Assembly (NCBI GenBank): GCA_950097225.1
Contig: CATNCE010000006.1
Coordinates: forward strand, 1-55,156
Direction: 5' to 3'
DNA from: an uncultured Bacilli bacterium
Lineage (GTDB): Bacteria > Bacillota_I > Bacilli_A > RF39 > UBA660
DNA length: 55,156 nt
The translations under genes and the position numbers were made by a program. Shown here piece by piece: positions 1 through 55,156 of the stretch. The notes below the pieces were generated by a model. That model saw only the letters and a list, made by a program, of their open reading frames with translations. It ran no database searches and was not told where the DNA came from. Positions within the stretch are counted from its first letter, which is position 1; every line of letters begins with the position of its first letter.

Positions 1-1608
1 ATAAATAATACTTTGAATATAGGTTTTAATAATACATTCTTAGATGATGTTGTATTCATAAAAACAAAAACTGAGGGAACTGCTTCTATAAGTGAAGATG
101 GGAAGTCGATTACTTATGATGCTAAAAAAATAAGTAATAAAGATGAAGAAGCAAATCTAACATTCTGGATAAAAAATGAAAATACTCAATATGATGCAGA
201 TGTATCTATTAATTGTAGTCTAAATGATAATTCAAGTAACTTAGCTGATTTAGTTGATTTAACAATTGAGCCAAGTAACTTTGTATTAGAATCTAATGAA
301 GTAAAGACAGGCGAAGTAAAAGTAAAGTTAAAAAGTGTAGTAACCGAAGAAAAATATGGAACATTTACATGTGAATTAGTAGCAACGCCAACTGAAAGAG
401 AAGTACCAGGTGTAATAACTGATACATGTATAGAAGATTTAAATGGAGCAGAACCAGTGATAAATGGAGAGTTAATACCAGTTGAATTATCAAATAATGG
501 TGAAGTTACATATTCTGATGAGAGTGAATCTTGGTACAACTATTGTGAACAAAAATGGGCTAATACAGTAATACTAGTTGATAGTCCAAGCAAAACTTAT
601 AATGTAGGTGATATAATTCAGGAAAGTGATATTGAATCATATTTCGTATGGATACCAAGATATCGATATAAGTTGTTTCATGCTAATCAAGCAGATGGTT
701 ATGAAAATAAATTATCAGAAAGTATAGCCCAGACAATCGAGATTGAGTTTGAGAGTAAAGATACACCAGTATCAAATGGAACTCAAGACGGAGAATGGTT
801 AACGCATCCCGCCTTCACAAATTTCGATGTAAATGGAATGTGGGTAGGTAAATTCGAAATAGGATATAAAGGAGCAACAAGTGTATCTTCTGCTCAAGTA
901 AGTTCATCCGATCCAACCAAAATCCAAGTAAAACCGAGTGTATATAGTTGGCGTTCCAACTCAGTAGGTAATTTTTTCAAAGCCATGTATAATTATAATC
1001 GTGGGTTAGATTCGCATATGATGAAGAATACAGAATGGGGAGCTGTTGCATATTTAAGTCATTCAAGATATGGAATAAACACAGAAGTAAGAATAAATAA
1101 TAATTCCAATTTTTTAACAGGATATGCAGCTAATACCAAAGATGCAGGGCAAAGTACTACAGCAAACCAGCCATATAATACAGAAACAGGATATCTAGCA
1201 TCAACTACTGGTAATATAACTGGAGTATATGATATGTCTGGTGGCGCATGGGAATACGTAGCAGGATATAGAGATGGAAATGTCAAGAATAGTGGACTAA
1301 CATTAGACGAAATAAGAAACACCTATAGTAAATATATAGATGTATATGCAAGTAATAGTGTAGTAACAACATATAGTAAGCGTATATTAGGAGATGCCAC
1401 AGGAGAAATGGGACCATTTTATTATTCTAGTGGATATTATCGAAATAACTGGTATGATGATTATTCGTACTTTGTGGAGTCTTCTTACCCTTGGTTCGGT
1501 CGCGGCGGCTATTACGGCCATGGCTCCGGTGCAGGCCAGTTCTACTTCGGTAGGAGCACTGGTGGTGCCTACAGCGGCGACAGCGCTCGCCTCGTACTTT
1601 GTGGTTAA
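1..1608 (+). CDS. Secreted DGR target-like protein, TasA-like N-domain plus FGE/C-type-lectin-fold C-domain (5' end outside window)
   Basis: The reading frame is open from base 1, so the signal peptide and start lie upstream; the paralogue at 54415 shows what is missing. About 535 residues are visible. Residues 1-135 match the N-domain of that paralogue and share the pattern SEDGK-IT...E-A-LT...N with the TasA-like protein at 49686. A linker with two cysteines (DTC near 143, NYC near 182) leads to YFVWIPRYRYK near 215. The rest looks like a formylglycine-generating-enzyme/C-type-lectin fold: MWVGKFEIGYKG, NTEWGAVAYLS, and DMSGGAWEYVAG, which corresponds to the usual D-M-S-G-N-V-W-E-W. The last 42 codons are GC-rich and end in ARLVLCG, like the GFRxVL end of DGR targets. 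Likely role: surface display of a variable binding domain. That role is inferred; the fold call is by motif only. Confidence 0.8.
   Translation: MNNTLNIGFNNTFLDDVVFIKTKTEGTASISEDGKSITYDAKKISNKDEEANLTFWIKNENTQYDADVSINCSLNDNSSNLADLVDLTIEPSNFVLESNEVKTGEVKVKLKSVVTEEKYGTFTCELVATPTEREVPGVITDTCIEDLNGAEPVINGELIPVELSNNGEVTYSDESESWYNYCEQKWANTVILVDSPSKTYNVGDIIQESDIESYFVWIPRYRYKLFHANQADGYENKLSESIAQTIEIEFESKDTPVSNGTQDGEWLTHPAFTNFDVNGMWVGKFEIGYKGATSVSSAQVSSSDPTKIQVKPSVYSWRSNSVGNFFKAMYNYNRGLDSHMMKNTEWGAVAYLSHSRYGINTEVRINNNSNFLTGYAANTKDAGQSTTANQPYNTETGYLASTTGNITGVYDMSGGAWEYVAGYRDGNVKNSGLTLDEIRNTYSKYIDVYASNSVVTTYSKRILGDATGEMGPFYYSSGYYRNNWYDDYSYFVESSYPWFGRGGYYGHGSGAGQFYFGRSTGGAYSGDSARLVLCG
1480..1605 (+). other. 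Candidate DGR variable region (VR)
   Basis: This 126-base stretch is about 61% GC (77 of 126 counted) inside a gene that is otherwise AT-rich. Roughly 15 codons are TAC, TAT, GGT, GGC, CAT, AGC or GAC. Each can be derived from AAC or AAT by changing only adenines, while the codons between them (TGG, TTC, CGC, TCC, GCA, CAG, GCC) look fixed. The segment sits at the extreme C-terminus and ends in CGCCTCGTACTTTGTGGT just before the stop, where the conserved 3' anchor of a VR is expected. No template repeat was found in the window, so the call rests on composition, codon pattern and position. Confidence 0.72.
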
Positions 1609-1615
1609 TTTATAC

Positions 1616-1643
1616 AAAGATAATATCAAATATTGTCTTTTTT
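1616..1643 (+). terminator. Intrinsic terminator of the DGR target-like gene
   Basis: AAAGATAATAT and ATATTGTCTTT pair with one G-U around a CAA loop, followed by a T run. It lies 8 bases after the stop codon. Confidence 0.75.
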
Positions 1644-1713
1644 CTTTACACTTATCGTGTATAAAACTCTTTACTTTCTAGTAATTATGATAAAATATAA
1701 ATAGGTGAAGTAT

Positions 1714-2370
1714 ATGATAAGTGGGGATATGCTTAAATATTATCGAGAAAAAGCGAATTTAACAACTAAAGAATTAGCAAAAAGAATTAATGCGCCTAAA
1801 GTTATCGTTGAACTTTGGGAAGTCGGCAAAAAGATGCCTCGTGAAAAAGATATCGCCAAGTTATGCGAAATATATGGCATAAGCGAATCGGATTTAATTA
1901 TTGTTCCAAAACACAACCACAGAATAATAATTTCTATTATTTTGGGAATCATATCAATAATAATAGGTTTCATTGTTAAAAGTATAGTTATTGGTATTTT
2001 TGCACCTATCATGGTGGCAATCTTGTTTTTAACCACGATGTGTATAAAAGATAATTTTAGCAAATCATCTGATATTCCTAAAACTCTATTTTCTCTTCCT
2101 TTAGATGGTATTGGATTAAAAGAAAGAGTACATTACTACTTAGCCGATGCACTATGCATATCGAGTACATATATAATATTTAACATTATATGTAAAATTT
2201 TGGGCTTATATCAAATTATTATTAATAAATCCTTTGTTGACAATATCGACCTTAATTATGCTATCATTTGGAGCTCATTATTTTTATTACTAAGTGTTCT
2301 TGTTTTTATAATTGAATTTGTAATTGGTGAATACTTAAAAAAACAATATAAGGAGAATAATCATGAATGA
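1714..2370 (+). CDS. XRE-family transcriptional regulator with membrane-spanning C-terminal half
   Basis: Residues 5-60 form a Cro/CI-type helix-turn-helix (MLKYYREKANLTTKELA, then a recognition helix around VIVELWEVGKKMP). The remainder has about four hydrophobic helices (two near 70-110, two near 150-210), so the DNA-binding domain would be tethered to the membrane. The ATG at 1714 is preferred over a GTG at 1705 because AGGTGA sits 6 bases upstream of it and overlaps the GTG. The stop overlaps the next gene by 8 bases, so 1714-3840 is probably one operon. A small inverted repeat TACAC-TTATC-GTGTA near 1647-1661 could be an operator, though this is weak. The target is unknown; the DGR target-like gene just upstream is one possibility. 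Confidence 0.8.
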   Translation: MISGDMLKYYREKANLTTKELAKRINAPKVIVELWEVGKKMPREKDIAKLCEIYGISESDLIIVPKHNHRIIISIILGIISIIIGFIVKSIVIGIFAPIMVAILFLTTMCIKDNFSKSSDIPKTLFSLPLDGIGLKERVHYYLADALCISSTYIIFNIICKILGLYQIIINKSFVDNIDLNYAIIWSSLFLLLSVLVFIIEFVIGEYLKKQYKENNHE

Positions 2371-2722
2371 TGAGGAAACTAAGGTTGTTAACACGACGAT
2401 TTTGAATACTGGTTTAGCAAAGCCCATTGCTGTATCTAAAGAAGATGCATTAAATCTTGCTCATGCTCAGGAATTACAAGGAGTTAAAAAGCAACAATCG
2501 GCCGCTGATGATACTCCTCTTGCTTCAATTATACCAACATCTAAACAAGAATTAGACGAACAAAAAATAAATGAGATAAACGATTTGATGAAAGATGATT
2601 ATGTAAAATTAGTTGAAGTTCGTCATTCTAAAAAGACATACATACTACTTATACTAGGCCTTATTTTAATAGTAGGAATTATCATATTTGAACTAATATA
2701 TTTTGGAGGTAAAATGTCATGA
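2363..2722 (+). CDS. Small single-pass membrane protein, unknown function
   Basis: This 119-residue protein has a polar, probably disordered N-terminal 85 residues and one hydrophobic helix near 94-113 (ILLILGLILIVGIIIFELI), so most of it would face the cytoplasm. The ATG at 2363 has AAGGAGA 7 bases upstream and lies inside the end of the XRE gene. Its own stop overlaps the next gene by 4 bases (ATGA). I recognise no family. Translational coupling with the XRE regulator and the following membrane protein suggests the three act together, for example as a signal-relay unit at the membrane; that is inference. Confidence 0.65.
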   Translation: MNDEETKVVNTTILNTGLAKPIAVSKEDALNLAHAQELQGVKKQQSAADDTPLASIIPTSKQELDEQKINEINDLMKDDYVKLVEVRHSKKTYILLILGLILIVGIIIFELIYFGGKMS

Positions 2723-3840
2723 AAGACAAACTAAAAAACATCTTAGCTGATGAAAAAAAGCGTCTAACTCTCATTTTATTCATTGTTACATTCATAATAA
2801 TCACAAGTGTTATTTTAATAGTCGTTATTTTTTATACAAAAGAAGAAAAAGTGGAAAACTCATCTACGACAACCCAAACTACCCTTAAGAAAAAAGACAT
2901 ATTTAAGGGTTATCAAAAATATGAGTTTAATCCTGATTATCAGGCTAAATACGATTACCAGTCTCGTTATGAATTTATTTATGCTGAAAAAGAAGATAAG
3001 GAAATTATTTATACTCACAAAGATAATGTCGAATTAAACTACGAATTAACTCTTAAAGATGGAGCAATTATTTTTAGTGAACAGAGGTATAATAATGAAT
3101 TACAAGCATATGAATATACTGGTAAGACGAGTAGCTATAAGGCCGAAAATAAGATAACTGATTATTTAGTTGTTCCAACTTGTGAACAAGATACATTTTC
3201 GATAATTGCTCAAGATGCAAGTGGAAATGGCTACAAATACACATCTTCTGAAAATGATGGTATATCTGAAATAATCTCTAATTTTAAAAAAATAAAAACA
3301 ATATCAAAAATAAAGAAGATCGGATACTATACGGGTAATAATAATCCCAATACTACATGTAATGACTATGAACTAATATATCTTGATTCATCAAATCATA
3401 TTCGTTATTTTGATGGTAAAAGCAGTTTATTTTATGATGACGCGTATTACCGCTATATTGGGAATAAAGACTATGACAATCATGTTTATGTATTAAAAGA
3501 TGGTTTGATGAAATACGATATTGGTAACACAAATACCAATTTAGGAGATGGGAAATATCATCTTATGTATCGTGGTAGTTTTTATACGATTAATAATAAT
3601 CAAGAAAACTTATACATAATTGATGACAATGGTTACTTATATAAAATAGAGGATTTCAAAGAGGATAGTCCAGTTATTATAAAAAGAGTAACCAACAACA
3701 CTATCAAGCGCCTAGGGATCCGTAGTATTACTGATGAAAATCATTTTGCTACCGATAGATCTAATATTCTGATTGAATTTTCTGATGATGAAATATTAGA
3801 AATAACAGAAATCTACGAGTTTGAATTATTAAATGGCTAA
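2719..3840 (+). CDS. Membrane-anchored extracellular protein, unknown function
   Basis: It has 373 residues. After a charged N-terminus there is one strong membrane helix (about 18-41), a short Thr-rich linker (STTTQTT) and a roughly 320-residue extracellular region. That region is rich in Tyr, Asp and beta-type alternation, with repeated short units such as YELIYLDSSNHIRYFDG and LYIIDDNGYLYKIEDF, suggesting a beta-propeller-like sensor or binding domain. GGAGG precedes the ATG at good spacing, and the start overlaps the previous stop. Third gene of the XRE operon. No family recognised. Confidence 0.65.
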   Translation: MKDKLKNILADEKKRLTLILFIVTFIIITSVILIVVIFYTKEEKVENSSTTTQTTLKKKDIFKGYQKYEFNPDYQAKYDYQSRYEFIYAEKEDKEIIYTHKDNVELNYELTLKDGAIIFSEQRYNNELQAYEYTGKTSSYKAENKITDYLVVPTCEQDTFSIIAQDASGNGYKYTSSENDGISEIISNFKKIKTISKIKKIGYYTGNNNPNTTCNDYELIYLDSSNHIRYFDGKSSLFYDDAYYRYIGNKDYDNHVYVLKDGLMKYDIGNTNTNLGDGKYHLMYRGSFYTINNNQENLYIIDDNGYLYKIEDFKEDSPVIIKRVTNNTIKRLGIRSITDENHFATDRSNILIEFSDDEILEITEIYEFELLNG

Positions 3841-3878
3841 ATACATTTGCTTAATAACTTCTTGAAGGCTTTGAAAAT

Positions 3879-3907
3879 TTGCTTTATTAAGGATAATATG
3901 CTATAAT
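3879..3907 (+). promoter_or_regulatory. Promoter of the OLE-like RNA
   Basis: TTGCTT (3879-3884), a 17-base spacer and a perfect TATAAT (3902-3907), placing transcription start near 3914. Confidence 0.75.
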
Positions 3908-3913
3908 GTCTTA

Positions 3914-4431
3914 CATGTGTGGTGCATTATGCTAGTCATTATACTATTTGAAGGTAGGGCTAAAAATCTACCAATTGTACAACTGAGACTTCGCATATCT
4001 GCTTCTTCGGCCCAAGTTGGGGTGGATTTGTGATTTAAAATATTAGGATAAACTATAATGGCATATAGTTGATGATTCCTTTTATTGCCTCACTTATACA
4101 AAGATAGTAAAATAACGTACATGATGTGAGTGATTACTAGGGATTTGCAAAATGAAATAGTAATTGCAAAAGCATATAAGAATAGTCACTTTTGTTAGGG
4201 AAAACCTCTAGCGTGTATATATTATAAGTATTGGAGTGCGGACTAAGTGGTAATCGAGTAGTTAGATTCGGTAACGACTAACTAATCTATTTAAATCGAA
4301 AGAGCTCGCGGGTAACTAAGAGTATGAGATTAGAGAAATTCAACTCGACCAAAGCCGTAAAATTGATTTATAATATACCATACAAGATTTGACTTTAATT
4401 CGGGGAAAGAAGCGAGTTAAAGTTTTTTTTT
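3914..4431 (+). ncRNA. ole: Large structured non-coding RNA, probable OLE RNA
   Basis: This roughly 518-base transcript has its own sigma-A-type promoter and a strong terminator, and no open reading frame of any credible length on either strand. Internal pairings are visible, for example GTTAG...CTAAC nested inside AGATT...AATCT near 4259-4290, and purine-rich linkers such as TAGGGAAAACCTCTAG near 4196. Immediately downstream is a four-helix membrane protein resembling OapA, the partner of OLE (ornate, large, extremophilic) RNA. Length, autonomy and neighbour all fit OLE, known from anaerobic and alkaliphilic Firmicutes, where the RNA binds OapA at the membrane and affects stress tolerance. 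The identification depends on the neighbour; I could not align the RNA to the family model. Alternatives are another large ornate RNA class such as ROOL. Confidence 0.68.
4391..4431 (+). terminator. Intrinsic terminator of the OLE-like RNA
   Basis: ACTTTAATTCG (4392-4402) pairs along 11 positions with CGAGTTAAAGT (4413-4423), one pair being G-U, followed by nine T. Confidence 0.9.
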
Positions 4432-4469
4432 GCTTTTATTTTTGATATAATTATCTTTAAGGTGATAAT

Positions 4470-4994
4470 ATGAAGAAGAAAGATAGTTTTATAGTAACCA
4501 TATTCATTATGACATTTATCTTATCAGTTGTATTTAGTAGTATTTCTAATGTCATTGCTGCTACATTTAACGATATCGTCTTATTTTTTATAATGATTCT
4601 CGTTATCTCGATAGGTATATTATTTGATGCGATTGGTACGGCTGGAATAACGGCTAAAGAGGCTACTTTTCATTCTATGTCATCATCTAAAATAAAAGGA
4701 GCTAAACATGCTCTAAAATTGATCAAAAGTGGCAGTAAAATATCTTCTATATGCAACGATGTTATTGGCGATGTATGTGGAATTATCTCCGGTGGCTTAG
4801 GAGCAGTTTTAGCTATAAGCTTAGCAACGAGATTTAACATCAACAACACCCTAATATCGGTAATTATCTCGGCATTTATCTCAAGTTTTACTGTAGGCGG
4901 GAAGGCCGTAATTAAAAAAATTGCCATAAAAAAGGCTGATAACATAATATTCGGAGTTGGAAAGATAATGTATTTCTTTAGTATTAAAAAATAA
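4470..4994 (+). CDS. oapA: OapA-like four-helix membrane protein (OLE RNA partner)
   Basis: It has 174 residues with hydrophobic helices near 8-30, 35-58, 103-118 and 125-143, and Lys-rich ends. The middle carries a strongly patterned stretch: FDAIGTAGITAKEATFHSM (52-70), KGAKHALKLIK (76-86) and CNDVIGDVCGIISGG (95-109), including a D-x3-D (D97, D101). From memory this matches the family annotated OapA or CorB-like in Bacillus and Clostridium, which binds OLE RNA and places it at the membrane. AAGGTGAT precedes the ATG. It lies 38 bases after the RNA's terminator, so it may be expressed by read-through or from its own promoter (TTGATATAAT near 4442). The ending GGKAVIKKIAIKKAD-I also fits the family as I remember it. 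Little else in bacteria looks like this. Confidence 0.78.
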   Translation: MKKKDSFIVTIFIMTFILSVVFSSISNVIAATFNDIVLFFIMILVISIGILFDAIGTAGITAKEATFHSMSSSKIKGAKHALKLIKSGSKISSICNDVIGDVCGIISGGLGAVLAISLATRFNINNTLISVIISAFISSFTVGGKAVIKKIAIKKADNIIFGVGKIMYFFSIKK

Positions 4995-5026
4995 ATATAG
5001 GTAACTATATAAAAAAGGATGATTAA

Positions 5027-5785
5027 ATGAAAGCACTAATAACAGGAGCGAGTAGTGGAATAGGCTATGAAATGGCTCGCTACTTAAATGATTTAGGTAT
5101 TGATTTAATTGTAGTAGGTCGTCGTAAAGATCGCCTCGTGGCACTAAAAAAAGAATTACAGGTTGAAGTCAAAGTAATTCCTTTAGATTTATCTGAATTT
5201 GATAATGTTGAACTTCTGTATAATGAGGTAAAAAATGATAATATTGATATAGTTATTAATAACGCAGGATTTGGTTTATCTGGTGAATTTAGTAAAACAG
5301 ATATTGAAACAGAGATGAAAATGATTAACGTTAACATTAAACAAGTCCATTATTTAACTAAGATGTTTTTAAAAGACTTTATCAAAAGAGATTCTGGTTA
5401 TATTTTAAATGTTGCCTCATCTGCTGGTTTTATGGCAGGTCCTAAGTTGTCTACGTATTATGCCACTAAAAATTATATCCTCAAATTAACAGAGGCTATA
5501 TATGAAGAAATACGCCATAAAAAGAATAATGTCCATATCAGTGCTCTTTGTCCAGGACCAGTTAATACAGAATTTAACACAGTAGCAAAGTGTGAATTTC
5601 ATACTAAATCGGCATCTCCTGAGTTTGTAGCTAAATACGGAATAGACCAAATGTTTAAACAGAAGTTGATCATTATTCCTACTATGCGCATGAAATTGGC
5701 CATATTTTTAATACGCTTTCTGCCAACTAAGCTTCTACTAAAAATAACTTATAATATTCAAGATCGTAAGACAACAAAAAAATAG
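5027..5785 (+). CDS. Short-chain dehydrogenase/reductase (SDR), NADP-type
   Basis: Classical SDR of 252 residues. Visible features are the nucleotide-binding TGASSGIG (7-14), an Arg-Arg pair after the second strand (VVGRRKDR) that usually marks NADP preference, NNAG near 83-86, the catalytic Ser in NVASSAG (128-134), and the YxxxK of YYATKNY (Tyr near 145, Lys 149). PGPVNTEF follows as expected. The C-terminal 40 residues are hydrophobic and basic, suggesting membrane association as in DltE/YqjQ-like members. The substrate cannot be told from sequence. The ATG at 5027 has AAAGGATGA upstream. It sits downstream of the oapA-like gene, with a shared terminator facing the slipin gene. Confidence 0.88.
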   Translation: MKALITGASSGIGYEMARYLNDLGIDLIVVGRRKDRLVALKKELQVEVKVIPLDLSEFDNVELLYNEVKNDNIDIVINNAGFGLSGEFSKTDIETEMKMINVNIKQVHYLTKMFLKDFIKRDSGYILNVASSAGFMAGPKLSTYYATKNYILKLTEAIYEEIRHKKNNVHISALCPGPVNTEFNTVAKCEFHTKSASPEFVAKYGIDQMFKQKLIIIPTMRMKLAIFLIRFLPTKLLLKITYNIQDRKTTKK

Positions 5786-5823
5786 GGCACATCTTCTAAA
5801 ATGTGTCCTGTTTCTTTATTTTT
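5785..5823. terminator. Terminator between convergent genes
   Basis: GGGCACAT and ATGTGTCC pair around CTTCTAAA, followed by TGTTTCTTTATTTTTTT. It lies between the SDR and slipin stops and may serve both strands. Confidence 0.7.
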
Positions 5824-6598
5824 TTGCTATTTTATCAATAATATCTTTTATTTTGGCATTATCACCATCAAATGCTCTTAACACTTCAATAGGTACAGCA
5901 AATATAATCGTATTAGATTGATCCGATGATACATCATTTAAAGTTGCTAATGTTCTTAAGTGTAATGCACCAGGAGTAACCGACATTATCTCAGCAGCCT
6001 TAGCTAGATTAATAGCAGCTTCTTCTTCACCTTTTGACTTTGTGATAACTGCTTGTTTTTCTCTTTCTGCTTCAGCAACTTTGGCAATAACTCTTTGCAT
6101 CTCTTCTGGTAATTTGATGTCTTTTAGCTCAACATTTTCAACTTTGATTCCCCATGGATCTGTAGCTTCATCAATTATATTGCAAATCTCAGTAGATATC
6201 TTTTCGCGTTCAGTTAATAGTTCGTCTAAAGAAACTGCCCCAACAGCATTACGCATTGTCGTTTGGGCAAGTTGTGAAACAGCATATTGATATCTCTCAA
6301 CCGCAATAACTGCTTTAGAAGCATCAAACACTTTATAATAAATTACAGCATTAATGCGAATCGAAACATTGTCCTTTGTGATAGCATCCTGTTCAGGAAC
6401 ATCAACTGCCTTTGTTCTAATATCGACTTTTTGGAAACTCTGAATTATTGGTAATACAATATTCCATCCTGGATTTAATATTCTCTTATATTTTCCGCAT
6501 TGGAATAAAATTCCTCTTTCATATTCTGAGATTTGACGGATTGATGATAAAATAATTATGACAATAACAACGATGATAATAGGTACTAAAAACTCCAT
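5816..6598 (-). CDS. Slipin/stomatin-like SPFH-domain membrane protein
   Basis: It has 260 residues: an N-terminal membrane helix (about 3-20), then the SPFH/Band-7 domain with the stomatin-type motifs ISEYERGILFQCGKY (25-39), NPGWNIVLPII and VDIRTKAVDVPEQDAITKDN, and an Ala/Glu-rich helix (EAEREKQAVITKSKGEEEAAINLA) that drives oligomerisation in this family. Length is normal for bacterial slipins. Such proteins organise membrane microdomains; slipins are often paired with an NfeD protein, which is not seen next to this one. The start has AAAGGAG 7 bases upstream. It is a single-gene unit convergent with the SDR gene. Confidence 0.92.
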   Translation of the reverse strand: MEFLVPIIIVVIVIIILSSIRQISEYERGILFQCGKYKRILNPGWNIVLPIIQSFQKVDIRTKAVDVPEQDAITKDNVSIRINAVIYYKVFDASKAVIAVERYQYAVSQLAQTTMRNAVGAVSLDELLTEREKISTEICNIIDEATDPWGIKVENVELKDIKLPEEMQRVIAKVAEAEREKQAVITKSKGEEEAAINLAKAAEIMSVTPGALHLRTLATLNDVSSDQSNTIIFAVPIEVLRAFDGDNAKIKDIIDKIAKK

Positions 6599-6709
6599 AA
6601 AAAGGCTCCTTTCTGCCTATATTGTATAACGAGATTAACTTTAATTCAACATATATTGACAATTAAAAAATATTCAAGTACTATTAATTAAAGAATGTGA
6701 TTGATTAGT

Positions 6710-7291
6710 ATGAGTAAAAATCGAAAAAATTTTATAATAGGTGTTTTAGGGTGTAGTATTATTTTCATAGTTGGGGTTTTATATATTCTAATTCCCACGT
6801 ATTATGGTTTATCAGCTATGCCAAAGTTAAATACCAATAATTTATTCTTAAGTTTGATGATTATCTATACGAGTATTAATTTAGGTTTTTATTATCTTAT
6901 TGGACTAAGTCCTAATCATGAAAGCATTTTTCTTGCCGTATCCTCATCAACTTGTGGCATAGTAAATCTTGCTTTTTCACATATATTCAAGCCATCTTTT
7001 ACTCTTGCTTTGAGTGTACTATTATTTACTATCGCTATAACTATTATAAGATTATTCACCGTTGCCTATTATCATAACCATCAAGATGCATTCTTTTATA
7101 TTGAAATGTTACTATTGCTTATTTTTTCTATTACTGGGCTCACTTTATCGATTAGTTTATTTAATGATCCATTAGTTCAAACTATTGGTCTTGGCTTTTT
7201 TGTTATAACCATTTCTACAATCGAAGTTGTTAGAATAACTACAAAATGTCTGTTAAAAGCCCCAAGGTTCTTGGGCAAAATTAAGTTTTAA
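6710..7291 (+). CDS. Multi-pass membrane protein, unknown function
   Basis: About 193 residues with six hydrophobic helices and short polar loops, no signal peptide and no recognisable catalytic motif. The ATG at 6710 is preferred over a TTG at 6701: GTGAT lies 9 bases upstream of the ATG, and nothing precedes the TTG. The gene ends 13 bases before the methyltransferase gene, so they may be co-transcribed. The overall look is that of a small HdeD/DUF308-like integral membrane protein, but I would not assign it to that family. Confidence 0.6.
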   Translation: MSKNRKNFIIGVLGCSIIFIVGVLYILIPTYYGLSAMPKLNTNNLFLSLMIIYTSINLGFYYLIGLSPNHESIFLAVSSSTCGIVNLAFSHIFKPSFTLALSVLLFTIAITIIRLFTVAYYHNHQDAFFYIEMLLLLIFSITGLTLSISLFNDPLVQTIGLGFFVITISTIEVVRITTKCLLKAPRFLGKIKF

Positions 7292-7304
7292 AAAAGGTGA
7301 TTAT

Positions 7305-8192
7305 ATGAAAGTAATAAATAATTTTTATGACTATGAAATACTAGATATGGCGCATGGCCAAAAATTAGAAAGATGGAATGGTGTCTTATTGTCACGACCT
7401 GATCCACAAATTATTTGGAATCAGAAGAGTCGTCCAAGTCTATGGGATAGTGCCGATGCTAAATACCAAAGAAGTAAAACTGGAGGCGGGGAGTGGCATG
7501 TATTTAATAAGGATATGCCAGTTTCTTGGACCATATCTTGGGAAAATTTAACATTTAATTTAAAATTAATGGGTTTTAAACACACTGGATTATTTCCTGA
7601 ACAAGCTTATAACTGGCAGATTATTCGCGAAAAAATTGCCCGTGAAGTGAGTAAAAGAGAAGTTAAAGTACTAAACTTATTTGCCTACACAGGCGGAGCT
7701 AGTTTAGCTGCTTTATCCGCTGGAGCCAGTGTAGTTCATGTCGATTCCTCTCAAGGGATGGTATCTTGGGCTAAAGAAAATGTTAAATCATCTCATCTTG
7801 ATGATCGCCCCATTAGATTCATAGTTGATGATGTCGTTAAATTTGTGGAAAGAGAAATTCGTCGTGGAAATAAATACGACGTAATTATCATGGATCCACC
7901 TTCATTTGGACGTGGAGCAAACAAAGAAATATGGAATATCGAAGCAGACTTATTTAATCTTATTAAATTATGCCAAGAAGTTTTAAGCGATGAGCCCCTT
8001 ATGTTCTTGATTAATTCTTACACATCAGGCTTATCGATGAATGTCTTAGCTGATGTTCTAAAATTAACTGTTCAAAACAAACACCAAGGATTCATTGCCT
8101 GTGATGAGGTAGGGATAAAGATGAAAGATAGTGATCTCATCTTGCCTTGTGGAATATTTGCCCGTTGGGAACGTGACAAATACGAAGATTAA
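7305..8192 (+). CDS. Class I SAM-dependent rRNA methyltransferase (RlmI/RlmK-like)
   Basis: It has 295 residues. The SAM-binding core shows VLNLFAYTGGASLAAL (motif I, about 122-137), VHVDSSQGMVSWAKEN (motif II) and the catalytic-type loop IMDPPSFGRG (motif IV, about 198-207), characteristic of COG1092 23S rRNA cytosine/guanine methyltransferases. The N-terminal third has WNQKSRPSLWDSADAKYQ and TGGGEWHVFNK, also typical of this subgroup. There is no N-terminal PUA domain, unlike full-length RlmI, so the modified base is uncertain. AAAAAGGTGATTAT gives a good ribosome site. Confidence 0.85.
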   Translation: MKVINNFYDYEILDMAHGQKLERWNGVLLSRPDPQIIWNQKSRPSLWDSADAKYQRSKTGGGEWHVFNKDMPVSWTISWENLTFNLKLMGFKHTGLFPEQAYNWQIIREKIAREVSKREVKVLNLFAYTGGASLAALSAGASVVHVDSSQGMVSWAKENVKSSHLDDRPIRFIVDDVVKFVEREIRRGNKYDVIIMDPPSFGRGANKEIWNIEADLFNLIKLCQEVLSDEPLMFLINSYTSGLSMNVLADVLKLTVQNKHQGFIACDEVGIKMKDSDLILPCGIFARWERDKYED

Positions 8193-8220
8193 AATACTTT
8201 ATTAAAATGTTTTCCAACAA

Positions 8221-8253
8221 AAAACATATCAAGTAGAATGATATGTTTTTTTA
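8221..8253. terminator. Bidirectional terminator between convergent genes
   Basis: AAACATATCA and TGATATGTTT form a perfect stem with T/A tracts on both sides, between the methyltransferase and coiled-coil genes. Confidence 0.8.
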
Positions 8254-9147
8254 ACTTTCTATAGAATCATCAAAGTTCATAATATTTTCTAGGTCTATAT
8301 TTTCATTAAAATCATATAAATTACTAGGAATATTATCCATGTCTAAATGATTTTTATCTTTATCCTTATCTTTTTTCTTGTCCTTCTTTTTATCATGATC
8401 TTTTTTTATTTCTTTGTTATTGTCTAAAACATCTGACATATCAACACTTTCGTGCGTCGTCATAACGTCTTCTTTGTTGTCATTATCGCTTTCTTCCTCG
8501 ATAACTTTTGTCTCTTCTATTACGTAATCATCTTTTATACTATTTTTTATAGTTTCATTTTTATTATTTGTCTCTTTTCGAACATCAACTTTAGTAAAAT
8601 TGTCCTTTATACCATTTCCTTGTTCATAAAAGCACTTTGATAGATTACCAACATTATCGGTAGAGTAGCTTATAATTTGATTAAGAGCCTTAGTATAAAA
8701 TTCATAAGAATCAAGGATTTTAGTTAAACATAGTTCTAAAGCTTTTTTCTCAGCTGTAATCTTAACTAATTTATTTTTTGATAACTCAGCTTTTTCTACT
8801 AATTCGTTCATCGCGATTTTATCTTTCGCAATCTTGCGTTTTCTCTCATCGATACGAGCTGAAATTTCCTTATTAGCAGCAATCAAGATATTGGCAAGTT
8901 CATCATCTTTAAAACGATCAACTAGGTTTTGATAATCCTGCTCGAACCCTTCAATATCTGAATTCATCTTTTCGATTTTTTGCTTTGATACAAAAAAGTC
9001 TTCCTTATATTTATTTACTTTAGCAAGTTCAATTTCAATTTCCTTTGAGCTGCGTTCTAGCTTTGTTTCATATTCGTTTTTTATAGTTGTAAGGTTATCA
9101 ATTACATCTTGAAGCCTTGAGTTAGTCTCATTAATTAAATTATCCAT
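8251..9147 (-). CDS. Coiled-coil protein with charged disordered tail, unknown function
   Basis: 298 residues. The first 170 are almost entirely predicted coiled coil (repeated Leu/Ile spacing with many Lys/Glu: KYKEDFFVSKQKIEKMNSD, NEIS..IDERKRKIAKDKI). Residues 185-298 are low-complexity and acidic/basic, including a block alternating Lys and Asp (KKDKKKDKDKDK). There is no signal peptide or membrane helix, so it is probably cytosolic. AAGGT precedes the ATG. The layout recalls cell-division or DNA-organisation scaffolds, but no family is recognised. It is divergently arranged with the structured RNA at 9273. Confidence 0.6.
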   Translation of the reverse strand: MDNLINETNSRLQDVIDNLTTIKNEYETKLERSSKEIEIELAKVNKYKEDFFVSKQKIEKMNSDIEGFEQDYQNLVDRFKDDELANILIAANKEISARIDERKRKIAKDKIAMNELVEKAELSKNKLVKITAEKKALELCLTKILDSYEFYTKALNQIISYSTDNVGNLSKCFYEQGNGIKDNFTKVDVRKETNNKNETIKNSIKDDYVIEETKVIEEESDNDNKEDVMTTHESVDMSDVLDNNKEIKKDHDKKKDKKKDKDKDKNHLDMDNIPSNLYDFNENIDLENIMNFDDSIES

Positions 9148-9237
9148 ACATACCTTCCTATTCTCTAATATGAATTATAACAAAGAATAAATATTTTGTA
9201 AACATAAAGCCAATAAAATATTTTTAAAAATATAGGC

Positions 9238-9266
9238 TTGACTTTTAGCAATATGCGTCGTATACT
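9238..9266 (+). promoter_or_regulatory. Promoter of the unidentified structured RNA
   Basis: TTGACT (9238-9243), exactly 17 bases, then TATACT (9261-9266). Confidence 0.8.
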
Positions 9267-9272
9267 ATAGAT

Positions 9273-9668
9273 ACTTAGTAAGACAGCTAACTAAGCAACT
9301 GGTATAGTATAATTGTTGACTTTATCCAAACAAAGTAATAACAAATACATATCTTTTATATATATTATTTAATTCGAAGGCAAGTTGGCTTTTGGTTAAG
9401 TCAACTTACTCGATGATGAATATTATATGATGGGCTTAGGTTTAGTTAATAGTTTTCGTTCGTTGGACGGGATGTTCGACACTGATATTATTAACTGCTG
9501 TTGTCTGATGCCGAAAAAGGTCTTATCTTATTACTAAGTGTGTGATCACATTGAGAAAGAAACTCAATAATTAAAAGATAAGCAATGGTGATTTGGGATC
9601 TGACATTCTCAATAGCTGTTGATCTTACAAACTAGGAAACATATAGTTGTCAGCTGTATGTTTTTTTT
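9273..9668 (+). ncRNA. Unidentified structured non-coding RNA, about 395 bases
   Basis: It is bounded by a strong promoter and a perfect terminator, with no credible reading frame inside. Several long-range pairings are visible: CTTAGT/ACTAAG near 9275-9295; AAGTTGGCTT/AAGTCAACTT near 9381-9406 (10 pairs, six-base loop); AGTTAATA/TATTAACT enclosing GUUGGAC/GUUCGAC near 9445-9495; CTTATCTT/AAGATAAG near 9521-9582 enclosing TGTGATCACA and TTGAG...CTCAA; and CTGACA/TGTCAG near 9600-9652. It lacks the conserved RNase P core (GAGGAAAGUCC), SRP loop motifs and tmRNA ends. It ends 83 bases before the first surface-module gene, so it could be an independent RNA or a long leader with attenuation control. 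Confidence 0.65.
9638..9668 (+). terminator. Terminator of the unidentified RNA
   Basis: AACATATAG and CTGTATGTT form nine pairs (one G-U) around TTGTCAG, followed by eight T. Confidence 0.88.
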
Positions 9669-9751
9669 GTGCTTAAATAAATGTGATAATTATTGTTATT
9701 GATAATCTTTTTTGATATACTTAAAAAGAAGATATAAAAGGATTGATGCTT

Positions 9752-10462
9752 ATGAAAGATAAAATTGTTATCTTAATTGCAGTATTATTTTCGTACCTAA
9801 TTCCTAATGTTAGAGTTCTTGCTGAGGGAACTTGCAGTTATAAAGACCAAGCGGATTTAAACAAGGCGGCAGGAAAAGTTGAAACATCTTATTCGTTTGA
9901 ACGTGACGAAACTGGTGCCGAGTATTTTCTCATTTCCATATATAATGTCGTTGATAATATTTATGTTGATGTTGAAAGCGAGACATTAGAAGAAGCAGTT
10001 ATAGCAACTCCTAGTGGATCAACTGCTGGAGTTTATAGTTTTCGTGTTAATGATATTGATAATGTGATTAAATATGAAATGTATGTCCGTAGTTCAATTG
10101 AAGGCTGTCAGGGTGATTTGCGCAAACTTACTTTAACAAAACCTAAGAAAAACAAATATCATGATTATGATGAATGCAAGTTTGAAGATACTGAGAAAAT
10201 TCCTTATTGTCAAGAGTGGATAACTAAAGATTTCGGAATGACGGAAAAAGAAATCCTCGCTAAAATTGAAGAACAGCGTTCCTTAAAACAAGTTATTATT
10301 GATGATACAAAGAATGAAACGGATAACATTCGAGCTTCTAATAAGTTGGAATTATTAAAACAAATAAGAAGATATGCAATATTGGGGCTTTCTATAGGTA
10401 TTTCTCTTGATATAATATTCATCTATTTAAAGATAAGCGACATAAGGAGGTCAAGCCTATGA
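9752..10462 (+). CDS. Surface module A, gene 1: signal-peptide, Ig-like ectodomain, C-terminal membrane anchor
   Basis: About 236 residues. It starts with a signal peptide (MKDKIVILIAVLFSYLIPNV, cut probably after VLA-EG). A roughly 110-residue domain follows, beginning TCSYKDQADLNKAA and containing YSFRVNDIDNVIKYEMYVR and a Cys pair that looks like one beta-sandwich, then a Cys-containing stretch and a coiled region. A membrane helix lies near 208-230 with a short basic tail. It is a clear paralogue of the gene at 15344 (TCSY...LSKAA, YSYCQPWVTK versus YCQEWITK), and its ectodomain also resembles the next gene. The ATG at 9752 is chosen over a TTG at 9743 because of AAAGGA at 9-base spacing. 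Function unknown; probably an anchor or assembly subunit at the cell surface. Confidence 0.7.
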   Translation: MKDKIVILIAVLFSYLIPNVRVLAEGTCSYKDQADLNKAAGKVETSYSFERDETGAEYFLISIYNVVDNIYVDVESETLEEAVIATPSGSTAGVYSFRVNDIDNVIKYEMYVRSSIEGCQGDLRKLTLTKPKKNKYHDYDECKFEDTEKIPYCQEWITKDFGMTEKEILAKIEEQRSLKQVIIDDTKNETDNIRASNKLELLKQIRRYAILGLSIGISLDIIFIYLKISDIRRSSL

Positions 10463-11403
10463 TGCGTATAGAAAAAGAAAAGAAATTTAAAAACGAATAT
10501 ATTCCCGTAGTAATTGGCGGAATCATTCTCGTTTTATTCATTATTTTATTGATATTGGCATTTAGTTATGAACCTAAAAAAGAAGAAATTAATCCGAATG
10601 ACAAGACAGTATTAAATGAAGATTTAGCACTTGAAAAAAATGATTCTAAATGTGCCACAAAAGAGTTAAACGAATTATTAGAGTCTGCAGGTAATATTGC
10701 TGGGAACTATACTTCTCAAACAAAAAAGATGCCAATTGATGATTCTGGTATGACTCCCGAGCAAAAAGAGACTTACTTGTTGGATTATCCGGATGGAACT
10801 TACAATCATGCTTATTTGGAATTGCAAATATCTGGACTTACCTCTGATGTATACTTGCAAATAACCAATAGCTTTAATGACGATGTAGTTACCATCAACG
10901 CCACTGACGCTGATGAATCTGGCATTTACAAATATGAAGCTCCAACGATGGACGAGCGAGTTCGCTATACTATCAATGTTTATGCTAACAAATACGAGTG
11001 TAAGGGAGAAATTATTCGCAAGATTGCCTTTGATACCAAAGTGTTCAACATCTATAGTAATATGTTAGCTTGCTTAAAATATCCTAAATATGATAATTGT
11101 GCAACCTTCTTAACAACACCGATTACCTATAATGAATTTTATAAGGGGTATGAAAACTATCGCAAGACACATCCTGAGGCTGAATATGAAGCAGAGGCAA
11201 ACTTAATAAATGCCTTTAATCCAGATAAAAAAATGACGGCCGATAAAGTTAAGAAAGATGCAAACAAGGATGTATCAGTCTTTATTAAAATTGGCGACAA
11301 ATTTAAAGCTAATAAGGATTTGATTTTAATTTCTTTAACAATTATTGGAATAGGGGTTCTAGTCGTTGTACTGCTAATGTTTATAAGGAGACATAGAGTA
11401 TGA
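10459..11403 (+). CDS. Surface module A, gene 2: membrane protein with Ig-like ectodomain
   Basis: 314 residues with a membrane helix near 16-38, an ectodomain, and a second helix near 287-308 followed by RRHR. The ectodomain has the same pattern as gene 1 (VYLQITNSFNDD, ERVRYTINVYANKYECKGEI) and ends with a helical segment containing two cysteines (ACLKYPKYDNC). AAGGAGG lies 8 bases before the ATG, which overlaps the previous stop by 4 bases, so the module is translationally coupled. The equivalent position of module B is filled by a different, larger protein. No catalytic motif is visible. Its role is likely structural, holding the secreted 1141-residue product at the membrane; this is inference. 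Confidence 0.68.
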   Translation: MMRIEKEKKFKNEYIPVVIGGIILVLFIILLILAFSYEPKKEEINPNDKTVLNEDLALEKNDSKCATKELNELLESAGNIAGNYTSQTKKMPIDDSGMTPEQKETYLLDYPDGTYNHAYLELQISGLTSDVYLQITNSFNDDVVTINATDADESGIYKYEAPTMDERVRYTINVYANKYECKGEIIRKIAFDTKVFNIYSNMLACLKYPKYDNCATFLTTPITYNEFYKGYENYRKTHPEAEYEAEANLINAFNPDKKMTADKVKKDANKDVSVFIKIGDKFKANKDLILISLTIIGIGVLVVVLLMFIRRHRV

Positions 11404-14400
11404 AAAAGAAGTATATAGTTATTATTATATTAGTGCTTTCTCTTTTTATTGGTACTAAGGATGCTTACGCCACTCAAGGTATTGCAAACTTCTCAGGACC
11501 TAATTATTCGACTGGAGTAACTTGGTGTGAAACGGGAAATAATGAAACAGGAATATGTGGAAATTATATCGATTCTCCCAAAGTTATCACCGTTGGAGGA
11601 AAGAGTTATGCTGCTTATTGTATCGATCCAGGACTTCATATGGTGCCTAATACTTCTTATACCTGTGAAACAACAGACGATGCAGGACTTGTTTATTTGA
11701 TGGAAAAAGCACCTCTTTCAACCGCAGGCTACTCATACGAATATTCATTATTTCAATTGGCGTTTCGTATGTATGCAACCAGAAAAAATATAGGAAACAA
11801 CTCTTTGACACTGATGAAAGCTGCCATCGTTAGATATAACCAAATTATGGAAGAAGATGGGGACCCTTATCGTGTTTTAGCTGGATGTAAACCAGGACAG
11901 AATTGTGCCACAGATCCTCACGCCTATTTAGGTGGAAATCTTGGACTCATTGACCAAGCCTGGCAGCTTACTCTCGAAGCATACGCGTTAGCGCCAGATG
12001 AATTCGGTAGTGATATTGCCGGAAACAAGGAAAGTAGTGAAAGTGCTAGTGGAAGTAATGGAACTTTAAAACTTACTGCCGTATTGGGAGAACCAAATAG
12101 TGAGGTAGTTACCTATAAAGTTACTTCAACTCAAAACATCGAAAAAGTCACTTTTGCTTGTGAAAATTGTCAAATACTAAGCCAAAGCTTTAGCGGTATA
12201 TCTGGCGAGATTACAGTTCGTATTTTATCTGACCCATCTTTGTGTAAACCATATAAAATAAAAGCTTATTACAATCCCAAAGGCGTTCAAATATGCCATA
12301 CAACTAACTCAGGATTGTCTGCGGACTTTCAATATTTAGTAACTAGTTTTGAAGAAACTGGCCTTGATGCTGGAGGAACTAGTCCAAATCCAAATCCCAA
12401 TCCGACTGGGGAACCAACAGCAGTATTTGAGTTTGAACCTCCATATTGTGATGACCCAACTTGTTGTCATTTTGGTGGCGATATAGATCCTGGATTTATT
12501 GATGGAGATATTTACAATTGCTGTTATGATAGCACTCATTCTGAAGCAAGTCAGTATGGTCTAAATGATTTATTCTGCTATCACAATGGCTTAGGTGTAG
12601 ATCATTATTTTGCTAAGTGTAATACCGATAGTTTTATTGATAAAAACCTACAAGGATCTTTAAATTCATATTGTAGTATTTATTGTACTGAGCGTGTTTC
12701 TATTGATGTTCCTGATCCAATAACCGCTAAATCTGGTCGTTATTTTGAGTTGTCGAAATCATCGAAGGGAACTAAATCACCTTATATAGAAGGCGCTAAA
12801 CGTTGCAGAATGATCATTGATTATGATAAGTGGAATAGTGACTATATCAGTCAAGTAAAAAAAGAAATTGAAAAATACAATAAATTCCAGCGAGCAAAGG
12901 CTTATGAACTGATGTATGAAAATGCCATTTCTAAGGCAAGTGATGCAGAAGAAACTGTCACTATAACGTGTACGCCAACCGCGCAATCAGGAACAACGCA
13001 AACATGTTCATATTACAAAACTGTTGAAGGATGTAAAAATCCTAATGCATCAAATAACTATTGTAAGGAGACAACTGCGTCTACTGAGAGTGTTACAGCC
13101 ACATCTAAGACAACTGATGATAATGGAACTGCTATAGCTGCCAAGACATTAACAGTTACGTTGAAATATAAAAAATATCCATTTAGTACTAAATATAATT
13201 GGTATGAAACTAAGATTAAACTAGGCGGTAAAACTGGTGTTGAAATTGACCCGGCTGGCAAATATACAACATCCCATGCACAAGATTGGTCAGGCTGGAG
13301 TGATACCCTAGATGAACAATTAGCTTCGATTACGGAATTCAATACTACATATAACAATAAAGAAATTGATGGCACTAGCACGACAGCAACATCAACCAAC
13401 TGTACAGGCTCTGCAACAGTAACATCAACTTCACCAAAAACAAAATATGTATGTTCACGAAATTATGCAGAAGTTGAGAGTCATAAAGAAAATGTTCCTA
13501 AAATTTATGATGATTATAAGGCAAGTGCTAGCTCTGCTAACTCTGAATTTAATAGTGCTGCCCAAACCGCTAAATCGACTGAAGATAAATTAACTCAGTG
13601 TGATAATTTCTTCACATCTGATGCAGCTAAGGCAGAAAACGTTTATAAATTCGCACCAGAGTTAGAAGGATTTGAATATACTCAAGTATACAAAGATGAT
13701 TATGGAAAATTAAAATCTGAAACAACAATCATACCATTTAAAAATACTCCAGGTTGTGAGGTAGAAGGACCGATATTAGGACCATCTACTGCTGGCGATC
13801 CTGATGCATTAGAATCTCCACAATATTCTCAATATTATGGGGATGGAAATGCTTTCATGCACGATTTTAAAGCAACAACATTAGTTTGGGATTCTAACGG
13901 ATCTGGTTATAGAGACTTCTTAGATGGAGTTTATTATGCAGATAAGAAATTAACCCAAGATGCAAAATATATTTCTAAATGTTCTTGGGATGAAGAAGAT
14001 AAGATTATATATACATTAATTCCACGCGGAGAAGCAACTGAGGAAAAGAACTTCAATTATACAATGGGAACACATCAATATCGCGTCTTCTTATCTACAT
14101 TAGCAGGAACTTATGACACTCGCTGGTTAATTAAAAACTTGGGAACAAACGGAAAATTTGATGAAATATTCCAAAATTCAACAGCGTGCTCTAGTAAACA
14201 ATACACTGATAAAGACGGAATGCTACATTGTGGATTAGAAGTAGAAAATGAACTTATAACGGTTGGAACTTGTAATACCGAGAAAACGATAGTTGATCCA
14301 GATGAATGTCCAGATCCAGAACCTGGAGATAACGAGTCGGTATTAAAATTCAAAATTGTTGATCCAGCTCATGTTTTCCCATCATGTAACTCTTTTGATA

Positions 14401-14825
14401 GCTGTGGATTTGGATATAATTGGTTTGAAGGAACTAATGGACCAGAGACCCAAAAAAATATTGAACAAAAAGGTGCTAAAAATTCAACTTACGCACCAGA
14501 AAACATGTCATATTCATTCACTTTTACACCAAAGGATTTAAAACACATTAAAAATTATAACAAGTATCGTGAAGAAAATAACCGTGGTGGATATTCAGAC
14601 TTCGAGCTTGGTTGTCAATGTCCTGACGTTGTTGAAGAATGTAATCCTGTTGGAGAAACTCAAGTATGTAAACGAGTTGATAGCTGTAAAAAGTGTTTGA
14701 GTTCATTCTTAACTAACTTATATAATGGAGAAATAAAATACGGAGGAGCAACCTATAAGGTTACATCTTCCAAGGGTTCGATTAATACTATTCGTGATAC
14801 AAAAATTCATTGGGCAGGGGTGTAA
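11400..14825 (+). CDS. Surface module A, gene 3: 1141-residue Cys-rich secreted protein with TQXA-like thioester domain
   Basis: Signal peptide of about 24 residues ending in AYA. Residues 25-200 look like a TQXA/thioester adhesin domain: AAYCIDPG (Cys74) and LFQLAFRM (Gln119) match the Cys and Gln partners that form an internal thioester in Gram-positive adhesins. A Pro/Asn linker (SPNPNPNPT) follows near 330, then a Cys-rich region (CDDPTCCHF, NCCYDSTH, FCYHNG, YCSIYCTERVS) and a long region with helical and Thr-rich segments. The last 120 residues (EIVDPAHVFP-type, YNKYREENNRGGYSDFEL, CKKCLSSF) align with the C-terminus of the 17444 gene. No LPXTG or C-terminal membrane helix is seen, so anchoring must be by partners. 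AAGGAG precedes the start, which overlaps gene 2 by 4 bases. Confidence 0.75.
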   Translation: MKKKYIVIIILVLSLFIGTKDAYATQGIANFSGPNYSTGVTWCETGNNETGICGNYIDSPKVITVGGKSYAAYCIDPGLHMVPNTSYTCETTDDAGLVYLMEKAPLSTAGYSYEYSLFQLAFRMYATRKNIGNNSLTLMKAAIVRYNQIMEEDGDPYRVLAGCKPGQNCATDPHAYLGGNLGLIDQAWQLTLEAYALAPDEFGSDIAGNKESSESASGSNGTLKLTAVLGEPNSEVVTYKVTSTQNIEKVTFACENCQILSQSFSGISGEITVRILSDPSLCKPYKIKAYYNPKGVQICHTTNSGLSADFQYLVTSFEETGLDAGGTSPNPNPNPTGEPTAVFEFEPPYCDDPTCCHFGGDIDPGFIDGDIYNCCYDSTHSEASQYGLNDLFCYHNGLGVDHYFAKCNTDSFIDKNLQGSLNSYCSIYCTERVSIDVPDPITAKSGRYFELSKSSKGTKSPYIEGAKRCRMIIDYDKWNSDYISQVKKEIEKYNKFQRAKAYELMYENAISKASDAEETVTITCTPTAQSGTTQTCSYYKTVEGCKNPNASNNYCKETTASTESVTATSKTTDDNGTAIAAKTLTVTLKYKKYPFSTKYNWYETKIKLGGKTGVEIDPAGKYTTSHAQDWSGWSDTLDEQLASITEFNTTYNNKEIDGTSTTATSTNCTGSATVTSTSPKTKYVCSRNYAEVESHKENVPKIYDDYKASASSANSEFNSAAQTAKSTEDKLTQCDNFFTSDAAKAENVYKFAPELEGFEYTQVYKDDYGKLKSETTIIPFKNTPGCEVEGPILGPSTAGDPDALESPQYSQYYGDGNAFMHDFKATTLVWDSNGSGYRDFLDGVYYADKKLTQDAKYISKCSWDEEDKIIYTLIPRGEATEEKNFNYTMGTHQYRVFLSTLAGTYDTRWLIKNLGTNGKFDEIFQNSTACSSKQYTDKDGMLHCGLEVENELITVGTCNTEKTIVDPDECPDPEPGDNESVLKFKIVDPAHVFPSCNSFDSCGFGYNWFEGTNGPETQKNIEQKGAKNSTYAPENMSYSFTFTPKDLKHIKNYNKYREENNRGGYSDFELGCQCPDVVEECNPVGETQVCKRVDSCKKCLSSFLTNLYNGEIKYGGATYKVTSSKGSINTIRDTKIHWAGV

Positions 14826-14828
14826 TTA

Positions 14829-15260
14829 ATGAAAGAAAGTTTATGGGGCTATTGGATAGTAGTACTAGGAATATCGATAATGAGTGTAATGATCTTGTTG
14901 CAGAATCTAACGACGACGAGTGAACAAGATTATTACATGATAAGAGAAGTATTAGAGGCAAGTATGTATGAGGCAGTAGATTATGGATACTACCGAGATA
15001 CCGGGGAGTTGAAGATGAATACAGAGAAATTCACAGAGAACTTCATAAGAAGGTTTGCAGAATCGGTAAACATAAATAAGAAATATAACATAACATTTTA
15101 TGATATATATGAAACACCGCCAGCAGCATCAGTATCGATAATAACGACAACAGAACATAGTAACTTTGGAGAGAACCAAGGAGCGGGAGAGACAGCAGAT
15201 GTAGTAAGCCGCTTAACAGGAATCTTATACACAAATAGTAAATACCAACCAAAATCTTAG
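14829..15260 (+). CDS. Surface module A, gene 4: 143-residue TadE-like/DUF5411-like protein
   Basis: One N-terminal membrane helix (about 7-25, YWIVVLGISIMSVMILLQ) is followed by an acidic helix (MIREVLEASMYEAVDYGYY) and a mixed domain, as in TadE-like pseudopilins; I also associate it with DUF5411. No prepilin peptidase motif is evident. The protein is identical, residue for residue, to the one at 20783, and the two DNA copies differ at only three silent sites that I can find. The identity starts at the ATG and runs through the terminator, while the ribosome sites differ. Codon choice (ATA, GTA, GGA, ACG, TCG) differs from gene 3. Confidence 0.75.
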   Translation: MKESLWGYWIVVLGISIMSVMILLQNLTTTSEQDYYMIREVLEASMYEAVDYGYYRDTGELKMNTEKFTENFIRRFAESVNINKKYNITFYDIYETPPAASVSIITTTEHSNFGENQGAGETADVVSRLTGILYTNSKYQPKS

Positions 15261-15285
15261 AAGATAAACTTTATCTTCTTTTTTT
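14829..15285 (+). repeat. Direct repeat copy 1 (gene plus terminator)
   Basis: About 457 bases covering the 143-residue gene and its terminator, almost identical to 20783-21239. Sequence similarity stops abruptly at both ends. Confidence 0.92.
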
Positions 15286-15286
15286 A
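15260..15286 (+). terminator. Terminator of surface module A
   Basis: AGAAGATAAA/TTTATCTTCT perfect stem followed by seven T; same sequence as at 21214. Confidence 0.9.
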
Positions 15287-15315
15287 TTGAGTATAAAAAA
15301 CATTTTTGCTATAAT
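15287..15315 (+). promoter_or_regulatory. Promoter of surface module B
   Basis: TTGAGT (15287-15292), 17-base spacer, TATAAT (15310-15315), 28 bases before the ATG of the first gene. It shows that modules A and B are separate transcripts. Confidence 0.8.
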
Positions 15316-15343
15316 TTATATAAGGATAAAGAGGAATAGATAT

Positions 15344-16060
15344 ATGAAAAAGATTATTTGCTTTTTAATTAGTATTTCGTCTTTCTTTTTACTTAGTTTT
15401 CATGTAATGGCAGAAGAAGATACAACTTGTAGTTATTCTTCGCAAGTCTCTTTAAGCAAAGCGGCCTACAATGTGGATGCTAATTATACGATAAAAAAAG
15501 ATGAACAAAATAATTATTATTTTGAAATAACTATATATAACATTACAGATGAAATATATGCTGTTGTTGAAAATGATATCTCAAGAGATACAATCGAAAT
15601 ATCAGCTAGCATGACGACTAATAATAATTATACATTTCGAGTATATGATATCGTAACCATTATAAACTACACCATTCGCATAAGAGGTTTTAAATATGGT
15701 TGTAACAATGAATTGCGCAAGATCAATATTGTTAAACCCCGTTACAATGATTTGAGTGAAATTAGTGTCTGTAAAAACGATTTGATGCTTGATTATTCTT
15801 ATTGTCAGCCTTGGGTTACCAAGTATTTTAAAGAAACGCGTGAAGAAGTAATAGAGAGAATCAATAATCAATTTAGCAAAAATAATAGCCAATTTACTAC
15901 TAAGTGTATAACTTGTGAGGCAAATGAACAAACCAAAAAGCTATTAAAGCGAAAACAAAATATACGAATTGCTGTTATTATCGGACTCATAATCGGAATA
16001 GTTATTGACACTTCCGTAATAGTTTTATTAATAATAAGATTGAAGAGGTATGATCTATGA
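15344..16060 (+). CDS. Surface module B, gene 1: paralogue of 9752 (signal peptide, ectodomain, membrane anchor)
   Basis: 238 residues. Signal peptide (MKKIICFLISISSFFLLSF, cut near VMA-EE), then TCSYSSQVSLSKAA, matching TCSYKDQADLNKAA of the module A protein, a beta-rich ectodomain (YFEITIYNITDEIYAVVEN), and YSYCQPWVTKYF, which parallels YCQEWITKDF. There is a membrane helix near 208-230 and a basic tail. Identity to the module A copy is low to moderate, so the duplication is old. GAGGAA sits 8 bases before the ATG, and the next gene's start overlaps its stop. Function unknown. Confidence 0.7.
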   Translation: MKKIICFLISISSFFLLSFHVMAEEDTTCSYSSQVSLSKAAYNVDANYTIKKDEQNNYYFEITIYNITDEIYAVVENDISRDTIEISASMTTNNNYTFRVYDIVTIINYTIRIRGFKYGCNNELRKINIVKPRYNDLSEISVCKNDLMLDYSYCQPWVTKYFKETREEVIERINNQFSKNNSQFTTKCITCEANEQTKKLLKRKQNIRIAVIIGLIIGIVIDTSVIVLLIIRLKRYDL

Positions 16061-17433
16061 AAGTAAAAAAAACAAACGAAGAAAAAAAGGAAATTAAAAA
16101 ATTTAAAAAAGATAAGTATCAAAGGTCTATATCCCATGAAAAAAAGGGCTTTAAGATAGAATACATATACATAGCTGGAGCTGCTATAATACTTCTATTG
16201 CTAGTAGCAATTTTGATCTATATGCTTTTTTTCAGTAAAGGCGAAAATCTTATTGTTCCTAACAAGCCTAATTACGATATTTTAGATATTGGTGTAGTTG
16301 ATTTTGCAGACAATGCAGCTAATGCCTTCGATTTAAATACTAAGAAAAATGATAAGATTAATGTTAGCTATAATATCATAAGTGATTATTATAAAAAGGG
16401 AATAACTTTATCAAATACTCAAGCTAATTACTTAAATGATTCATTTATTATCACAAGTGGACCATTATCAAAGGACTCATTTATATCAGCAATTAGTAAA
16501 GATAGTAAACTAAAGTGGTTATTAACTTTAGATGATAAAGAATTTGGCCTTGCTCATGTATATAGTACAGTAAGTACTAACAATGCTTACTACATAAGTG
16601 CTGTAACAGAGCTTAGTAATAAAAAGAATTTATCAGTAATTCAAGTTGATAACAATGGAAAACGCATCGCTACACGCACTATCAAAAGTGCTTTTAACGG
16701 AAAAATCAAAGATATGTTAGTCGTCGATAAAAATTTAATTATCATAGCTCAAGAAGATGATCAAATAAATTTATATTTTACGGATATCAACTTAAAAGAA
16801 AATAAAAATACTATCAACATCAACAAACAATTTAATGATTCTAAATACATAGATTATCAAATGGCTACTAGTTTAGATAATACAATCGAGCTTGTTTGTA
16901 AAAGTGATAATAAGTACTACAGCATTAGTGTCAATGTTGAAGGATACACTGCTTCATTAAAAGAACTTGATGCTATTAATACTTTAGAAACTGATGCTAA
17001 TATAAAGATAAGAAATTATTTAAAGGGCTATGTAGCAAACACAAATGACACCTTATATAAATTAGATCCTGATGCGCGTTTGATCAATAAGTATGAATAC
17101 AAGAATATTAAATTAGAAGATGATTCTGCTTACAAAGAAAAGTATAAAGATGATGAATTTATCAATGTTGAAGATATGGAAAATCGTATAAGCATTGAAT
17201 CTATTAGTAGTAATAATACCAGTATTATTGTAAATAGTAGGACAATATACTCATCAATTTATGATATATATGATTTAAATTTAAATATAAATAAGCGAAT
17301 TATATTAGATGCAGTTAAATATACCTATGACGAAGGCGTTATCTTGAATCGTTTCTACATCGATGGAAATATTTATGAAGTTTACTCATATGGCAGTGAG
17401 ACGCCATCTATTATGATAAGTAAAATAGGTTAG
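16057..17433 (+). CDS. Surface module B, gene 2: membrane-anchored beta-propeller-like protein
   Basis: 458 residues. A Lys/Glu-rich cytoplasmic N-terminus (about 1-45) precedes one membrane helix (near 45-68); the rest is extracellular. The ectodomain repeats a blade-like pattern (FIISGPLSKDSFISAIS, SVIQVDNNGKRIATRTI, LIIIAQEDDQINLYFTDI, YVANTNDTLYKLDPDA), suggesting a beta-propeller. It has no counterpart in module A, whose second gene is a two-helix Ig-like protein, so this position differs between modules and could give different binding or sensing. GAGGT precedes the ATG. Confidence 0.68.
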   Translation: MKVKKTNEEKKEIKKFKKDKYQRSISHEKKGFKIEYIYIAGAAIILLLLVAILIYMLFFSKGENLIVPNKPNYDILDIGVVDFADNAANAFDLNTKKNDKINVSYNIISDYYKKGITLSNTQANYLNDSFIITSGPLSKDSFISAISKDSKLKWLLTLDDKEFGLAHVYSTVSTNNAYYISAVTELSNKKNLSVIQVDNNGKRIATRTIKSAFNGKIKDMLVVDKNLIIIAQEDDQINLYFTDINLKENKNTININKQFNDSKYIDYQMATSLDNTIELVCKSDNKYYSISVNVEGYTASLKELDAINTLETDANIKIRNYLKGYVANTNDTLYKLDPDARLINKYEYKNIKLEDDSAYKEKYKDDEFINVEDMENRISIESISSNNTSIIVNSRTIYSSIYDIYDLNLNINKRIILDAVKYTYDEGVILNRFYIDGNIYEVYSYGSETPSIMISKIG

Positions 17434-17443
17434 GGAGGATAAT

Positions 17444-20400
17444 ATGAAGAAGAGTACAATATTAATTATTACATTATGGTTATTTATTTTCGTTCCTACT
17501 ATAGTATTTGCTGCTAGTGATTCATCTGGAGAACAAGGTGGAAGTGCTGGTATCGTTAATTCATGTAGTCCAAATTGTGTCGGAATGCAAAGATCATCCT
17601 CACTTGCAGGGGTGCGTATTACTTTCGTTGATTCCGAAGGTAAAGCTGTATCCGCATCTAATGGCTTGAGTTTCGACTTTGAAACATACATTGGACCAGG
17701 AAAAGCCGGACTTAATACTCATTATAATGCTTATAATGGAGATCGTAACAAGGTTGCCCTAGCTTCTGGCGGAAATTACACTGAAGGGTTTACTAATGAA
17801 CGTGACATTAAAAAATTTAGTGCCGTTGCTGCCGCATACAATAAATACGTACCTATTGAAGGATCTAATCATTATACCACTTTAAAAACTAGTGGAAATA
17901 CGGGTGGAAATTTAAATGGTATGGGAAATGAACTAGATTTCTTTTTGAGTTTAACTAAATCAGGAAATCCAACTTATGCAGCTGATGTAAATGCCTTCAT
18001 CCGTGCTATCGCAGAAGTATCAGGAGGCTTCAATGCCGATGATTTGATTTATAAAGTAGCCGAAGGATGTAATACTGGGGAAGAGATATTTATCGTTATG
18101 GAACCATTATTCTTCTGGTCTGGTAAAATTAACAATGCTTGGCAAAATTATTTTGGTTCATTAGCTGACTCTTATCATTTCTTTAATGGTAAAGTAGTAG
18201 GTGGTTTGTGGAATATTAACAATCAGGCTTATTTAATTCATTATGAACGTGAACTATCGGCATATAATGGTGCACAAGGGGTAGCAGCCAAAGGATTTAA
18301 TATTCAAAGTGGTGCTGATCTTCTATCAACAGCAGGATTTGCTATTGCTGTTGACTGGGCCAATGATCCAGGGGAGTATTGTAATGCATGTTCATACTCT
18401 GATGGCAAATTTTCCTATGATAATAAAGTATATCCAGGCGATTTAGTTATCCCAAGTAAATATGGAAGTATTCAAGATTTTGCCTTCTCTAATCGTGGTG
18501 AGGGAGGAGCAGGATGTTGTGCACTTCTTAAACCGCAAATTAATTCTATGCCAGCTGAATGGCAAGAGGCTTATAATCGTTTATGTGATGTTCCTGATAA
18601 AGACGATCCTGAGTGTTGTAATCCAGGGGTGCCACTTGAACCAGAAATTGACGTTAATAACTGTTGTACAGATGGAACTGTATCATCTGTTGCTGAAAGT
18701 GAACTCGATGATATATTCTGTTATGATTCTGAACTAAAAGTCGACTTCTATAAAGATCGATGTGAAAATGATAAATTTAAAAATAAAATAAATGATTATT
18801 GTGATCTTTATTGTACTGAACGCGTAACCATGGAAGTACCAGGAGCTATAACCGCAGTATCTGGTCGTTATTTTGAATTAAGTAAGACATCATATGGAAC
18901 GACCTCTCCATATATAGAAGGATATCGTCGTTGTCGTGTTAAGATATACTATAATGAGTGGCGTGATAAATATGTTGAAAAAGTCGACGAAGAAGTAAAA
19001 CAATATAACGAATTCCAAAAGCAATCGTCAATGAAAGCCAACTATGATGATGCCATTGGCACAAAAGAAACCATCACTAAAACTGGAAAAGTAACTGCTA
19101 GTTGTTCTGAAACTGATCCAGTTACAAACAAGACTAAGTCTAATTCGGCAACTGAATCATTTAGTTACACATACTATAAATATACTTTTGCCAATAAACA
19201 TGACTATTACACAGTGTCTTTGAGTAATGATAAATACTCTCGCGTAGAAATAGTAAATGGCTCTAAGAAAAAAGAAAGTCATGAACCATATAGCCTATAT
19301 AAATATGCAGATGCTCTAAAGGCTTATAATGAAGCTAAAGATAAAGCTGCTAAGAGCTGTGGATATGGCAATGTTACATATAAAGGGGATTCTTTTGATA
19401 CGCAAAATATCACTTCTTATCGTGATGAAGATCCTGAATCTGTAGTTAAGGAAATCGAAAAAGCTATTAGTGTTGCCAAATCGGCTTATGAAATTGCCAC
19501 TAAAGATGCTTATAAATTAGAGCAGAATATCGATGAATGCGACTTCTACTTTGATGATTCTAAGAGTCGCTTAGGAGAGGAAGTAACATACTCTGGTAAA
19601 GATGCTTCTAAAAATTATGAATTTAGTCCAGATCTTTTATTCCGTTATTCTGAAGTATACTTGGGATCTAAATCGGAAAAAGTTCTTGATAAATTAGCAA
19701 TTGAGTTTGATCGTGAATGTAATTCAGAAATTATTTATGACGAAAATGAAACGGGTGTTGATGAAATAAAGCCAGATCGTTACTCAGGTGTATATGGTAG
19801 TGGTTCTGAAAAAATGCATGACTTTAACCGCAATGTAACAATTGCTTATGAAAGCAATTTTAACTTATCTAAATATTATGATAATGCCTATAGTGCAGAT
19901 AAGAAACATTCAACTGATGCTAAATATCATACAACATGCAAATGGACAGAAAAAGAAAAGAATACTTACACTTTAGTTCCATCTGGAATAGTTAGTGGAG
20001 AATCATCAACAAACCATACCATTCACAATCAAGAATATCGTATTAATTTAACAACTTTAGATGGAACATATGAAACTTATTGGGATATCGAAGGTATCGG
20101 GCACAAAGGACGATTTACTGACTACTTTAAAAAGGGTGGAACAACTTGTAGCAACCAATTACCTAGTGAAGCAGGTACAACAATAACTTGTAAACTTCAT
20201 GTTGAACATGAACTGATTACGACAGGTACTTGTAATGGCACTGATGGTAGTGAAGTCACTATTAATCCTGAAGATTGTGATGAATTAAAAGAAGGATACG
20301 ATTTATTTAACTTTAAAATTGTTGATCCTGCCGATTTATTCCCAGGTGGAACAACTACAGCTACAGGAACAATCGGTTATAACTGGACGATGAGTCCTCG

Positions 20401-20773
20401 CGGTCAAGATGTAATGAAAGAAATTACTGATAAGGCCGCAACTTCATCGACTTATGCACCAGAAAATATATCTTATTCAGTTAACTTAAGTCCAAAAGAC
20501 TTAAAGAATATCAAAAATTACAATAAAGAGCGTGAATCGAATAATCAGAAGGGTTACAGTGATTTTAATCTTCATTGTGAATGTCCAACCGAAGTACAAA
20601 CAGGATCTCTAACCAATGGAGTAGGTTGTACACAATGTAAAAGTTACTTTATGGAAAATCTAGAAAATGGTATTATAAGATATGGAAATACCGATCATCG
20701 TGTAAATGTATGGGCTTCTCCAAAAAGATTACAAGAAATAAGAGAAGATAATACTCTTAAAAGAAAATGGTAG
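17444..20773 (+). CDS. Surface module B, gene 3: 1109-residue Cys-rich secreted protein
   Basis: Signal peptide of about 24 residues (ends VFA-AS). The N-terminal 330 residues differ from the module A protein, and the YCIDPG and FQLAF thioester motifs are absent. From about residue 385 onward it aligns with module A: ECCNPG, NCCTDG, DIFCYDS, YCDLYCTERVTMEVP, SGRYFELSKTSYGT, SPYIEGYRRCR, later IVDPADLFP, KNIKNYNKERESN and CTQCKSYF near the end. Thus the C-terminal 700 residues are shared and the N-terminal head is swapped. No sorting signal or C-terminal membrane helix. GGGAGG precedes the ATG. Confidence 0.75.
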   Translation: MKKSTILIITLWLFIFVPTIVFAASDSSGEQGGSAGIVNSCSPNCVGMQRSSSLAGVRITFVDSEGKAVSASNGLSFDFETYIGPGKAGLNTHYNAYNGDRNKVALASGGNYTEGFTNERDIKKFSAVAAAYNKYVPIEGSNHYTTLKTSGNTGGNLNGMGNELDFFLSLTKSGNPTYAADVNAFIRAIAEVSGGFNADDLIYKVAEGCNTGEEIFIVMEPLFFWSGKINNAWQNYFGSLADSYHFFNGKVVGGLWNINNQAYLIHYERELSAYNGAQGVAAKGFNIQSGADLLSTAGFAIAVDWANDPGEYCNACSYSDGKFSYDNKVYPGDLVIPSKYGSIQDFAFSNRGEGGAGCCALLKPQINSMPAEWQEAYNRLCDVPDKDDPECCNPGVPLEPEIDVNNCCTDGTVSSVAESELDDIFCYDSELKVDFYKDRCENDKFKNKINDYCDLYCTERVTMEVPGAITAVSGRYFELSKTSYGTTSPYIEGYRRCRVKIYYNEWRDKYVEKVDEEVKQYNEFQKQSSMKANYDDAIGTKETITKTGKVTASCSETDPVTNKTKSNSATESFSYTYYKYTFANKHDYYTVSLSNDKYSRVEIVNGSKKKESHEPYSLYKYADALKAYNEAKDKAAKSCGYGNVTYKGDSFDTQNITSYRDEDPESVVKEIEKAISVAKSAYEIATKDAYKLEQNIDECDFYFDDSKSRLGEEVTYSGKDASKNYEFSPDLLFRYSEVYLGSKSEKVLDKLAIEFDRECNSEIIYDENETGVDEIKPDRYSGVYGSGSEKMHDFNRNVTIAYESNFNLSKYYDNAYSADKKHSTDAKYHTTCKWTEKEKNTYTLVPSGIVSGESSTNHTIHNQEYRINLTTLDGTYETYWDIEGIGHKGRFTDYFKKGGTTCSNQLPSEAGTTITCKLHVEHELITTGTCNGTDGSEVTINPEDCDELKEGYDLFNFKIVDPADLFPGGTTTATGTIGYNWTMSPRGQDVMKEITDKAATSSTYAPENISYSVNLSPKDLKNIKNYNKERESNNQKGYSDFNLHCECPTEVQTGSLTNGVGCTQCKSYFMENLENGIIRYGNTDHRVNVWASPKRLQEIREDNTLKRKW

Positions 20774-20782
20774 GCGAATATT

Positions 20783-21214
20783 ATGAAAGAAAGTTTATGG
20801 GGCTACTGGATAGTAGTACTAGGAATATCGATAATGAGTGTAATGATCTTGTTGCAGAATCTAACGACGACGAGTGAACAAGATTATTACATGATAAGAG
20901 AAGTATTAGAGGCGAGTATGTATGAGGCAGTAGATTATGGATACTACCGAGATACCGGGGAGTTAAAGATGAATACAGAGAAATTCACAGAGAACTTCAT
21001 AAGAAGGTTTGCAGAATCGGTAAACATAAATAAGAAATATAACATAACATTTTATGATATATATGAAACACCGCCAGCAGCATCAGTATCGATAATAACG
21101 ACAACAGAACATAGTAACTTTGGAGAGAACCAAGGAGCGGGAGAGACAGCAGATGTAGTAAGCCGCTTAACAGGAATCTTATACACAAATAGTAAATACC
21201 AACCAAAATCTTAG
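20783..21214 (+). CDS. Surface module B, gene 4: 143-residue protein identical to the one at 14829
   Basis: Same protein as the module A distal gene: N-terminal membrane helix near 7-25, acidic helix EVLEASMYEAVDYGYY, mixed C-terminal domain, TadE-like in outline. Only three silent DNA differences from the first copy were found by eye (GGCTAC versus GGCTAT, GGCGAG versus GGCAAG, GAGTTA versus GAGTTG). The ribosome site here is AGGCGA, unlike GGGGTG in the first copy. Neighbouring genes in the two modules have drifted far apart, so the identity implies recent gene conversion or a recent copy, or strong constraint. Confidence 0.75.
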   Translation: MKESLWGYWIVVLGISIMSVMILLQNLTTTSEQDYYMIREVLEASMYEAVDYGYYRDTGELKMNTEKFTENFIRRFAESVNINKKYNITFYDIYETPPAASVSIITTTEHSNFGENQGAGETADVVSRLTGILYTNSKYQPKS

Positions 21215-21239
21215 AAGATAAACTTTATCTTCTTTTTTT
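20783..21239 (+). repeat. Direct repeat copy 2 (gene plus terminator)
   Basis: Second copy of the 14829-15285 repeat, 5.95 kb downstream in the same orientation. No flanking target duplication or transposase was seen. Confidence 0.92.
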
Positions 21240-21240
21240 G
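21214..21240 (+). terminator. Terminator of surface module B
   Basis: AGAAGATAAA/TTTATCTTCT stem followed by T run, copied from or to 15260. Confidence 0.9.
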
Positions 21241-21289
21241 TGTTATCTATTTCTTTTTTTCATATACATTATTAGAAAGGAAAATAATA

Positions 21290-21550
21290 ATGGAAATATT
21301 AAAAGTATCGAGCAAATCAAATCCTAGTAAAGTTGCAGGAGCGATTGCTAATGTATTTAGAAGTTTAGGCAGTGTTGAAATTCAAACTATTGGAGCAGGT
21401 AGCTTAAATCAAGCAATTAAAGCAATTTGTATTGCTAGAGGTTTTGTTGCTCCGAGTGGTAAAAACCTAGTAGTTATCCCAGCATTTTCGGACATAACTA
21501 TTGAAGGTGAAGAAAAAACGGCGATAAAATTAATCGTTGAGGCAAGATAA
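21290..21550 (+). CDS. spoVS: Stage V sporulation protein S
   Basis: 86 residues matching SpoVS along the whole length: EILKVSSKSNPSKVAGAIAN, the GAGSLNQAIKAICIARGF core (about 42-59) and FSDITIEGEEKTAIKL near the end. SpoVS is a small dimeric ALBA-like protein, needed in Bacillus subtilis for coat assembly and release from a sporulation block. GAAAGGAAAAT precedes the ATG. Its terminator overlaps the stop, so it is monocistronic unless read through from module B. It supports the host being a spore former. Confidence 0.96.
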   Translation: MEILKVSSKSNPSKVAGAIANVFRSLGSVEIQTIGAGSLNQAIKAICIARGFVAPSGKNLVVIPAFSDITIEGEEKTAIKLIVEAR

Positions 21551-21560
21551 GCCTCTTTTT
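21539..21560 (+). terminator. Terminator of spoVS
   Basis: GAGGC/GCCTC stem with AAGATAA loop and five T, overlapping the spoVS stop. Confidence 0.8.
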
Positions 21561-21596
21561 ATTTGGAAAATTAAGTCAAACTATACATGGTTTTTC

Positions 21597-21625
21597 TTGC
21601 AAAAATCTTAGAAATGGGGTATCAT
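21597..21625 (+). promoter_or_regulatory. Promoter of the 21650 gene
   Basis: TTGCAA (21597-21602), 17 bases, TATCAT (21620-21625). The predicted start near 21632 supports the ATG at 21650. Confidence 0.7.
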
Positions 21626-21649
21626 AAAGCGCAAAAGAAGGTGTTATAC

Positions 21650-22381
21650 ATGAGGAAGTTTAAAAGACTAATTAGAAATATTTTAAGCGTATTAGCTATA
21701 ATTATCTTATTCTCAGTATCAGTTCTAATTGGCGTAAGCCTATACAACCAAGGAAATATAACTCCTGAAAATGTCGTTATTAATGAAAGAGAAGCAATGT
21801 ATAGCATGTATATCGATACTACCTCACTAGTTGAGTTAACATTCAAAGAGAGCTATCGCGTCTGTAGCTACAAAGGCAGTGAAAACACTTGTGGTGGCTA
21901 CCGAGATACCATAGTTGATTTTAGATTATTGAATTCTAAGGCTAAAAGTGAATTTAAAGAAAAAGACTTTCGTGAAATGTCTTTGAGTGATGCCATAAAA
22001 ATTATTCTAAACAAAGAAAACATTAAAAACGTAAATATTATTACCAATTGGAATAAGACCGAAGAAGTTATTAACAAGCTCATCTATGATAATACTGATC
22101 ATAATTTAAGTATAAATATCAGTATCGATGAAAATATTAATGAAGAATTCATTGAAAACTACATCGATAATGCTAAGACATACAAAGTTAAATTTAATAG
22201 CAATAAAGGATCTAAAGTAAGTACTCTTATCGTATCTAAAAATGATACAGTAACTAAACCTAAAAATCCGACTCGTAAAGGTTACGTCTTTGTCGAGTGG
22301 CAGCTAAATAAAAAGAAATATAATTTTAATAAACCTGTTACTAAAGACATAACCTTAAAAGCTAAATGGAAGAAAAAATAA
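21650..22381 (+). CDS. Membrane-anchored protein with C-terminal InlB-type B-repeat
   Basis: 243 residues. An N-terminal membrane helix (about 8-30) and a 140-residue extracellular domain containing a Cys pair (YRVCSYKGSENTCGGY) precede a C-terminal repeat of the Listeria-Bacteroides (Flg_new, InlB B-repeat) type: VKFNSNKGS...VTKPKNPTRKGYVFVEW...KPVTKDITLKAKW. That repeat is a small beta fold common in surface proteins. The ATG at 21650 is chosen because of AAGGTG upstream and the promoter at 21597; earlier in-frame ATGs would lie in the promoter. The partner is unknown. Confidence 0.75.
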   Translation: MRKFKRLIRNILSVLAIIILFSVSVLIGVSLYNQGNITPENVVINEREAMYSMYIDTTSLVELTFKESYRVCSYKGSENTCGGYRDTIVDFRLLNSKAKSEFKEKDFREMSLSDAIKIILNKENIKNVNIITNWNKTEEVINKLIYDNTDHNLSINISIDENINEEFIENYIDNAKTYKVKFNSNKGSKVSTLIVSKNDTVTKPKNPTRKGYVFVEWQLNKKKYNFNKPVTKDITLKAKWKKK

Positions 22382-22407
22382 AATGGACTTTATATCGTCC
22401 ATTTTTT
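22381..22407. terminator. Terminator between convergent genes
   Basis: AAATGGAC/GTCCATTT stem with eight-base loop and T run between the B-repeat gene and the CapA-like gene. Confidence 0.8.
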
Positions 22408-23635
22408 AGTGATACTTTTTATCTATAACTTTATTGTATGCATCATTTATAAATGCTTTTGTTAAACCCAATTGATAGCGCAGATGAGAAGTTTCTTGTT
22501 GATCGGTATATTGAGAAAACGGAACCAATAAGAAGTTATTCATATCTTTATCAAAATAATTTACAATAGGAATTGCCTTGACATTATTTATCGTTAATTC
22601 ATTAAATTCATCTATAACTACATCGAGTGTTGATAAAAGACCGAATTGATAGGCATTATCAAAAGTCTCATATCCTTTAGGAGTTCTTGCAATATCATCA
22701 TCGTGGGATACAAAGTTGCCAAGAGAATAATAAACCAAAGTCTTGTGTGCATCGCCAATTTCCGAAATAGGTTGTATTGAATGCGAGTGACTGCCATAAA
22801 TGATATCTACACCTAAACTATTTAAAAAAGTAGCTATCTCTTTTTGTTCTTCATTTGGTGTATAAGTAAATTCATTTCCCCAATGCATCATTACTATTAA
22901 AACATCACAAGCATCTCTTAGCTTCATTACTTCTCTTGTCAATATACTCTTGTATTCCTCATCAAACTTTCTTGTTTCAGGGGAGCGATATAAACCAACT
23001 AAATCTCTTTTATCAGCCGGAACAACTACATTGGTACCCAAGGTATAAGAAAGGAACCCAAATTTTATGTCATTTACATTTAAAATGCGCATTGTATCAC
23101 GATCTGTTTTATCTCTGTAAGTGCCAACAGTCATAATATCCGTCTTAGCAAAAAAATCTAATGTTGAATTAATTCCTTCCAATTTTTGATCATAAGAGTG
23201 ATTATTAGCAGTTGCTAATACCTCTAAATCAAGTGTATTAACGAGTTCACCAATATAAGGCGGAGCACAGAAATTATAGCCGTCCCCAGATACTTTCATA
23301 TCCTCACTACCAATAACTACTTCCATATTGCCAATACTAAGATCATCATCTATAAAGTAGTTCTTAACTAAACTAAAATATTGATTTTTATCATATCCTT
23401 TATCAACTGCTTTATAAAAGGGCGACTCAAATAAAAAATCGCCGACTAAAGTAAGTTTAGCTTTTCTAATATGTTTATCCTCTTTATCTTCTACATGTAT
23501 AGTCGTTTTTTCATTATTATAATTATCTAATTTTTTTCTTTTTACATAAGCTGGTAAAGTAAGTGCAAGTATCCCTCCAATAATTAAAATAAATAAAGAA
23601 ATCTTAAATTGTCTTTTTAATTTCCTTTTTGCCAT
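22406..23635 (-). CDS. CapA/PgsA-family metallophosphatase-like protein
   Basis: About 409 residues. N-terminal membrane helix (about 9-28), then the PGA_cap (CapA) domain: LTLVGDFLFESP (about 59-70), SIGNMEVVIG (N and E of the metal site), LATANNHSYDQ (GN-N-H type), VMMHWGNEFTYTP and YGSHSHSIQPI. These correspond to the Asp, Asn and His ligands of calcineurin-like phosphoesterases. In Bacillus this family acts in poly-gamma-glutamate capsule export, but no capB/capC is nearby, so the substrate here is unknown. The ATG at 23635 is preferred over an upstream TTG because GGTGA sits 5 bases before it. Confidence 0.88.
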   Translation of the reverse strand: MAKRKLKRQFKISLFILIIGGILALTLPAYVKRKKLDNYNNEKTTIHVEDKEDKHIRKAKLTLVGDFLFESPFYKAVDKGYDKNQYFSLVKNYFIDDDLSIGNMEVVIGSEDMKVSGDGYNFCAPPYIGELVNTLDLEVLATANNHSYDQKLEGINSTLDFFAKTDIMTVGTYRDKTDRDTMRILNVNDIKFGFLSYTLGTNVVVPADKRDLVGLYRSPETRKFDEEYKSILTREVMKLRDACDVLIVMMHWGNEFTYTPNEEQKEIATFLNSLGVDIIYGSHSHSIQPISEIGDAHKTLVYYSLGNFVSHDDDIARTPKGYETFDNAYQFGLLSTLDVVIDEFNELTINNVKAIPIVNYFDKDMNNFLLVPFSQYTDQQETSHLRYQLGLTKAFINDAYNKVIDKKYH

Positions 23636-23702
23636 ATAATTCACCAACTATATAATACCATATTTTTAATTATATGTTATAATCTTACATAAGGGAGCGC
23701 CT

Positions 23703-24467
23703 ATGAAAATTCAAAAATACGTAAAAGATAAGCAAAATAAATATAAAGTCATAATTGATGATGAAGAATATATCTTATATGATGATGTTATTATTAAATA
23801 TAATCTTCTTGCCAAAAGTGATATTGATGCCATTTCTTTAAGAGAGATAATTATTTTTAATGATGAACTAAAGAGTTACTATGAATCTATAAAATATATA
23901 AACAAGAAACTGCGTAGCGAAAAAGAAATAATCACCTATCTAGAGAAAAAAGGGATAGAAAGCAGTGTTATAAAGACGACTATTAAACGTTTAAAAGATA
24001 ATAACTTTTTAAATGATGACTATTATTTAAAAGCCTATTTAAGTGATCAAATAAATTTAACTAATAATGGTCCAAGAAAAATTACTGCATCCCTTTTAAA
24101 TCAAGGACTTAAAGAAGACATTATTAATGAAAAAATAGATGCTATCAGTTCGGATATTTGGGAGAATAAGGTAAATAAATATATTGCCCAGAAGATCAAG
24201 AATAATCATAAATCATCCGCTTACATGTTAAAGATAAAAATAACTAATGATTTAGTAAATTTAGGTTATGACAAAGAAATAGTAAGTTCTCTTATCAGTA
24301 ACTTTGAAATAACCGATAATGATGCTTTAAAGATAGAATATCAAAAAGCTAAACGTCAATTAGAAAAAAAATATACAGGTTATGAATTAAGCCAGCATAT
24401 TCGTGAAAAACTATATCGCAAGGGTTTTAATGTATATAACTTAGAGGAGTATTTAGATGAAGAGTAG
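23703..24467 (+). CDS. recX: RecX-family regulator of RecA
   Basis: 254 residues, a normal length for long Firmicutes RecX proteins. It consists of tandem three-helix repeats with the signatures LRSEKEIITYLEKKGIE, LKDNNFLNDDYYLKAYLSD (close to the common LxxxxFLDDxxYA) and NGPRKITASLLNQGLKEDII, then two more repeats. RecX caps or disassembles RecA filaments on DNA. AAGGGAG precedes the ATG. The end overlaps the start of a small membrane protein gene, suggesting co-expression. Confidence 0.9.
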   Translation: MKIQKYVKDKQNKYKVIIDDEEYILYDDVIIKYNLLAKSDIDAISLREIIIFNDELKSYYESIKYINKKLRSEKEIITYLEKKGIESSVIKTTIKRLKDNNFLNDDYYLKAYLSDQINLTNNGPRKITASLLNQGLKEDIINEKIDAISSDIWENKVNKYIAQKIKNNHKSSAYMLKIKITNDLVNLGYDKEIVSSLISNFEITDNDALKIEYQKAKRQLEKKYTGYELSQHIREKLYRKGFNVYNLEEYLDEE

Positions 24468-24837
24468 ATTTGAAAGATTAAGTAAAAAGGAACAAAAAGA
24501 AGCTATAAGGGAATTTAAAGAGGCTAGTACTAAAAATGCCAACGTTATAAATCGTTTACATCGCTTAAAAGTTATTGGTATATTAGGAACTATTTATTCA
24601 TTAATCATGTTTATACTTGATTTCCTAAAAGAAGCTGATATTCTTGATTATGGTTTTAATACATTCGGCGATGCCATTATTTTAAATTATCTAATAGATG
24701 CCTCTTTGATGGTTTTCTGTGTCTTCTTTATTTTTAAATCAGAACAGATGATAAAAGAGCAAGTAAACAAATATCTAGTAGATAAATTAAGAAACAAACA
24801 GAAAAAAGCCTTTAAAGAAGAATTTGGTGAGAACTAA
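24457..24837 (+). CDS. Small two-helix membrane protein, unknown function
   Basis: 126 residues. A charged helical N-terminus (about 1-35) is followed by two membrane helices (near 38-58 and 75-97) and a basic helical tail (KYLVDKLRNKQKKAF). It starts inside the end of recX with GAGGAG at good spacing, so it is translationally coupled. No family recognised. Confidence 0.65.
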   Translation: MKSRFERLSKKEQKEAIREFKEASTKNANVINRLHRLKVIGILGTIYSLIMFILDFLKEADILDYGFNTFGDAIILNYLIDASLMVFCVFFIFKSEQMIKEQVNKYLVDKLRNKQKKAFKEEFGEN

Positions 24838-24849
24838 ATTCTTCTTTTT
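24816..24849 (+). terminator. Terminator of the recX operon
   Basis: AGAAGAATTT/AAATTCTTCT perfect stem across the stop codon, then five T. Confidence 0.85.
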
Positions 24850-24886
24850 ATAACGAAATTTTGCTATAATATATATAGGTGATTAT

Positions 24887-25567
24887 ATGGAAAAAAATAA
24901 TCCGCTTTATAAAGAACAGGGAATTCATGTTATATCGAGCTTATTTACTGTTGAACATGGAGTAGTAAAAGTTCTCTTAATCAAACGTAAAAATGAACCA
25001 TATAAAGATTTTTGGGCTTTAGTTGGGGGTGCACTTTATAATAATGAAGACTTAGAGACCGGAATTGAAAGAGAAATTGAAGAAAAAACAGGACTTACTA
25101 ATTTAAATTTAAAATTAATAAATGTTCATGGAAAAGTCGATAGAAGTCCTGTGATGCGTATGGTTGCCATATCTTATCTTGGCGTTATTGATATAAACCG
25201 CGTAAACTTTCAAGAAAGTACACTAAAAACCAGTGCTGCTGAATGGTTTGACATCAAAGATGTTAAAAATTTACAACTTGCCTATGACCATGCCGAGATA
25301 ATTGAATCCGCTTTTCACGAACTTAAACACCAGATTTTAAAAAGCAATATTTTAACGTCTTTATTTCCCAGTGGTTTTACCTTGCCAGAAATTCATCAGG
25401 TTTATGAGGCTATCTTAGAGCATCCTCTTGATCGTCGTAATTTTCGTCGCAAACTGTTATCTTTAAACTTAGTTGAAGATACAGGAAAGTACTTTAATTT
25501 CGCCGGTAAAAAGCCTGCTAAATTATATAAATTTAAAGAAAATATCGAAGATACTGATATATTCTAA
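24887..25567 (+). CDS. NUDIX hydrolase with C-terminal winged helix (NrtR-like)
   Basis: 226 residues. The Nudix box is complete: GGALYNNEDLETGIEREIEEKTGL (about 46-69) fits G-x5-E-x7-R-E-x2-E-E-x-G. Residues 150-226 look like the winged-helix domain found after Nudix in NrtR-type ADP-ribose-responsive repressors (LPEIHQVYEAILEHPLDRRNFRRKLL). So it may be an ADP-ribose pyrophosphatase, a repressor of NAD genes, or both; no NAD genes are nearby. The intact box suggests catalysis is kept. AGGTGATTAT precedes the ATG, and ppa follows 12 bases downstream. Confidence 0.85.
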   Translation: MEKNNPLYKEQGIHVISSLFTVEHGVVKVLLIKRKNEPYKDFWALVGGALYNNEDLETGIEREIEEKTGLTNLNLKLINVHGKVDRSPVMRMVAISYLGVIDINRVNFQESTLKTSAAEWFDIKDVKNLQLAYDHAEIIESAFHELKHQILKSNILTSLFPSGFTLPEIHQVYEAILEHPLDRRNFRRKLLSLNLVEDTGKYFNFAGKKPAKLYKFKENIEDTDIF

Positions 25568-25579
25568 AAGGAAGATAAT

Positions 25580-26068
25580 ATGAAAAATAATGTAATTGAT
25601 GCCTTGGTAGAAATTCCCTATGGCTCTAAAAATAAATACGAAATAGATAAAAAAACAGGCCGAATTCGCCTTGATCGTGTTTTATCATCATCTAATGTAT
25701 ATCCAGCTGAATATGGCATAATTGAAGGTACCTTAGCACTCGATAAAGACCCTTTAGACATTCTAATCTTGTCTAGTGAGAAAACTTATCCTGGTTGTAT
25801 TGTTCCTGCTCGCGTACTAGGTTATTTAGAAATGATCGATAATGGTTATATGGATTATAAGATCATTTCAGTAGTTGATGTTGATCCTAAATTTAAGGGA
25901 GTAAACGAACTAAGTGACTTATCAGAGATAACTCTAAAAGAGATAAAAAACTTCTTTCAAAACTATAAAACTTTAGAAGGTGGAACTGTTCAAGTTAAAG
26001 AATATCATTCAAAAATAGATGCCATTAAACTAATCGAAGAGTGTCGTTTCCGTTATCGCGAAATTTAA
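25580..26068 (+). CDS. ppa: Inorganic pyrophosphatase, family I
   Basis: 162 residues, close to the usual 165-180. It shows VEIPYGSKNKYEID, the flap tyrosine in YPAEYGIIEGT, and the signature DKDPLDILIL (D-x-D-P-x-D, about 52-61) that binds Mg2+ and pyrophosphate. It hydrolyses pyrophosphate to phosphate in the cytosol, pulling biosynthetic reactions forward. GGAAGAT precedes the start 12 bases after the Nudix gene, so they probably share a transcript; both act on pyrophosphate bonds. Confidence 0.95.
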   Translation: MKNNVIDALVEIPYGSKNKYEIDKKTGRIRLDRVLSSSNVYPAEYGIIEGTLALDKDPLDILILSSEKTYPGCIVPARVLGYLEMIDNGYMDYKIISVVDVDPKFKGVNELSDLSEITLKEIKNFFQNYKTLEGGTVQVKEYHSKIDAIKLIEECRFRYREI

Positions 26069-26101
26069 GCATAAAAAATATTAACAATAATATAAATTAC
26101 T

Positions 26102-27136
26102 ATGAAGAAATTTATGTTATTGTTTTTTATTTGTTTTTTACCAATCAAAGTTAATGCCTCTTTGTGTGTTATGGATACGGACACATCACGTCTCCTTTAT
26201 AGTGAGTCCCCACATGAAAAAAGATTGATCGCCTCAACGACTAAAGTTATGACAGCGCTAGTTGTTATTAAAAATGTCGACAATTTAGATAAAGAAATTG
26301 AGATCACCGATAGTGTCTTAAAAAGTTTTGGTTCAGGAATATATGTCGAAGTAGGGGAGCATATTAAAATAATTGATCTTTTATATGGCTTAATGCTTCG
26401 AAGTGGTAACGATGCAGCTATTGCCTTAGCTTTAGAAGTAGGTGGATCAAATGAGGGTTTTGCCTTACTAATGAATGAATATGCCTCATCACTTGGGATG
26501 AAAAATACCAACTTTATCAATTCCTCTGGACTTGAAGATAATAATGGTAATGGCAACACTTCGACTTGTTATGATATGGCTTTATTGATGTCGCATGCCA
26601 CTAAAAACGAAAAACTAATGAGCATTATGAGTACTAAACATCATACAGTTCAAACAGATACCAAATATTATGATTGGTATAACAAGAATAAGTTATTAAG
26701 TTTATATAAATATACGACTGGTGGAAAAACTGGATACACGGAAAAAGCCTATCGAACTCTCGTTACAACAGCTTCAAAGGATAATAAAAATTTAACGGTC
26801 GTTACTTTAAACGAAGCTGATGATTTTTCAAAACATCAAAACAAATACGAAGAGTATTTTAAAAAATATAAATTAGTTAACATCATTGATTCGAAGACTT
26901 TCCTAAAAAAAGAGGGCTTATCGGTCAAAGAAGATTTTGATATGCTTTTAAGCGACGGTGAGATAAATAAAGTAAAAGTCGAAGTGAATTATACTAATGA
27001 TGCTAAAAATCGCGTAGGATATGCAACTGTTTTACTAGATGGTAAAGAATATTATCGCACGGATATTTATGAGCAAGAGAAAAGTGTTGGCTTTTTTACT
27101 AAAATAAAATTATTTATTAAGAATTTATTTCATTAA
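26102..27136 (+). CDS. dacF: D-alanyl-D-alanine carboxypeptidase, DacF/PBP5 type
   Basis: 344 residues. Signal peptide MKKFMLLFFICFLPIKVNA. The S11 peptidase motifs are in order: ASTTKVM (SxxK near 44-47), RSGN (SxN near 100) and GGKTGYT (KTG near 205). It trims the terminal D-Ala from peptidoglycan stem peptides. The C-terminus FFTKIKLFIKNLF is an amphipathic membrane anchor, as in PBP5. Length suits a DacF/DacB sporulation-type enzyme, but DacA cannot be excluded. Oddly, no Shine-Dalgarno sequence precedes the ATG; a TATAAA lies 8 bases upstream, so the message could be leaderless or use an unusual start. Confidence 0.88.
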   Translation: MKKFMLLFFICFLPIKVNASLCVMDTDTSRLLYSESPHEKRLIASTTKVMTALVVIKNVDNLDKEIEITDSVLKSFGSGIYVEVGEHIKIIDLLYGLMLRSGNDAAIALALEVGGSNEGFALLMNEYASSLGMKNTNFINSSGLEDNNGNGNTSTCYDMALLMSHATKNEKLMSIMSTKHHTVQTDTKYYDWYNKNKLLSLYKYTTGGKTGYTEKAYRTLVTTASKDNKNLTVVTLNEADDFSKHQNKYEEYFKKYKLVNIIDSKTFLKKEGLSVKEDFDMLLSDGEINKVKVEVNYTNDAKNRVGYATVLLDGKEYYRTDIYEQEKSVGFFTKIKLFIKNLFH

Positions 27137-27162
27137 TATGATACAATTACCTTGGTGATTAT

Positions 27163-27786
27163 ATGCGTAAATGTATTGAAAATTTTTATCGACAAAACTT
27201 ATTTGACACCTTTAACAACCGAGTTAATCCTTTTAGCTTTGTAACCATTAAGCTTGATATCACCTCTGCTTACAATTATTCTCGCAAACATAAGCATTTG
27301 TATGCCGTTTTGTGTTATTGCTTTACTAAAGCTATGAATCGTATTGACAATTTTAAATATCGAGCTGAAGATGGCAAAATAGTCTTCTATGATACTATAA
27401 AACCTAGTTACACAGAAATGCTCGACAATGGGGATGTAGTGTTTATCACTTTAGACAATACTAAAACTTTAATGGAGTTCATATCTCTTTCGGATTTAGC
27501 GAAAAAGGAACTAAAGGCTAAACAAAAATCCATTGATTTATCTCGTGAAGAAACAGGAGAGGTATGGTTATCATGTCTACCTTGGTTTAAGTTTACAGGA
27601 GTTGTTCCACCCTTTGATAAAAGTGCATCAAATCCTCAAATCATATGGGATAAATTTGAAATTGTTGACGATAAGGTATATATTAACGCTATGATTATGG
27701 CTCATCATGGTTTTGTTGATGGGGCACATATTGGCAAACTTGTACAATATATTGAAGCAGAATTAGCAGCTATCAAGGAGGATTAA
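27163..27786 (+). CDS. Chloramphenicol acetyltransferase-like (CAT-fold) acyltransferase
   Basis: 207 residues, typical CAT length (about 215). The catalytic His lies in AHHGFVDGAHIGK (HHxxxDG near 182-189). N-terminal features such as F-NNRVNPFSFVT, LYAVLCYCFTKAMN, FKYRAEDG and FTGVV are shared with the family. True resistance enzymes and acetyltransferases of unknown substrate look alike at this level; with no mobile element around it, I would not call it a resistance gene. GGTGATT precedes the ATG. Confidence 0.85.
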   Translation: MRKCIENFYRQNLFDTFNNRVNPFSFVTIKLDITSAYNYSRKHKHLYAVLCYCFTKAMNRIDNFKYRAEDGKIVFYDTIKPSYTEMLDNGDVVFITLDNTKTLMEFISLSDLAKKELKAKQKSIDLSREETGEVWLSCLPWFKFTGVVPPFDKSASNPQIIWDKFEIVDDKVYINAMIMAHHGFVDGAHIGKLVQYIEAELAAIKED

Positions 27787-27799
27787 TATCCTTCTTTTT
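27776..27799 (+). terminator. Terminator of the CAT-like gene
   Basis: AGGAGGAT/ATCCTTCT, eight pairs with one G-U around TAAT, five T; overlaps the end of the gene. Confidence 0.7.
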
Positions 27800-27801
27800 C
27801 A

Positions 27802-27830
27802 TTTACTATTAATACTATTCTTGATACAAT
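27802..27830 (+). promoter_or_regulatory. Promoter of rluB-rlmCD
   Basis: TTTACT, 17 bases, TACAAT; start near 27837, 14 bases before the rluB ATG. Confidence 0.65.
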
Positions 27831-27850
27831 TAACGAGGAGGAATGGTTTT

Positions 27851-28567
27851 ATGGAACGATTACAAAAAGTAATTGCTAGTGCAGGTTATACTTCAAGAAG
27901 AAAAGCGGAAGAATTAATAGTTGCCGGCAAAGTATCAGTTAATGGAAAAATTGTGCGTGAGCTTGGCACTAAAGTATCCGGAGATGATTTAATTTTAGTT
28001 AATGGCGAAAGCTTAGAAAGGGAAGATAAGGTATATTTTTTATTAAATAAACCGCGTGGTGTTGTATCAACCGTCAGCGATGAAGCTAATCGTAAGAAAG
28101 TAATCGATTATATCAATACTAATAAACGTATTTATCCAATTGGGCGTCTTGATTATGATACGACGGGCTTAATTATTCTAACTAATGATGGGGCTTTGGC
28201 TAATGCACTAATGCATCCATCTCACAGTGTCGAAAAAACTTACGTAGCTAAATTAAACAGAGTTATGACGCCTCAAGATCAAAAATTATTAAAACAGGGC
28301 GTTAAAGTTGAGGGCGTAAAATGCATCCCAACACGCGTTAAAGTACGCAAAGTTGATTATGAACATGATTCATGTATCGTTGAAATAACGATTGTTGAAG
28401 GTCGTAATCATATTATAAAAAGAGTATTCGAATCCCTTGGCTACTTAGTCGATAAACTAACGCGTATACAATATGGTTTTTTAACCCTAGATAATCTAAA
28501 AAGTGGAGAATATAGAGCTCTTTCTATTAAAGAAGTAAAGAAACTATATGAGTATTCTAAAAAATGA
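27851..28567 (+). CDS. rluB: 23S rRNA pseudouridine synthase, RluB/RsuA family
   Basis: About 238 residues. S4 RNA-binding domain at 1-50 (MERLQKVIASAGYTSRRKAEEL, GKVSVNG), then the catalytic domain with YPIGRLDYDTTGLIILTNDG (catalytic Asp in GRLDYDT, near 95-101), VEKTYVAKL and EGRNHIIKRVFE. It isomerises a uridine in helix 89 of 23S rRNA. GAGGAGG lies 9 bases before the ATG at 27851; an earlier ATG at 27821 falls inside the promoter. The stop overlaps the next methyltransferase, forming an rRNA modification operon. Confidence 0.93.
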   Translation: MERLQKVIASAGYTSRRKAEELIVAGKVSVNGKIVRELGTKVSGDDLILVNGESLEREDKVYFLLNKPRGVVSTVSDEANRKKVIDYINTNKRIYPIGRLDYDTTGLIILTNDGALANALMHPSHSVEKTYVAKLNRVMTPQDQKLLKQGVKVEGVKCIPTRVKVRKVDYEHDSCIVEITIVEGRNHIIKRVFESLGYLVDKLTRIQYGFLTLDNLKSGEYRALSIKEVKKLYEYSKK

Positions 28568-29748
28568 GAATAGAGAAATTAGATAACACAGGTCGTGGTA
28601 TAACCCATCATGAAGGAATAATTACTTTTGTAGAAAATGCTTTACCTAACGAAGAAGTAGAGCTAATCATTACCCAAGAACATAAAACTTTTAAAACCGC
28701 CACAGCCACCAATATTGCGAATCAAAGTCCCAACCGAACTATTCCTAAGTGCCCTTATTATCATGACTGTGGGGGCTGCAATCTTTTACATATTAATGCC
28801 GAATACGAAGATGAGTATAAAGAAAACAAAGTAGAAGAAATTTTAAAAAAATATGCTGGTATAGAGTCACAGATAAAATATATAAAAAATGACAAAGAGC
28901 TCTTTTACCGCAATAAGATTTCTCTAAAAATTGAAAATTATGAATGGGGATATTATAACGCTGCTACCCATAAGTTATGTCCAGTTAAGGCCTGTTTAAT
29001 CGCTAGTAACGCTATAAACTGTTTTTTAGAAAACAATAAGGCTTTTAAAATTTCAAATGGCTCCATAACGCTTCGTTCTAATTATAAGGATGAATTAATG
29101 CTAATAATTAATTCAAGTGACGCAGTAGATATCGACTTTTCTGCTATTCCCAATAATATCTGTGGCATTATTGTTAACAGCAAAATTATTTATGGAGATA
29201 ATTTCTTTTTTGATTCTATTGGCGACATGTTATTTCGCTTATCCTACGATTCATTTTTTCAGATAAATAACTATATGGCATCTTGTATTTTTAACATTTT
29301 AAGAAATAATTTACATGGTAAAAATGTCTTAGATTTATATTGTGGAGTCGGAACTCTTGGATTAGCATTAAAGGATAATTACAAAAATATTTACGGAATC
29401 GAAAAAGTAAAAAATGCCATAATAGATGCTAAATATAATGCCAAACTAAATAATGTTACCAATGCTTTTTACTATGCTGGCGATACAGCTAAAGTATTAA
29501 AACACCTAGATAAATCCTTTGACACTATCATTGTCGATCCGCCTCGAAGTGGTTTAAATAAGGATACTTTGGATATTATCATAAATATTCATCCTAAAAA
29601 TATCGCTTATATCTCTTGCGATCCAATGACTTTAGCTCGCGATTTAAAAATTTTAAAAGAACATTACTACGTTTCTAAGACAAATGTTTTGTGTATGTTT
29701 CCAAATACTTATCATGTTGAATGCGTTATCGTGCTAAATAGAAAATAA
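28564..29748 (+). CDS. rlmD: 23S rRNA (uracil-C5)-methyltransferase, TrmA/RlmCD family
   Basis: 394 residues. A short TRAM-like N-terminus precedes the iron-sulfur cysteines CPYYHDCGGC (about 68-77). The SAM core has DLYCGVGTLGLAL (about 258-270), IYGIEKVKNAI, IVDPPRSGL and the catalytic cysteine in YISCDPMTLARDL (about 350). It methylates U747/U1939-type positions; Firmicutes often have a single dual-specificity enzyme, RlmCD. Overlap ATGA with rluB indicates co-translation. The N-terminus lacks part of the usual TRAM domain. Confidence 0.9.
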   Translation: MRIEKLDNTGRGITHHEGIITFVENALPNEEVELIITQEHKTFKTATATNIANQSPNRTIPKCPYYHDCGGCNLLHINAEYEDEYKENKVEEILKKYAGIESQIKYIKNDKELFYRNKISLKIENYEWGYYNAATHKLCPVKACLIASNAINCFLENNKAFKISNGSITLRSNYKDELMLIINSSDAVDIDFSAIPNNICGIIVNSKIIYGDNFFFDSIGDMLFRLSYDSFFQINNYMASCIFNILRNNLHGKNVLDLYCGVGTLGLALKDNYKNIYGIEKVKNAIIDAKYNAKLNNVTNAFYYAGDTAKVLKHLDKSFDTIIVDPPRSGLNKDTLDIIINIHPKNIAYISCDPMTLARDLKILKEHYYVSKTNVLCMFPNTYHVECVIVLNRK

Positions 29749-29849
29749 AACTTTATACATAAAGGGAACACAGGATACTTGGTAAGATATGGAAACAAGT
29801 AATTATTAATATTTTGAGTGATTTTAAAAAAATATTATAGAGGTTGTCT

Positions 29850-30493
29850 GTGGAGAATATGTTTCCTCAAACCACTGAAGACATGATTTTTGAAATAAGA
29901 GGAAAGCAAGTTATTTTCTCATCAGATGTTGCGAAGTTATATAAAACAGAAACAAGAATTATAAATCAAACAATTAAAAGAAATATTATGAGATTTCGGA
30001 ATCATTTTGTTTTCAACTAACTATGGAAGAATTAATAAACTTGAGATCACAATTTGTGACCTCAAGTTTAAGGAATGAAATAGTACATGGGGGAATAAGA
30101 TATTTACCATATGTTTTAACTGAACAAGGAATAATGATGTTATCTGGGCTTCTTAAAAGTGATGTTGCTGCCAAAGTAAATGTTCAAATTATTGACGCTT
30201 TTGTTGCTATGAGAAAATTTATTTCAAGCACAATGGTAAATCAAAGTTTTATAAATAATTTAGTTTATTCTGCAAATATGAATGAAAAATTAATCAAAAA
30301 ATATAAAAGTCAATATAATAATGTTGAATTAGTATTTAATAATAGATTTCATGATAGATTTATTATTATAGACAACAAATGTATATATCATTGTGGTAGT
30401 AGTTTTAAAGATTTAGGAAAGAAGTGTTTTGCCATTAATAAAATAGAAAGCAACAAAATTTTAAATGATGTTTTAGATGAAATTAGAAAGTAG
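29850..30493 (+). pseudogene. Frameshifted ORF6N (KilA-N family) protein with C-terminal PLD-like segment
   Basis: The first part reads from GTG at 29850 (or ATG at 29859): MIFEIRGKQVIFSSDVAKLY, the start of an ORF6N domain, up to FRNHFVFN and a stop at 30018-30020. The second part resumes in another frame: LRSQFVTSS, YLPYVLTEQGIMMLSGLL, IIDAFVAMRKF. ORF6N proteins usually read DFMFQLT here; adding one T to the run TTTT at 30011 restores FVFQLTMEELI. So a one-base loss has split the gene. The C-terminus (FHDRFIIIDN, HCGSSFKDLGKK) resembles the PLD-like tail found in phage and mobile-element members. It could be a sequencing error in a T run; otherwise it is a phage-derived remnant. Confidence 0.8.
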
Positions 30494-30515
30494 TATATAC
30501 TAAGGAGGAATAATT

Positions 30516-31259
30516 ATGTTATTAGAAGGTAAAGTTGCCATAATCACGGGAGGAACTCGTGGTATAGGTTTTGCAACCGCTCGCAAGTTTTTAGAACATG
30601 GGTGTAAGGTTGCTTTGTTTGGTTCAAAAGAAGAAACGGTTAATGAAGCTCTTGCCAAATTAAAAAAAGAAAATAGTGATTACGAAGTGAAGGGATTTTT
30701 TCCTAATTTAACGAGTGAAGAAGAAGTATCTTCTACTTTTAAATGCATTGCTGATGAATGGGGACGTATTGATATCTTAATCAACAACGCTGGTATTTCA
30801 TCTAAAACTAAACTTAGCGAGTATACAGAAAGTGAATTTAATAATATTAGCAACTTAAATATCAAGTCAGTTTTTATCTGTTCAAAAGCTATAGTTCCAT
30901 ATTTAAGCAAAACAAAAGGCGTTATTTTAAACACTAGCTCAATGGTAAGCATCTATGGACAACCATCAGGAGTCATGTATCCTGCCAGTAAATTTGCCGT
31001 AAATGGAATAACTAAATCGTTAGCGCGTGAACTCTCAGCACAAAAAATTCGCGTCAATGCTGTAGCACCAGGGATTATCAATACTGATATGGTTGCCAAA
31101 TTGCCAGCATCCCTAATCGAACCATTAATAGCGTCTATCCCGCTTGGACGAATTGGCGAGCCCGAAGATATAGCCAATGCTTTTGTCTTTTTAGCAAGTG
31201 ACATGGCTAGTTATATTACTGGTGTCATTCTCAGTGTCGATGGAGCTGCTCAATGTTAA
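30516..31259 (+). CDS. SDR-family oxidoreductase, FabG-like
   Basis: 247 residues, the standard FabG length. Motifs: TGGTRGIG (10-17), NNAG (near 88-91), the Ser in NTSSMVS (near 141), YPASKFA (Tyr near 154, Lys 158), APGIINTDM and the C-terminal GVILSVDGA. Either a 3-oxoacyl-ACP reductase or a related dehydrogenase; no fatty-acid genes flank it, so I leave the symbol blank. AAGGAGG precedes the ATG. The sequence is only modestly related to the other SDR at 5027. Confidence 0.85.
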   Translation: MLLEGKVAIITGGTRGIGFATARKFLEHGCKVALFGSKEETVNEALAKLKKENSDYEVKGFFPNLTSEEEVSSTFKCIADEWGRIDILINNAGISSKTKLSEYTESEFNNISNLNIKSVFICSKAIVPYLSKTKGVILNTSSMVSIYGQPSGVMYPASKFAVNGITKSLARELSAQKIRVNAVAPGIINTDMVAKLPASLIEPLIASIPLGRIGEPEDIANAFVFLASDMASYITGVILSVDGAAQC

Positions 31260-31282
31260 AATTCACATATGTGAATTTTTTT
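31258..31282 (+). terminator. Terminator after the FabG-like gene
   Basis: Perfect palindrome AATTCACATATGTGAATT followed by seven T. Confidence 0.85.
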
Positions 31283-31342
31283 AATATATGTTATAATAGT
31301 ACCAGATAAACGCAAATTTTTTATATTAGAAGGGTAGTAAAA

Positions 31343-32599
31343 ATGAAAAAATTAATAATTGATACACAACCTAAAGTATTAAAAAGTAAGGATATAAATA
31401 CTTTAGAATTTCGCTTAATATTTCCCATAAAGTATCATCCGGATAACCACTTTTATATTGATCTTTTAAAGCTATTTCTTACATCAAGTAGCTATCAATA
31501 TAATGATTATGGCTTATTCCGCAAAGAGAGCGCACGAAAAACCATCCTTAATATGAGCCTTGGGACGCGAACTCTAGTAGACAATACTTATCTTGTTTTT
31601 GCTTTTTCAACTCCTAAGGAAGGCCTAATAAAGGATTTTGATTTAGACAGTGCATTTGCTTTTGCTATTGATGCTCTTTATCATCCTTTCTGTGAAAATG
31701 GCGAATTTGATTTAGCTAAATTTCAATATGAAAAAGATTATTTGATTGAAAATAATAAGCGTCATTTAGATGGTATATATAATTCTAATAGTTGCACATT
31801 TTATGAGGCAATTGATCCAGAAAGACATCTTGGCAATACTTATGAACAAGATACCGAGCTTCTTGATAAAATTACTCCTAAAGGTTTATATGAATTCTAC
31901 ACTAAATCCATCAAAGAAAACCCCTTTATTTCTTTAGTTTATGGTGATATTTCTGAATCTAGAGTTAAGAAGTTATTTAAAAACTATGCCAATCAAGAAC
32001 AGGAAAAAGTAACAATTAGTACAAATTATTTTAAAGTGCTCCCAGAAAAAAAATGTAAACTAAAAAAAGAAATAGCAACATCTTTTAGTCAATCAGAATT
32101 ATTTTTACTATATCAAGTCCCAGATATGAAAGAAAGTGAGCGCAAGTATTTAGCCATAATCATCAATATTTTACATGCTTCCGAAAATAATTTAATATTT
32201 GAGTCCCTACGGGTTAAAAATAATCTTGTCTATGATGTGCGTATGAATCCCGCTTCTAATCGAGCAATGTTTGTCATAACCGCTTTCATATCGCCAGAAA
32301 ATAAAAATGCTACTAAGAAAGCTATCAATCAAGTCTTCAAAGATTTACATGATAAAGACTATTTACAATATTGTTTAGACAAACTACTAAAAGGCCTAGA
32401 AGTCGATATGCTAAAAGAAGAAGATAGCCCATCTAGTCCATTAAATAAAGCACTAGATAAACTCTTCAATATTCCAGGAACGGAAGAGGTCTTAAAAGAA
32501 TTTAGAAGTGTTAAAATTAATGATTTAATAAAATTTATAGATCGTATAAAATTGACTAACGAAGTACTATTTAAGGGTGAGAGCAATGATAAAAAATAA
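31343..32599 (+). CDS. M16 family peptidase-like protein, inactive partner (YfmF/YmfF type)
   Basis: 418 residues with the two-lobed M16 outline but no HxxEH zinc motif at the N-terminus; instead the first lobe has FRLIFPIKYHPDNHF and LLKLFLTSSSYQYNDYGLFR. Conserved-looking features include SLGTRTLVD, LVYGDI and SLRVKNNLVYDVRMNP (the substrate-side Arg-Tyr region of the second lobe). As in Bacillus YmfF/YmfH, the inactive subunit is followed by an active one. AGGGTAGTAAAA precedes the ATG. The processed substrate is not known. Confidence 0.85.
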   Translation: MKKLIIDTQPKVLKSKDINTLEFRLIFPIKYHPDNHFYIDLLKLFLTSSSYQYNDYGLFRKESARKTILNMSLGTRTLVDNTYLVFAFSTPKEGLIKDFDLDSAFAFAIDALYHPFCENGEFDLAKFQYEKDYLIENNKRHLDGIYNSNSCTFYEAIDPERHLGNTYEQDTELLDKITPKGLYEFYTKSIKENPFISLVYGDISESRVKKLFKNYANQEQEKVTISTNYFKVLPEKKCKLKKEIATSFSQSELFLLYQVPDMKESERKYLAIIINILHASENNLIFESLRVKNNLVYDVRMNPASNRAMFVITAFISPENKNATKKAINQVFKDLHDKDYLQYCLDKLLKGLEVDMLKEEDSPSSPLNKALDKLFNIPGTEEVLKEFRSVKINDLIKFIDRIKLTNEVLFKGESNDKK

Positions 32600-33827
32600 G
32601 ACCTTAATACTAGATAACGGCATAAGACTAGTATTAACAGAAAATAAAAACAAAAATCAAAGTTATGCTGAAATAATCGTTAATTACGGATCTCTCAATC
32701 AAAAATTTGCCATTGGAAAAAACACCTATACTATTCCTGAAGGAACAGCTCACTTACTAGAACACTCGATTGTTGAAAGCAACATATATGGTAATATGTT
32801 TGAACATCTAAAAGATGAATTTGTTGCTTTTAATGCTTACACTAGTGGGAATGAGACCAGATTTTTTGTCAGTACAGTTTATGATTTTGAGACTCATTTA
32901 GAAGAGCTAATAAAAATTGTCAATATGCCTGTCTTTAAAGACGAAGCACTAAAAAAAATCAAATTACCTATATACGAAGAGATCAAGCAGGGAAAAGATC
33001 GCCGCAATAAAAAATACATGGACGAATTAAATCGTTGCACTTTTAAAAACTTTGTTTTTCCTAGTACACTTGGTACTGTTGAAAATGTTCGCAAGATTAA
33101 TGCTGAGTTTTTAAAGCTTGTTCACAGTACTTTTTATCAGCCCTGTAATCAAACTATTTTCTTAGCTGGTAATTTCGATACTAAGAATATTATTAAATTA
33201 ATCGAAGAGACCTATAAATCAATCGAGTCAGAACCGGTTAATTATCAGTGTCTAGAGAAAAAAGAGAGCATAAAAGTCAATCATCGTAAGAGTAAAATAA
33301 TCGACCCAAATGGGGAAGAGTTAATAACTATGACATTTAAAATTGATGTTAGTAAGCTAACTCCTAAGGAACGCGTCAAAGGCACATTCTATTTTTCCCA
33401 TTTCCTTGATTATAATTTCAATGATTCTTCTAAGATATATAATGAATTTTACGAAAAGAATGAAACCATTTATAGCATTGATTATTCGTTGACAACTAAA
33501 TTTGATGATATGTATATTATTGATATTGGTTTATATGGCAAAAATCATCGTAAATTTAAAAAATGGGTTTTGGATATCATGAAACATCAATATTATGATG
33601 AAGAAATGTTTTATTTATGGAAAAAACAAACGACAATTGATCTCATTATTAGAACTGGTTTGGTAATGCCTACAGGACGTGCCTTCTTAGACAATGTCAT
33701 GAAACATGGTTATGACTATCCAGATGAAGTAGGGGATATCGAAGAATTTAGTCTCGACGATTACCGAGCTTTTTTGAAAAAACTAAATTTCAAAAACTAT
33801 ACAATTGTTAGATCTGTTAAAAAGTAA
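32586..33827 (+). CDS. M16 family zinc peptidase, active partner (YmfH type)
   Basis: 413 residues. It carries HLLEH (HxxEH, about 57-61) for zinc and catalysis, with the third ligand Glu expected in LKKIKLPIYEEIKQGKDRRNK (about 118-138). AYTSGNETRFFVS matches the family. It starts 14 bases inside the preceding gene; ATG 32586 is favoured over GTG 32577 because AGGGTGA lies 5 bases upstream. The two proteins probably form a heterodimer. Confidence 0.9.
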   Translation: MIKNKTLILDNGIRLVLTENKNKNQSYAEIIVNYGSLNQKFAIGKNTYTIPEGTAHLLEHSIVESNIYGNMFEHLKDEFVAFNAYTSGNETRFFVSTVYDFETHLEELIKIVNMPVFKDEALKKIKLPIYEEIKQGKDRRNKKYMDELNRCTFKNFVFPSTLGTVENVRKINAEFLKLVHSTFYQPCNQTIFLAGNFDTKNIIKLIEETYKSIESEPVNYQCLEKKESIKVNHRKSKIIDPNGEELITMTFKIDVSKLTPKERVKGTFYFSHFLDYNFNDSSKIYNEFYEKNETIYSIDYSLTTKFDDMYIIDIGLYGKNHRKFKKWVLDIMKHQYYDEEMFYLWKKQTTIDLIIRTGLVMPTGRAFLDNVMKHGYDYPDEVGDIEEFSLDDYRAFLKKLNFKNYTIVRSVKK

Positions 33828-33833
33828 ATTGAA

Positions 33834-33857
33834 AAGAAGTTAGCAACTTCTTTTTTC
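33834..33857 (+). terminator. Terminator of the M16 peptidase operon
   Basis: AAGAAGTT/AACTTCTT stem with six T, just after the stop. Confidence 0.8.
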
Positions 33858-33861
33858 TGTT

Positions 33862-33963
33862 AGAAAGTGTGGTTCTGGATCTAATAAGCATAAAAAATGC
33901 TTTTTAGATACCAATGGATATTCAGAAGAAGACATAATAAAATGGATCTATGAACATCAATAA
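33862..33963 (+). pseudogene. Orphan SEC-C motif fragment
   Basis: Without a start codon, the frame reads RKCGSGSNKHKKCFLD, then about 20 residues (IIKWIYEH) to a stop. CGSGxxxxxKKC is the zinc-binding SEC-C motif of SecA tails and of many short proteins. The frame upstream is closed by a TAG at 33841. It looks like the tail of a deleted gene. The evidence is a motif of 12 residues only. Confidence 0.5.
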
Positions 33964-34031
33964 ACATATACTTTAATAAAATCCTTTATTAAGTGGAAAA
34001 TATTTGTTAGTATATATATAGGAGAATAAAT

Positions 34032-35555
34032 ATGAAAATAAACAAAATATATAAAAAGTATCATCGTCTAATCATACTTGGCTTTATCTTATTACTAATT
34101 GCTATTTTAATCACTAGTATAATGACTTCGATTAACAGTAAGAAGAAACTGAGTGCTGATCCCATTAATTCTAATGTGTTTTTTCTTCAAAATAAGGAAA
34201 ACAGATACGCCTTATTTAATGAAAATGGCAAACAATTAACCAAATTTATCTACACAAGTGTTGGTAATTTTCATAACAATGCTGTTAAAGTTCGCGATGA
34301 AGCAGGGAAAATGGGGATTCTAAATTCCAAAGGCAAGTATATATCTAAATTAGGTAAATACGAAACTATAATATCTTATAATGGACTATTCAAAGTGTCT
34401 GCTAATGATGATCTGTATAATTTAATCAATGTTAATAATAAGAAGATAATTTCTTCTAAAGTATTTGATGTTATCCTTCCTGCAAGTGTTGATCTATTTA
34501 TCATAACGACAGAAGAAAAAGGTTATGGTGTATATAACTATCTAGGAGAAAAAATTTATTTTTTTAAGACCAAAATTGATGAAAATATTCCCGTTCCCAC
34601 CGCTAATCAATTAGGTAATTATGGGTCTGTTTACTTTAATGGCGAAACAATTATTTTTAATGCCAAAACCACTAAGATAATTAATAAAATTAAAGATAAT
34701 ACTCATTATTGCCTTAGCAATATTTCTAGTAATGAGGATACTATGGTATTAAACTCATGCACTAATTGGCAAGAAATTGATAATACTACCTATAAATTGT
34801 TAGTAAATGGCAAAGAAAAAAAGTTAGATTCATGTGATTCTTTATCTTTAGACAATGATAATCTTGTTTGCAGTACAAAAAACTCTAATCATCTACTTAA
34901 TTCCAAATATAAACCAATTGATGATGAACTAGAAGACATGTCTTTTCAAAACTTTAAAAACTATGCTGTTCAAAAGAATAAAAATATTGAATTTATCAAA
35001 AATGGGAAGGTAGTTAGCAAGCTTGATGGAGCAACCCTAGCTGACAAAGGTTATACTAAAAAAAATATCTATCTTGTCTATAAAAATGGAGAGTACCAGT
35101 ACTATGACATAAATGGCAAGAGCTTGTTTGCTAAAACATTTAAACGTGCTTATGCTTTTGATTCTAATGATTTAGCCAAAGTAAGTGATGGTGATGATTA
35201 CTATTTCATCAACACAAAAGGAAAAAAAGTGAGTGACTTTTTTGCTTCCTCATATCAAAGTGGGGGTTATTACATTGTGAGTACAGATAACCAAAAAGGG
35301 CTTATTAATTCCAAAGGTGCAACCATATTAAAACCTCAATATCAAAATCTTACTATTCACACCCATGATGAAGAGGACTACGCATATATAAAAAATGACA
35401 ATAAATTTGAAGTAATTAATCTACGTACTAATAAGACGATATTATCACTAGATAAAGAAATAATATTTAATGATCACTACTTAAAAGTGACAAATGCCTC
35501 TAATATAACTTATTATACTTATACTGGTAAGAAAATTTACGAAGAAGAAGCCTAA
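34032..35555 (+). CDS. Membrane-anchored WG-repeat protein
   Basis: 507 residues: one N-terminal membrane helix (about 14-37), then an extracellular region of WG-type beta repeats. Repeat units recognisable are YALFNENGKQLTKFIY, KMGILNSKGKYISKL, GYGVYNYLGEKIY, KGLINSKGATILKPQYQ and YYDINGKSLF. The pattern is (Y/G)-x-(L/I/V)-x-N-x-x-G-(K/E). WG repeats form a propeller-like fold with no fixed function, often in proteins facing the outside. GGAGAATAAAT precedes the ATG. Confidence 0.82.
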   Translation: MKINKIYKKYHRLIILGFILLLIAILITSIMTSINSKKKLSADPINSNVFFLQNKENRYALFNENGKQLTKFIYTSVGNFHNNAVKVRDEAGKMGILNSKGKYISKLGKYETIISYNGLFKVSANDDLYNLINVNNKKIISSKVFDVILPASVDLFIITTEEKGYGVYNYLGEKIYFFKTKIDENIPVPTANQLGNYGSVYFNGETIIFNAKTTKIINKIKDNTHYCLSNISSNEDTMVLNSCTNWQEIDNTTYKLLVNGKEKKLDSCDSLSLDNDNLVCSTKNSNHLLNSKYKPIDDELEDMSFQNFKNYAVQKNKNIEFIKNGKVVSKLDGATLADKGYTKKNIYLVYKNGEYQYYDINGKSLFAKTFKRAYAFDSNDLAKVSDGDDYYFINTKGKKVSDFFASSYQSGGYYIVSTDNQKGLINSKGATILKPQYQNLTIHTHDEEDYAYIKNDNKFEVINLRTNKTILSLDKEIIFNDHYLKVTNASNITYYTYTGKKIYEEEA

Positions 35556-35568
35556 ATAGGCTTTTTTC
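35548..35568 (+). terminator. Terminator of the WG-repeat gene
   Basis: AAGCCTA-AA-TAGGCTT stem overlapping the stop, then T run. Confidence 0.8.
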
Positions 35569-35620
35569 ATTGTCCTAAAGACTAATATTGTAGTATTATA
35601 AAAACAAGGGAGGGAATACT

Positions 35621-36604
35621 ATGAAACTAAATATTCTTTATACGATAAACCAAAAATATATCGATATAATGTTAGCATCGATTATGTCACTATATTTTAA
35701 CAACTCACATAACGAGTTATCCTTTCATATTATCACTGAAGGATTTTCTTCATCCGACTATGCTCACGTTGAAAGTATTTTAAAACAAATTCCCAATGTC
35801 GGCATTCATTTTTATTCCTTAGATAATTACGATATTGAAAAGTATGATATTCCTTCATGGCGTGGTAGCCAAATAGGGAATGCTCGCCTATTCTTTCAAG
35901 ACATAATAAAACTCGATGATATAAAAAATCTTCTTTACTTAGATGCCGACACTATAGTTGTAAACGATCTAGCAGGCATACTTTCTTATGAAAGCGCCAT
36001 TAATGCTACATATGATTCTATTTCCATTCCTGAATTAAAGGAGCGCAACTTGACAGAATACTTCAACAGTGGAGTCTTATTTTTTAACATCGATAAATGG
36101 CTTAATGGGGACTATCTTCGCACCATCATTGATTATAACCAAAACAACCAAAAAGCTCTAATATATCCTGATCAAGACTTACTAAACTATGCTTTAGCTT
36201 CTAAAATAAATAAAATGCCATTTCGTTATAATATGGGCCCTTATGCCATGGCAACAAAGTTTAATTATAATAAACACTTCTACGATGGAAGATCTCGTTT
36301 ACTTGATTTCTCCGCAATAAAAGAGGATATTGAAGACCCTGTTATATTCCATAGTTATGGTGCTTACTCCTCTAAACCATGGACGGATAATAAAGTTAAC
36401 CCCTTCAACGAGGATTTTGAATACTATATGAATTTTGTCAACCAAGAGTTTACCAAAGAAAAACTAACAGGACTCAAGCGTCTAATTTATAGAAATCGCA
36501 ACCTTTACTATTTCCTTTTGTTATCTCGTGGCTTACTGGCGCAAAATCGCAACAAACTAACTAAGCATGTTCGAGAACTAAAAAATAACTCATCTAATGT
36601 TTAA
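35621..36604 (+). CDS. Glycosyltransferase family 8 protein
   Basis: 327 residues. GT8 features: N-terminal MKLNILYTINQKY, SQIGNARLFFQDII, the metal-binding DxD in LLYLDADTIV (about 109-111), YFNSGVLFFNID (N and G of the acceptor side) and PDQDLLNYAL. The family transfers hexoses onto lipid or surface glycans from UDP-sugars; the acceptor cannot be told. The last 40 residues are basic and helical. AGGGAGGGAATACT precedes the ATG. Convergent with the germination operon. Confidence 0.9.
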   Translation: MKLNILYTINQKYIDIMLASIMSLYFNNSHNELSFHIITEGFSSSDYAHVESILKQIPNVGIHFYSLDNYDIEKYDIPSWRGSQIGNARLFFQDIIKLDDIKNLLYLDADTIVVNDLAGILSYESAINATYDSISIPELKERNLTEYFNSGVLFFNIDKWLNGDYLRTIIDYNQNNQKALIYPDQDLLNYALASKINKMPFRYNMGPYAMATKFNYNKHFYDGRSRLLDFSAIKEDIEDPVIFHSYGAYSSKPWTDNKVNPFNEDFEYYMNFVNQEFTKEKLTGLKRLIYRNRNLYYFLLLSRGLLAQNRNKLTKHVRELKNNSSNV

Positions 36605-36618
36605 AGATGAGTTTTTTA
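36587..36618. terminator. Bidirectional terminator between GT8 gene and gerA operon
   Basis: AACTCATCT/AGATGAGTT perfect stem overlapping both stops, T tract on each strand. Confidence 0.85.
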
Positions 36619-37538
36619 TTACAGAGCCAAACTAGGAATAGGACCGAACCTAAAATTATTGGCGAGAATTGATAAATAACTAAAATATATTCGTAGTGTT
36701 GATTCATATACGATGTAATAAACAATAGTACAATAAAAATAATATTAATCATTTTTGGATTCTTTAAATTATGTTTTATCGAATTACCACAAGAGGCAAT
36801 TAACATAAATACATCAATTATCCACATATAGGAAACAATATTTTCAATATTCTGAATAGCACTACTAATGCTTACTTCTTTTAAAATTAAATACTCAGGA
36901 TACCTAACAATACCCGCAAGTTCAGGCCCTAAGATACCATATGTTAGCATGAATATTACTCCCATAGTGATAGAGGAAATAATATACATCTTATATATTG
37001 GAACATCTTTATATTCACTTGTTCTCGTAAATAATGTAGGTGTAATTGAGAATAAAGCAAATTCAATTGCTGAAACAAAAACATTACTAATATTTGTATT
37101 CGTATAATTAAAAGCCGAGAATGAAAAATACTTTAATAAAGGGAATAATGATAGAAAATAATATACTAAATTAAAGAACAATAAAATATTTGTTAGCCTA
37201 AACAAGACTTTTTCATCCTTATTCAACAAATATAAAAGCAAAAGCGTGAAGGGTAGACCAATTAAAAATTTAGGCATCTGTGTCAAATACATTGTTGATA
37301 TCATATTTATCAAAATAACTAACGACATAACGATAATGACTGAATTTAATATAGTGTTAAAAAAACTAGATTTCATTTCGATGCGCAGTAAATAAAGCAA
37401 CACTAAACCAATTATCGTACCTAAAATAATTGCAAGAAAAGAATACTCATTCGTATTAGCTAAAATTCGGGATAAGCCAACACCCATAAATAAAGCTCGT
37501 GTATTAAAATAATTTAAAATATTAAATTCTTTTTTCAT
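36594..37538 (-). CDS. Spore germination protein GerAB family (APC-type membrane subunit)
   Basis: 314 residues with about ten hydrophobic helices, somewhat shorter than the usual 360. Family features include the N-terminal YFNTRALFMGVGLSRIL and later PEYLILKEVSISSAIQNIENI, which parallels the FPxLxLxRxVxxxxFxERxE motif of GerAB proteins. It is the putative transporter-like subunit that recognises germinants in the inner spore membrane. AAAGGA precedes the start, which overlaps the gerAC-like stop by 4 bases. It is the last gene of the operon, whereas in Bacillus gerA the B gene is second. Confidence 0.85.
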   Translation of the reverse strand: MKKEFNILNYFNTRALFMGVGLSRILANTNEYSFLAIILGTIIGLVLLYLLRIEMKSSFFNTILNSVIIVMSLVILINMISTMYLTQMPKFLIGLPFTLLLLYLLNKDEKVLFRLTNILLFFNLVYYFLSLFPLLKYFSFSAFNYTNTNISNVFVSAIEFALFSITPTLFTRTSEYKDVPIYKMYIISSITMGVIFMLTYGILGPELAGIVRYPEYLILKEVSISSAIQNIENIVSYMWIIDVFMLIASCGNSIKHNLKNPKMINIIFIVLLFITSYMNQHYEYILVIYQFSPIILGSVLFLVWLCNKKLIFKH

Positions 37539-38503
37539 TTTAATAATAATCCTTTCTTATATATTGATACATCTGCTTCTATTTCATAATCATAATCGTT
37601 AAAATACTTATCTAACTTATGATACTTATTCATAATTAGGGTGTTAATACCTAATATATCGGTGCTATCATTATTTAACTTATCAATTAATTTTTTGGCA
37701 TCTTCTTCTAAAGACTTACTTGCTAATTTCTCTAGTTTCTTTAGATCATCTATTTTAGTGATATCCTCAGAACAAGTAAATTCTTGAATTCCCGATTTAA
37801 TATTTATTTTAATCTTAATTTTATTGTCTACCTTGATTTTAGTATCAACAGAGTTTATCTCTAATATAAAATAATCATTGCCACATTTAGTATTAAGAAG
37901 AGCATTATTATTTTCTAATAGGATTTTCAAAACGTTTTCCTCAGCATCCTTAATTTCACTTTTAAAATTTTGATTACTAAGAGTTTTAATACCATCTAAT
38001 TTATTATCTTTATAAATAGGGAGGGTCAAATCACTTGTCTTGTTAATAAAGTTTTTAGCATCAGAGAAAAACGAAAAGTCTTGACCATATCCTAAGTCAT
38101 TGCGAATCGCTAATCCAACATTAAATTCTTCATCGTTATATATTTCTTCATCATTAGTGTTAATCAAAGAGAAATTATCATTAGTCTCAGGATTACGGAA
38201 AAAATAATATATGATATGTTCAATATTGACATTATCTGTAACTAAAACGGCATTTAAGTGACGATAGAAAAACTTATTATCACTTTTTGCTTCTGCAGAT
38301 TTAAATGCCTCAGTAATATTTTCTCCTTCACCATCGAATATTTGAACTTCTTCTTCATCATAAATCTCTAGCTTTACTTTATATTTATCATCCTTAAAAT
38401 CGATTAATATTGACGATACAACGCCCAACTCATCGAGTTCCTTATAGTTATAGCATCCTGTTAAAAAAAATAAACAAATTAATATTAAAAATAACTTTTT
38501 CAT
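37535..38503 (-). CDS. Ger(x)C-family spore germination lipoprotein
   Basis: 322 residues. Lipoprotein signal MKKLFLILICLFFLTGC with the lipid-attachment Cys at 17, immediately followed by YNYKELDELGVVSSILIDF, the conserved N-terminus of GerAC proteins (normally W-x-R-E-L-x). Later regions have FYRHLNAVLVTDN and a C-terminal domain ending KYHKLDKYFNDYDYEIEADVSI. Subunit C of a germinant receptor on the outer face of the inner spore membrane. Second gene of the operon; start overlaps the GerAA-like stop by 4 bases. Confidence 0.9.
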   Translation of the reverse strand: MKKLFLILICLFFLTGCYNYKELDELGVVSSILIDFKDDKYKVKLEIYDEEEVQIFDGEGENITEAFKSAEAKSDNKFFYRHLNAVLVTDNVNIEHIIYYFFRNPETNDNFSLINTNDEEIYNDEEFNVGLAIRNDLGYGQDFSFFSDAKNFINKTSDLTLPIYKDNKLDGIKTLSNQNFKSEIKDAEENVLKILLENNNALLNTKCGNDYFILEINSVDTKIKVDNKIKIKINIKSGIQEFTCSEDITKIDDLKKLEKLASKSLEEDAKKLIDKLNNDSTDILGINTLIMNKYHKLDKYFNDYDYEIEADVSIYKKGLLLK

Positions 38504-39879
38504 AAATCACCTTTAATTCTATTTTTACTTAACAATCTACTTCTTTTATTGTTGCGTATTTTTATTAAACTCTCTTTTAGATATGTCATATCAAATGGCG
38601 ATATTGGATAAAAATATGGCTTGCCAAGTACTTCATAATTACAAAGGTTAGTAAATAATAAAATTGCCGATAAGCCAACACCATATAATCCAAAGAATGC
38701 TGAAATAAATAAGAATATAAATCGCCAATAGCGAATACCATTGATAACTTCTAAGTCAGTAAAAATCATGCTAGATATAAAAGTCATCGAGGCAACAATT
38801 ATCATAATGGGAGATACAATACCAGCTGATACTGCTGCTTCACCTAATATTAAAGCTCCCAAAATGGATATTGCTGAACCATAGCTTGAAGGGAAGCGAA
38901 TATCACTTTCTCTTAAAATTTCACATATTATCAAGGTTATTACGGATTCCATTACTGCTGGAAATGGCACATTGGCTCGCTGGTTTTGAATGTTAATTAA
39001 AAGACTAGTAGGAATAGTTTCCTGATTAATTGTTGTAACAGCTACATAAAAAGCAGGCAGTACAATAGCTAAAAGAAAACAACAAATACGCAAAATTTTT
39101 ATAAAATTAACGTTTATCGATTTTAAGAAATTATCACTAATTGGATTGATAAAATCTACTAAGAAAGCGGGAAGAATTAATGCATAAGGAGAGTTATCAA
39201 TAATAATAGCTATTTTTCCTTCTAATAAAGCTGAGGCTATGACATCAGGACGTTCCGTAGTCTTAACAGCTGGAAATACATTTTTAGTATCGTTAATAAG
39301 ATAAGGTTTTAATTCACTTATATCGTTAACTCCATCGATATTGATATTCTCTAAACACTTTAAAATCTTGTCAACTAATTCTACCTCTGCCACATTATCA
39401 ATATATAAAATAGAACACATCGTCTTTGTATATCGTCCAACATTGCAGACTGTATTTTTAAAATGACTACTCTTTATTCGACGCTTTATTAATCCTAAAT
39501 TAGTTTGATAATTTTCTACTAATGAATCCTTAGGTCCATATAAAGTAGCCTCAGTTGTTGGGGATTCAATTCCACGATTTAGATTGCTCTTTGTCTCAAC
39601 CGCGATAACTTGCTTACCATTGATAATAATAGTAAATCCCGTCTCTAAATAGAGATTTAAATCTTTATAATTAGTGACATCCTTAACGTTAGGAGAGGGA
39701 ACTAATCTCTTGATATCTCTAGGTATTAAACTCTTAGGAATAATCTTTAAAATATAATTATTTATTTTATCTTGATCAGCTAAAGTTTCTAAATAAATAA
39801 TATGGATACTTTTTATCTTCTTAACAACTAAATCTGTAACGTTTTCATAGTCTTTTTGTATTTTATTTAAATAATCCAT
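38500..39879 (-). CDS. Spore germination protein GerAA family
   Basis: About 459 residues. A soluble N-terminal domain (1-240) includes VETKSNLNRGIESPTTEATL and LGLIKRRIKS, closely matching the R-(x)-ExP-(x)-E-x-x-(x)-G-P-(x)-FxE signature of GerA. The membrane domain has PAVKTTERPDVIASALLEGKIAIIID and LPAFYVAVTTINQETIP, then PFPAVMESVITLIICEILRES. It forms the multimeric ion channel opened by germinants. The second ATG (39879) is chosen because GGTGA sits 6 bases before it; the first ATG touches the Shine-Dalgarno site. Confidence 0.93.
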   Translation of the reverse strand: MDYLNKIQKDYENVTDLVVKKIKSIHIIYLETLADQDKINNYILKIIPKSLIPRDIKRLVPSPNVKDVTNYKDLNLYLETGFTIIINGKQVIAVETKSNLNRGIESPTTEATLYGPKDSLVENYQTNLGLIKRRIKSSHFKNTVCNVGRYTKTMCSILYIDNVAEVELVDKILKCLENINIDGVNDISELKPYLINDTKNVFPAVKTTERPDVIASALLEGKIAIIIDNSPYALILPAFLVDFINPISDNFLKSINVNFIKILRICCFLLAIVLPAFYVAVTTINQETIPTSLLINIQNQRANVPFPAVMESVITLIICEILRESDIRFPSSYGSAISILGALILGEAAVSAGIVSPIMIIVASMTFISSMIFTDLEVINGIRYWRFIFLFISAFFGLYGVGLSAILLFTNLCNYEVLGKPYFYPISPFDMTYLKESLIKIRNNKRSRLLSKNRIKGDL

Positions 39880-40025
39880 ATGCATTCACCATTACTAGTC
39901 TAACCCTAAATAGATTTATTTATGCGATTAATATTAACAAAAATTAATAGTTAAAATAATGTATAGCAAATATTAGCAAATTTTGTCATATCAGGCTTAA
40001 AACCAGGCCTTTTTTGATGTTCATG

Positions 40026-40054
40026 TTTACAAACATCAATATTTTTCTTATAAT
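40026..40054 (+). promoter_or_regulatory. Promoter of the AI-2E family transporter gene
   Basis: TTTACA, 17-base spacer, TATAAT; start near 40061. Confidence 0.75.
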
Positions 40055-40070
40055 AAAATTAGGTGAGAAA

Positions 40071-41318
40071 ATGAAAAAGTTATTAAAGAACAAGATAGTA
40101 CAATTAGGCATTACCGCTTTTTGTGTAATAGCAGCTTGTATATTATTTGGATTTTGCTTGGCACGTATGGATAATATTATCGGCTTTTTTAAGAGTCTTA
40201 TTAATATCCTAATGCCACTTATATTCGGATTTATCCTAGCATATATTATGCATCCATTAGTTAATCTATTTGAAAATAAAGTCTTTAATCGGATAAGTAA
40301 AGATACGCATCGTCGTAATCTGAGTATTTTTTGTACATTTGTAATTATTGTAGGAGCCTTAGTAGCCTTAATTAGCTTTATTATTCCACAGTTACTTTTG
40401 AGTATCCAATCGGTTATCGTCAATGCACCAGTTTACTTAAAAGACTTGGAGAGTTGGATTAAAGAGACTTTCAGTAATTCTGCTATGGAAGATAGTATTT
40501 TAAATAATTATGATTATATAACTAATTACTTAACTCAAGCTCTAAACAATGTCGTATTGCCAATGGCTAATGAGGCAATAGCAAAACTAAGTAATGGTAT
40601 ATTTGGCATTATTTCATTTATCTTTAACTTCAGTATTGGTCTTGTCTTTGCCGTATATATTCTAGCTAATACCAAGACATTTGGAGCGGGAATGCGCAAG
40701 AGCCTATGTTCTTTTATCGATGTTGAGCATGTTAATAACTTTATCGATGAAGTAAAACACGTTAATAAAGTATTCGGACAATTCATGGTTGGAAAAATAT
40801 GTGATTCTGGTATTATCGGAATATGTACACTGATATTTTTAATCGTCTTCCGTTATCCATATCCATTACTAATTGCTGTTATTATCTGTTTAACGGATTT
40901 AATTCCTTATTTTGGGCCTTACATTGGTTCTATTCCATCAGTATTATTAATTCTTTTAGTAGATCCTGTTAAGGCAGTAACTTTCATATTATTTATGGTT
41001 ATTTTACAACAAATTGATGCCAACCTTATTACTCCAAGGATTCAAAAACAAGCAACAGGATTGCCATCCTTCTGGGTATTATTTGCAATTACTTTATTTG
41101 GAGGATTATTTGGTATTATCGGGATGCTTATTGGTGTACCATGCTTCACGATTATTTATGAACTTATCACTGAGCACACCGATAAACGTCTGGCTAAGAA
41201 AAACTTGCCAGTTGATTTAGAAAGCTATCATAATACTGAAGAATTGGAAAAAGAGTTAAAAGAAGAAAGTGAAGAAGAACCTAAAATAACTAAAACCAAA
41301 AAAAGCAAGGGCGAGTAA
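40071..41318 (+). CDS. AI-2E family transporter (UPF0118/PerM type)
   Basis: 415 residues. Hydrophobic helices appear as a pair near 12-60, one near 80-105, then a periplasmic-type helical domain (LESWIKETF...YLTQALNNVV), and four or five more helices with GKICDSGIIGICTLI, PYPLLIAVIICLTDLIPYFGPYIG and QQIDANLITPRIQKQATGLPSFWVL, hallmark segments of the family. A charged tail (EELEKELKEESEEE) ends the protein. Members export quorum signals or act as Na+/H+ antiporters; the cargo here is unknown. AGGTGAGAAA before the ATG fixes the start. Confidence 0.92.
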   Translation: MKKLLKNKIVQLGITAFCVIAACILFGFCLARMDNIIGFFKSLINILMPLIFGFILAYIMHPLVNLFENKVFNRISKDTHRRNLSIFCTFVIIVGALVALISFIIPQLLLSIQSVIVNAPVYLKDLESWIKETFSNSAMEDSILNNYDYITNYLTQALNNVVLPMANEAIAKLSNGIFGIISFIFNFSIGLVFAVYILANTKTFGAGMRKSLCSFIDVEHVNNFIDEVKHVNKVFGQFMVGKICDSGIIGICTLIFLIVFRYPYPLLIAVIICLTDLIPYFGPYIGSIPSVLLILLVDPVKAVTFILFMVILQQIDANLITPRIQKQATGLPSFWVLFAITLFGGLFGIIGMLIGVPCFTIIYELITEHTDKRLAKKNLPVDLESYHNTEELEKELKEESEEEPKITKTKKSKGE

Positions 41319-41329
41319 TCGCTCTTTTT
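41308..41329 (+). terminator. Terminator of the AI-2E transporter gene
   Basis: AGGGCGA/TCGCTCT with one G-U pair, five T, overlapping the stop. Confidence 0.75.
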
Positions 41330-41382
41330 CATATTTTTAGATATTTATCATAAGCTATAAATACGATTAGGATGTGATTCAC

Positions 41383-42153
41383 ATGATACGCATGATTGTC
41401 CTTGACTTAGATGGCACTATTTTAAATAAAGATAGCAAAATAACAGAATCCACTTTTGATTATCTAAAAAAGCTAAAAGATTTTGGATACATAATCACCA
41501 TTGCAACAGGACGAAGCTATGTTAAAGCCAGATTGTCAACAGCTAATGCCTCTTTTGCTAACTATATTATTACTGATACGGGAGCTTGTATATATAGTTC
41601 ATCTAACTCTATGCCATTACTAAAAAAAGCGATTGATCATGAAGTAATAGAAAAACTTTTCTCCTTGTACGATGATGATTACTCATTCATAGATATTTGT
41701 TGTAAAGACCAGGTTTACCATTATACTAATAGTATAACTGAGCATAGTAGTTACACATTAAATGATGAGGTATTTCACATTATCGTTAATATGAAGGATG
41801 ATAGAAAATTAATTAATACTCACAAGAAATTATCTTCACTGCTACAAAATGTCGAAATAATTATCATGCAAGATTCTTTCTCGCCCCATTGTTGGCTAGA
41901 AATAATTCCTTCTGGTTGTACAAAATATCAAGCCATATCGCATCTTGCTCATCTTCTCAATATTTCAAATGATCAGATTATGGCCTTTGGAGATGGGGCT
42001 AACGATATTGATATGTTAAAAAAAGTCGGCTATGGAGTTGCTTTAGAAAATGCTTTGCCTGCAGTTAAGGCAGTTTCCAAGGCTACAACACTTTTGGATC
42101 ACAATCACGACGGAGTCATTAATTTCCTAAAAGGCTATCTTGATATTAAATAA
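41383..42153 (+). CDS. HAD-superfamily Cof-type phosphatase
   Basis: About 256 residues. HAD motif I LDLDGTI (DxDGT, nucleophile Asp near 8), motif II IATGRS, motif III Lys in the KYQAI region and motif IV FGDGANDIDMLK (about 199-210) with the Asp pair for Mg2+. The large C2B-type cap between 80 and 180 marks the Cof/YbiV subfamily, which dephosphorylates sugar phosphates and cofactors. The ATG at 41383 is favoured over GTG 41374 by AGGATG spacing; an ATG at 41392 is also possible. Confidence 0.9.
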   Translation: MIRMIVLDLDGTILNKDSKITESTFDYLKKLKDFGYIITIATGRSYVKARLSTANASFANYIITDTGACIYSSSNSMPLLKKAIDHEVIEKLFSLYDDDYSFIDICCKDQVYHYTNSITEHSSYTLNDEVFHIIVNMKDDRKLINTHKKLSSLLQNVEIIIMQDSFSPHCWLEIIPSGCTKYQAISHLAHLLNISNDQIMAFGDGANDIDMLKKVGYGVALENALPAVKAVSKATTLLDHNHDGVINFLKGYLDIK

Positions 42154-42158
42154 ACTAA

Positions 42159-42190
42159 AAAAGAAACTTTTTTCAGGAGTTTCTTTTTTC
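42159..42190 (+). terminator. Terminator of the Cof phosphatase gene
   Basis: AAGAAACT/AGTTTCTT stem, six T. Confidence 0.8.
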
Positions 42191-42238
42191 TATATACCTT
42201 TTTTATCATTTTTGATATAATATCAGTAGGGTGAAAAT

Positions 42239-43261
42239 ATGGACAGTATATTTGATTATAAATTATCTGATATGCAGAACTATTTTGCTAGTATTGGGGA
42301 GAAAAAATATAAAGCCAGACAGGTTTTTGAATGGCTGTACAAAAAACGTGTTTTTGAGTTTTCCAACATGAGTAATATTAGTAAGGAGTTACAAGCAAAG
42401 TTAGCTAATACTTTTGATTCATCGCTGCTTATCTTACGCAAGAAGCAAACCAGCGCGCTTACTAATAAATATCTCTTCGAATTATCGGATGGTAATTTAA
42501 TTGAAGCTGTTCTTATGCGTCATGACTACGGACTAAGTGTCTGTGTCTCAAGTCAAGTTGGCTGTAACATGGGATGTTCATTTTGCGAATCAGGACGCTT
42601 AAAAAAGGTTCGTGATCTAAAATCGGGCGAGATTGTTCGTCAAATATTGATGATTGAAGCAGACATTAAAGAGCGCATCTCATCAGTAGTAGTGATGGGA
42701 ATTGGCGAACCATTTGATAATTATGATAATATTATGAATTTTATTCGAATAATTAATGACAACTTAGGAATAGCTATTGGGGCTAGACATATCACTGTAT
42801 CAACTAGTGGGGTAGTGCCGCGAATATATGACTATGCTAATGAAGATATTCAGACTAACTTAGCTCTAAGCCTCCATGCTCCTAATAATATTCTAAGAAA
42901 TAAACTTATGAAAATTAATCGTGCTTATCCAATCGACGAAGTCATGAAAGCTTTAAAGTTCTATATTGAAAAAACTAATCGTCGTGTCACAATCGAGTAT
43001 TTATTGTTAGCTGATGTTAATGATACTACGGACTGTGCCAAAGAACTTGCTCATTTATTAAAAAACATGAATGTCTATGTCAATTTAATACCATATAATG
43101 AGACAAGTCATATTGAATATAAGAAGAGTGACAACAATCAAGTCATGAAATTTTACGATAATTTAAAAAAGTTAGGAATTAACGTGACTATAAGACGTGA
43201 ATTTGGCGGTAATATTGATGCTGCTTGTGGACAGTTACGTGCTAGTGAGGTGGAAAAATGA
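42239..43261 (+). CDS. rlmN: Dual-specificity RNA methyltransferase RlmN
   Basis: 340 residues. Radical-SAM CxxxCxxC in QVGCNMGCSFCESG (about 104-112), SAM-binding VVMGIGEPFDNYDN, and the C-terminal catalytic cysteine in GGNIDAACGQLR (about 331). The N-terminal helical domain has ARQVFEWLYKK. It methylates C2 of A2503 in 23S rRNA and A37 of some tRNAs. AGGGTGAAAAT precedes the ATG. First gene of the rlmN-prpC-prkC-rsgA-rpe operon; its stop overlaps prpC by 4 bases. Confidence 0.96.
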   Translation: MDSIFDYKLSDMQNYFASIGEKKYKARQVFEWLYKKRVFEFSNMSNISKELQAKLANTFDSSLLILRKKQTSALTNKYLFELSDGNLIEAVLMRHDYGLSVCVSSQVGCNMGCSFCESGRLKKVRDLKSGEIVRQILMIEADIKERISSVVVMGIGEPFDNYDNIMNFIRIINDNLGIAIGARHITVSTSGVVPRIYDYANEDIQTNLALSLHAPNNILRNKLMKINRAYPIDEVMKALKFYIEKTNRRVTIEYLLLADVNDTTDCAKELAHLLKNMNVYVNLIPYNETSHIEYKKSDNNQVMKFYDNLKKLGINVTIRREFGGNIDAACGQLRASEVEK

Positions 43262-43998
43262 AGTCGTTTTATATTACAGATTCAGGAAGGGTAAGGAGTC
43301 ATAATGAAGACTCACTAACCATTGTTAAAAATTCGGCGTCTGAACACTTGATGATCGTTGCTGATGGTATGGGGGGACATCGTGCAGGAGAAATAGCTTC
43401 TTCCATGGTCGTTACCCAAATTGGCTCAAAATTTAAAGCTTTATCGACAATTGGCACGAAAATTGATGCCATCAATTGGCTAAAAGAAAACGTTCAAGAA
43501 GTAAATGCTAATATCATAAAATATTCCGAAGAGCACCCAGAGTCGATGGGACTTGGAACTACTTGTGTCATGGCATTATTAACTAAAGAATTCTTACTAT
43601 TTGTAAACATCGGTGATTCAAGCGGATTCGTATTTAAAAATAAAAAATTAAAAAAAATAACTAAAGATCATACGCTTGTCAACTTCCTAGTAGAAACAGG
43701 AGATCTATCAGAATCAGAAGCAGCTAATCATCCTAAAAAAAATGTTTTAATGAAAGCTTTAGGAGCCGCTGATCAATGTGAGATTGATATCTTTGAAGTA
43801 GAATTAGAAGTTGATTCTATCATGCTTTGCAGTGATGGTTTAACTAACATGTTAACTCAAGAGCAAATCGAACGCGTATTAAATGAAACAGGAATATCTG
43901 TTGAAGATAAGTTAATTAAACTAATAAAAAAATGCAACGTTAGAGGTGGGACAGATAATATATCAATTGCTTATCTAGTTAAAGAAAGTGAGGCTTAA
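43258..43998 (+). CDS. prpC: PP2C-type serine/threonine phosphatase
   Basis: 246 residues. Metal-binding motifs: SGRVRSHNEDS (Asp/Glu near 9-18), VADGMGGHRAGE (about 35-46), GLGTTCVMA, NIGDSSGFVF, LCSDGLTNML and GGTDNIS. It removes phosphate from PrkC and its substrates. Overlap with rlmN and a two-base gap to prkC keep the phosphatase and kinase in fixed ratio. Confidence 0.96.
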   Translation: MKSFYITDSGRVRSHNEDSLTIVKNSASEHLMIVADGMGGHRAGEIASSMVVTQIGSKFKALSTIGTKIDAINWLKENVQEVNANIIKYSEEHPESMGLGTTCVMALLTKEFLLFVNIGDSSGFVFKNKKLKKITKDHTLVNFLVETGDLSESEAANHPKKNVLMKALGAADQCEIDIFEVELEVDSIMLCSDGLTNMLTQEQIERVLNETGISVEDKLIKLIKKCNVRGGTDNISIAYLVKESEA

Positions 43999-44000
43999 CC

Positions 44001-45863
44001 ATGATAATGAAAGGTCAGAAGATAAACGACCGTTACCAAATCATCAAAACGATTGGTGAAGGCGGAATGGCCAATGTTTATCTTGCTTATGATACTATTT
44101 TAGATCGTAATGTTGCTGTCAAAGTTTTAAGAGGAGACTTGGCAACTGATGAAAAATTCGTTCGCCGTTTTCAACGTGAAGCTTTATCAGCATCGAGTCT
44201 AAGTCATCCAAACATTGTTGAAGTTTATGATGTTGGAGAGGATAATGGCTCATACTACATTGTAATGGAATATATTGAAGGCAAACACTTAAAACAATTG
44301 CTAAAAAAACGTGGTAGTTTAACTCTTACAGAAGTCGTTGATGTTATGTTACAAGTAACCGATGGAATGTCAGCAGCTCATGATTCATATATTATCCATC
44401 GTGATATTAAACCACAAAACATAATGATTTTGGAAAATGGCTTAATTAAAATAACGGACTTTGGTATTGCCATGGCATTAAACTCAACCCAATTAACGCA
44501 AACCAATTCGGTAATGGGATCTGTTCACTATTTGCCACCAGAACAAGCCAGTGGAAAAGGTGCAACTATTCAGAGTGATGTTTACTCTATGGGAATATTA
44601 ATGTATGAGCTTCTTACTGGGACTCTTCCATTCCGCGGAGATAACGCCGTTGAAATTGCTTTAAAACATATCAAGGAAACATTTCCAAGCATTAAGGAAA
44701 AATTGCCAACACTACCTCAGTCTATTGAAAACATTATCATGCGAGCTACAGCTAAGAATGTTAAAAATCGTTATACTGATGCCAAAGAAATGCACGATGA
44801 TTTAAAAACAGCATTAACTGATGCTAGAGCTGGGGAACCTAAATACCAATTCAAATACTCTGAAGATGAAAGTGAAGAACGCAAGAAAAAAACATCAGTT
44901 GAAAAAGAAGTAGCTAATGAAAAAACTAAAACTGATGAAACTAATAAAAAAACAGAAACGAAGAAGAATAATAAAGAAACTAAAAAAGCTGCCAAGAAGG
45001 AAAAAGAAGAAATTGTCAGTGAATCAATTGAAAAAGAAGGTGACGTAGATATAAAAGCCAAAAAGATAACCGAAAAAGATTTAAAGAAAAAAGAAAATAA
45101 ATTCTTACTTATATTAGCCATTATTTTTACAACCATAGTTGTTATCGTAACAACTTTAGTATTCTTATTTCCACAATTTACTAAAGTAAAAAGCATAACA
45201 GTTCCAGATGTTTCTAATATGAGTGTTTTAGAAGCAGAACAAAAACTTCAAGACTTAGGATTCGAAATTAGCGAAGAACAAAAAGAAATATCATCTGCTG
45301 ATATTGAAGCTGGCAAAGTTGTGAAAACATCTCCTCAAGCTGGAAGTAAGCGCAAAGAAGGGGCAGAAATAACCATTTATATTTCAACTGGTGAAAAAGG
45401 CTATACGGTTGAAAACTTAATAGGTCAAAATGTCACAGAAGTTCGAGCTGTCTTAGAAAAAATGTATGGCTTATATGTTATTACTCGTGAAGAAGAAAAC
45501 AGTGATGCCAAATCTGGTGAAATAACTCGTCAAGAACCAGAAGCGGGGGTTGTGTTAACGGAAGGGGACACCATTACTCTATGGACTCCATTATTGACAA
45601 CTGATTACCCAGATTTCACATCAGGAGACTATTCATTAAAAGAGATAACAGAATGGTGTGCTAAATATAATGTAGAATTAATTCCAATATATAATCCAAC
45701 AAGTGAATATGCAGCTGGAAAAATTTATGAACAATCACAGAAAGCTGGAACAACTGTTGTTGCTGGGGCTAAATTGACAATTTATATTGCTGAAGAACCA
45801 GAAACCAGTGATGATACGCCAGCCGAAGAAATTGATGCTGATAATCCAACTCCTGAGGAATAA
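44001..45863 (+). CDS. prkC: PASTA-domain serine/threonine protein kinase
   Basis: 620 residues. Kinase domain at about 10-275: GEGGMANVYLAYD (Gly loop), AVKVLRG (Lys), HRDIKPQNIMI (catalytic Asp), DFGIA (Mg2+ Asp). A Lys/Glu-rich juxtamembrane stretch (about 295-365) leads to one membrane helix (about 369-392), then three PASTA repeats of about 65 residues (VPDVSNMSVLEAEQKLQDLGF, VENLIGQNVTEVRAVLEKMYGL, a more divergent third). PASTA units bind muropeptides; in Bacillus, PrkC triggers germination in response to peptidoglycan. The acidic tail ends PEE. A second ATG two codons in could also be the start. Confidence 0.96.
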   Translation: MIMKGQKINDRYQIIKTIGEGGMANVYLAYDTILDRNVAVKVLRGDLATDEKFVRRFQREALSASSLSHPNIVEVYDVGEDNGSYYIVMEYIEGKHLKQLLKKRGSLTLTEVVDVMLQVTDGMSAAHDSYIIHRDIKPQNIMILENGLIKITDFGIAMALNSTQLTQTNSVMGSVHYLPPEQASGKGATIQSDVYSMGILMYELLTGTLPFRGDNAVEIALKHIKETFPSIKEKLPTLPQSIENIIMRATAKNVKNRYTDAKEMHDDLKTALTDARAGEPKYQFKYSEDESEERKKKTSVEKEVANEKTKTDETNKKTETKKNNKETKKAAKKEKEEIVSESIEKEGDVDIKAKKITEKDLKKKENKFLLILAIIFTTIVVIVTTLVFLFPQFTKVKSITVPDVSNMSVLEAEQKLQDLGFEISEEQKEISSADIEAGKVVKTSPQAGSKRKEGAEITIYISTGEKGYTVENLIGQNVTEVRAVLEKMYGLYVITREEENSDAKSGEITRQEPEAGVVLTEGDTITLWTPLLTTDYPDFTSGDYSLKEITEWCAKYNVELIPIYNPTSEYAAGKIYEQSQKAGTTVVAGAKLTIYIAEEPETSDDTPAEEIDADNPTPEE

Positions 45864-45864
45864 C

Positions 45865-46686
45865 ATGACAGGACGAATTATAAAGATAATTAGTAATTTA
45901 TACACTGTTGAAACCACATCAAATAAATATGAATGTCGAGCACGCGGGTTATTTCGTCATAAAGATGAAATGCCCTTAGTTGGCGACATCGTAGAATTTG
46001 ATGATAAAGAAAAATATATCTTAGCTATAAATAAGCGTCGTAACATTTTGACTCGTCCTAAAATAGCTAATCTCGATAAATGTTTAATCGTTACTAGTTG
46101 TAAAAATCCCGATTATTCATCGAGCCTACTAGATAAAATGTTAACCAATGTTATCTTAGCCGATATTACCCCAATTATCATTTTATCTAAGTACGATTTA
46201 TTAACGAGCGAGGAGCAGCCTCAGTTCTTAAATCTAAAAGAGTACTACAATAAAATAGGTATACTAACTCTTTTTAATTACGAAATAGATGAGCTAGAGT
46301 CTAAAATAGCTGGATCAACCGTTACACTTACTGGCCAAACTGGAGCAGGAAAATCGACTCTGTTAAATAAATTAGATGCTACTCTTAATTTAAAAACTGA
46401 TGAAATATCCTATGCTCTTGGAAGGGGAAAACACACGACTCGGCATGTCGAATTATTTAAAGTAAAAGATTATTACATAGCTGATACTCCTGGTTTTTCA
46501 GCTCTTGATGTAACCGATGATGTTGATAATATTCGTTTTGCTTTTCCTGAATTTCAAAATGACTTATGCAAATTCCGTAGTTGCAAACATTTAAGTGAAG
46601 TAGGGTGCCACGTTAAAGAACAGGTATCCAAAGGCGAAATCTTAAAAAGTCGTTATGAAAATTATAGAAATATGGTGATGAAATGA
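45865..46686 (+). CDS. rsgA: Ribosome small-subunit GTPase RsgA
   Basis: 273 residues. OB-fold N-terminus (CRARGLFRHKDEMPLVGDIVEF), then a circularly permuted GTPase: SKYDL (G4-type), GQTGAGKSTLLN (P-loop, about 154-165), TTRHVELF, DTPGF (G3), and a zinc knuckle CKFRSCKHLSEVGC (about 235-248). It checks late 30S assembly. GAGGAA precedes the ATG at 45865, one base after the prkC stop; longer upstream reading in this frame overlaps prkC and is not needed. Confidence 0.95.
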   Translation: MTGRIIKIISNLYTVETTSNKYECRARGLFRHKDEMPLVGDIVEFDDKEKYILAINKRRNILTRPKIANLDKCLIVTSCKNPDYSSSLLDKMLTNVILADITPIIILSKYDLLTSEEQPQFLNLKEYYNKIGILTLFNYEIDELESKIAGSTVTLTGQTGAGKSTLLNKLDATLNLKTDEISYALGRGKHTTRHVELFKVKDYYIADTPGFSALDVTDDVDNIRFAFPEFQNDLCKFRSCKHLSEVGCHVKEQVSKGEILKSRYENYRNMVMK

Positions 46687-47318
46687 AGACTTCAATAACT
46701 TTCTTAAAAAGTCGTCTATCTCGTGAAGAAACCGTAAATGAGCTTATGAAAACTGATGCTGATTATATTCATGTTGATATCATGGATGGGAAGTTTGTTC
46801 CTCGTGAAGTATTGAGTATTAAAGAGACTATCGACCTATTTAAGGATTCAAAAAAGCCTCTAGATGTTCATCTCATGGTTGATAATCCTCTAGAATACAT
46901 TAGAAATCTTGCTAATCTAAACATTGCATGTATTACTATTCATGCTGAGATCTCTAGAAATATCGATGAACTTATTAACTATATCCATTCACTAGGGATT
47001 AATGCAGGGTTAGCTATATGTGCTGAAACTTCAGTATCTAGTATCGCTAAATACTTAGATCATATCGAATGCATTTTGATCATGGGAGTTACTCCTGGCT
47101 ACGGCGGACAAAAGATGATTCCAGAAACTGTCGACAAAATTGCTGAACTTTGTGATATGCGTGATCAATACAATTATCATTATAAAATCGCTTTTGATGG
47201 GGGAGTCAATCAAGAGACTAAAAATTTATTAACAAAACTTGATATCATTGTTGCTGGTTCCTATGTTTGCGAATCCCTCGATTATCAAGCCACGATAAAT
47301 ACATTAAAAGAAAATTAA
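46683..47318 (+). CDS. rpe: Ribulose-phosphate 3-epimerase
   Basis: 211 residues. TIM-barrel epimerase motifs: ADYIHVDIMDGKFVP (His/Asp metal ligands, about 26-40), LDVHLMVDNPLEYI, ITIHAE, MGVTPGYGGQKMIPE and AFDGGVN. It interconverts ribulose 5-phosphate and xylulose 5-phosphate. The N-terminus (SITFLKSRLSREE) is unusual: the normal first strand is KISPSLLSAD, so the first substrate-contact Ser differs. Start overlaps rsgA (ATGA). Last gene of the operon. Confidence 0.9.
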   Translation: MKTSITFLKSRLSREETVNELMKTDADYIHVDIMDGKFVPREVLSIKETIDLFKDSKKPLDVHLMVDNPLEYIRNLANLNIACITIHAEISRNIDELINYIHSLGINAGLAICAETSVSSIAKYLDHIECILIMGVTPGYGGQKMIPETVDKIAELCDMRDQYNYHYKIAFDGGVNQETKNLLTKLDIIVAGSYVCESLDYQATINTLKEN

Positions 47319-47335
47319 TGTATTTTCTTTTGCTT
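47306..47335 (+). terminator. Possible terminator of the rlmN-rpe operon
   Basis: AAAAGAAAAT/ATTTTCTTTT stem across the rpe stop; AT-only stem with a short T tract, so moderate strength. Confidence 0.55.
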
Positions 47336-47388
47336 AAAATTAATGAAAATATTGACAATATATGATATAGTGTATGTGTGATCGTAGA

Positions 47389-48669
47389 ATGAAATATGAA
47401 GTTATTATCGGATTATTGTTTATTTATTTAATATATTCATTTCTTGGTTGGGTATTAGAAGTTGGAACTGTTGCTGCTAAAGAAGGCAAGTTTGTAAATC
47501 GTGGAATACTAAATGGACCAATGTGTTTGATATATGGTATTGGGGCTTTGATAATTATCCTGACCACAGAAGATGCCACTAGCATTTTAGGAATTTTTTT
47601 AGGTTCGGTAATATATGGAACATTTTTAGAATTCGTAACAGGCAAATTAATTGAAAAGTTTAATAAGACGCGTTGGTGGGATTACTCTCACAAGCGCTTC
47701 AATTTAGATGGGTACATCTGCCTTGAATACTCCTTACTATGGGGACTTCTTGGTGTACTTCTTGTCAAAGTTGTTAATCCGATACTATTAACATCTTTTA
47801 ATAGCATTAATTTGTTTGTTCGTTCAGTTATCGTATTTACGGGACTTATAATAACCTCTTTAGACTTATTAACATCGTTTATAACTCTAAAGAAAATTAA
47901 GACAGATAAAATTGGTTTAGTTTCTGACCGTTTAGGTAATTTCATCACTATATCTATTGTTGAACGTCTTGAACATGCTTATCCAACATTTAAACGCAAG
48001 CATAAAGAAAAGAAAAAATCAGATGTATTTGCCGAAGGCATCAGCTTTTATAAATTATTTTGGATATTTTTAATTGGAGCCTTTGTTGGCGACTTATGCG
48101 AAATCATCTATTGTAGATTCTCTATGCACCGCTTTATGAGTCGTTCATCCTTAGTATTTGGGCAGCTCTCCATTGTTTGGGGAGCAGCCATGGCCTTAGC
48201 TGCCTTATGTTTACACCGCTATAAGGATCGCAAGAGTAGTTTAATATTTACTATTGGAGCTATTATGGGTGGGGCCTTTGAATATGTTTGCAGTGTTTTT
48301 ACCGAATTCTTTTTCGGAACAATTTTTTGGGACTACTCAAAAATACCTTTTAATCTAAATGGGCGAATTAACTTGTTGTTTTGTTTTGTTTGGGGACTAT
48401 CCGCAGTATTATTCATCAAATACTTATACCCATATCTATCTAACCTTATTGAGTCCATCCCTAAAAAAATTGGCACAATTGTAACCAATATCTTAGTTGT
48501 TCTCTTCGTAATTGATCTCATAATAACGGGATGTGTGATGGAACGCTATCATGCTAGAGCTAAGGGAATAGAAGCTCAAAATATTGTTGAGAAGTGGTGT
48601 GATAAATGGGCACCAGATGACTATATGAAAAAACGATGGTCAAATATGAAAAATGTTATAGAAAAATAG
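47389..48669 (+). CDS. Tandem-duplicated CmpB/DUF (ABC_trans_CmpB) membrane protein
   Basis: About 426 residues with two copies of the same five-helix unit. Copy 1 (about 5-200): FLGWVLEVG, NRGILNGPMCLIYGIG, FLEFVTGKLIEK, RWWDYS, FNLDGYICLEYSLLWG. Copy 2 (about 215-400): AFVGDLCEIIYCR, SRSSLVFGQLSIVWG, FEYVCSVFTEF, FWDYSKIPFNLNGRINLLFCFVWG. The family, found in Firmicutes, is labelled a putative ABC transporter permease on weak grounds; no ATPase is nearby. ATG 47389 has GTGAT upstream; an earlier ATG at 47374 is possible. Confidence 0.8.
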   Translation: MKYEVIIGLLFIYLIYSFLGWVLEVGTVAAKEGKFVNRGILNGPMCLIYGIGALIIILTTEDATSILGIFLGSVIYGTFLEFVTGKLIEKFNKTRWWDYSHKRFNLDGYICLEYSLLWGLLGVLLVKVVNPILLTSFNSINLFVRSVIVFTGLIITSLDLLTSFITLKKIKTDKIGLVSDRLGNFITISIVERLEHAYPTFKRKHKEKKKSDVFAEGISFYKLFWIFLIGAFVGDLCEIIYCRFSMHRFMSRSSLVFGQLSIVWGAAMALAALCLHRYKDRKSSLIFTIGAIMGGAFEYVCSVFTEFFFGTIFWDYSKIPFNLNGRINLLFCFVWGLSAVLFIKYLYPYLSNLIESIPKKIGTIVTNILVVLFVIDLIITGCVMERYHARAKGIEAQNIVEKWCDKWAPDDYMKKRWSNMKNVIEK

Positions 48670-48679
48670 GAGAAAAAAT

Positions 48680-49573
48680 ATGAAAAAAGTTAAAGATTAT
48701 ATTACTAATATGTTTAATGGATTCTGTATGGCTTTGGCCGATTCAGTTCCTGGTGTATCTGGAGGAACAATTGCATTCCTTTTAGGATTTTATGATCAGT
48801 TCATTAATTCGTTAGATGATTTATTTCGTGGAAAATTAGAGATGAAAAAGAATGCCTTAATATTCTTAATTAAACTTGGAATGGGCTGGGTTATTGGTTT
48901 TCTTCTCTCAGCTACCATTTTATCTAATTTATTCACTACTAAAATTTATGCGATGTCATCATTATTTATTGGCTTCATCATTGCTGCTATTCCTCTAATA
49001 GTTAAACAGGAGCTTGATTCCCTAAAAGGGCACTACACAAATATTATATTTGCACTTTTAGGTTTAGGATTAGTCATTGGAATAACTTTACTAAATGCCA
49101 ATTCTTCTTTAAATATCGACATAACTAAACCTAATGTGTTTACATATCTTTATGTTTTCATCGCTGCAAGTATTGCCATTACAGCCATGGTTCTTCCTGG
49201 AATATCTGGATCAACTTTGCTGCTTGTCTTTGGTCTTTATATTCCCATCATGGGAGCAATTAAATCTTTCTTGACACTTGATTTTTCAGTAGTTCCTATT
49301 TTATTCGTCTTTGGAATTGGTATTCTTTTTGGAATTATCTTCTTCGTTAAATTAATTCGTCTAGGCTTAAAACACCATCGCAGTGCCATTTGCTATGCTA
49401 TTCTTGGTATGATGATTGGCTCACTTTATTCCATAGTTATGGGCCCTACAACCCTTGATGAACCACTTTCTGCCTTAAATTTAAAAACATTTGACATAAT
49501 ATTTTTTATTTTAGGCATACTAGTAATAGCTCTACTCGAGAGTGTTAAGAAAATTATGACAACGAAAGAGTAG
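48680..49573 (+). CDS. popT: DUF368/PopT-type undecaprenyl phosphate translocase
   Basis: 297 residues, about eight to ten hydrophobic helices, with the paired family signatures ADSVPGVSGGTIAFLLGFYD (about 17-36) and MVLPGISGSTLLLVFGLY (about 172-189), an inverted-repeat layout. Recent work identifies DUF368 proteins as transporters that return undecaprenyl phosphate across the membrane for peptidoglycan and wall polymer synthesis. AGGAGAAAAAAT precedes the ATG, 10 bases after the CmpB-type gene. Confidence 0.9.
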   Translation: MKKVKDYITNMFNGFCMALADSVPGVSGGTIAFLLGFYDQFINSLDDLFRGKLEMKKNALIFLIKLGMGWVIGFLLSATILSNLFTTKIYAMSSLFIGFIIAAIPLIVKQELDSLKGHYTNIIFALLGLGLVIGITLLNANSSLNIDITKPNVFTYLYVFIAASIAITAMVLPGISGSTLLLVFGLYIPIMGAIKSFLTLDFSVVPILFVFGIGILFGIIFFVKLIRLGLKHHRSAICYAILGMMIGSLYSIVMGPTTLDEPLSALNLKTFDIIFFILGILVIALLESVKKIMTTKE

Positions 49574-49617
49574 TAAACACGTATGTGTTAAATATTTACA
49601 AATAGTGTCAAAATATG

Positions 49618-49646
49618 TTGCAAATTGCAGATTATATTGATAATAT
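49618..49646 (+). promoter_or_regulatory. Promoter of the TasA-like/SipW operon
   Basis: TTGCAA, 17-base spacer, TAATAT; 39 bases before the ATG. Confidence 0.65.
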
Positions 49647-49685
49647 TGTAATGTAAGATAAAATAAGCAAGGAAGGAATTTGATT

Positions 49686-50246
49686 ATGAAAAAAACAAAG
49701 AAAAGTATCTTAATTCTAGTATTATTACTGACAGTAGGATTCGCTGCTGTAACAACAACGTTATATATTAACGGAACATTACATTTAGGAGCTAACGCAA
49801 CTGATTTCGAAACAAACGTTATTTTTACAAAAGCTGAATTAACTTATAGTGATACTACTAAAACAGCTGTAACAACAGGTTTAATTTCTGAGGATGGTAA
49901 GACAATTACATTTGAAACAGATACTCTAAAAAGTATCGATGAAACAGCTACATTAACTTATGACATTACTAACAACAGTCAATATGGTGCTAGCTTATCT
50001 GACATGGTTTGTACTGTAACAAATGAAGCTGGAACTGATGTAACTGAAGCTGTAAATAACAATACAGAATACATTACATTAACACCATCTGCATTAACAG
50101 GAGTTTTGGCAACTAAAGCAGTAAAAGAAAACAATACTTTAGTTATCAAAATGAGAAGATCATATGCTCCTACAGAAGAAGGAAAAGAGACAACTAGTTA
50201 TACAGTAAGTTGTACAATCGCTGCTGAAGGTACAACTGGAAGTTAA
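49686..50246 (+). CDS. TasA/camelysin-like secreted protein with SipW-type signal peptide
   Basis: 187 residues. N-terminus KKTKKSILILVLLLTVGFAAVTTTLYINGTL is the long basic/hydrophobic signal typical of SipW-dependent proteins such as TasA. The mature domain is beta-rich with TITFETDTLKSIDETATLTYDITN, the same pattern as SITYDAKKIS...EEANLTFWIKN in the DGR target-like proteins at 1 and 54415. One Cys pair (MVCTV, VSCTI) may form a disulfide. It is likely the main exported subunit. AAGGAAGGAA precedes ATG 49686, chosen over a TTG at 49680. The signal peptidase gene follows. Confidence 0.8.
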   Translation: MKKTKKSILILVLLLTVGFAAVTTTLYINGTLHLGANATDFETNVIFTKAELTYSDTTKTAVTTGLISEDGKTITFETDTLKSIDETATLTYDITNNSQYGASLSDMVCTVTNEAGTDVTEAVNNNTEYITLTPSALTGVLATKAVKENNTLVIKMRRSYAPTEEGKETTSYTVSCTIAAEGTTGS

Positions 50247-50279
50247 GATTGATTATAAAATAAAAATGTGGTGAGAAAT

Positions 50280-51413
50280 ATGTTAAAGTATATGTTAAAA
50301 ATTTTGACATTAGTATTAACAATTTCTCTCTTATTCGTTAATACATTCTTAACTAAGAGTGTTAATTATGGAGCTACTCTAATTATCATAATAGTTGCCC
50401 TCATCGCGAGTTTCATCATATTTGGATATCGTAGAGTAGATAGAAGAGATTTTAAATATAAATTATTACTCGTACTAGGATTAACATTCTTGCTACAGAG
50501 TATGTTATATTTAATTGCTACTAAATCAGGTTACAGTGTCAATTATAGTAGTATATTTAAGCACTATATTCCTGGAAAAATAGTTCTGTATGTTTTCCTT
50601 ATTACAATAGTAAGGGAACTTATCAGATATTTAGTAGTAAATACTAATACTAATAAAAAAATAGAATATTACATATTACAAGCTCTTTTAATTATAATGT
50701 GTGTTATTGTTGATTTAAGTATTGCAACAAAAGTGTATACATTTTCATCATTTACTCTTATATATGAATTTATAAGTATGTTTTTAATACCAAGTGTAGC
50801 TAAAAATATCTTATTATCTTACTTAAGTAAAATAGGTGGTTATGTTCTAACTTTTGCATACGTTCTAATAATGGATTTATACATTTATGTAATACCAGTA
50901 AAACCTGATTTAAATATGCTTTTAAATGCTGTTGTTTTATTAGTATTTCCATATTTAGTTTATAACTACATTAGCAAACTTAGTATAAGAAGGGCAACTG
51001 TAAAGAAAAAAGAAAAGAAAAAGAATAATAAGATAATTAATATTTTATCGACGATTGTCTTCATCATACTAGTATGTTTAGTATCTCGTGAATTTAAGTA
51101 TTCAATGATAGGTATTGGATCTGGATCAATGACTGGTACAGTCAATAAGGGAGACGCTATCATATATCGTAAGTATGAACAGGACGAGGACATAAAAGAT
51201 AAAGTAATTGTATTTAGAAGAAATAATGTAATGATTGTGCACCGAGTTATCAAAAGTTACATCATGGATGGCGATGTTGTCTATCAAACCAAGGGTGATG
51301 CAAATGAATCACAAGATAATTGGTTAGTAGAAAAAGCAGATATAATAGGTATTGTAGAATATCGTATACCATTTATTGCCTGGCCTTCCGTTCTCTTAGG
51401 AGAGTTATTTTAG
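50280..51413 (+). CDS. sipW: SipW-type (ER-like) signal peptidase I with extra N-terminal membrane domain
   Basis: 377 residues, against about 190 for Bacillus SipW. The first 240 have around seven hydrophobic helices; a Lys-rich loop (VKKKEKKKNNK) and a further helix lead to the peptidase domain. That domain shows SGSMTGTVNKGDAIIYRK (catalytic Ser near 283) and VMIVHRVIKS (His near 321, in place of the Lys of ordinary bacterial enzymes), then QTKGDANESQD with the conserved Asp. Ser-His is the ER/SipW pattern. Next to a SipW-type substrate gene, it most likely cleaves that protein. GGTGA 5 bases before ATG 50280 fixes the start. The N-terminal multi-pass part is unexplained. Confidence 0.85.
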   Translation: MLKYMLKILTLVLTISLLFVNTFLTKSVNYGATLIIIIVALIASFIIFGYRRVDRRDFKYKLLLVLGLTFLLQSMLYLIATKSGYSVNYSSIFKHYIPGKIVLYVFLITIVRELIRYLVVNTNTNKKIEYYILQALLIIMCVIVDLSIATKVYTFSSFTLIYEFISMFLIPSVAKNILLSYLSKIGGYVLTFAYVLIMDLYIYVIPVKPDLNMLLNAVVLLVFPYLVYNYISKLSIRRATVKKKEKKKNNKIINILSTIVFIILVCLVSREFKYSMIGIGSGSMTGTVNKGDAIIYRKYEQDEDIKDKVIVFRRNNVMIVHRVIKSYIMDGDVVYQTKGDANESQDNWLVEKADIIGIVEYRIPFIAWPSVLLGELF

Positions 51414-51430
51414 TAAGTGGAGTGATTATT

Positions 51431-52516
51431 ATGGAAAAAATCGAATTACCAATTTTAAAGGGAGATAATAGTAGAAAGTATATTCCAATGACTTTCGTTG
51501 TGGGTATTGCTGTTTTAGTTGTATTATTGTTAATTACTAGTTTGTCTTTGACATTTAAAAAAACATATAAGATTAACTATAGTGATCAATCAGACTTAGA
51601 CTATAAAGTATACTTAAAGAAAAATAGTCACTATGACGTTAAGTATTTAACTAAGGATAAGCAATATATTTCTTCATTAATCGATTATGTTGATGCTGAT
51701 TTTTCATACAATTTCCGCAGTGAAGACGACATTAAAATTGATTATGAATACTACATATTAGCTTCTCTAAATGTAACTAATAATGATGGTAAAATAATCT
51801 ATGATAAAAAAGAATATTTACTAAGTACTAAAAAGAATAGTGCTAATGATAATAGCTTAAGTGTTAAAGAAAACGTTAAAGTTGATTATACTAAATATAA
51901 TCAAATGGCTAAAGACTTTATCGATACATATGGTTTAACTGCTAATGCTAACCTAGTAGTTAGTTTAATTGTCGATGTAAAGGGAACAAATAGTAAATTT
52001 GATAAATCAATTAGAGATAATGGGGTTATTACCCTAAATATTCCACTTACTACTAAAACAGTAGATATCTCAATGGATTATGAACTTTCAAATAATAAGA
52101 ATGCTGTATTACAATACAGTGAAGCAATTATCAAAAATAAGGCTTTATTTACAGCCGGAATCGTATTTATTATTATTGATGTATTATCAATCGCTGCAAT
52201 AGTAATATATCTTATTATGAATAGAGATGAAAAAGAAAATTATCGTGTTACTTTAAACAAGATACTAAGAGATAATGAAAGATATATCAGTGAGACTGTC
52301 ATTACCGAAAGAGTAGAAGATATGTTAAAAACTCGTTCTCTAAGAATCGAAGTGGTTAAGAGTTTCAATGCTCTTATGGATATTCGTGATAGTTTAAATA
52401 AACCTATCCTATATCATGAAGAAAAACTTGGAGAAGAAGCTGTATTCTACATCATAAGTGAACAAATCGGTTACATTTATATCATGAGTGTAAATGACTT
52501 TAAAAAGAAAAAATAA
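51431..52516 (+). CDS. DUF5305-like membrane protein, accessory of the SipW operon
   Basis: 361 residues. One helix near 19-41, an extracellular domain of about 205 residues with YKINYSDQSDLDYKVYLKKN, YISSLIDYVDADFSYNF and IDYEYYILASLNV, a second helix near 248-272, and a cytoplasmic tail of about 90 residues containing SLRIEVVKSFNALMDIRDSLNKPILYHE. This matches what I know of DUF5305, often adjacent to signal peptidases. Possible chaperone or anchor for the exported fibre subunit. GGAGTGATTATT before the ATG; 17 bases after the peptidase stop. Confidence 0.75.
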   Translation: MEKIELPILKGDNSRKYIPMTFVVGIAVLVVLLLITSLSLTFKKTYKINYSDQSDLDYKVYLKKNSHYDVKYLTKDKQYISSLIDYVDADFSYNFRSEDDIKIDYEYYILASLNVTNNDGKIIYDKKEYLLSTKKNSANDNSLSVKENVKVDYTKYNQMAKDFIDTYGLTANANLVVSLIVDVKGTNSKFDKSIRDNGVITLNIPLTTKTVDISMDYELSNNKNAVLQYSEAIIKNKALFTAGIVFIIIDVLSIAAIVIYLIMNRDEKENYRVTLNKILRDNERYISETVITERVEDMLKTRSLRIEVVKSFNALMDIRDSLNKPILYHEEKLGEEAVFYIISEQIGYIYIMSVNDFKKKK

Positions 52517-52528
52517 TTATCTTAATTT

Positions 52529-52558
52529 AAAACTTAGAAAATATTTCTAAGTTTTTTC
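52529..52558 (+). terminator. Terminator of the SipW operon
   Basis: AAAACTTAGAAA/TTTCTAAGTTTT perfect stem, six-base run of T at the end. Confidence 0.85.
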
Positions 52559-52590
52559 ATGTCATGATATAATTTTATCAGGTGATTAGC

Positions 52591-53694
52591 ATGAATGTTA
52601 TTGAGTATGTAAAAAAGTATGGTAATTATTCTTTTGCTGAATGTGAGTTTAATGAAGTTGACAATGTTATTTTGGCAAGTCTTTCTTATCTAAATTTTAA
52701 AGGTATTTTGCTATCATCCTCAAAGAAAACTATTAAAGAGGCGGCTGAATTATTCTTTAATACATACTCTAAACGTGAGCAAAACAATAATATATCTTCT
52801 GTTAAAACGGCAATTAAAATATTATCTTCCATTCAAAGTAGTAGGCGTTATCAAGGTTTAGTACTATCACGTTATATTGAAAAAAATAATGGATTTATGC
52901 AATTTTCTGCTCTATGTATTAATATTAAACCAGGGCTTGTATATATTTCTTTTGAAGGAACTGATGACTCTGTAATTGGATGGCAAGAAGATGCCGAAAT
53001 GTCATACCATTATCCTGTAGCTGCTCAAAGGGAAGCAATTCGTTATATAAATAGTCGCATTCACCCTTTTTCTCGTAAGAAATATATTTTAGGAGGGCAC
53101 TCTAAGGGGGGCAATTTGGCTTTAGTAGCTGGAATGCATGCCAATCACTTTATAAGAAATAAAATTATAAATATCTATGTTAATGATGGACCAGGACTAA
53201 AAGAACAACAATTAAAATCTAGAGAATATAAGCGCATTAGAAAACGTATTATTAGCATAATTCCTAATTATTCTGTAGTGGGGTTACTCTTGCATCACAA
53301 TGTTCAGCCCAAAATAATTCTTTCTAGTAAAAATAATATTTTTGCTCATAATATAATTAACTGGGAGATTACTGATAATCATTTTACAACCAGTGAATTA
53401 TCTAAATTTAGCCAAAAATTTGATAGTTTATTTAAAGAATGGTTAAAAAATTATGACGATTTAGAACGCGAAAAATTTGTTCACGATCTGTTTTCTATAT
53501 TTAATCGAGTTGGCATTAATTCAGTACTTGAATTAAAAAAGGGAAAATTACCTAAGATAGTTAAAATGGTAAAAGAATCCAAACAAATGTCTCCTAAAAC
53601 TAAGAAGATGATTAACGAATTAATCAAGTTATTATTAAGTCATTTTAAGGAAGCGAATCCCCTTAGTAAAACTATCCAATCGATAAAACATTAA
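52591..53694 (+). CDS. Mbeg1-like (DUF2974) alpha/beta hydrolase
   Basis: 367 residues. Lipase-type nucleophile elbow GGHSKGGNLAL (about 169-179, Ser near 172), preceded by YISFEGTDDSVIGWQEDAEM, which resembles the oxyanion and lid region of DUF2974 proteins, and FAECEFNEVDNVILASLSYL near the start. Catalytic Asp and His may lie in VNDGPG and NHFTTS. Substrate unknown; family members are often annotated as lipases. AGGTGATTAGC before ATG 52591. Confidence 0.82.
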   Translation: MNVIEYVKKYGNYSFAECEFNEVDNVILASLSYLNFKGILLSSSKKTIKEAAELFFNTYSKREQNNNISSVKTAIKILSSIQSSRRYQGLVLSRYIEKNNGFMQFSALCINIKPGLVYISFEGTDDSVIGWQEDAEMSYHYPVAAQREAIRYINSRIHPFSRKKYILGGHSKGGNLALVAGMHANHFIRNKIINIYVNDGPGLKEQQLKSREYKRIRKRIISIIPNYSVVGLLLHHNVQPKIILSSKNNIFAHNIINWEITDNHFTTSELSKFSQKFDSLFKEWLKNYDDLEREKFVHDLFSIFNRVGINSVLELKKGKLPKIVKMVKESKQMSPKTKKMINELIKLLLSHFKEANPLSKTIQSIKH

Positions 53695-53774
53695 TTTTAC
53701 ATAAAATATAGAAACTTCTTTTTATAATGTAGCTTCTTATGGTATAATTTTATTATAGAGATGAAGGTAATAGT

Positions 53775-54293
53775 ATGGAATTCATTACAAAGAATTTAGA
53801 AATAAAGAAATTTATTCCCGAATATATACCTGTTATGTATAAATCTTGGGGAACTGATCGCGAAGTGGCAAAATATATGCCTGGTTTTCGCGTTGATTGG
53901 ACTTTGGAAGAATTTACCGAATACATTATTAAAACTCATAGAGATGAATACTATACTCGTGCTCTTATTAAAGAAAAGAATAGTAATCAGGTAATTGGCA
54001 ATATATCTTTATATCAGGAGGATAGTCGTAGTAAATCAGTCAATCTTTGGTTAACTCGCGATTCTTGGAATAAAGGGTATGGAACAGAAGCCTTAAAAGG
54101 AGTTGTCAAAGAGCTTAAAAAAACGGATTTAGGAAGTATATATGCAACCTGTGATGGACGCAATATAGGTGCAAAGACTATTCTAGAAAGAGCCGAATTT
54201 GAACTTATCGATAAAATACCTAATTATCGTGAAGATATCGATGGCAATATTGGAGACGAGTTGCTTTTTGAAATTGAATTAAGGAAAATGTAA
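53775..54293 (+). CDS. GNAT-family N-acetyltransferase (RimJ/RimL type)
   Basis: 172 residues. Acetyl-CoA-binding region: VNLWLTRDSWNKGYGTEALKGVVKEL (W-x-x-GYGTEA, about 98-110), preceded by VIGNISLYQED, then CDGRNIGAKTILERAEFE near the end, as in RimJ/L and other GNAT_3 members. Could acetylate a ribosomal protein, an amino acid or an antibiotic; no clue from the context. AAGGTAAT precedes the ATG. Confidence 0.9.
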   Translation: MEFITKNLEIKKFIPEYIPVMYKSWGTDREVAKYMPGFRVDWTLEEFTEYIIKTHRDEYYTRALIKEKNSNQVIGNISLYQEDSRSKSVNLWLTRDSWNKGYGTEALKGVVKELKKTDLGSIYATCDGRNIGAKTILERAEFELIDKIPNYREDIDGNIGDELLFEIELRKM

Positions 54294-54315
54294 ACCTCAT
54301 GATGAGGTTTTTATT
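54292..54315 (+). terminator. Terminator of the GNAT gene
   Basis: AAACCTCA-TG-ATGAGGTTT stem overlapping the stop, then T run. Confidence 0.8.
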
Positions 54316-54360
54316 TTGTCCTAGTCTCCTACATATCGACAAAATACTACAACGTATTTG

Positions 54361-54390
54361 TTGTAAGTGAATGATATTTTATGATACAAT
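54361..54390 (+). promoter_or_regulatory. Promoter and possible operator of the second DGR target-like gene
   Basis: TTGTAA (54361-54366), 18 bases, TACAAT (54385-54390). A perfect inverted repeat TACAAC-GTATTT-GTTGTA (54348-54365) overlaps the -35 box and could be a repressor site. Confidence 0.55.
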
Positions 54391-54414
54391 ACTAATAGAA
54401 TAGGAATGTCGTCT

Positions 54415-55156
54415 ATGAGAAAGAAAAGTATCATATATTTCTTTGTTATCGCACTTGTAATAGGTTTTGCTAGTGTAGCAACTAATCTAGTGATAAATAA
54501 TACTTTAAATATAAGTTTTAATAATACATTCTTGGATGACGTTGTATTCATAAATACTAAAACTGAGGGAACGGCTAGTATAAGTGAAGATGGGAAAACG
54601 ATTACCTATGATGCCAAGAAAATAAGTGCAATGAATGAAGAGACAAGTTTAGCATTCTGGGTGAAGAATAAAAATACTCAGTATGATGCAGATGTAATCA
54701 TTAATTGTGGTATAGATGATAATTCAAGTAACTTAGTTAACTTAGTAGATGTAACAATTGAGCCAGATAAATTTACCTTGGTATCTAATGAAGTTGTGTC
54801 TGGCGAAGTAAAAGTAAAGTTAAAAAGTGTAGTAATTGAAAGTATAGATGGAAACTTTACATGTGAATTAATAGCAACACCATTAGAAAGAGAAGAGACA
54901 GGTGTAATAATTGATACATGTGTCAATGCATTAAATGGAGCAGAGCCTGTGATAAATGGCGAGTTAATACCTATTGAATTATCTGATAATGGTGAAGTTA
55001 CATACTCTGATGAGAGTGAGTCTTGGTACAACTATTGTGAACAGAAATGGGCAAATGCAGTAATATTAGTTGATAGTCCAAGTAAGCAATATAATGTAGG
55101 AGATACAATACAAGAAAGTGATATTGAGTCCTATTTCGTATGGATACCAAGATATA
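54415..55156 (+). CDS. Second DGR target-like protein (3' end outside window)
   Basis: The visible 247 residues include the start missing from the gene at position 1. SipW-type signal MRKKSIIYFFVIALVIGFAS is followed by LVINNTLNISFNNTFLDDVVF. The rest is very similar to residues 1-220 of the first gene: ASISEDGKTITYDAKKIS, NYCEQKWANAVILVDSPS and YFVWIPRY at the edge. The two must be recent paralogues. The C-terminal lectin-like domain and any variable region would lie beyond the window. AGGAATGTC precedes the ATG, with promoter at 54361. Confidence 0.82.
   Translation, partial: MRKKSIIYFFVIALVIGFASVATNLVINNTLNISFNNTFLDDVVFINTKTEGTASISEDGKTITYDAKKISAMNEETSLAFWVKNKNTQYDADVIINCGIDDNSSNLVNLVDVTIEPDKFTLVSNEVVSGEVKVKLKSVVIESIDGNFTCELIATPLEREETGVIIDTCVNALNGAEPVINGELIPIELSDNGEVTYSDESESWYNYCEQKWANAVILVDSPSKQYNVGDTIQESDIESYFVWIPRY

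Follow-up and report, generated by a model that had tools for sequence, protein, structure and literature searches.

Why should a gene of AT-rich composition end in a short island of high G+C, and what process could have produced it? The question is raised by the first gene of the stretch of DNA analysed here (the window: contig C6 of the host assembly, 55,156 nucleotides), which belongs to the assembly of a small bacterial genome of gut type, with 58 contigs and 1.61 Mb, that is 92% complete. The G+C content of positions 1480–1605 is 61.1%, compared with 31.2% for the window and 32.3% for the gene body, and no other 126-base stretch above 50% is present at window positions more than 300 bases away from it. 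The island lies at the end of the open frame 1–1608, as a preliminary description of this DNA had noted when it proposed that the island is the variable repeat (VR) of a diversity-generating retroelement (DGR). The features referred to below are the following.

1–1608, + strand: DGR target gene of secreted or surface type; a 535-residue open frame with its 5′ end lost at the contig edge and TAA at 1606–1608.
613–1605, + strand: C-terminal target domain, common to ~48 host genes (profile A1, E = 4.2e-207).
1464–1594, + strand: VR, in which 21 of 37 template adenines and 0 of 94 other template bases are replaced.
1582–1594, + strand: AGCGCTCGCCTCG, a candidate IMH core that ends the VR on its 3′ side; its final base is G in 17 of 17 fresh VRs and A in the template.
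1616–1640, + strand: hairpin with an 11-bp stem and a 3-nt loop, just past the stop codon and ahead of a T-rich stretch; a terminator and/or a target-site hairpin.
54406–55156, + strand: second target gene of the same family, its VR cut off by the contig end (250-residue open frame; profile match at 55105–55155).

The window also encodes, at 49686–50243, a secreted-type protein that has a target-like N-terminus and no lectin domain; no match to it was found in Pfam.

A DNA search of the host genome with positions 1450–1620 as the query returned 35 matches. The template (TR) was located at positions 187–317 of contig C49, where it is non-coding and holds 13 AAC or AAT codons. A near-copy with these codons at the variable positions is what the preliminary description had suggested looking for, and it is present in the same genome, adjoining a DGR-type reverse transcriptase (RT). 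The window VR differs from the TR at 21 of 37 adenines and at none of the 94 other bases (Fisher p = 1.2e-14). At the level of sequence, such adenine-only differences between TR and VR are the signature of a DGR. Exactly 15 codons differ from the template, in agreement with an earlier estimate of about 15. Thirteen of these are the AAC or AAT codons, which have become TAC, GGT, TAT, GGC, CAT, AGC and GAC in the window copy; the remaining two are changed from AGA to AGG and from GAT to GGT. The limits 1480–1605 hold for the island as judged by G+C, but homology to the template covers 1464–1594, so the true bounds are slightly wider. Past diversification of the gene, which the preliminary description had also claimed, is well supported by the comparison with the template, from which the gene differs at template adenines only.

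The same relation holds for other repeats in the genome. Following Roux et al. (PMC8144416), a VR was classed as fresh where at least 75% of its mismatches fall at template adenines. Seventeen host VRs qualify, with changes at 328 of 629 adenines and at 37 of 1530 other bases, and all 17 differ from one another. Their adenines are replaced most often by G (184), then by T (99) and least often by C (45); G is likewise reported as the commonest and C as the rarest replacement of A in DGRs (PMC3521204). In nine TR–VR pairs from related species, where the cassette has the order VR–TR–Avd–RT, 117 of 284 adenines are changed compared with 2 of 850 other bases. An ordinary family of paralogues, shaped by point mutation, selection and gene conversion and with no part played by an RT, would fit the many paralogues of high identity and the many non-adenine changes carried by older VRs. 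However, such a process cannot leave all 94 non-adenine bases unchanged while 21 of 37 adenines are replaced, and both a TR and an RT exist. Reading the relation in the reverse direction fails as well, as no VR adenine differs from its TR in the relatives. For the 17 fresh VRs the paralogue explanation is already refuted, and as an account of the locus we consider it extremely improbable.

The 3′ end of the repeat behaves differently from its interior. The last altered adenine is at template position 117 and the next adenine, at position 119, is never altered, which would mark the 3′ boundary of the replaced segment. Further, template position 131 is A in the TR and G in 17 of 17 fresh VRs, and the VR thus appears to carry an IMH distinct from the IMH* of the TR. 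A 13-base direct repeat, TCGTACTTTGTGG, at 1465–1477 and 1592–1604 was considered as an integration footprint and was rejected, because other VRs with CTCGTACTTT do not have the full match and because the 3′ copy is in a different reading frame.

An RT search of the host genome found two genes, one of which (RT1) shares the small contig C49 with a match to 1450–1620. This 3.3 kb MAG contig contains, in order, the last 26 bases of a VR including the stop codon, the TR (187–317), an Avd-like frame (from 553) and the RT (903–1904), which starts ~585 bases after the TR. RT1 scores above the Pfam RVT_1 cut-off and has the motifs IGNFTSQ and YMDD, which fit the (I/L/V)GxxxSQ and YxDD patterns of DGR RTs. 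Its best solved relative is 8ub7 ('Reverse transcriptase', E = 4.7e-45), which we take to be the RT of the BPP-1 DGR. The Avd-like frame, which is interrupted, is matched by PF22296 and NF033474, both below cut-off. In a scan of named genomes, many MAGs of Bacilli, most of them from the gut, proved to carry the RT. The ~200 bases after the TR are conserved, and an RNA fold in which 16 of 31 pairs covary (14 sequences) points to a structured spacer RNA 3′ of the TR. This RNA occupies the position of the BPP-1 spacer, which recruits bRT–Avd; Avd is required in that system (PMC12875486).

We therefore regard it as very probable that the stretch is the VR of a DGR which acts in trans on a large and dispersed family of target genes. 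By analogy with the BPP-1 system, retrohoming would begin with the copying of the C49 template RNA by the DGR RT together with Avd, with misincorporation opposite adenines, and the cDNA would then take the place of the final ~115–130 bases of a target, with the common 3′ element AGCGCTCGCCTCG as its anchor. Because the variable codons are AAC or AAT, the changes would not create stop codons. The outcome would be surface proteins in which a C-type-lectin/FGE-type domain varies at ~13 residues per copy, and the domains presumably differ in the ligands that they bind (other cells, phage or host glycans).

It is possible, if rather less than probable, that these VRs are products of a DGR that no longer functions in the host lineage, the cassette decaying and the variation a fossil. 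Codon 64 of the C49 Avd (553–918) is an in-frame TAA; the corresponding codon in relatives is GAT, GAA, ATA or AGT, and the frame of related species is uninterrupted. The last ~25 residues of RT1 depart from those of 13 relatives (C49 1850–1905), fitting a frame shift. A MutS_I-like gene that lies between the TR and Avd in relatives (MutS domain I-like; Pfam E = 1e-10 for L053 662–1045) is missing from the C49 cassette. A third RT is a remnant (C33:80–223) that is 73% identical to residues 1–49 of RT1 and contains stop codons. However, non-adenine changes are absent from four VRs, that of the window included, which argues that copying was recent, and only one is found in each of six more, so that any loss of the DGR must be very recent. 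In addition, a 3.3 kb contig may contain consensus errors, and a second, uninterrupted Avd (on contig C16) could act in trans. The cassette may have died very recently, C49 may contain errors, or another Avd may help.

The protein encoded by the target gene at 1–1608 was modelled with AlphaFold (AF2; pLDDT 77.5). The N-terminal domain is rich in beta structure and the C-terminal domain is of FGE/C-type-lectin type; model residues 159–535 match the fold of Thermus aquaticus TaqVP (5vf4; Z = 20.5, 249 aligned, 21% identity). The other fold matches are Treponema denticola variable protein 1 (Z = 12.5), formylglycine-generating enzymes (Z of ~10.8) and Mtd (Z of ~10.3). Judged from the model, the gene that ends in the VR encodes a protein of C-type-lectin fold. 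The fold search agrees with the FGE/C-type-lectin motifs reported earlier, although the Pfam FGE-sulfatase match is under cut-off (E = 0.0025) and nothing in Pfam is over cut-off for the target protein; the protein does end in ARLVLCG, as described. In an alignment of 28 targets, entropy peaks at the template AAC/AAT codons and the framework between them is nearly invariant. The target proteins are likely to be displayed on the surface, since a hydrophobic, signal-like segment forms the N-terminus of the intact ones.

A profile of the C-terminal target domain gave 59 matches in the host genome, fragments included. Forty host genes have a recognisable VR end and 8 more have a divergent or broken end, giving a total of ~48 target genes spread over some 30 contigs, and the assembly breaks at many of them. 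Matches to the domain number from 1 to >30 in related genomes, and none were found among the sampled genomes outside the family. Across the 40 VRs, G+C falls as non-adenine divergence rises (Spearman −0.86, p = 1e-12), with losses mostly at C. This trend argues that the GC island is neither an import nor a case of unusual codon choice. The template has a G+C content of 49%, richer than the genome, and the island would be the mark of recent copying from it, raised by A-to-G changes; VRs that have had no recent refreshing would drift to the AT-rich composition of the genome.

The size of this repertoire could be inflated if the MAG mixes strains or species, with some VRs being alleles of one locus. 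The assembly is a draft in 58 contigs, many of them broken within target genes, and the contigs split clearly by GC skew into two classes (magnitudes of about 0.03–0.14 and 0.26–0.38), in both of which target genes are present. However, the G+C content is 30.8% in both classes, their tetranucleotide profiles are similar, contamination of the assembly is 0.28%, and the fresh VRs of one TR are found in both classes. Some single contigs (C8, C13, C26 and C32) contain several neighbouring targets, and 16 VR matches to the TR of a related genome of the same genus, G002, are present independently within that genome. Inflation by mixing is accordingly a most unlikely source of the count. GC skew assigns 54 of 55 target-gene pieces to the leading strand, but also ~90% of other coding sequence (p = 0.023), which is no more than suggestive of an effect of replication direction; the freshness of VRs showed no relation to the strength of the skew (p = 0.36).

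The system can be compared with several that have been described. It resembles the DGR of Bordetella phage BPP-1 (brt, avd, TR and mtd VR) in its Avd, in an RT with its best solved relative among bRT structures, in a TR with a structured spacer, in adenine-only differences, in an IMH-type 3′ end and in a C-type-lectin target. Unlike BPP-1, the host is bacterial rather than a phage, and the targets number ~48 instead of one and are dispersed and remote from the cassette. Nor is the hairpin found in BPP-1 at a fixed distance after the VR conserved here. Hairpins that may be terminators follow many VRs and vary in position, loop and sequence; a conserved BPP-1-like cruciform was rejected, as no fixed form or place is kept across VRs. 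The DGR of T. denticola (TvpA family) likewise combines one TR with remote chromosomal targets that have FGE-like C-lectin domains, but isolates of that species have 2–7 targets (PMC4891356), compared with 17 fresh ones and ~48 in all here. Many targets per genome are also a property of the DGRs of Trichodesmium erythraeum, whose genome combines two DGR RTs with 18 loci showing TR/VR homology (PMC8867640), and of Thiohalocapsa PB-PSB1, with 15 targets from nine DGRs (PMC10907252). In contrast to both, one template here accounts for most targets in 1.6 Mb. TaqVP, the closest solved fold of the target domain, is itself a DGR variable protein, although it is from another phylum and the match leaves the N-terminal domain of the target uncovered.

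The literature already documents DGRs, remote targets and FGE-type lectin targets, and the present system is an extreme example of known DGRs, with a repertoire that is unusually large for one template. Among open-licence papers, none that we found describes so many dispersed targets for one template, and none describes DGRs in RF39 or Bacilli gut MAGs; a record is not claimed. A survey of 30,000 DGRs states that remote targets were invisible to it (PMC8144416). Ranking the repertoire against the 91 TR–VR pairs of P. costantinii (Yan 2019) was rejected, because 21 merged VRs fall within one ORF there and the pairs are not comparable. We put at about even the chances of a broader proposal: that a single template constantly renews dispersed surface-lectin genes by the dozen across the genome (we found no larger trans-acting repertoire described), that the age ladder of the VRs records which targets were rewritten and how often, and that related species show the opposite arrangement, in which one RT is accompanied by a tandem array of ~ten templates. 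A DGR is usually reported to have one to a few targets, whereas ~48 share a template here, with VRs that range from fresh to decayed. They offer a natural system for testing which targets a DGR rewrites, for example the effect of replication direction, which has been observed for a DGR in a reconstituted Escherichia coli system (PMC12875486). The repertoire further accounts for islands of high G+C against an AT-rich genomic background, and for the breaks at target genes in assemblies of these bacteria.

A second DGR is present in the host on contig C16 (L024, 8048–9800, minus strand), with an RT that has the motif IGNMVSQ and an uninterrupted Avd. A coding gene of 405 residues, which resembles the targets of this DGR, carries the template in frame as its 3′-terminal part. 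Four copies of this template, matching over 145 bases, are found elsewhere (C35, C10, C5 and C1). In the three that were tested, 13–14 of 20 adenines and 2–6 of 43 non-adenine bases are changed. For a fifth target, on C7, the match is confined to sequence upstream of the VR. In related genomes, 9–11 template-like repeats lie beside one RT (L075 260–4400, L067 2496–5600 and L074 2932–6540). The templates of L075 form a tandem array with one per ~370 bases, and a separate conserved spacer lies downstream of each.

Follow-up and report, generated by a model that had tools for sequence, protein, structure and literature searches.

A short-form OLE RNA and its partner OapA in the genome of an uncultured Bacilli bacterium

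The locus at 3903-4994 of the stretch analysed here (55,156 nt of one contig, referred to throughout as the window) carries a genuine OLE RNA together with the gene for its partner protein OapA, confirming the central claim of the original prediction. The RNA is another member of OLE variant 2, so that a form without P7 and P8 is already in the literature; to the published variant we add the loss of the P9.3 palindrome, a split among OapA proteins that follows the form of the RNA, and a still shorter "mini" form in related genomes. Our analysis provides the identity of the RNA, its conserved structure, the identity and predicted fold of OapA, the co-occurrence of the two, and searches in which OapB, OapC and MpfA were not detectable. 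Our favored reading, to which we give a probability of roughly 60%, is that the short OLE and its obligate partner OapA form a minimal membrane ribonucleoprotein (RNP) controlling the flux of divalent metal (Mg2+), perhaps together with bS21.

An OLE RNA with its own predicted ends, upstream of oapA

The covariance-model search proposed in the original prediction yielded a match to RF01071, the Rfam OLE family, at 3903-4397 on the forward strand, with 221.6 bits (E 3.7e-61; gathering score 50 bits) and all 616 model positions covered, which dismisses a chance match or an RNA other than OLE. It is the sole Rfam match within the window and the single OLE copy of the host genome. The prediction was to fall if the OLE model gave no hit and the protein belonged to an unrelated family; instead, the model match is strong and the protein is OapA. 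Features of the locus are collected in Table 1, where helix names (P5, P6, P9, L4 and so on) are assigned from published descriptions and the order of the Rfam model.

Table 1. Features of the OLE-oapA locus in the window, and of mini-OLE loci in related genomes
Feature	Position	Strand	Basis
-35 of the OLE gene, weak, TTGCTT	~3879-3884		
Extended -10 promoter element of the OLE gene, TGC-TATAAT	3899-3907	+	Sequence; comparison across short-form loci
OLE RNA, short form without P7 and P8	3903-4397 (transcript ~3914-4431, predicted ends)	+	RF01071; covariation (n = 37)
Hairpin with conserved loop CUAAAAAUC (L4, bridge B1 of the published dimer)	3953-3972	+	Model alignment; 37/37 short forms
P5 hairpin region	3991-4033	+	Model alignment; covariation (9/15 pairs changed on both sides)
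P6 hairpin, loop AAUGGCAU	4039-4086	+	Model alignment; covariation helices 3-5
Joining stretch replacing the missing P7 and P8	4087-4122	+	Local model gaps
Shortened P9; 8-nt tip with GCAA loop instead of the P9.3 arm	4123-4176	+	
Conserved GGGAAAACCUCUAG segment	4198-4211	+	Model alignment
Domain 2 (3' domain with P13), closing helix 4218-4228/4367-4377	4218-4377	+	Covariation helices 10-16
Intrinsic terminator between ole and oapA	4391-4431	+	RNA fold
Candidate -10 of oapA (TATAAT, 4446-4451) and ribosome-binding site (AAGGTGA, 4459-4465)	4446-4465	+	Sequence
oapA, OLE-associated membrane protein A, 174 aa; DxxxD is D97...D101	4470-4994	+	
Short-chain dehydrogenase/reductase (SDR) gene	5027-5785	+	Pfam PF00106, E 3.5e-41
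Mini-OLE, L189 (G065)	1501-1881		
Mini-OLE, L188 (G199)	1501-1878	-	
Mini-OLE, L187 (G136)	1501-1878		
Mini-OLE, L096	2568-2948		

The RNA had been put at about 518 bases with a promoter and a terminator of its own, and this holds within the limits of predicting both ends. The TATAAT at 3902-3907 has a TG upstream, and a -10-like box with at most one mismatch stands in the same place in 34 of the 35 short-form loci with enough upstream sequence for the comparison (21 of them exact), versus 45 of 140 control stretches. At the other end, the hairpin at 4391-4424 running into a T tract has a computed folding energy of -12.1 kcal/mol (z -2.9), and this terminator element is also found in all seven OLE-bearing genomes of the host's own genus (coded g1). 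A scan for promoter and terminator patterns did not rise above shuffled sequences and missed the terminator, and the cross-locus comparison and the fold were used in its place.

The start of oapA lies 73 nt downstream of the OLE model match, and both motifs first noticed as OapA-like, CNDVIGDVCGIISGG and FHSM...KGAKHA, are present in the encoded protein. The DxxxD motif is the published mark of OapA (PMC11332333), and both of its aspartates are invariant in 48/48 aligned OapA relatives. An AlphaFold2 model built from this 48-sequence alignment (pLDDT 87.5) predicts long helices at residues 2-32, 35-61, 88-122 and 126-154, bearing out the suggestion of a four-helix membrane protein. Its top structural matches are MtCorB (7m1t; Z 14.0, rmsd 1.9 over 127 residues), 7m1u (Z 13.2) and CorC (7cff; Z 12.1), the three CNNM chains superposing at an rmsd of 1.9-2.5 across 124-128 residues, and the next row, an unrelated helical bundle, falls to Z 8.2; Foldseek also ranks the same CNNM entries first (best E 0.011). 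The predicted structure thus has the four transmembrane helices and CNNM-like fold of OapA, and together with the DxxxD motif and the exact co-occurrence with OLE given below it identifies the protein.

At the level of sequence families, the protein matched nothing in NCBIfam, and the OapA profile found no match among PDB sequences up to E 10. We reject its placement in Pfam CNNM proper (PF01595), which it matches with 16.3 bits (E 0.0079) against a cut-off of 28.4; an E value of 0.01 or lower is reached by 30 of the 48 OapA relatives. The nearest named relatives by OapA are metagenome-assembled genomes (MAGs) of uncultured Bacilli, Erysipelotrichaceae and Tenericutes.

The SDR gene expected after oapA is also in place. 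Such a gene occurs at most about 650 bases downstream of OapA in all seven OLE-bearing g1 genomes and in locus L075, and elsewhere among the other loci the 4 kb around OapA hold none but one weak 27% match. The gene is syntenic in the clade and at most a candidate for membership in the RNP. In six of the seven g1 genomes and in L075, oapA and the SDR gene are separated by a PAP2-family gene, which is not found at the corresponding place in the window (4994-5027). DltE is itself an SDR, so the link between SDR genes and OLE is possibly not new: dltE is among the neighbors found often beside OLE. That listing of frequent OLE neighbors was given by the Breaker group (PMC12265935). Further downstream is a gene for an SPFH/Band 7 protein (5816-6598, minus strand), which is also near OapA in four genus relatives.

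Partner proteins and the tie between OLE and OapA

The search for oapB and oapC that the original prediction called for found neither gene in the host genome, a 92%-complete MAG of a gut bacterium. OapC belongs to the L7Ae family (PF01248), of which there is no member in the host genome or in any of 37 family genomes, whereas 21 of 23 genomes from other families in the class have one; genes absent from a 92%-complete MAG could reflect assembly gaps, but for OapC the family-wide L7Ae result argues against this. As for OapB-like proteins, the host has two KOW proteins only, read by eye as NusG-like and L24-like, and its map and infA genes, between which ybzG/oapB sits in other genomes, overlap with no ORF between them. 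That the RF39 clade is largely without OapB and OapC has been published (PMC11332333). The gene for bS21 is present in the host (PF01165, E 9.6e-15).

The host genome likewise has no CNNM protein at E 0.001 or better and no MpfA-like gene, leaving OLE-OapA as its only detected CNNM-type system. An MpfA-type CNNM occurs in 0/24 OLE-bearing genomes versus 20/23 genomes of other families of the class (eight weak CNNM matches in OLE genomes are OapA itself, by coordinates). A simple replacement of OLE by MpfA within the host family is nonetheless rejected: 12 of the 13 family genomes without OLE among the 60 relatives searched also have no MpfA-type CNNM, although not all of these assemblies are complete. 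The 12 genomes, with no detected OLE/OapA or MpfA-type CNNM, are G003, G007, G009, G014, G015, G017, G019, G022, G028, G029, G030 and G035.

In H. halodurans (Halalkalibacterium halodurans), the P5 region is described as the OapC k-turn region, P6 as the bS21 site and the P13 loop as the OapB site. The short form still conserves its P5/P6 region and its P13 loop (GGGUAAC), as might be expected if it retained a full set of partners, with proteins lacking sequence kinship to OapB and OapC in their stead and an RNP that is not minimal. We regard this as unlikely, however, given that 37/37 family genomes are free of any L7Ae member, that the only KOW proteins of the host are NusG-like and L24-like, and that the mini-OLE described below has neither P5 nor P6 yet keeps OapA.

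Across the 60 relatives, OLE occurs in 24 genomes and OapA (by profile) in 24, and these are the identical 24 genomes. OapA is intact in all of the OLE-bearing relatives except G026, where it is cut by a contig end. In G011 the OLE RNA (L034, G011:C3:30733-31341) and OapA (G011:C12:5005-5514) sit on different contigs, so the tie between the two is not one of mere neighborhood. That OLE immediately precedes oapA, separated from it by a terminator, would also suit an RNA acting mainly in cis, as an oapA leader with the terminator as its switch, rather than as a trans-acting part of an RNP. We consider this highly improbable: apart from G011, oapA in G013 is about 1.2 kb away from OLE, many OLE loci have no run of six T before oapA, conservation spans the whole 500-nt fold, and in H. 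halodurans OLE is reported to be the trans-acting RNA of an RNP (PMC12265935).

The original prediction regarded OLE RNPs as rare, which does not hold for the host's family, where 249 of the 386 genomes searched carry OLE. Several loci depart from one OLE beside one OapA. Two full-length OLE loci that differ from each other, each accompanied by a separate OapA, occur in genome G388 (L200, G388:C37:9232-9824; L201, C101:1296-1892), which a duplication or a mixed bin would explain. In G032 a full-length copy is joined by another elsewhere in the genome (L025, 1446-1914; L050, G032:C3 to the contig end) that is truncated where its contig stops and misses the 5' conserved segment. For L115, the 3 kb upstream of OapA yield no match to OLE even at a relaxed threshold.

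Graded loss of OLE parts in the clade

The P7 and P8 model positions are gaps in the window RNA, which is therefore not a full-length OLE (approximately 600 nt with P7 and P8). Variant 2 is described by Fernando and Breaker (2024; PMC11332333) for the RF39 clade as having lost P7 and P8 entirely while keeping the conserved nucleotides, as adjacent to oapA, and as occurring in gut genomes largely without OapB and OapC. The window RNA, with P7 and P8 wholly absent and the other conserved parts kept, belongs to variant 2, an assignment made with the Rfam model from the published description; no feature of the locus places it outside variant 2. The spacer between P6 and P9 is 14-30 nt long and variable in sequence in 37/37 short forms.

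The changes extend to the contacts of the published dimer. The window RNA has no P9.3 arm; in the dimer solved by cryo-EM, the palindromic loop of this arm makes bridge B3 (PMC12286853). In that region 32/37 short forms are without any of the published palindromes (GGCC, GAUC, AGCU), and 5/37 contain one. Because P7 is missing, L7, a part of bridge B2, is gone as well, and the bridge B1 loop (CUAAAAAUC) and the B2 loops L5 and L6 are kept in 37/37. A gain of a GNRA tetraloop at P9 was considered for the short forms and rejected, as only 8/37 have one. The P9 tip of the window also contains the self-complementary TTGCAA, for which reason we call the loss of the loop-loop contact there likely and go no further.

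Short forms score lower against RF01071 than full-length members of the family (217-248 versus 332-435 bits). To examine structural upkeep we used the Rfam structure fitted to the window (97/106 pairs, non-standard pairs dropped), a choice that somewhat favors that structure; across 37 short forms, 94.7% of cells were paired versus a shuffled mean of 83.0%, and 62 of the 97 pairs had changed on both sides versus a shuffled mean of 41.1, with 0/500 shuffles as high on any measure, and with partners slid by 1-3 columns only 37-46% paired. Judged from these alignments, the short form is a maintained RNA: the lower scores and the loss of P7, P8, P9.3, OapB and OapC could suggest a relic decaying in a reduced genome, but compensatory changes throughout the fold, the conserved promoter and the intact OapA of OLE-bearing relatives make this very doubtful.

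The arms of P6 read AAGGA and UCCUU in 25/37 short forms. A Shine-Dalgarno/anti-Shine-Dalgarno (SD/ASD) mimic has been described for bS21 binding (PMC12054373), which these arms resemble, possibly by chance in an AU-rich RNA. In sister species of the genera coded g58 and g109, some OLE scores are in the range of the short form and others in that of the full form; these are scores and not coordinates, and may reflect both forms within one genus and an exchange of form.

The form of the RNA and the type of OapA travel together. In a tree of 98 OapA proteins, one side holds 36 short, 1 mini and 5 unassigned loci and the other 50 full, 1 uncertain and 5 unassigned, the separating branch having an SH-aLRT of 96; the form of OLE changes once on this tree, and both lineages lie inside the window's family. 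The tree covers 98/105 loci, leaving out four duplicates and G011, G026 and G032b (no OapA in the stretch), and G136 and G199 are not in it; the forms of L077, L086, L096, L097, L101, L125, L133 and L149 were labeled by hand from lengths. Full-form OapA (12 loci of the family) is 171-229 aa long and mostly has a Lys/Arg-rich N-terminal extension, which short-form OapA (10 loci of the family) is without; starts were assigned mechanically, and one short-form ORF is listed as longer from an upstream start. The OapA of Candidatus Coprovivens, assigned to the order RF39 (PMC8035907), falls in the same half of the tree as that of the window, which makes RF39 the likely order of the host too.

The window locus itself belongs to published variant 2, and the new lead is the mini form. 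Mini-OLE RNAs of 381 nt (G065) and 378 nt (G199) in the genus coded g55, and of 378 nt (G136) in g126, match the model with 134-139 bits. P5, P6, P7 and P8 are gone from these RNAs, in which the 5' segment, the CUAAAAAUC hairpin, the P9 base and domain 2 remain, and each of them adjoins an intact OapA of 172-174 aa with DVVGD. Because they come from three separate assemblies (two genera) with matching boundaries, an assembly fault is disfavored. The G065 stretch recurs without any difference in L096, a named record from the rabbit gut, whose OapA groups with one short-form OapA (SH-aLRT 85). Three other candidates were set aside, G272 and G313 because they are truncated at contig ends and G360 (377 nt) because it has no domain 2 and its contig has the look of a chimera. 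Within the open-access literature searched, we found no description of a mini-OLE of about 380 nt. Fernando and Breaker state that matches of at least 235 bits in their own model were kept (PMC11332333), so matches near 134 bits may have been left out there, although bit scores are not directly comparable between the models.

Proposed working and significance

The window locus resembles the H. halodurans OLE RNP in having OLE, OapA with DxxxD and a CNNM-like fold, and a bS21 gene, and its predicted OapA fold repeats the result published for H. halodurans OapA. It differs in that the RNA is about 100 nt shorter, OapB and OapC were not found and the gene neighbors are other ones; moreover, a terminator stands between ole and oapA in the window, whereas one polycistronic RNA is described for the H. 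halodurans cluster (PMC12265935). In comparison with the MpfA, CorB and CorC (CNNM) Mg2+ transporters, OapA shares the transmembrane fold (Z 14.0 to MtCorB), but differs in carrying one more helix at its N terminus and a DxxxD motif not seen in CNNM proteins, in having neither CBS nor CorC domains, and in scoring too low for the cut-off of Pfam CNNM.

OapA binding and metal phenotypes have been published for H. halodurans (PMC11332333, PMC12265935), and we draw on these genetics and on the predicted fold for RNA binding, membrane location, metal transport and regulation in the host. OLE RNA would be made from its own promoter and end at its own terminator, bind the four-helix OapA with its CNNM/CorB transporter fold, and be held at the membrane as a small RNP. 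There it would most likely regulate the transport of divalent metal (Mg2+), standing in for the CBS and CorC domains of MpfA-type proteins. Because OapB, OapC and MpfA were not found in the host, the working set is probably OLE and OapA, perhaps with bS21.

A wider proposal, which we put forward tentatively and at somewhat less than even odds, is that this clade retains only the core of the OLE machine: OapB, OapC, P7, P8 and P9.3 would have been dropped in the short form, and P5 to P8 in the mini of two related genera, which keeps an intact OapA. The essential device would then consist of OapA and three parts of the RNA (the CUAAAAAUC hairpin, the P9 base and domain 2), and the sites for OapC and bS21, like dimer bridges B2 and B3, would be additions it could do without.

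Among conserved bacterial RNAs that have yet to be given a biochemical function, OLE is one of the largest. The window offers a clean example of the short form in a genome without detected OapB, OapC or MpfA, and it bears on whether OLE must form the published RNA-only dimer in order to work. For studies of structure and of OapA binding, short and mini OLE also provide an RNA of small size. What remains of lasting interest is how OLE parts are lost step by step across the clade, where the series from full-length through short to mini indicates which parts are dispensable and helps to define the OLE core.

Follow-up and report, generated by a model that had tools for sequence, protein, structure and literature searches.

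On what structure are binding heads diversified by a DGR displayed, and does the operon encoded beside two such heads supply it? The question is raised by a contig (C6 of its assembly, CATNCE010000006.1) from an uncultured Bacilli bacterium, the whole of which, 55,156 nucleotides, is the window analysed here. Known cellular DGR targets mostly come singly or in small numbers, and the mount of their variable heads is rarely clear. This one genome (assembly GCA_950097225.1; 1.61 Mb, 92%-complete, 58 contigs) contains dozens of heads, most of them on a domain, the N-domain, common to an operon with a linked signal peptidase. A first-pass annotation of the window had proposed that operon and targets together build a surface fibre with diversified binding tips. 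With heads and operon sharing a domain, such a fibre can be tested for in a laboratory Bacillus, and the system may help to explain which targets uncultured gut Bacilli bind and how such diversity pays.

The operon comprises three closely spaced genes on the plus strand, whose boundaries had been placed correctly. The first (49686-50246) encodes a small N-domain protein of 186 aa, the proposed shaft subunit, with a signal or transmembrane (TM) segment, the residues G-F-A, a conserved strand and an Ig-like sandwich. It is followed by a SipW/ER-type signal peptidase of 377 aa (50280-51413) and by a DUF5305 membrane protein of 361 aa (51431-52516), the operon partner of the peptidase. Both DGR target genes of the window, also on the plus strand, are cut by its ends. 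The one at 13-1608 has lost its 5' end and encodes an N-domain (about 13-420) and a lectin head (about 460-1605), including a variable region (VR) at 1486-1594, 109 bp of which were compared with the template repeat (TR). The other (54415-55156) encodes a signal ending GFA↓SV, an N-domain and the start of a lectin head. N-domain target genes are likewise broken at several further contig ends, which suggests that these repeats broke the assembly.

The N-domain common to the small protein and both window targets, noticed at first as a sequence pattern, is a matter of real homology: with the 49686 protein as phmmer query, the 54415 target was matched at 4e-12 and the 5'-truncated target at 7e-7. 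The observation is confirmed and is much larger than could be seen from the window, as the 186-aa protein has 64 matches across its own 1.6-Mb genome (best non-self 6e-18), and the stretches retrieved around these contain about 60 matching reading frames. Most N-domain proteins are about 560-570 aa long and end in a C-type-lectin head, the nearest relative of which is the DGR variable protein TaqVP. The remaining C-termini are a variable head of a second type (in proteins of about 405 aa), PARCEL/DUF285 repeats or a GH3 enzyme. N-domain-GH3 glycoside hydrolase fusions were seen at L023:1049-5353 and at L124:9414-13310.

The diversification itself can be traced in the sequence. Two reverse transcriptases (RTs), matched by PF00078, are encoded on contigs C49 and C16, and their motifs (IGNFTSQ and IGNMVSQ) fit IGxxxSQ, the form known from DGR RTs. 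The template repeat on C49 reads ...NPWFNRGGNYNNGSNAGQFNFNRNTGDANSNNSARLILLG. Compared with it, the VR of the window target at 13-1608 is changed at 20 of 34 adenines and at 0 of 75 other bases (p 4e-13). The RT genes, the TR and these adenine-specific differences bear out the assignment of the window proteins as DGR targets. Among the 43 genes of the first head type whose 3' end and variable region are intact, 14 show at most three differences at the 75 non-adenine TR positions compared and 16-20 changes at the 34 adenines (252/476 adenines against 16/1050 other positions when pooled). At least these 14 copies look like recent DGR products. The other 29 form a graded series with 5-40 non-adenine differences and look like targets that have drifted away from the template. 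The low-drift genes encode N-domain proteins and also proteins on a different stalk. None of them shares a contig with the RT, so the C49 DGR acts, or acted, in trans.

Between TR and RT on C49, an Avd-like frame (about 540-900 of locus L061) is interrupted by an in-frame TAA, which may reflect an inactive DGR in this population or an assembly error. A relative, G002, has an open Avd-like frame at the equivalent position and, within a single contig, the textbook order of target, TR, Avd-like gene and RT; its target carries an N-domain, and its RT shares 70% identity with the C49 enzyme. In the second DGR, on C16 (L057:7340-8554, minus strand), the template does not occupy a non-coding spacer: it is read in frame as the 3' terminal part of an N-domain target-like gene, which precedes a 113-aa gene and the RT. 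Relative to this template, four further genes are changed at 13-15 of 21 adenines and at 4-15 of 53 other bases.

Predicted structures support the lectin-like nature of the variable head. In the model of the window target (531 aa, built with 39 sequences, mean pLDDT 85.9), the head has a C-type-lectin fold that aligns with TaqVP at Z 19.3 over 252 residues (rmsd 3.5), with further neighbours at Z 9-11 including PvdO, Mtd (9.5) and formylglycine-generating enzymes (FGE; 9.3). The N-domain of the same model resembles PapD/MSP-type Ig domains at Z 7-8, a range possible for a merely common arrangement. The monomer model of the 186-aa protein (pLDDT 79.8) is predicted to be a pilin/PapD-like Ig sandwich; its top neighbour is FimA (Z 7.3 over 120 residues), followed by PapD-like and MSP domains (Z 6-7.3). 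TasA was not among the VIA-align neighbours listed for this model, an absence that excludes nothing. The 49686 protein has no significant Pfam or NCBIfam match. Membership of the TasA family was examined and rejected: PF12389 is absent from the protein and from 9/9 genus genomes, with a positive B. subtilis control, and an N-domain profile searched against PDB sequences gave chance-level matches only. The earlier description of the protein as TasA-like is therefore kept as an analogy, the fold matches being of the FimA/PapD/MSP type.

Relatives of the head are encoded in more than 550 stretches of Bacilli genome contigs, and no relative of the target alignment was found in 2.9 million viral contigs. 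The best 80 of these loci are mainly from MAGs of uncultured Bacilli, those of the rabbit gut ('Lapin') and others, and in them the heads follow the N-domain, a prepilin N-terminus (KKGFTLIELLAVI), a camelysin-like signal (TYAYW) or a short TM stalk ending NVQDSIDELY. Heads joined to type IV prepilin N-termini, as seen in other Bacilli, are an independent hint of display on structures resembling pili. Some DGR heads of the genome studied here are carried on an unrelated stalk (LCNAKDI...DALNDLY), which means that the head needs no N-domain fibre. At two loci in other Bacilli MAGs (L204 and L206), three to four variable-head genes stand in tandem, their products having camelysin-like or TM-stalk N-termini.

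How might the N-domain proteins be exported? Across 56 of them, the hydrophobic segment typically ends L-V-I-G-F-A and is followed by (S/A/G)-V-(A/T)-T-(N/T)-L-(I/V)-I-N, so the SipW-style signal that had been noticed in the 49686 protein and the targets is common to the family as GFA↓(S/A)V. The F and A are invariant and the G has a single exception (CFA in one gene), an invariance that is partly circular because the signals were collected with the pattern [GC]FA, genes whose start was lost at contig ends being excluded. In the 49686 protein the signal sequence is MKKTKKSILILVLLLTVGFA (49686-49745), which has an aromatic P2 and Ala at P1 and ends at a putative SipW-type site. The aromatic P2 of TasA (site TWA↓AF) hinders cutting by ordinary SPase I, so that TasA is a poor substrate for that enzyme and is left to SipW (PMC10269814); the conserved Phe at P2 of the N-domain signals is the same feature. 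The first strand of the presumed mature protein, AVTTTLYINGTLHLG (49746-49790), is a candidate donor strand, and the model has a strand at residues 25-36. Among 16 N-domains of less than 40% identity, the first 15 residues after GFA have a mean pairwise identity of 0.41 as compared to 0.22 for the rest. The corresponding segment of TasA is its donor strand (PMC9674648). Given the aromatic P2 and the conserved strand, cleavage after GFA and strand exchange between N-domains are the natural inference, and the conservation of the strand is suggestive of donor-strand completion.

The 50280 enzyme scores 63.5 bits with TIGR02228 (sigpep_I; cut-off 51.85) and 25.3 with PF10502 (cut-off 22.9). In an alignment of 18 S26 proteins, Ser283, His321, Gly339-Asp340 and Asp346 are invariant, which makes it a Ser-His enzyme of the ER/SipW type. 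About 240 additional residues with many membrane segments precede its catalytic domain. The enzyme scores 46 bits against the Bacillus SipW equivalog NF046067, below the cut-off of 190. The 51431 protein is a DUF5305 protein, as had been supposed (PF17231, 54.6 bits; cut-off 29). The first-pass annotation had called the enzyme the matching Ser-His peptidase; Ser-His it is, and the match to the N-domain signals is plausible only, as the genome has five other S26 peptidases (six in all, on contigs C1, C6 and C16), all of them Ser-His. None of the six exceeds the cut-off of the bacterial P-type model TIGR02227 in this 92%-complete genome. The other S26 peptidases adjoin substrates with different signals (ATFAYF, GTYAKY and similar), which favours, and does not prove, the pairing of the 50280 enzyme with the N-domain proteins. 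The genome thus appears to hold several parallel SipW-type systems, each peptidase adjoining differing signal-bearing proteins.

Codon usage gives an indirect sign of how much of each protein is made. Scored with weights derived from 20 ribosomal protein genes, the small subunit reaches a codon adaptation of 0.72, the top value among 41 window genes and level with the ribosomal mean of 0.73, as compared to 0.685 for the DUF5305 protein, 0.58 for the peptidase and a mean of 0.58 for the targets (n = 12). The 49686 protein is probably abundant, and an abundant headless subunit with scarcer headed ones would be the stoichiometry of a shaft and its tips. With the one ribosomal table applied to all genomes, the small subunit ranks top in G005 and G006, high in the G002 arrays, second in G003 and middling in G004 and G036, so that the signal is clear in G000, G005, G006 and the five-gene G002 array and not in G003, G004 and G036. 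It exceeds the peptidase in all relative operons tested, save one extra G036 copy.

The operon is conserved beyond this genome. The order of small N-domain protein, long SipW-type peptidase and DUF5305 protein recurs within the genus in G003, G004 (two copies), G005, G006 and G007, and the same layout with a more distant small protein is found in G001 and in the family members G014, G035 and G036. A DUF5305 gene lies directly 3' of the peptidase gene in 12 of 14 relative loci with a full-length peptidase (the exceptions are L125 and L126). Among the genus relatives searched, only G002 has a match to the C49 RT, so the operon is independent of the DGR. In G004, an N-domain-GH3 fusion gene starts 14 bp after the DUF5305 gene at one locus (L124), and at the other operon copy a SipW-signal protein that bears another head is encoded close by on the 5' side of the small-subunit gene. 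In G002, small N-domain proteins occur in tandem arrays of five and three (L119 and L132:16667-18699).

We propose, with confidence evenly divided, a SipW-type fibre in which the abundant 49686 protein forms the shaft and rare DGR-diversified lectin subunits are added, through the dedicated export and assembly operon at 49686-52516. The Ser-His peptidase would cut N-domain precursors after GFA, exposing the conserved hydrophobic strand. This strand would enter the Ig sandwich of an adjacent subunit, in the manner of TasA and other donor-strand fibres, to give a thin fibre of the 186-aa protein, with the DUF5305 protein as a possible membrane base or assembly factor. Proteins made in low amount with the same signal, strand and N-domain could then join, their C-terminal cargo being lectin heads, PARCEL repeats or GH3. 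The last step can be read from the sequence itself, in that a single DGR, with RT and TR on C49, rewrites the VRs of many heads in trans. Such a fibre, or surface coat, would display a large repertoire of binding heads that can be renewed.

A fibre is indirectly suggested by the ribosomal-grade codon bias of the small subunit, the conserved strand after the presumed cleavage site, the N-domain fusions inside or beside the operon in relatives, and the same heads on type IV prepilin N-termini in other Bacilli. It is also favoured by the top fold neighbour of the small subunit, FimA, being a donor-strand pilin, at a Z value that possibly reflects a common arrangement. The weak range of the N-domain Z values, the absence of PF12389, the five other S26 peptidases, the unrelated stalk of some heads and the weaker codon ranking in G003, G004 and G036 count against it. 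The more specific version, a donor-strand fibre with one abundant Ig-like shaft and rarer subunits from a genome-wide library of lectin paralogues (some 40 or more, of which a single DGR has recently rewritten at least 14 in trans), is put forward more tentatively; it would place modular cargo (lectins, repeats and enzymes) on one assembly domain. If true, SipW-type fibre assembly extends beyond the TasA family.

The main rival is a set of membrane-anchored variable adhesins that form no fibre, in which the hydrophobic segment would be kept to anchor the protein, the Ig N-domain would serve as a stalk and the 49686 protein would be a headless family member at the surface. The targets end ...SARLVLLG, with no sortase motif or C-terminal anchor visible after the VR, so an uncleaved N-terminal anchor would explain their retention; other heads do sit on short TM-stalk N-termini, and T. 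denticola targets are largely lipoproteins (PMC4891356). We nevertheless consider this rival rather unlikely, because GFA with its aromatic P2 is kept family-wide and followed by residues more conserved than the remaining domain, the linked gene encodes a signal peptidase, and ribosome-like codon bias in a headless subunit suits a polymer shaft. Cleavage might also simply release the N-domain proteins as soluble variable lectins or decoys, each signal being handled by any of the six SipW-type peptidases. Six Ser-His enzymes, none of them above the TIGR02227 cut-off, would permit such loose pairing of peptidase and substrate; the different signals beside the other peptidases and the linkage of N-domain fusions to 49686-type operons in relatives make this explanation improbable.

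That the 49686 protein is TasA proper, in a true TasA/camelysin system forming TasA fibres, is highly improbable: its aromatic-P2 signal and a gene content like that of sipW-tasA and the C. perfringens sipW-bsaA operon (PMC7395162) are outweighed by the missing PF12389 and the low NF046067 score. The least probable explanation, which we reject, is a prophage or phage-tail origin with the targets as tail-fibre-like proteins. Many known DGR targets are phage receptor-binding proteins (PMC10743442), whereas target relatives number none in the viral contigs against more than 550 stretches in Bacilli, and the signals and N-domains are of the kind found in secreted cell proteins.

The fibre proposed here also has precedents, and the claim that no system of this composition has been described was too strong, as DGR-diversified tip pilins of the Bacteroides type V pilus have been reported (Macadangdang et al. 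2024, as cited in PMC12632263). These are the nearest known system: in both, a gut bacterium uses a DGR to vary a binding domain whose presumed location is a polymeric fibre at the cell surface. The assembly route differs, Bacteroides type V pili being built of Gram-negative pilins with a protease-opened groove, whereas the present system has a SipW-type peptidase, an Ig N-domain and dozens of paralogous heads. With B. subtilis TasA/TapA/SipW (PMC9674648, PMC10151520) it has in common a dedicated ER-type peptidase, an aromatic-P2 signal and an adjoining major-subunit gene, donor-strand assembly being a proposed parallel only; it differs in lacking PF12389 and in its smaller subunit, DUF5305 partner and lectin-headed paralogues. 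The C. perfringens sipW-bsaABCRSD locus yields a SipW-dependent, sortase-free polymer of a subunit of ~23 kDa, comparable to the fibre proposed here; in contrast to the present system, no variable heads or DGR are seen in the available text (PMC7395162). In open-access literature we found nothing on a DGR together with SipW and nothing on DUF5305, which is weak as an absence.

At the level of the heads, T. aquaticus TaqVP and T. denticola TvpA similarly have a C-type-lectin/FGE-type VR scaffold at the C-terminus; unlike them, the heads here occur in about 40 copies, most on the N-domain common to the export operon. As far as the accessible parts of the two reports go, T. denticola strains have up to 8 DGR targets (PMC4891356) and Thiohalocapsa has 15, with a number of DGR loci called unusually high (PMC10907252). 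The count here exceeds both, and no record is claimed.

Elsewhere in the window, at 9743-21214, a four-gene cluster of secreted or membrane proteins is present in two tandem copies, with products of 239/314/1141/143 aa and 257/458/1109/143 aa. The two 143-aa proteins (at 14829 and 20783) are identical to each other, and a YCIDPG segment in the 1141-aa protein recalls thioester surface domains.
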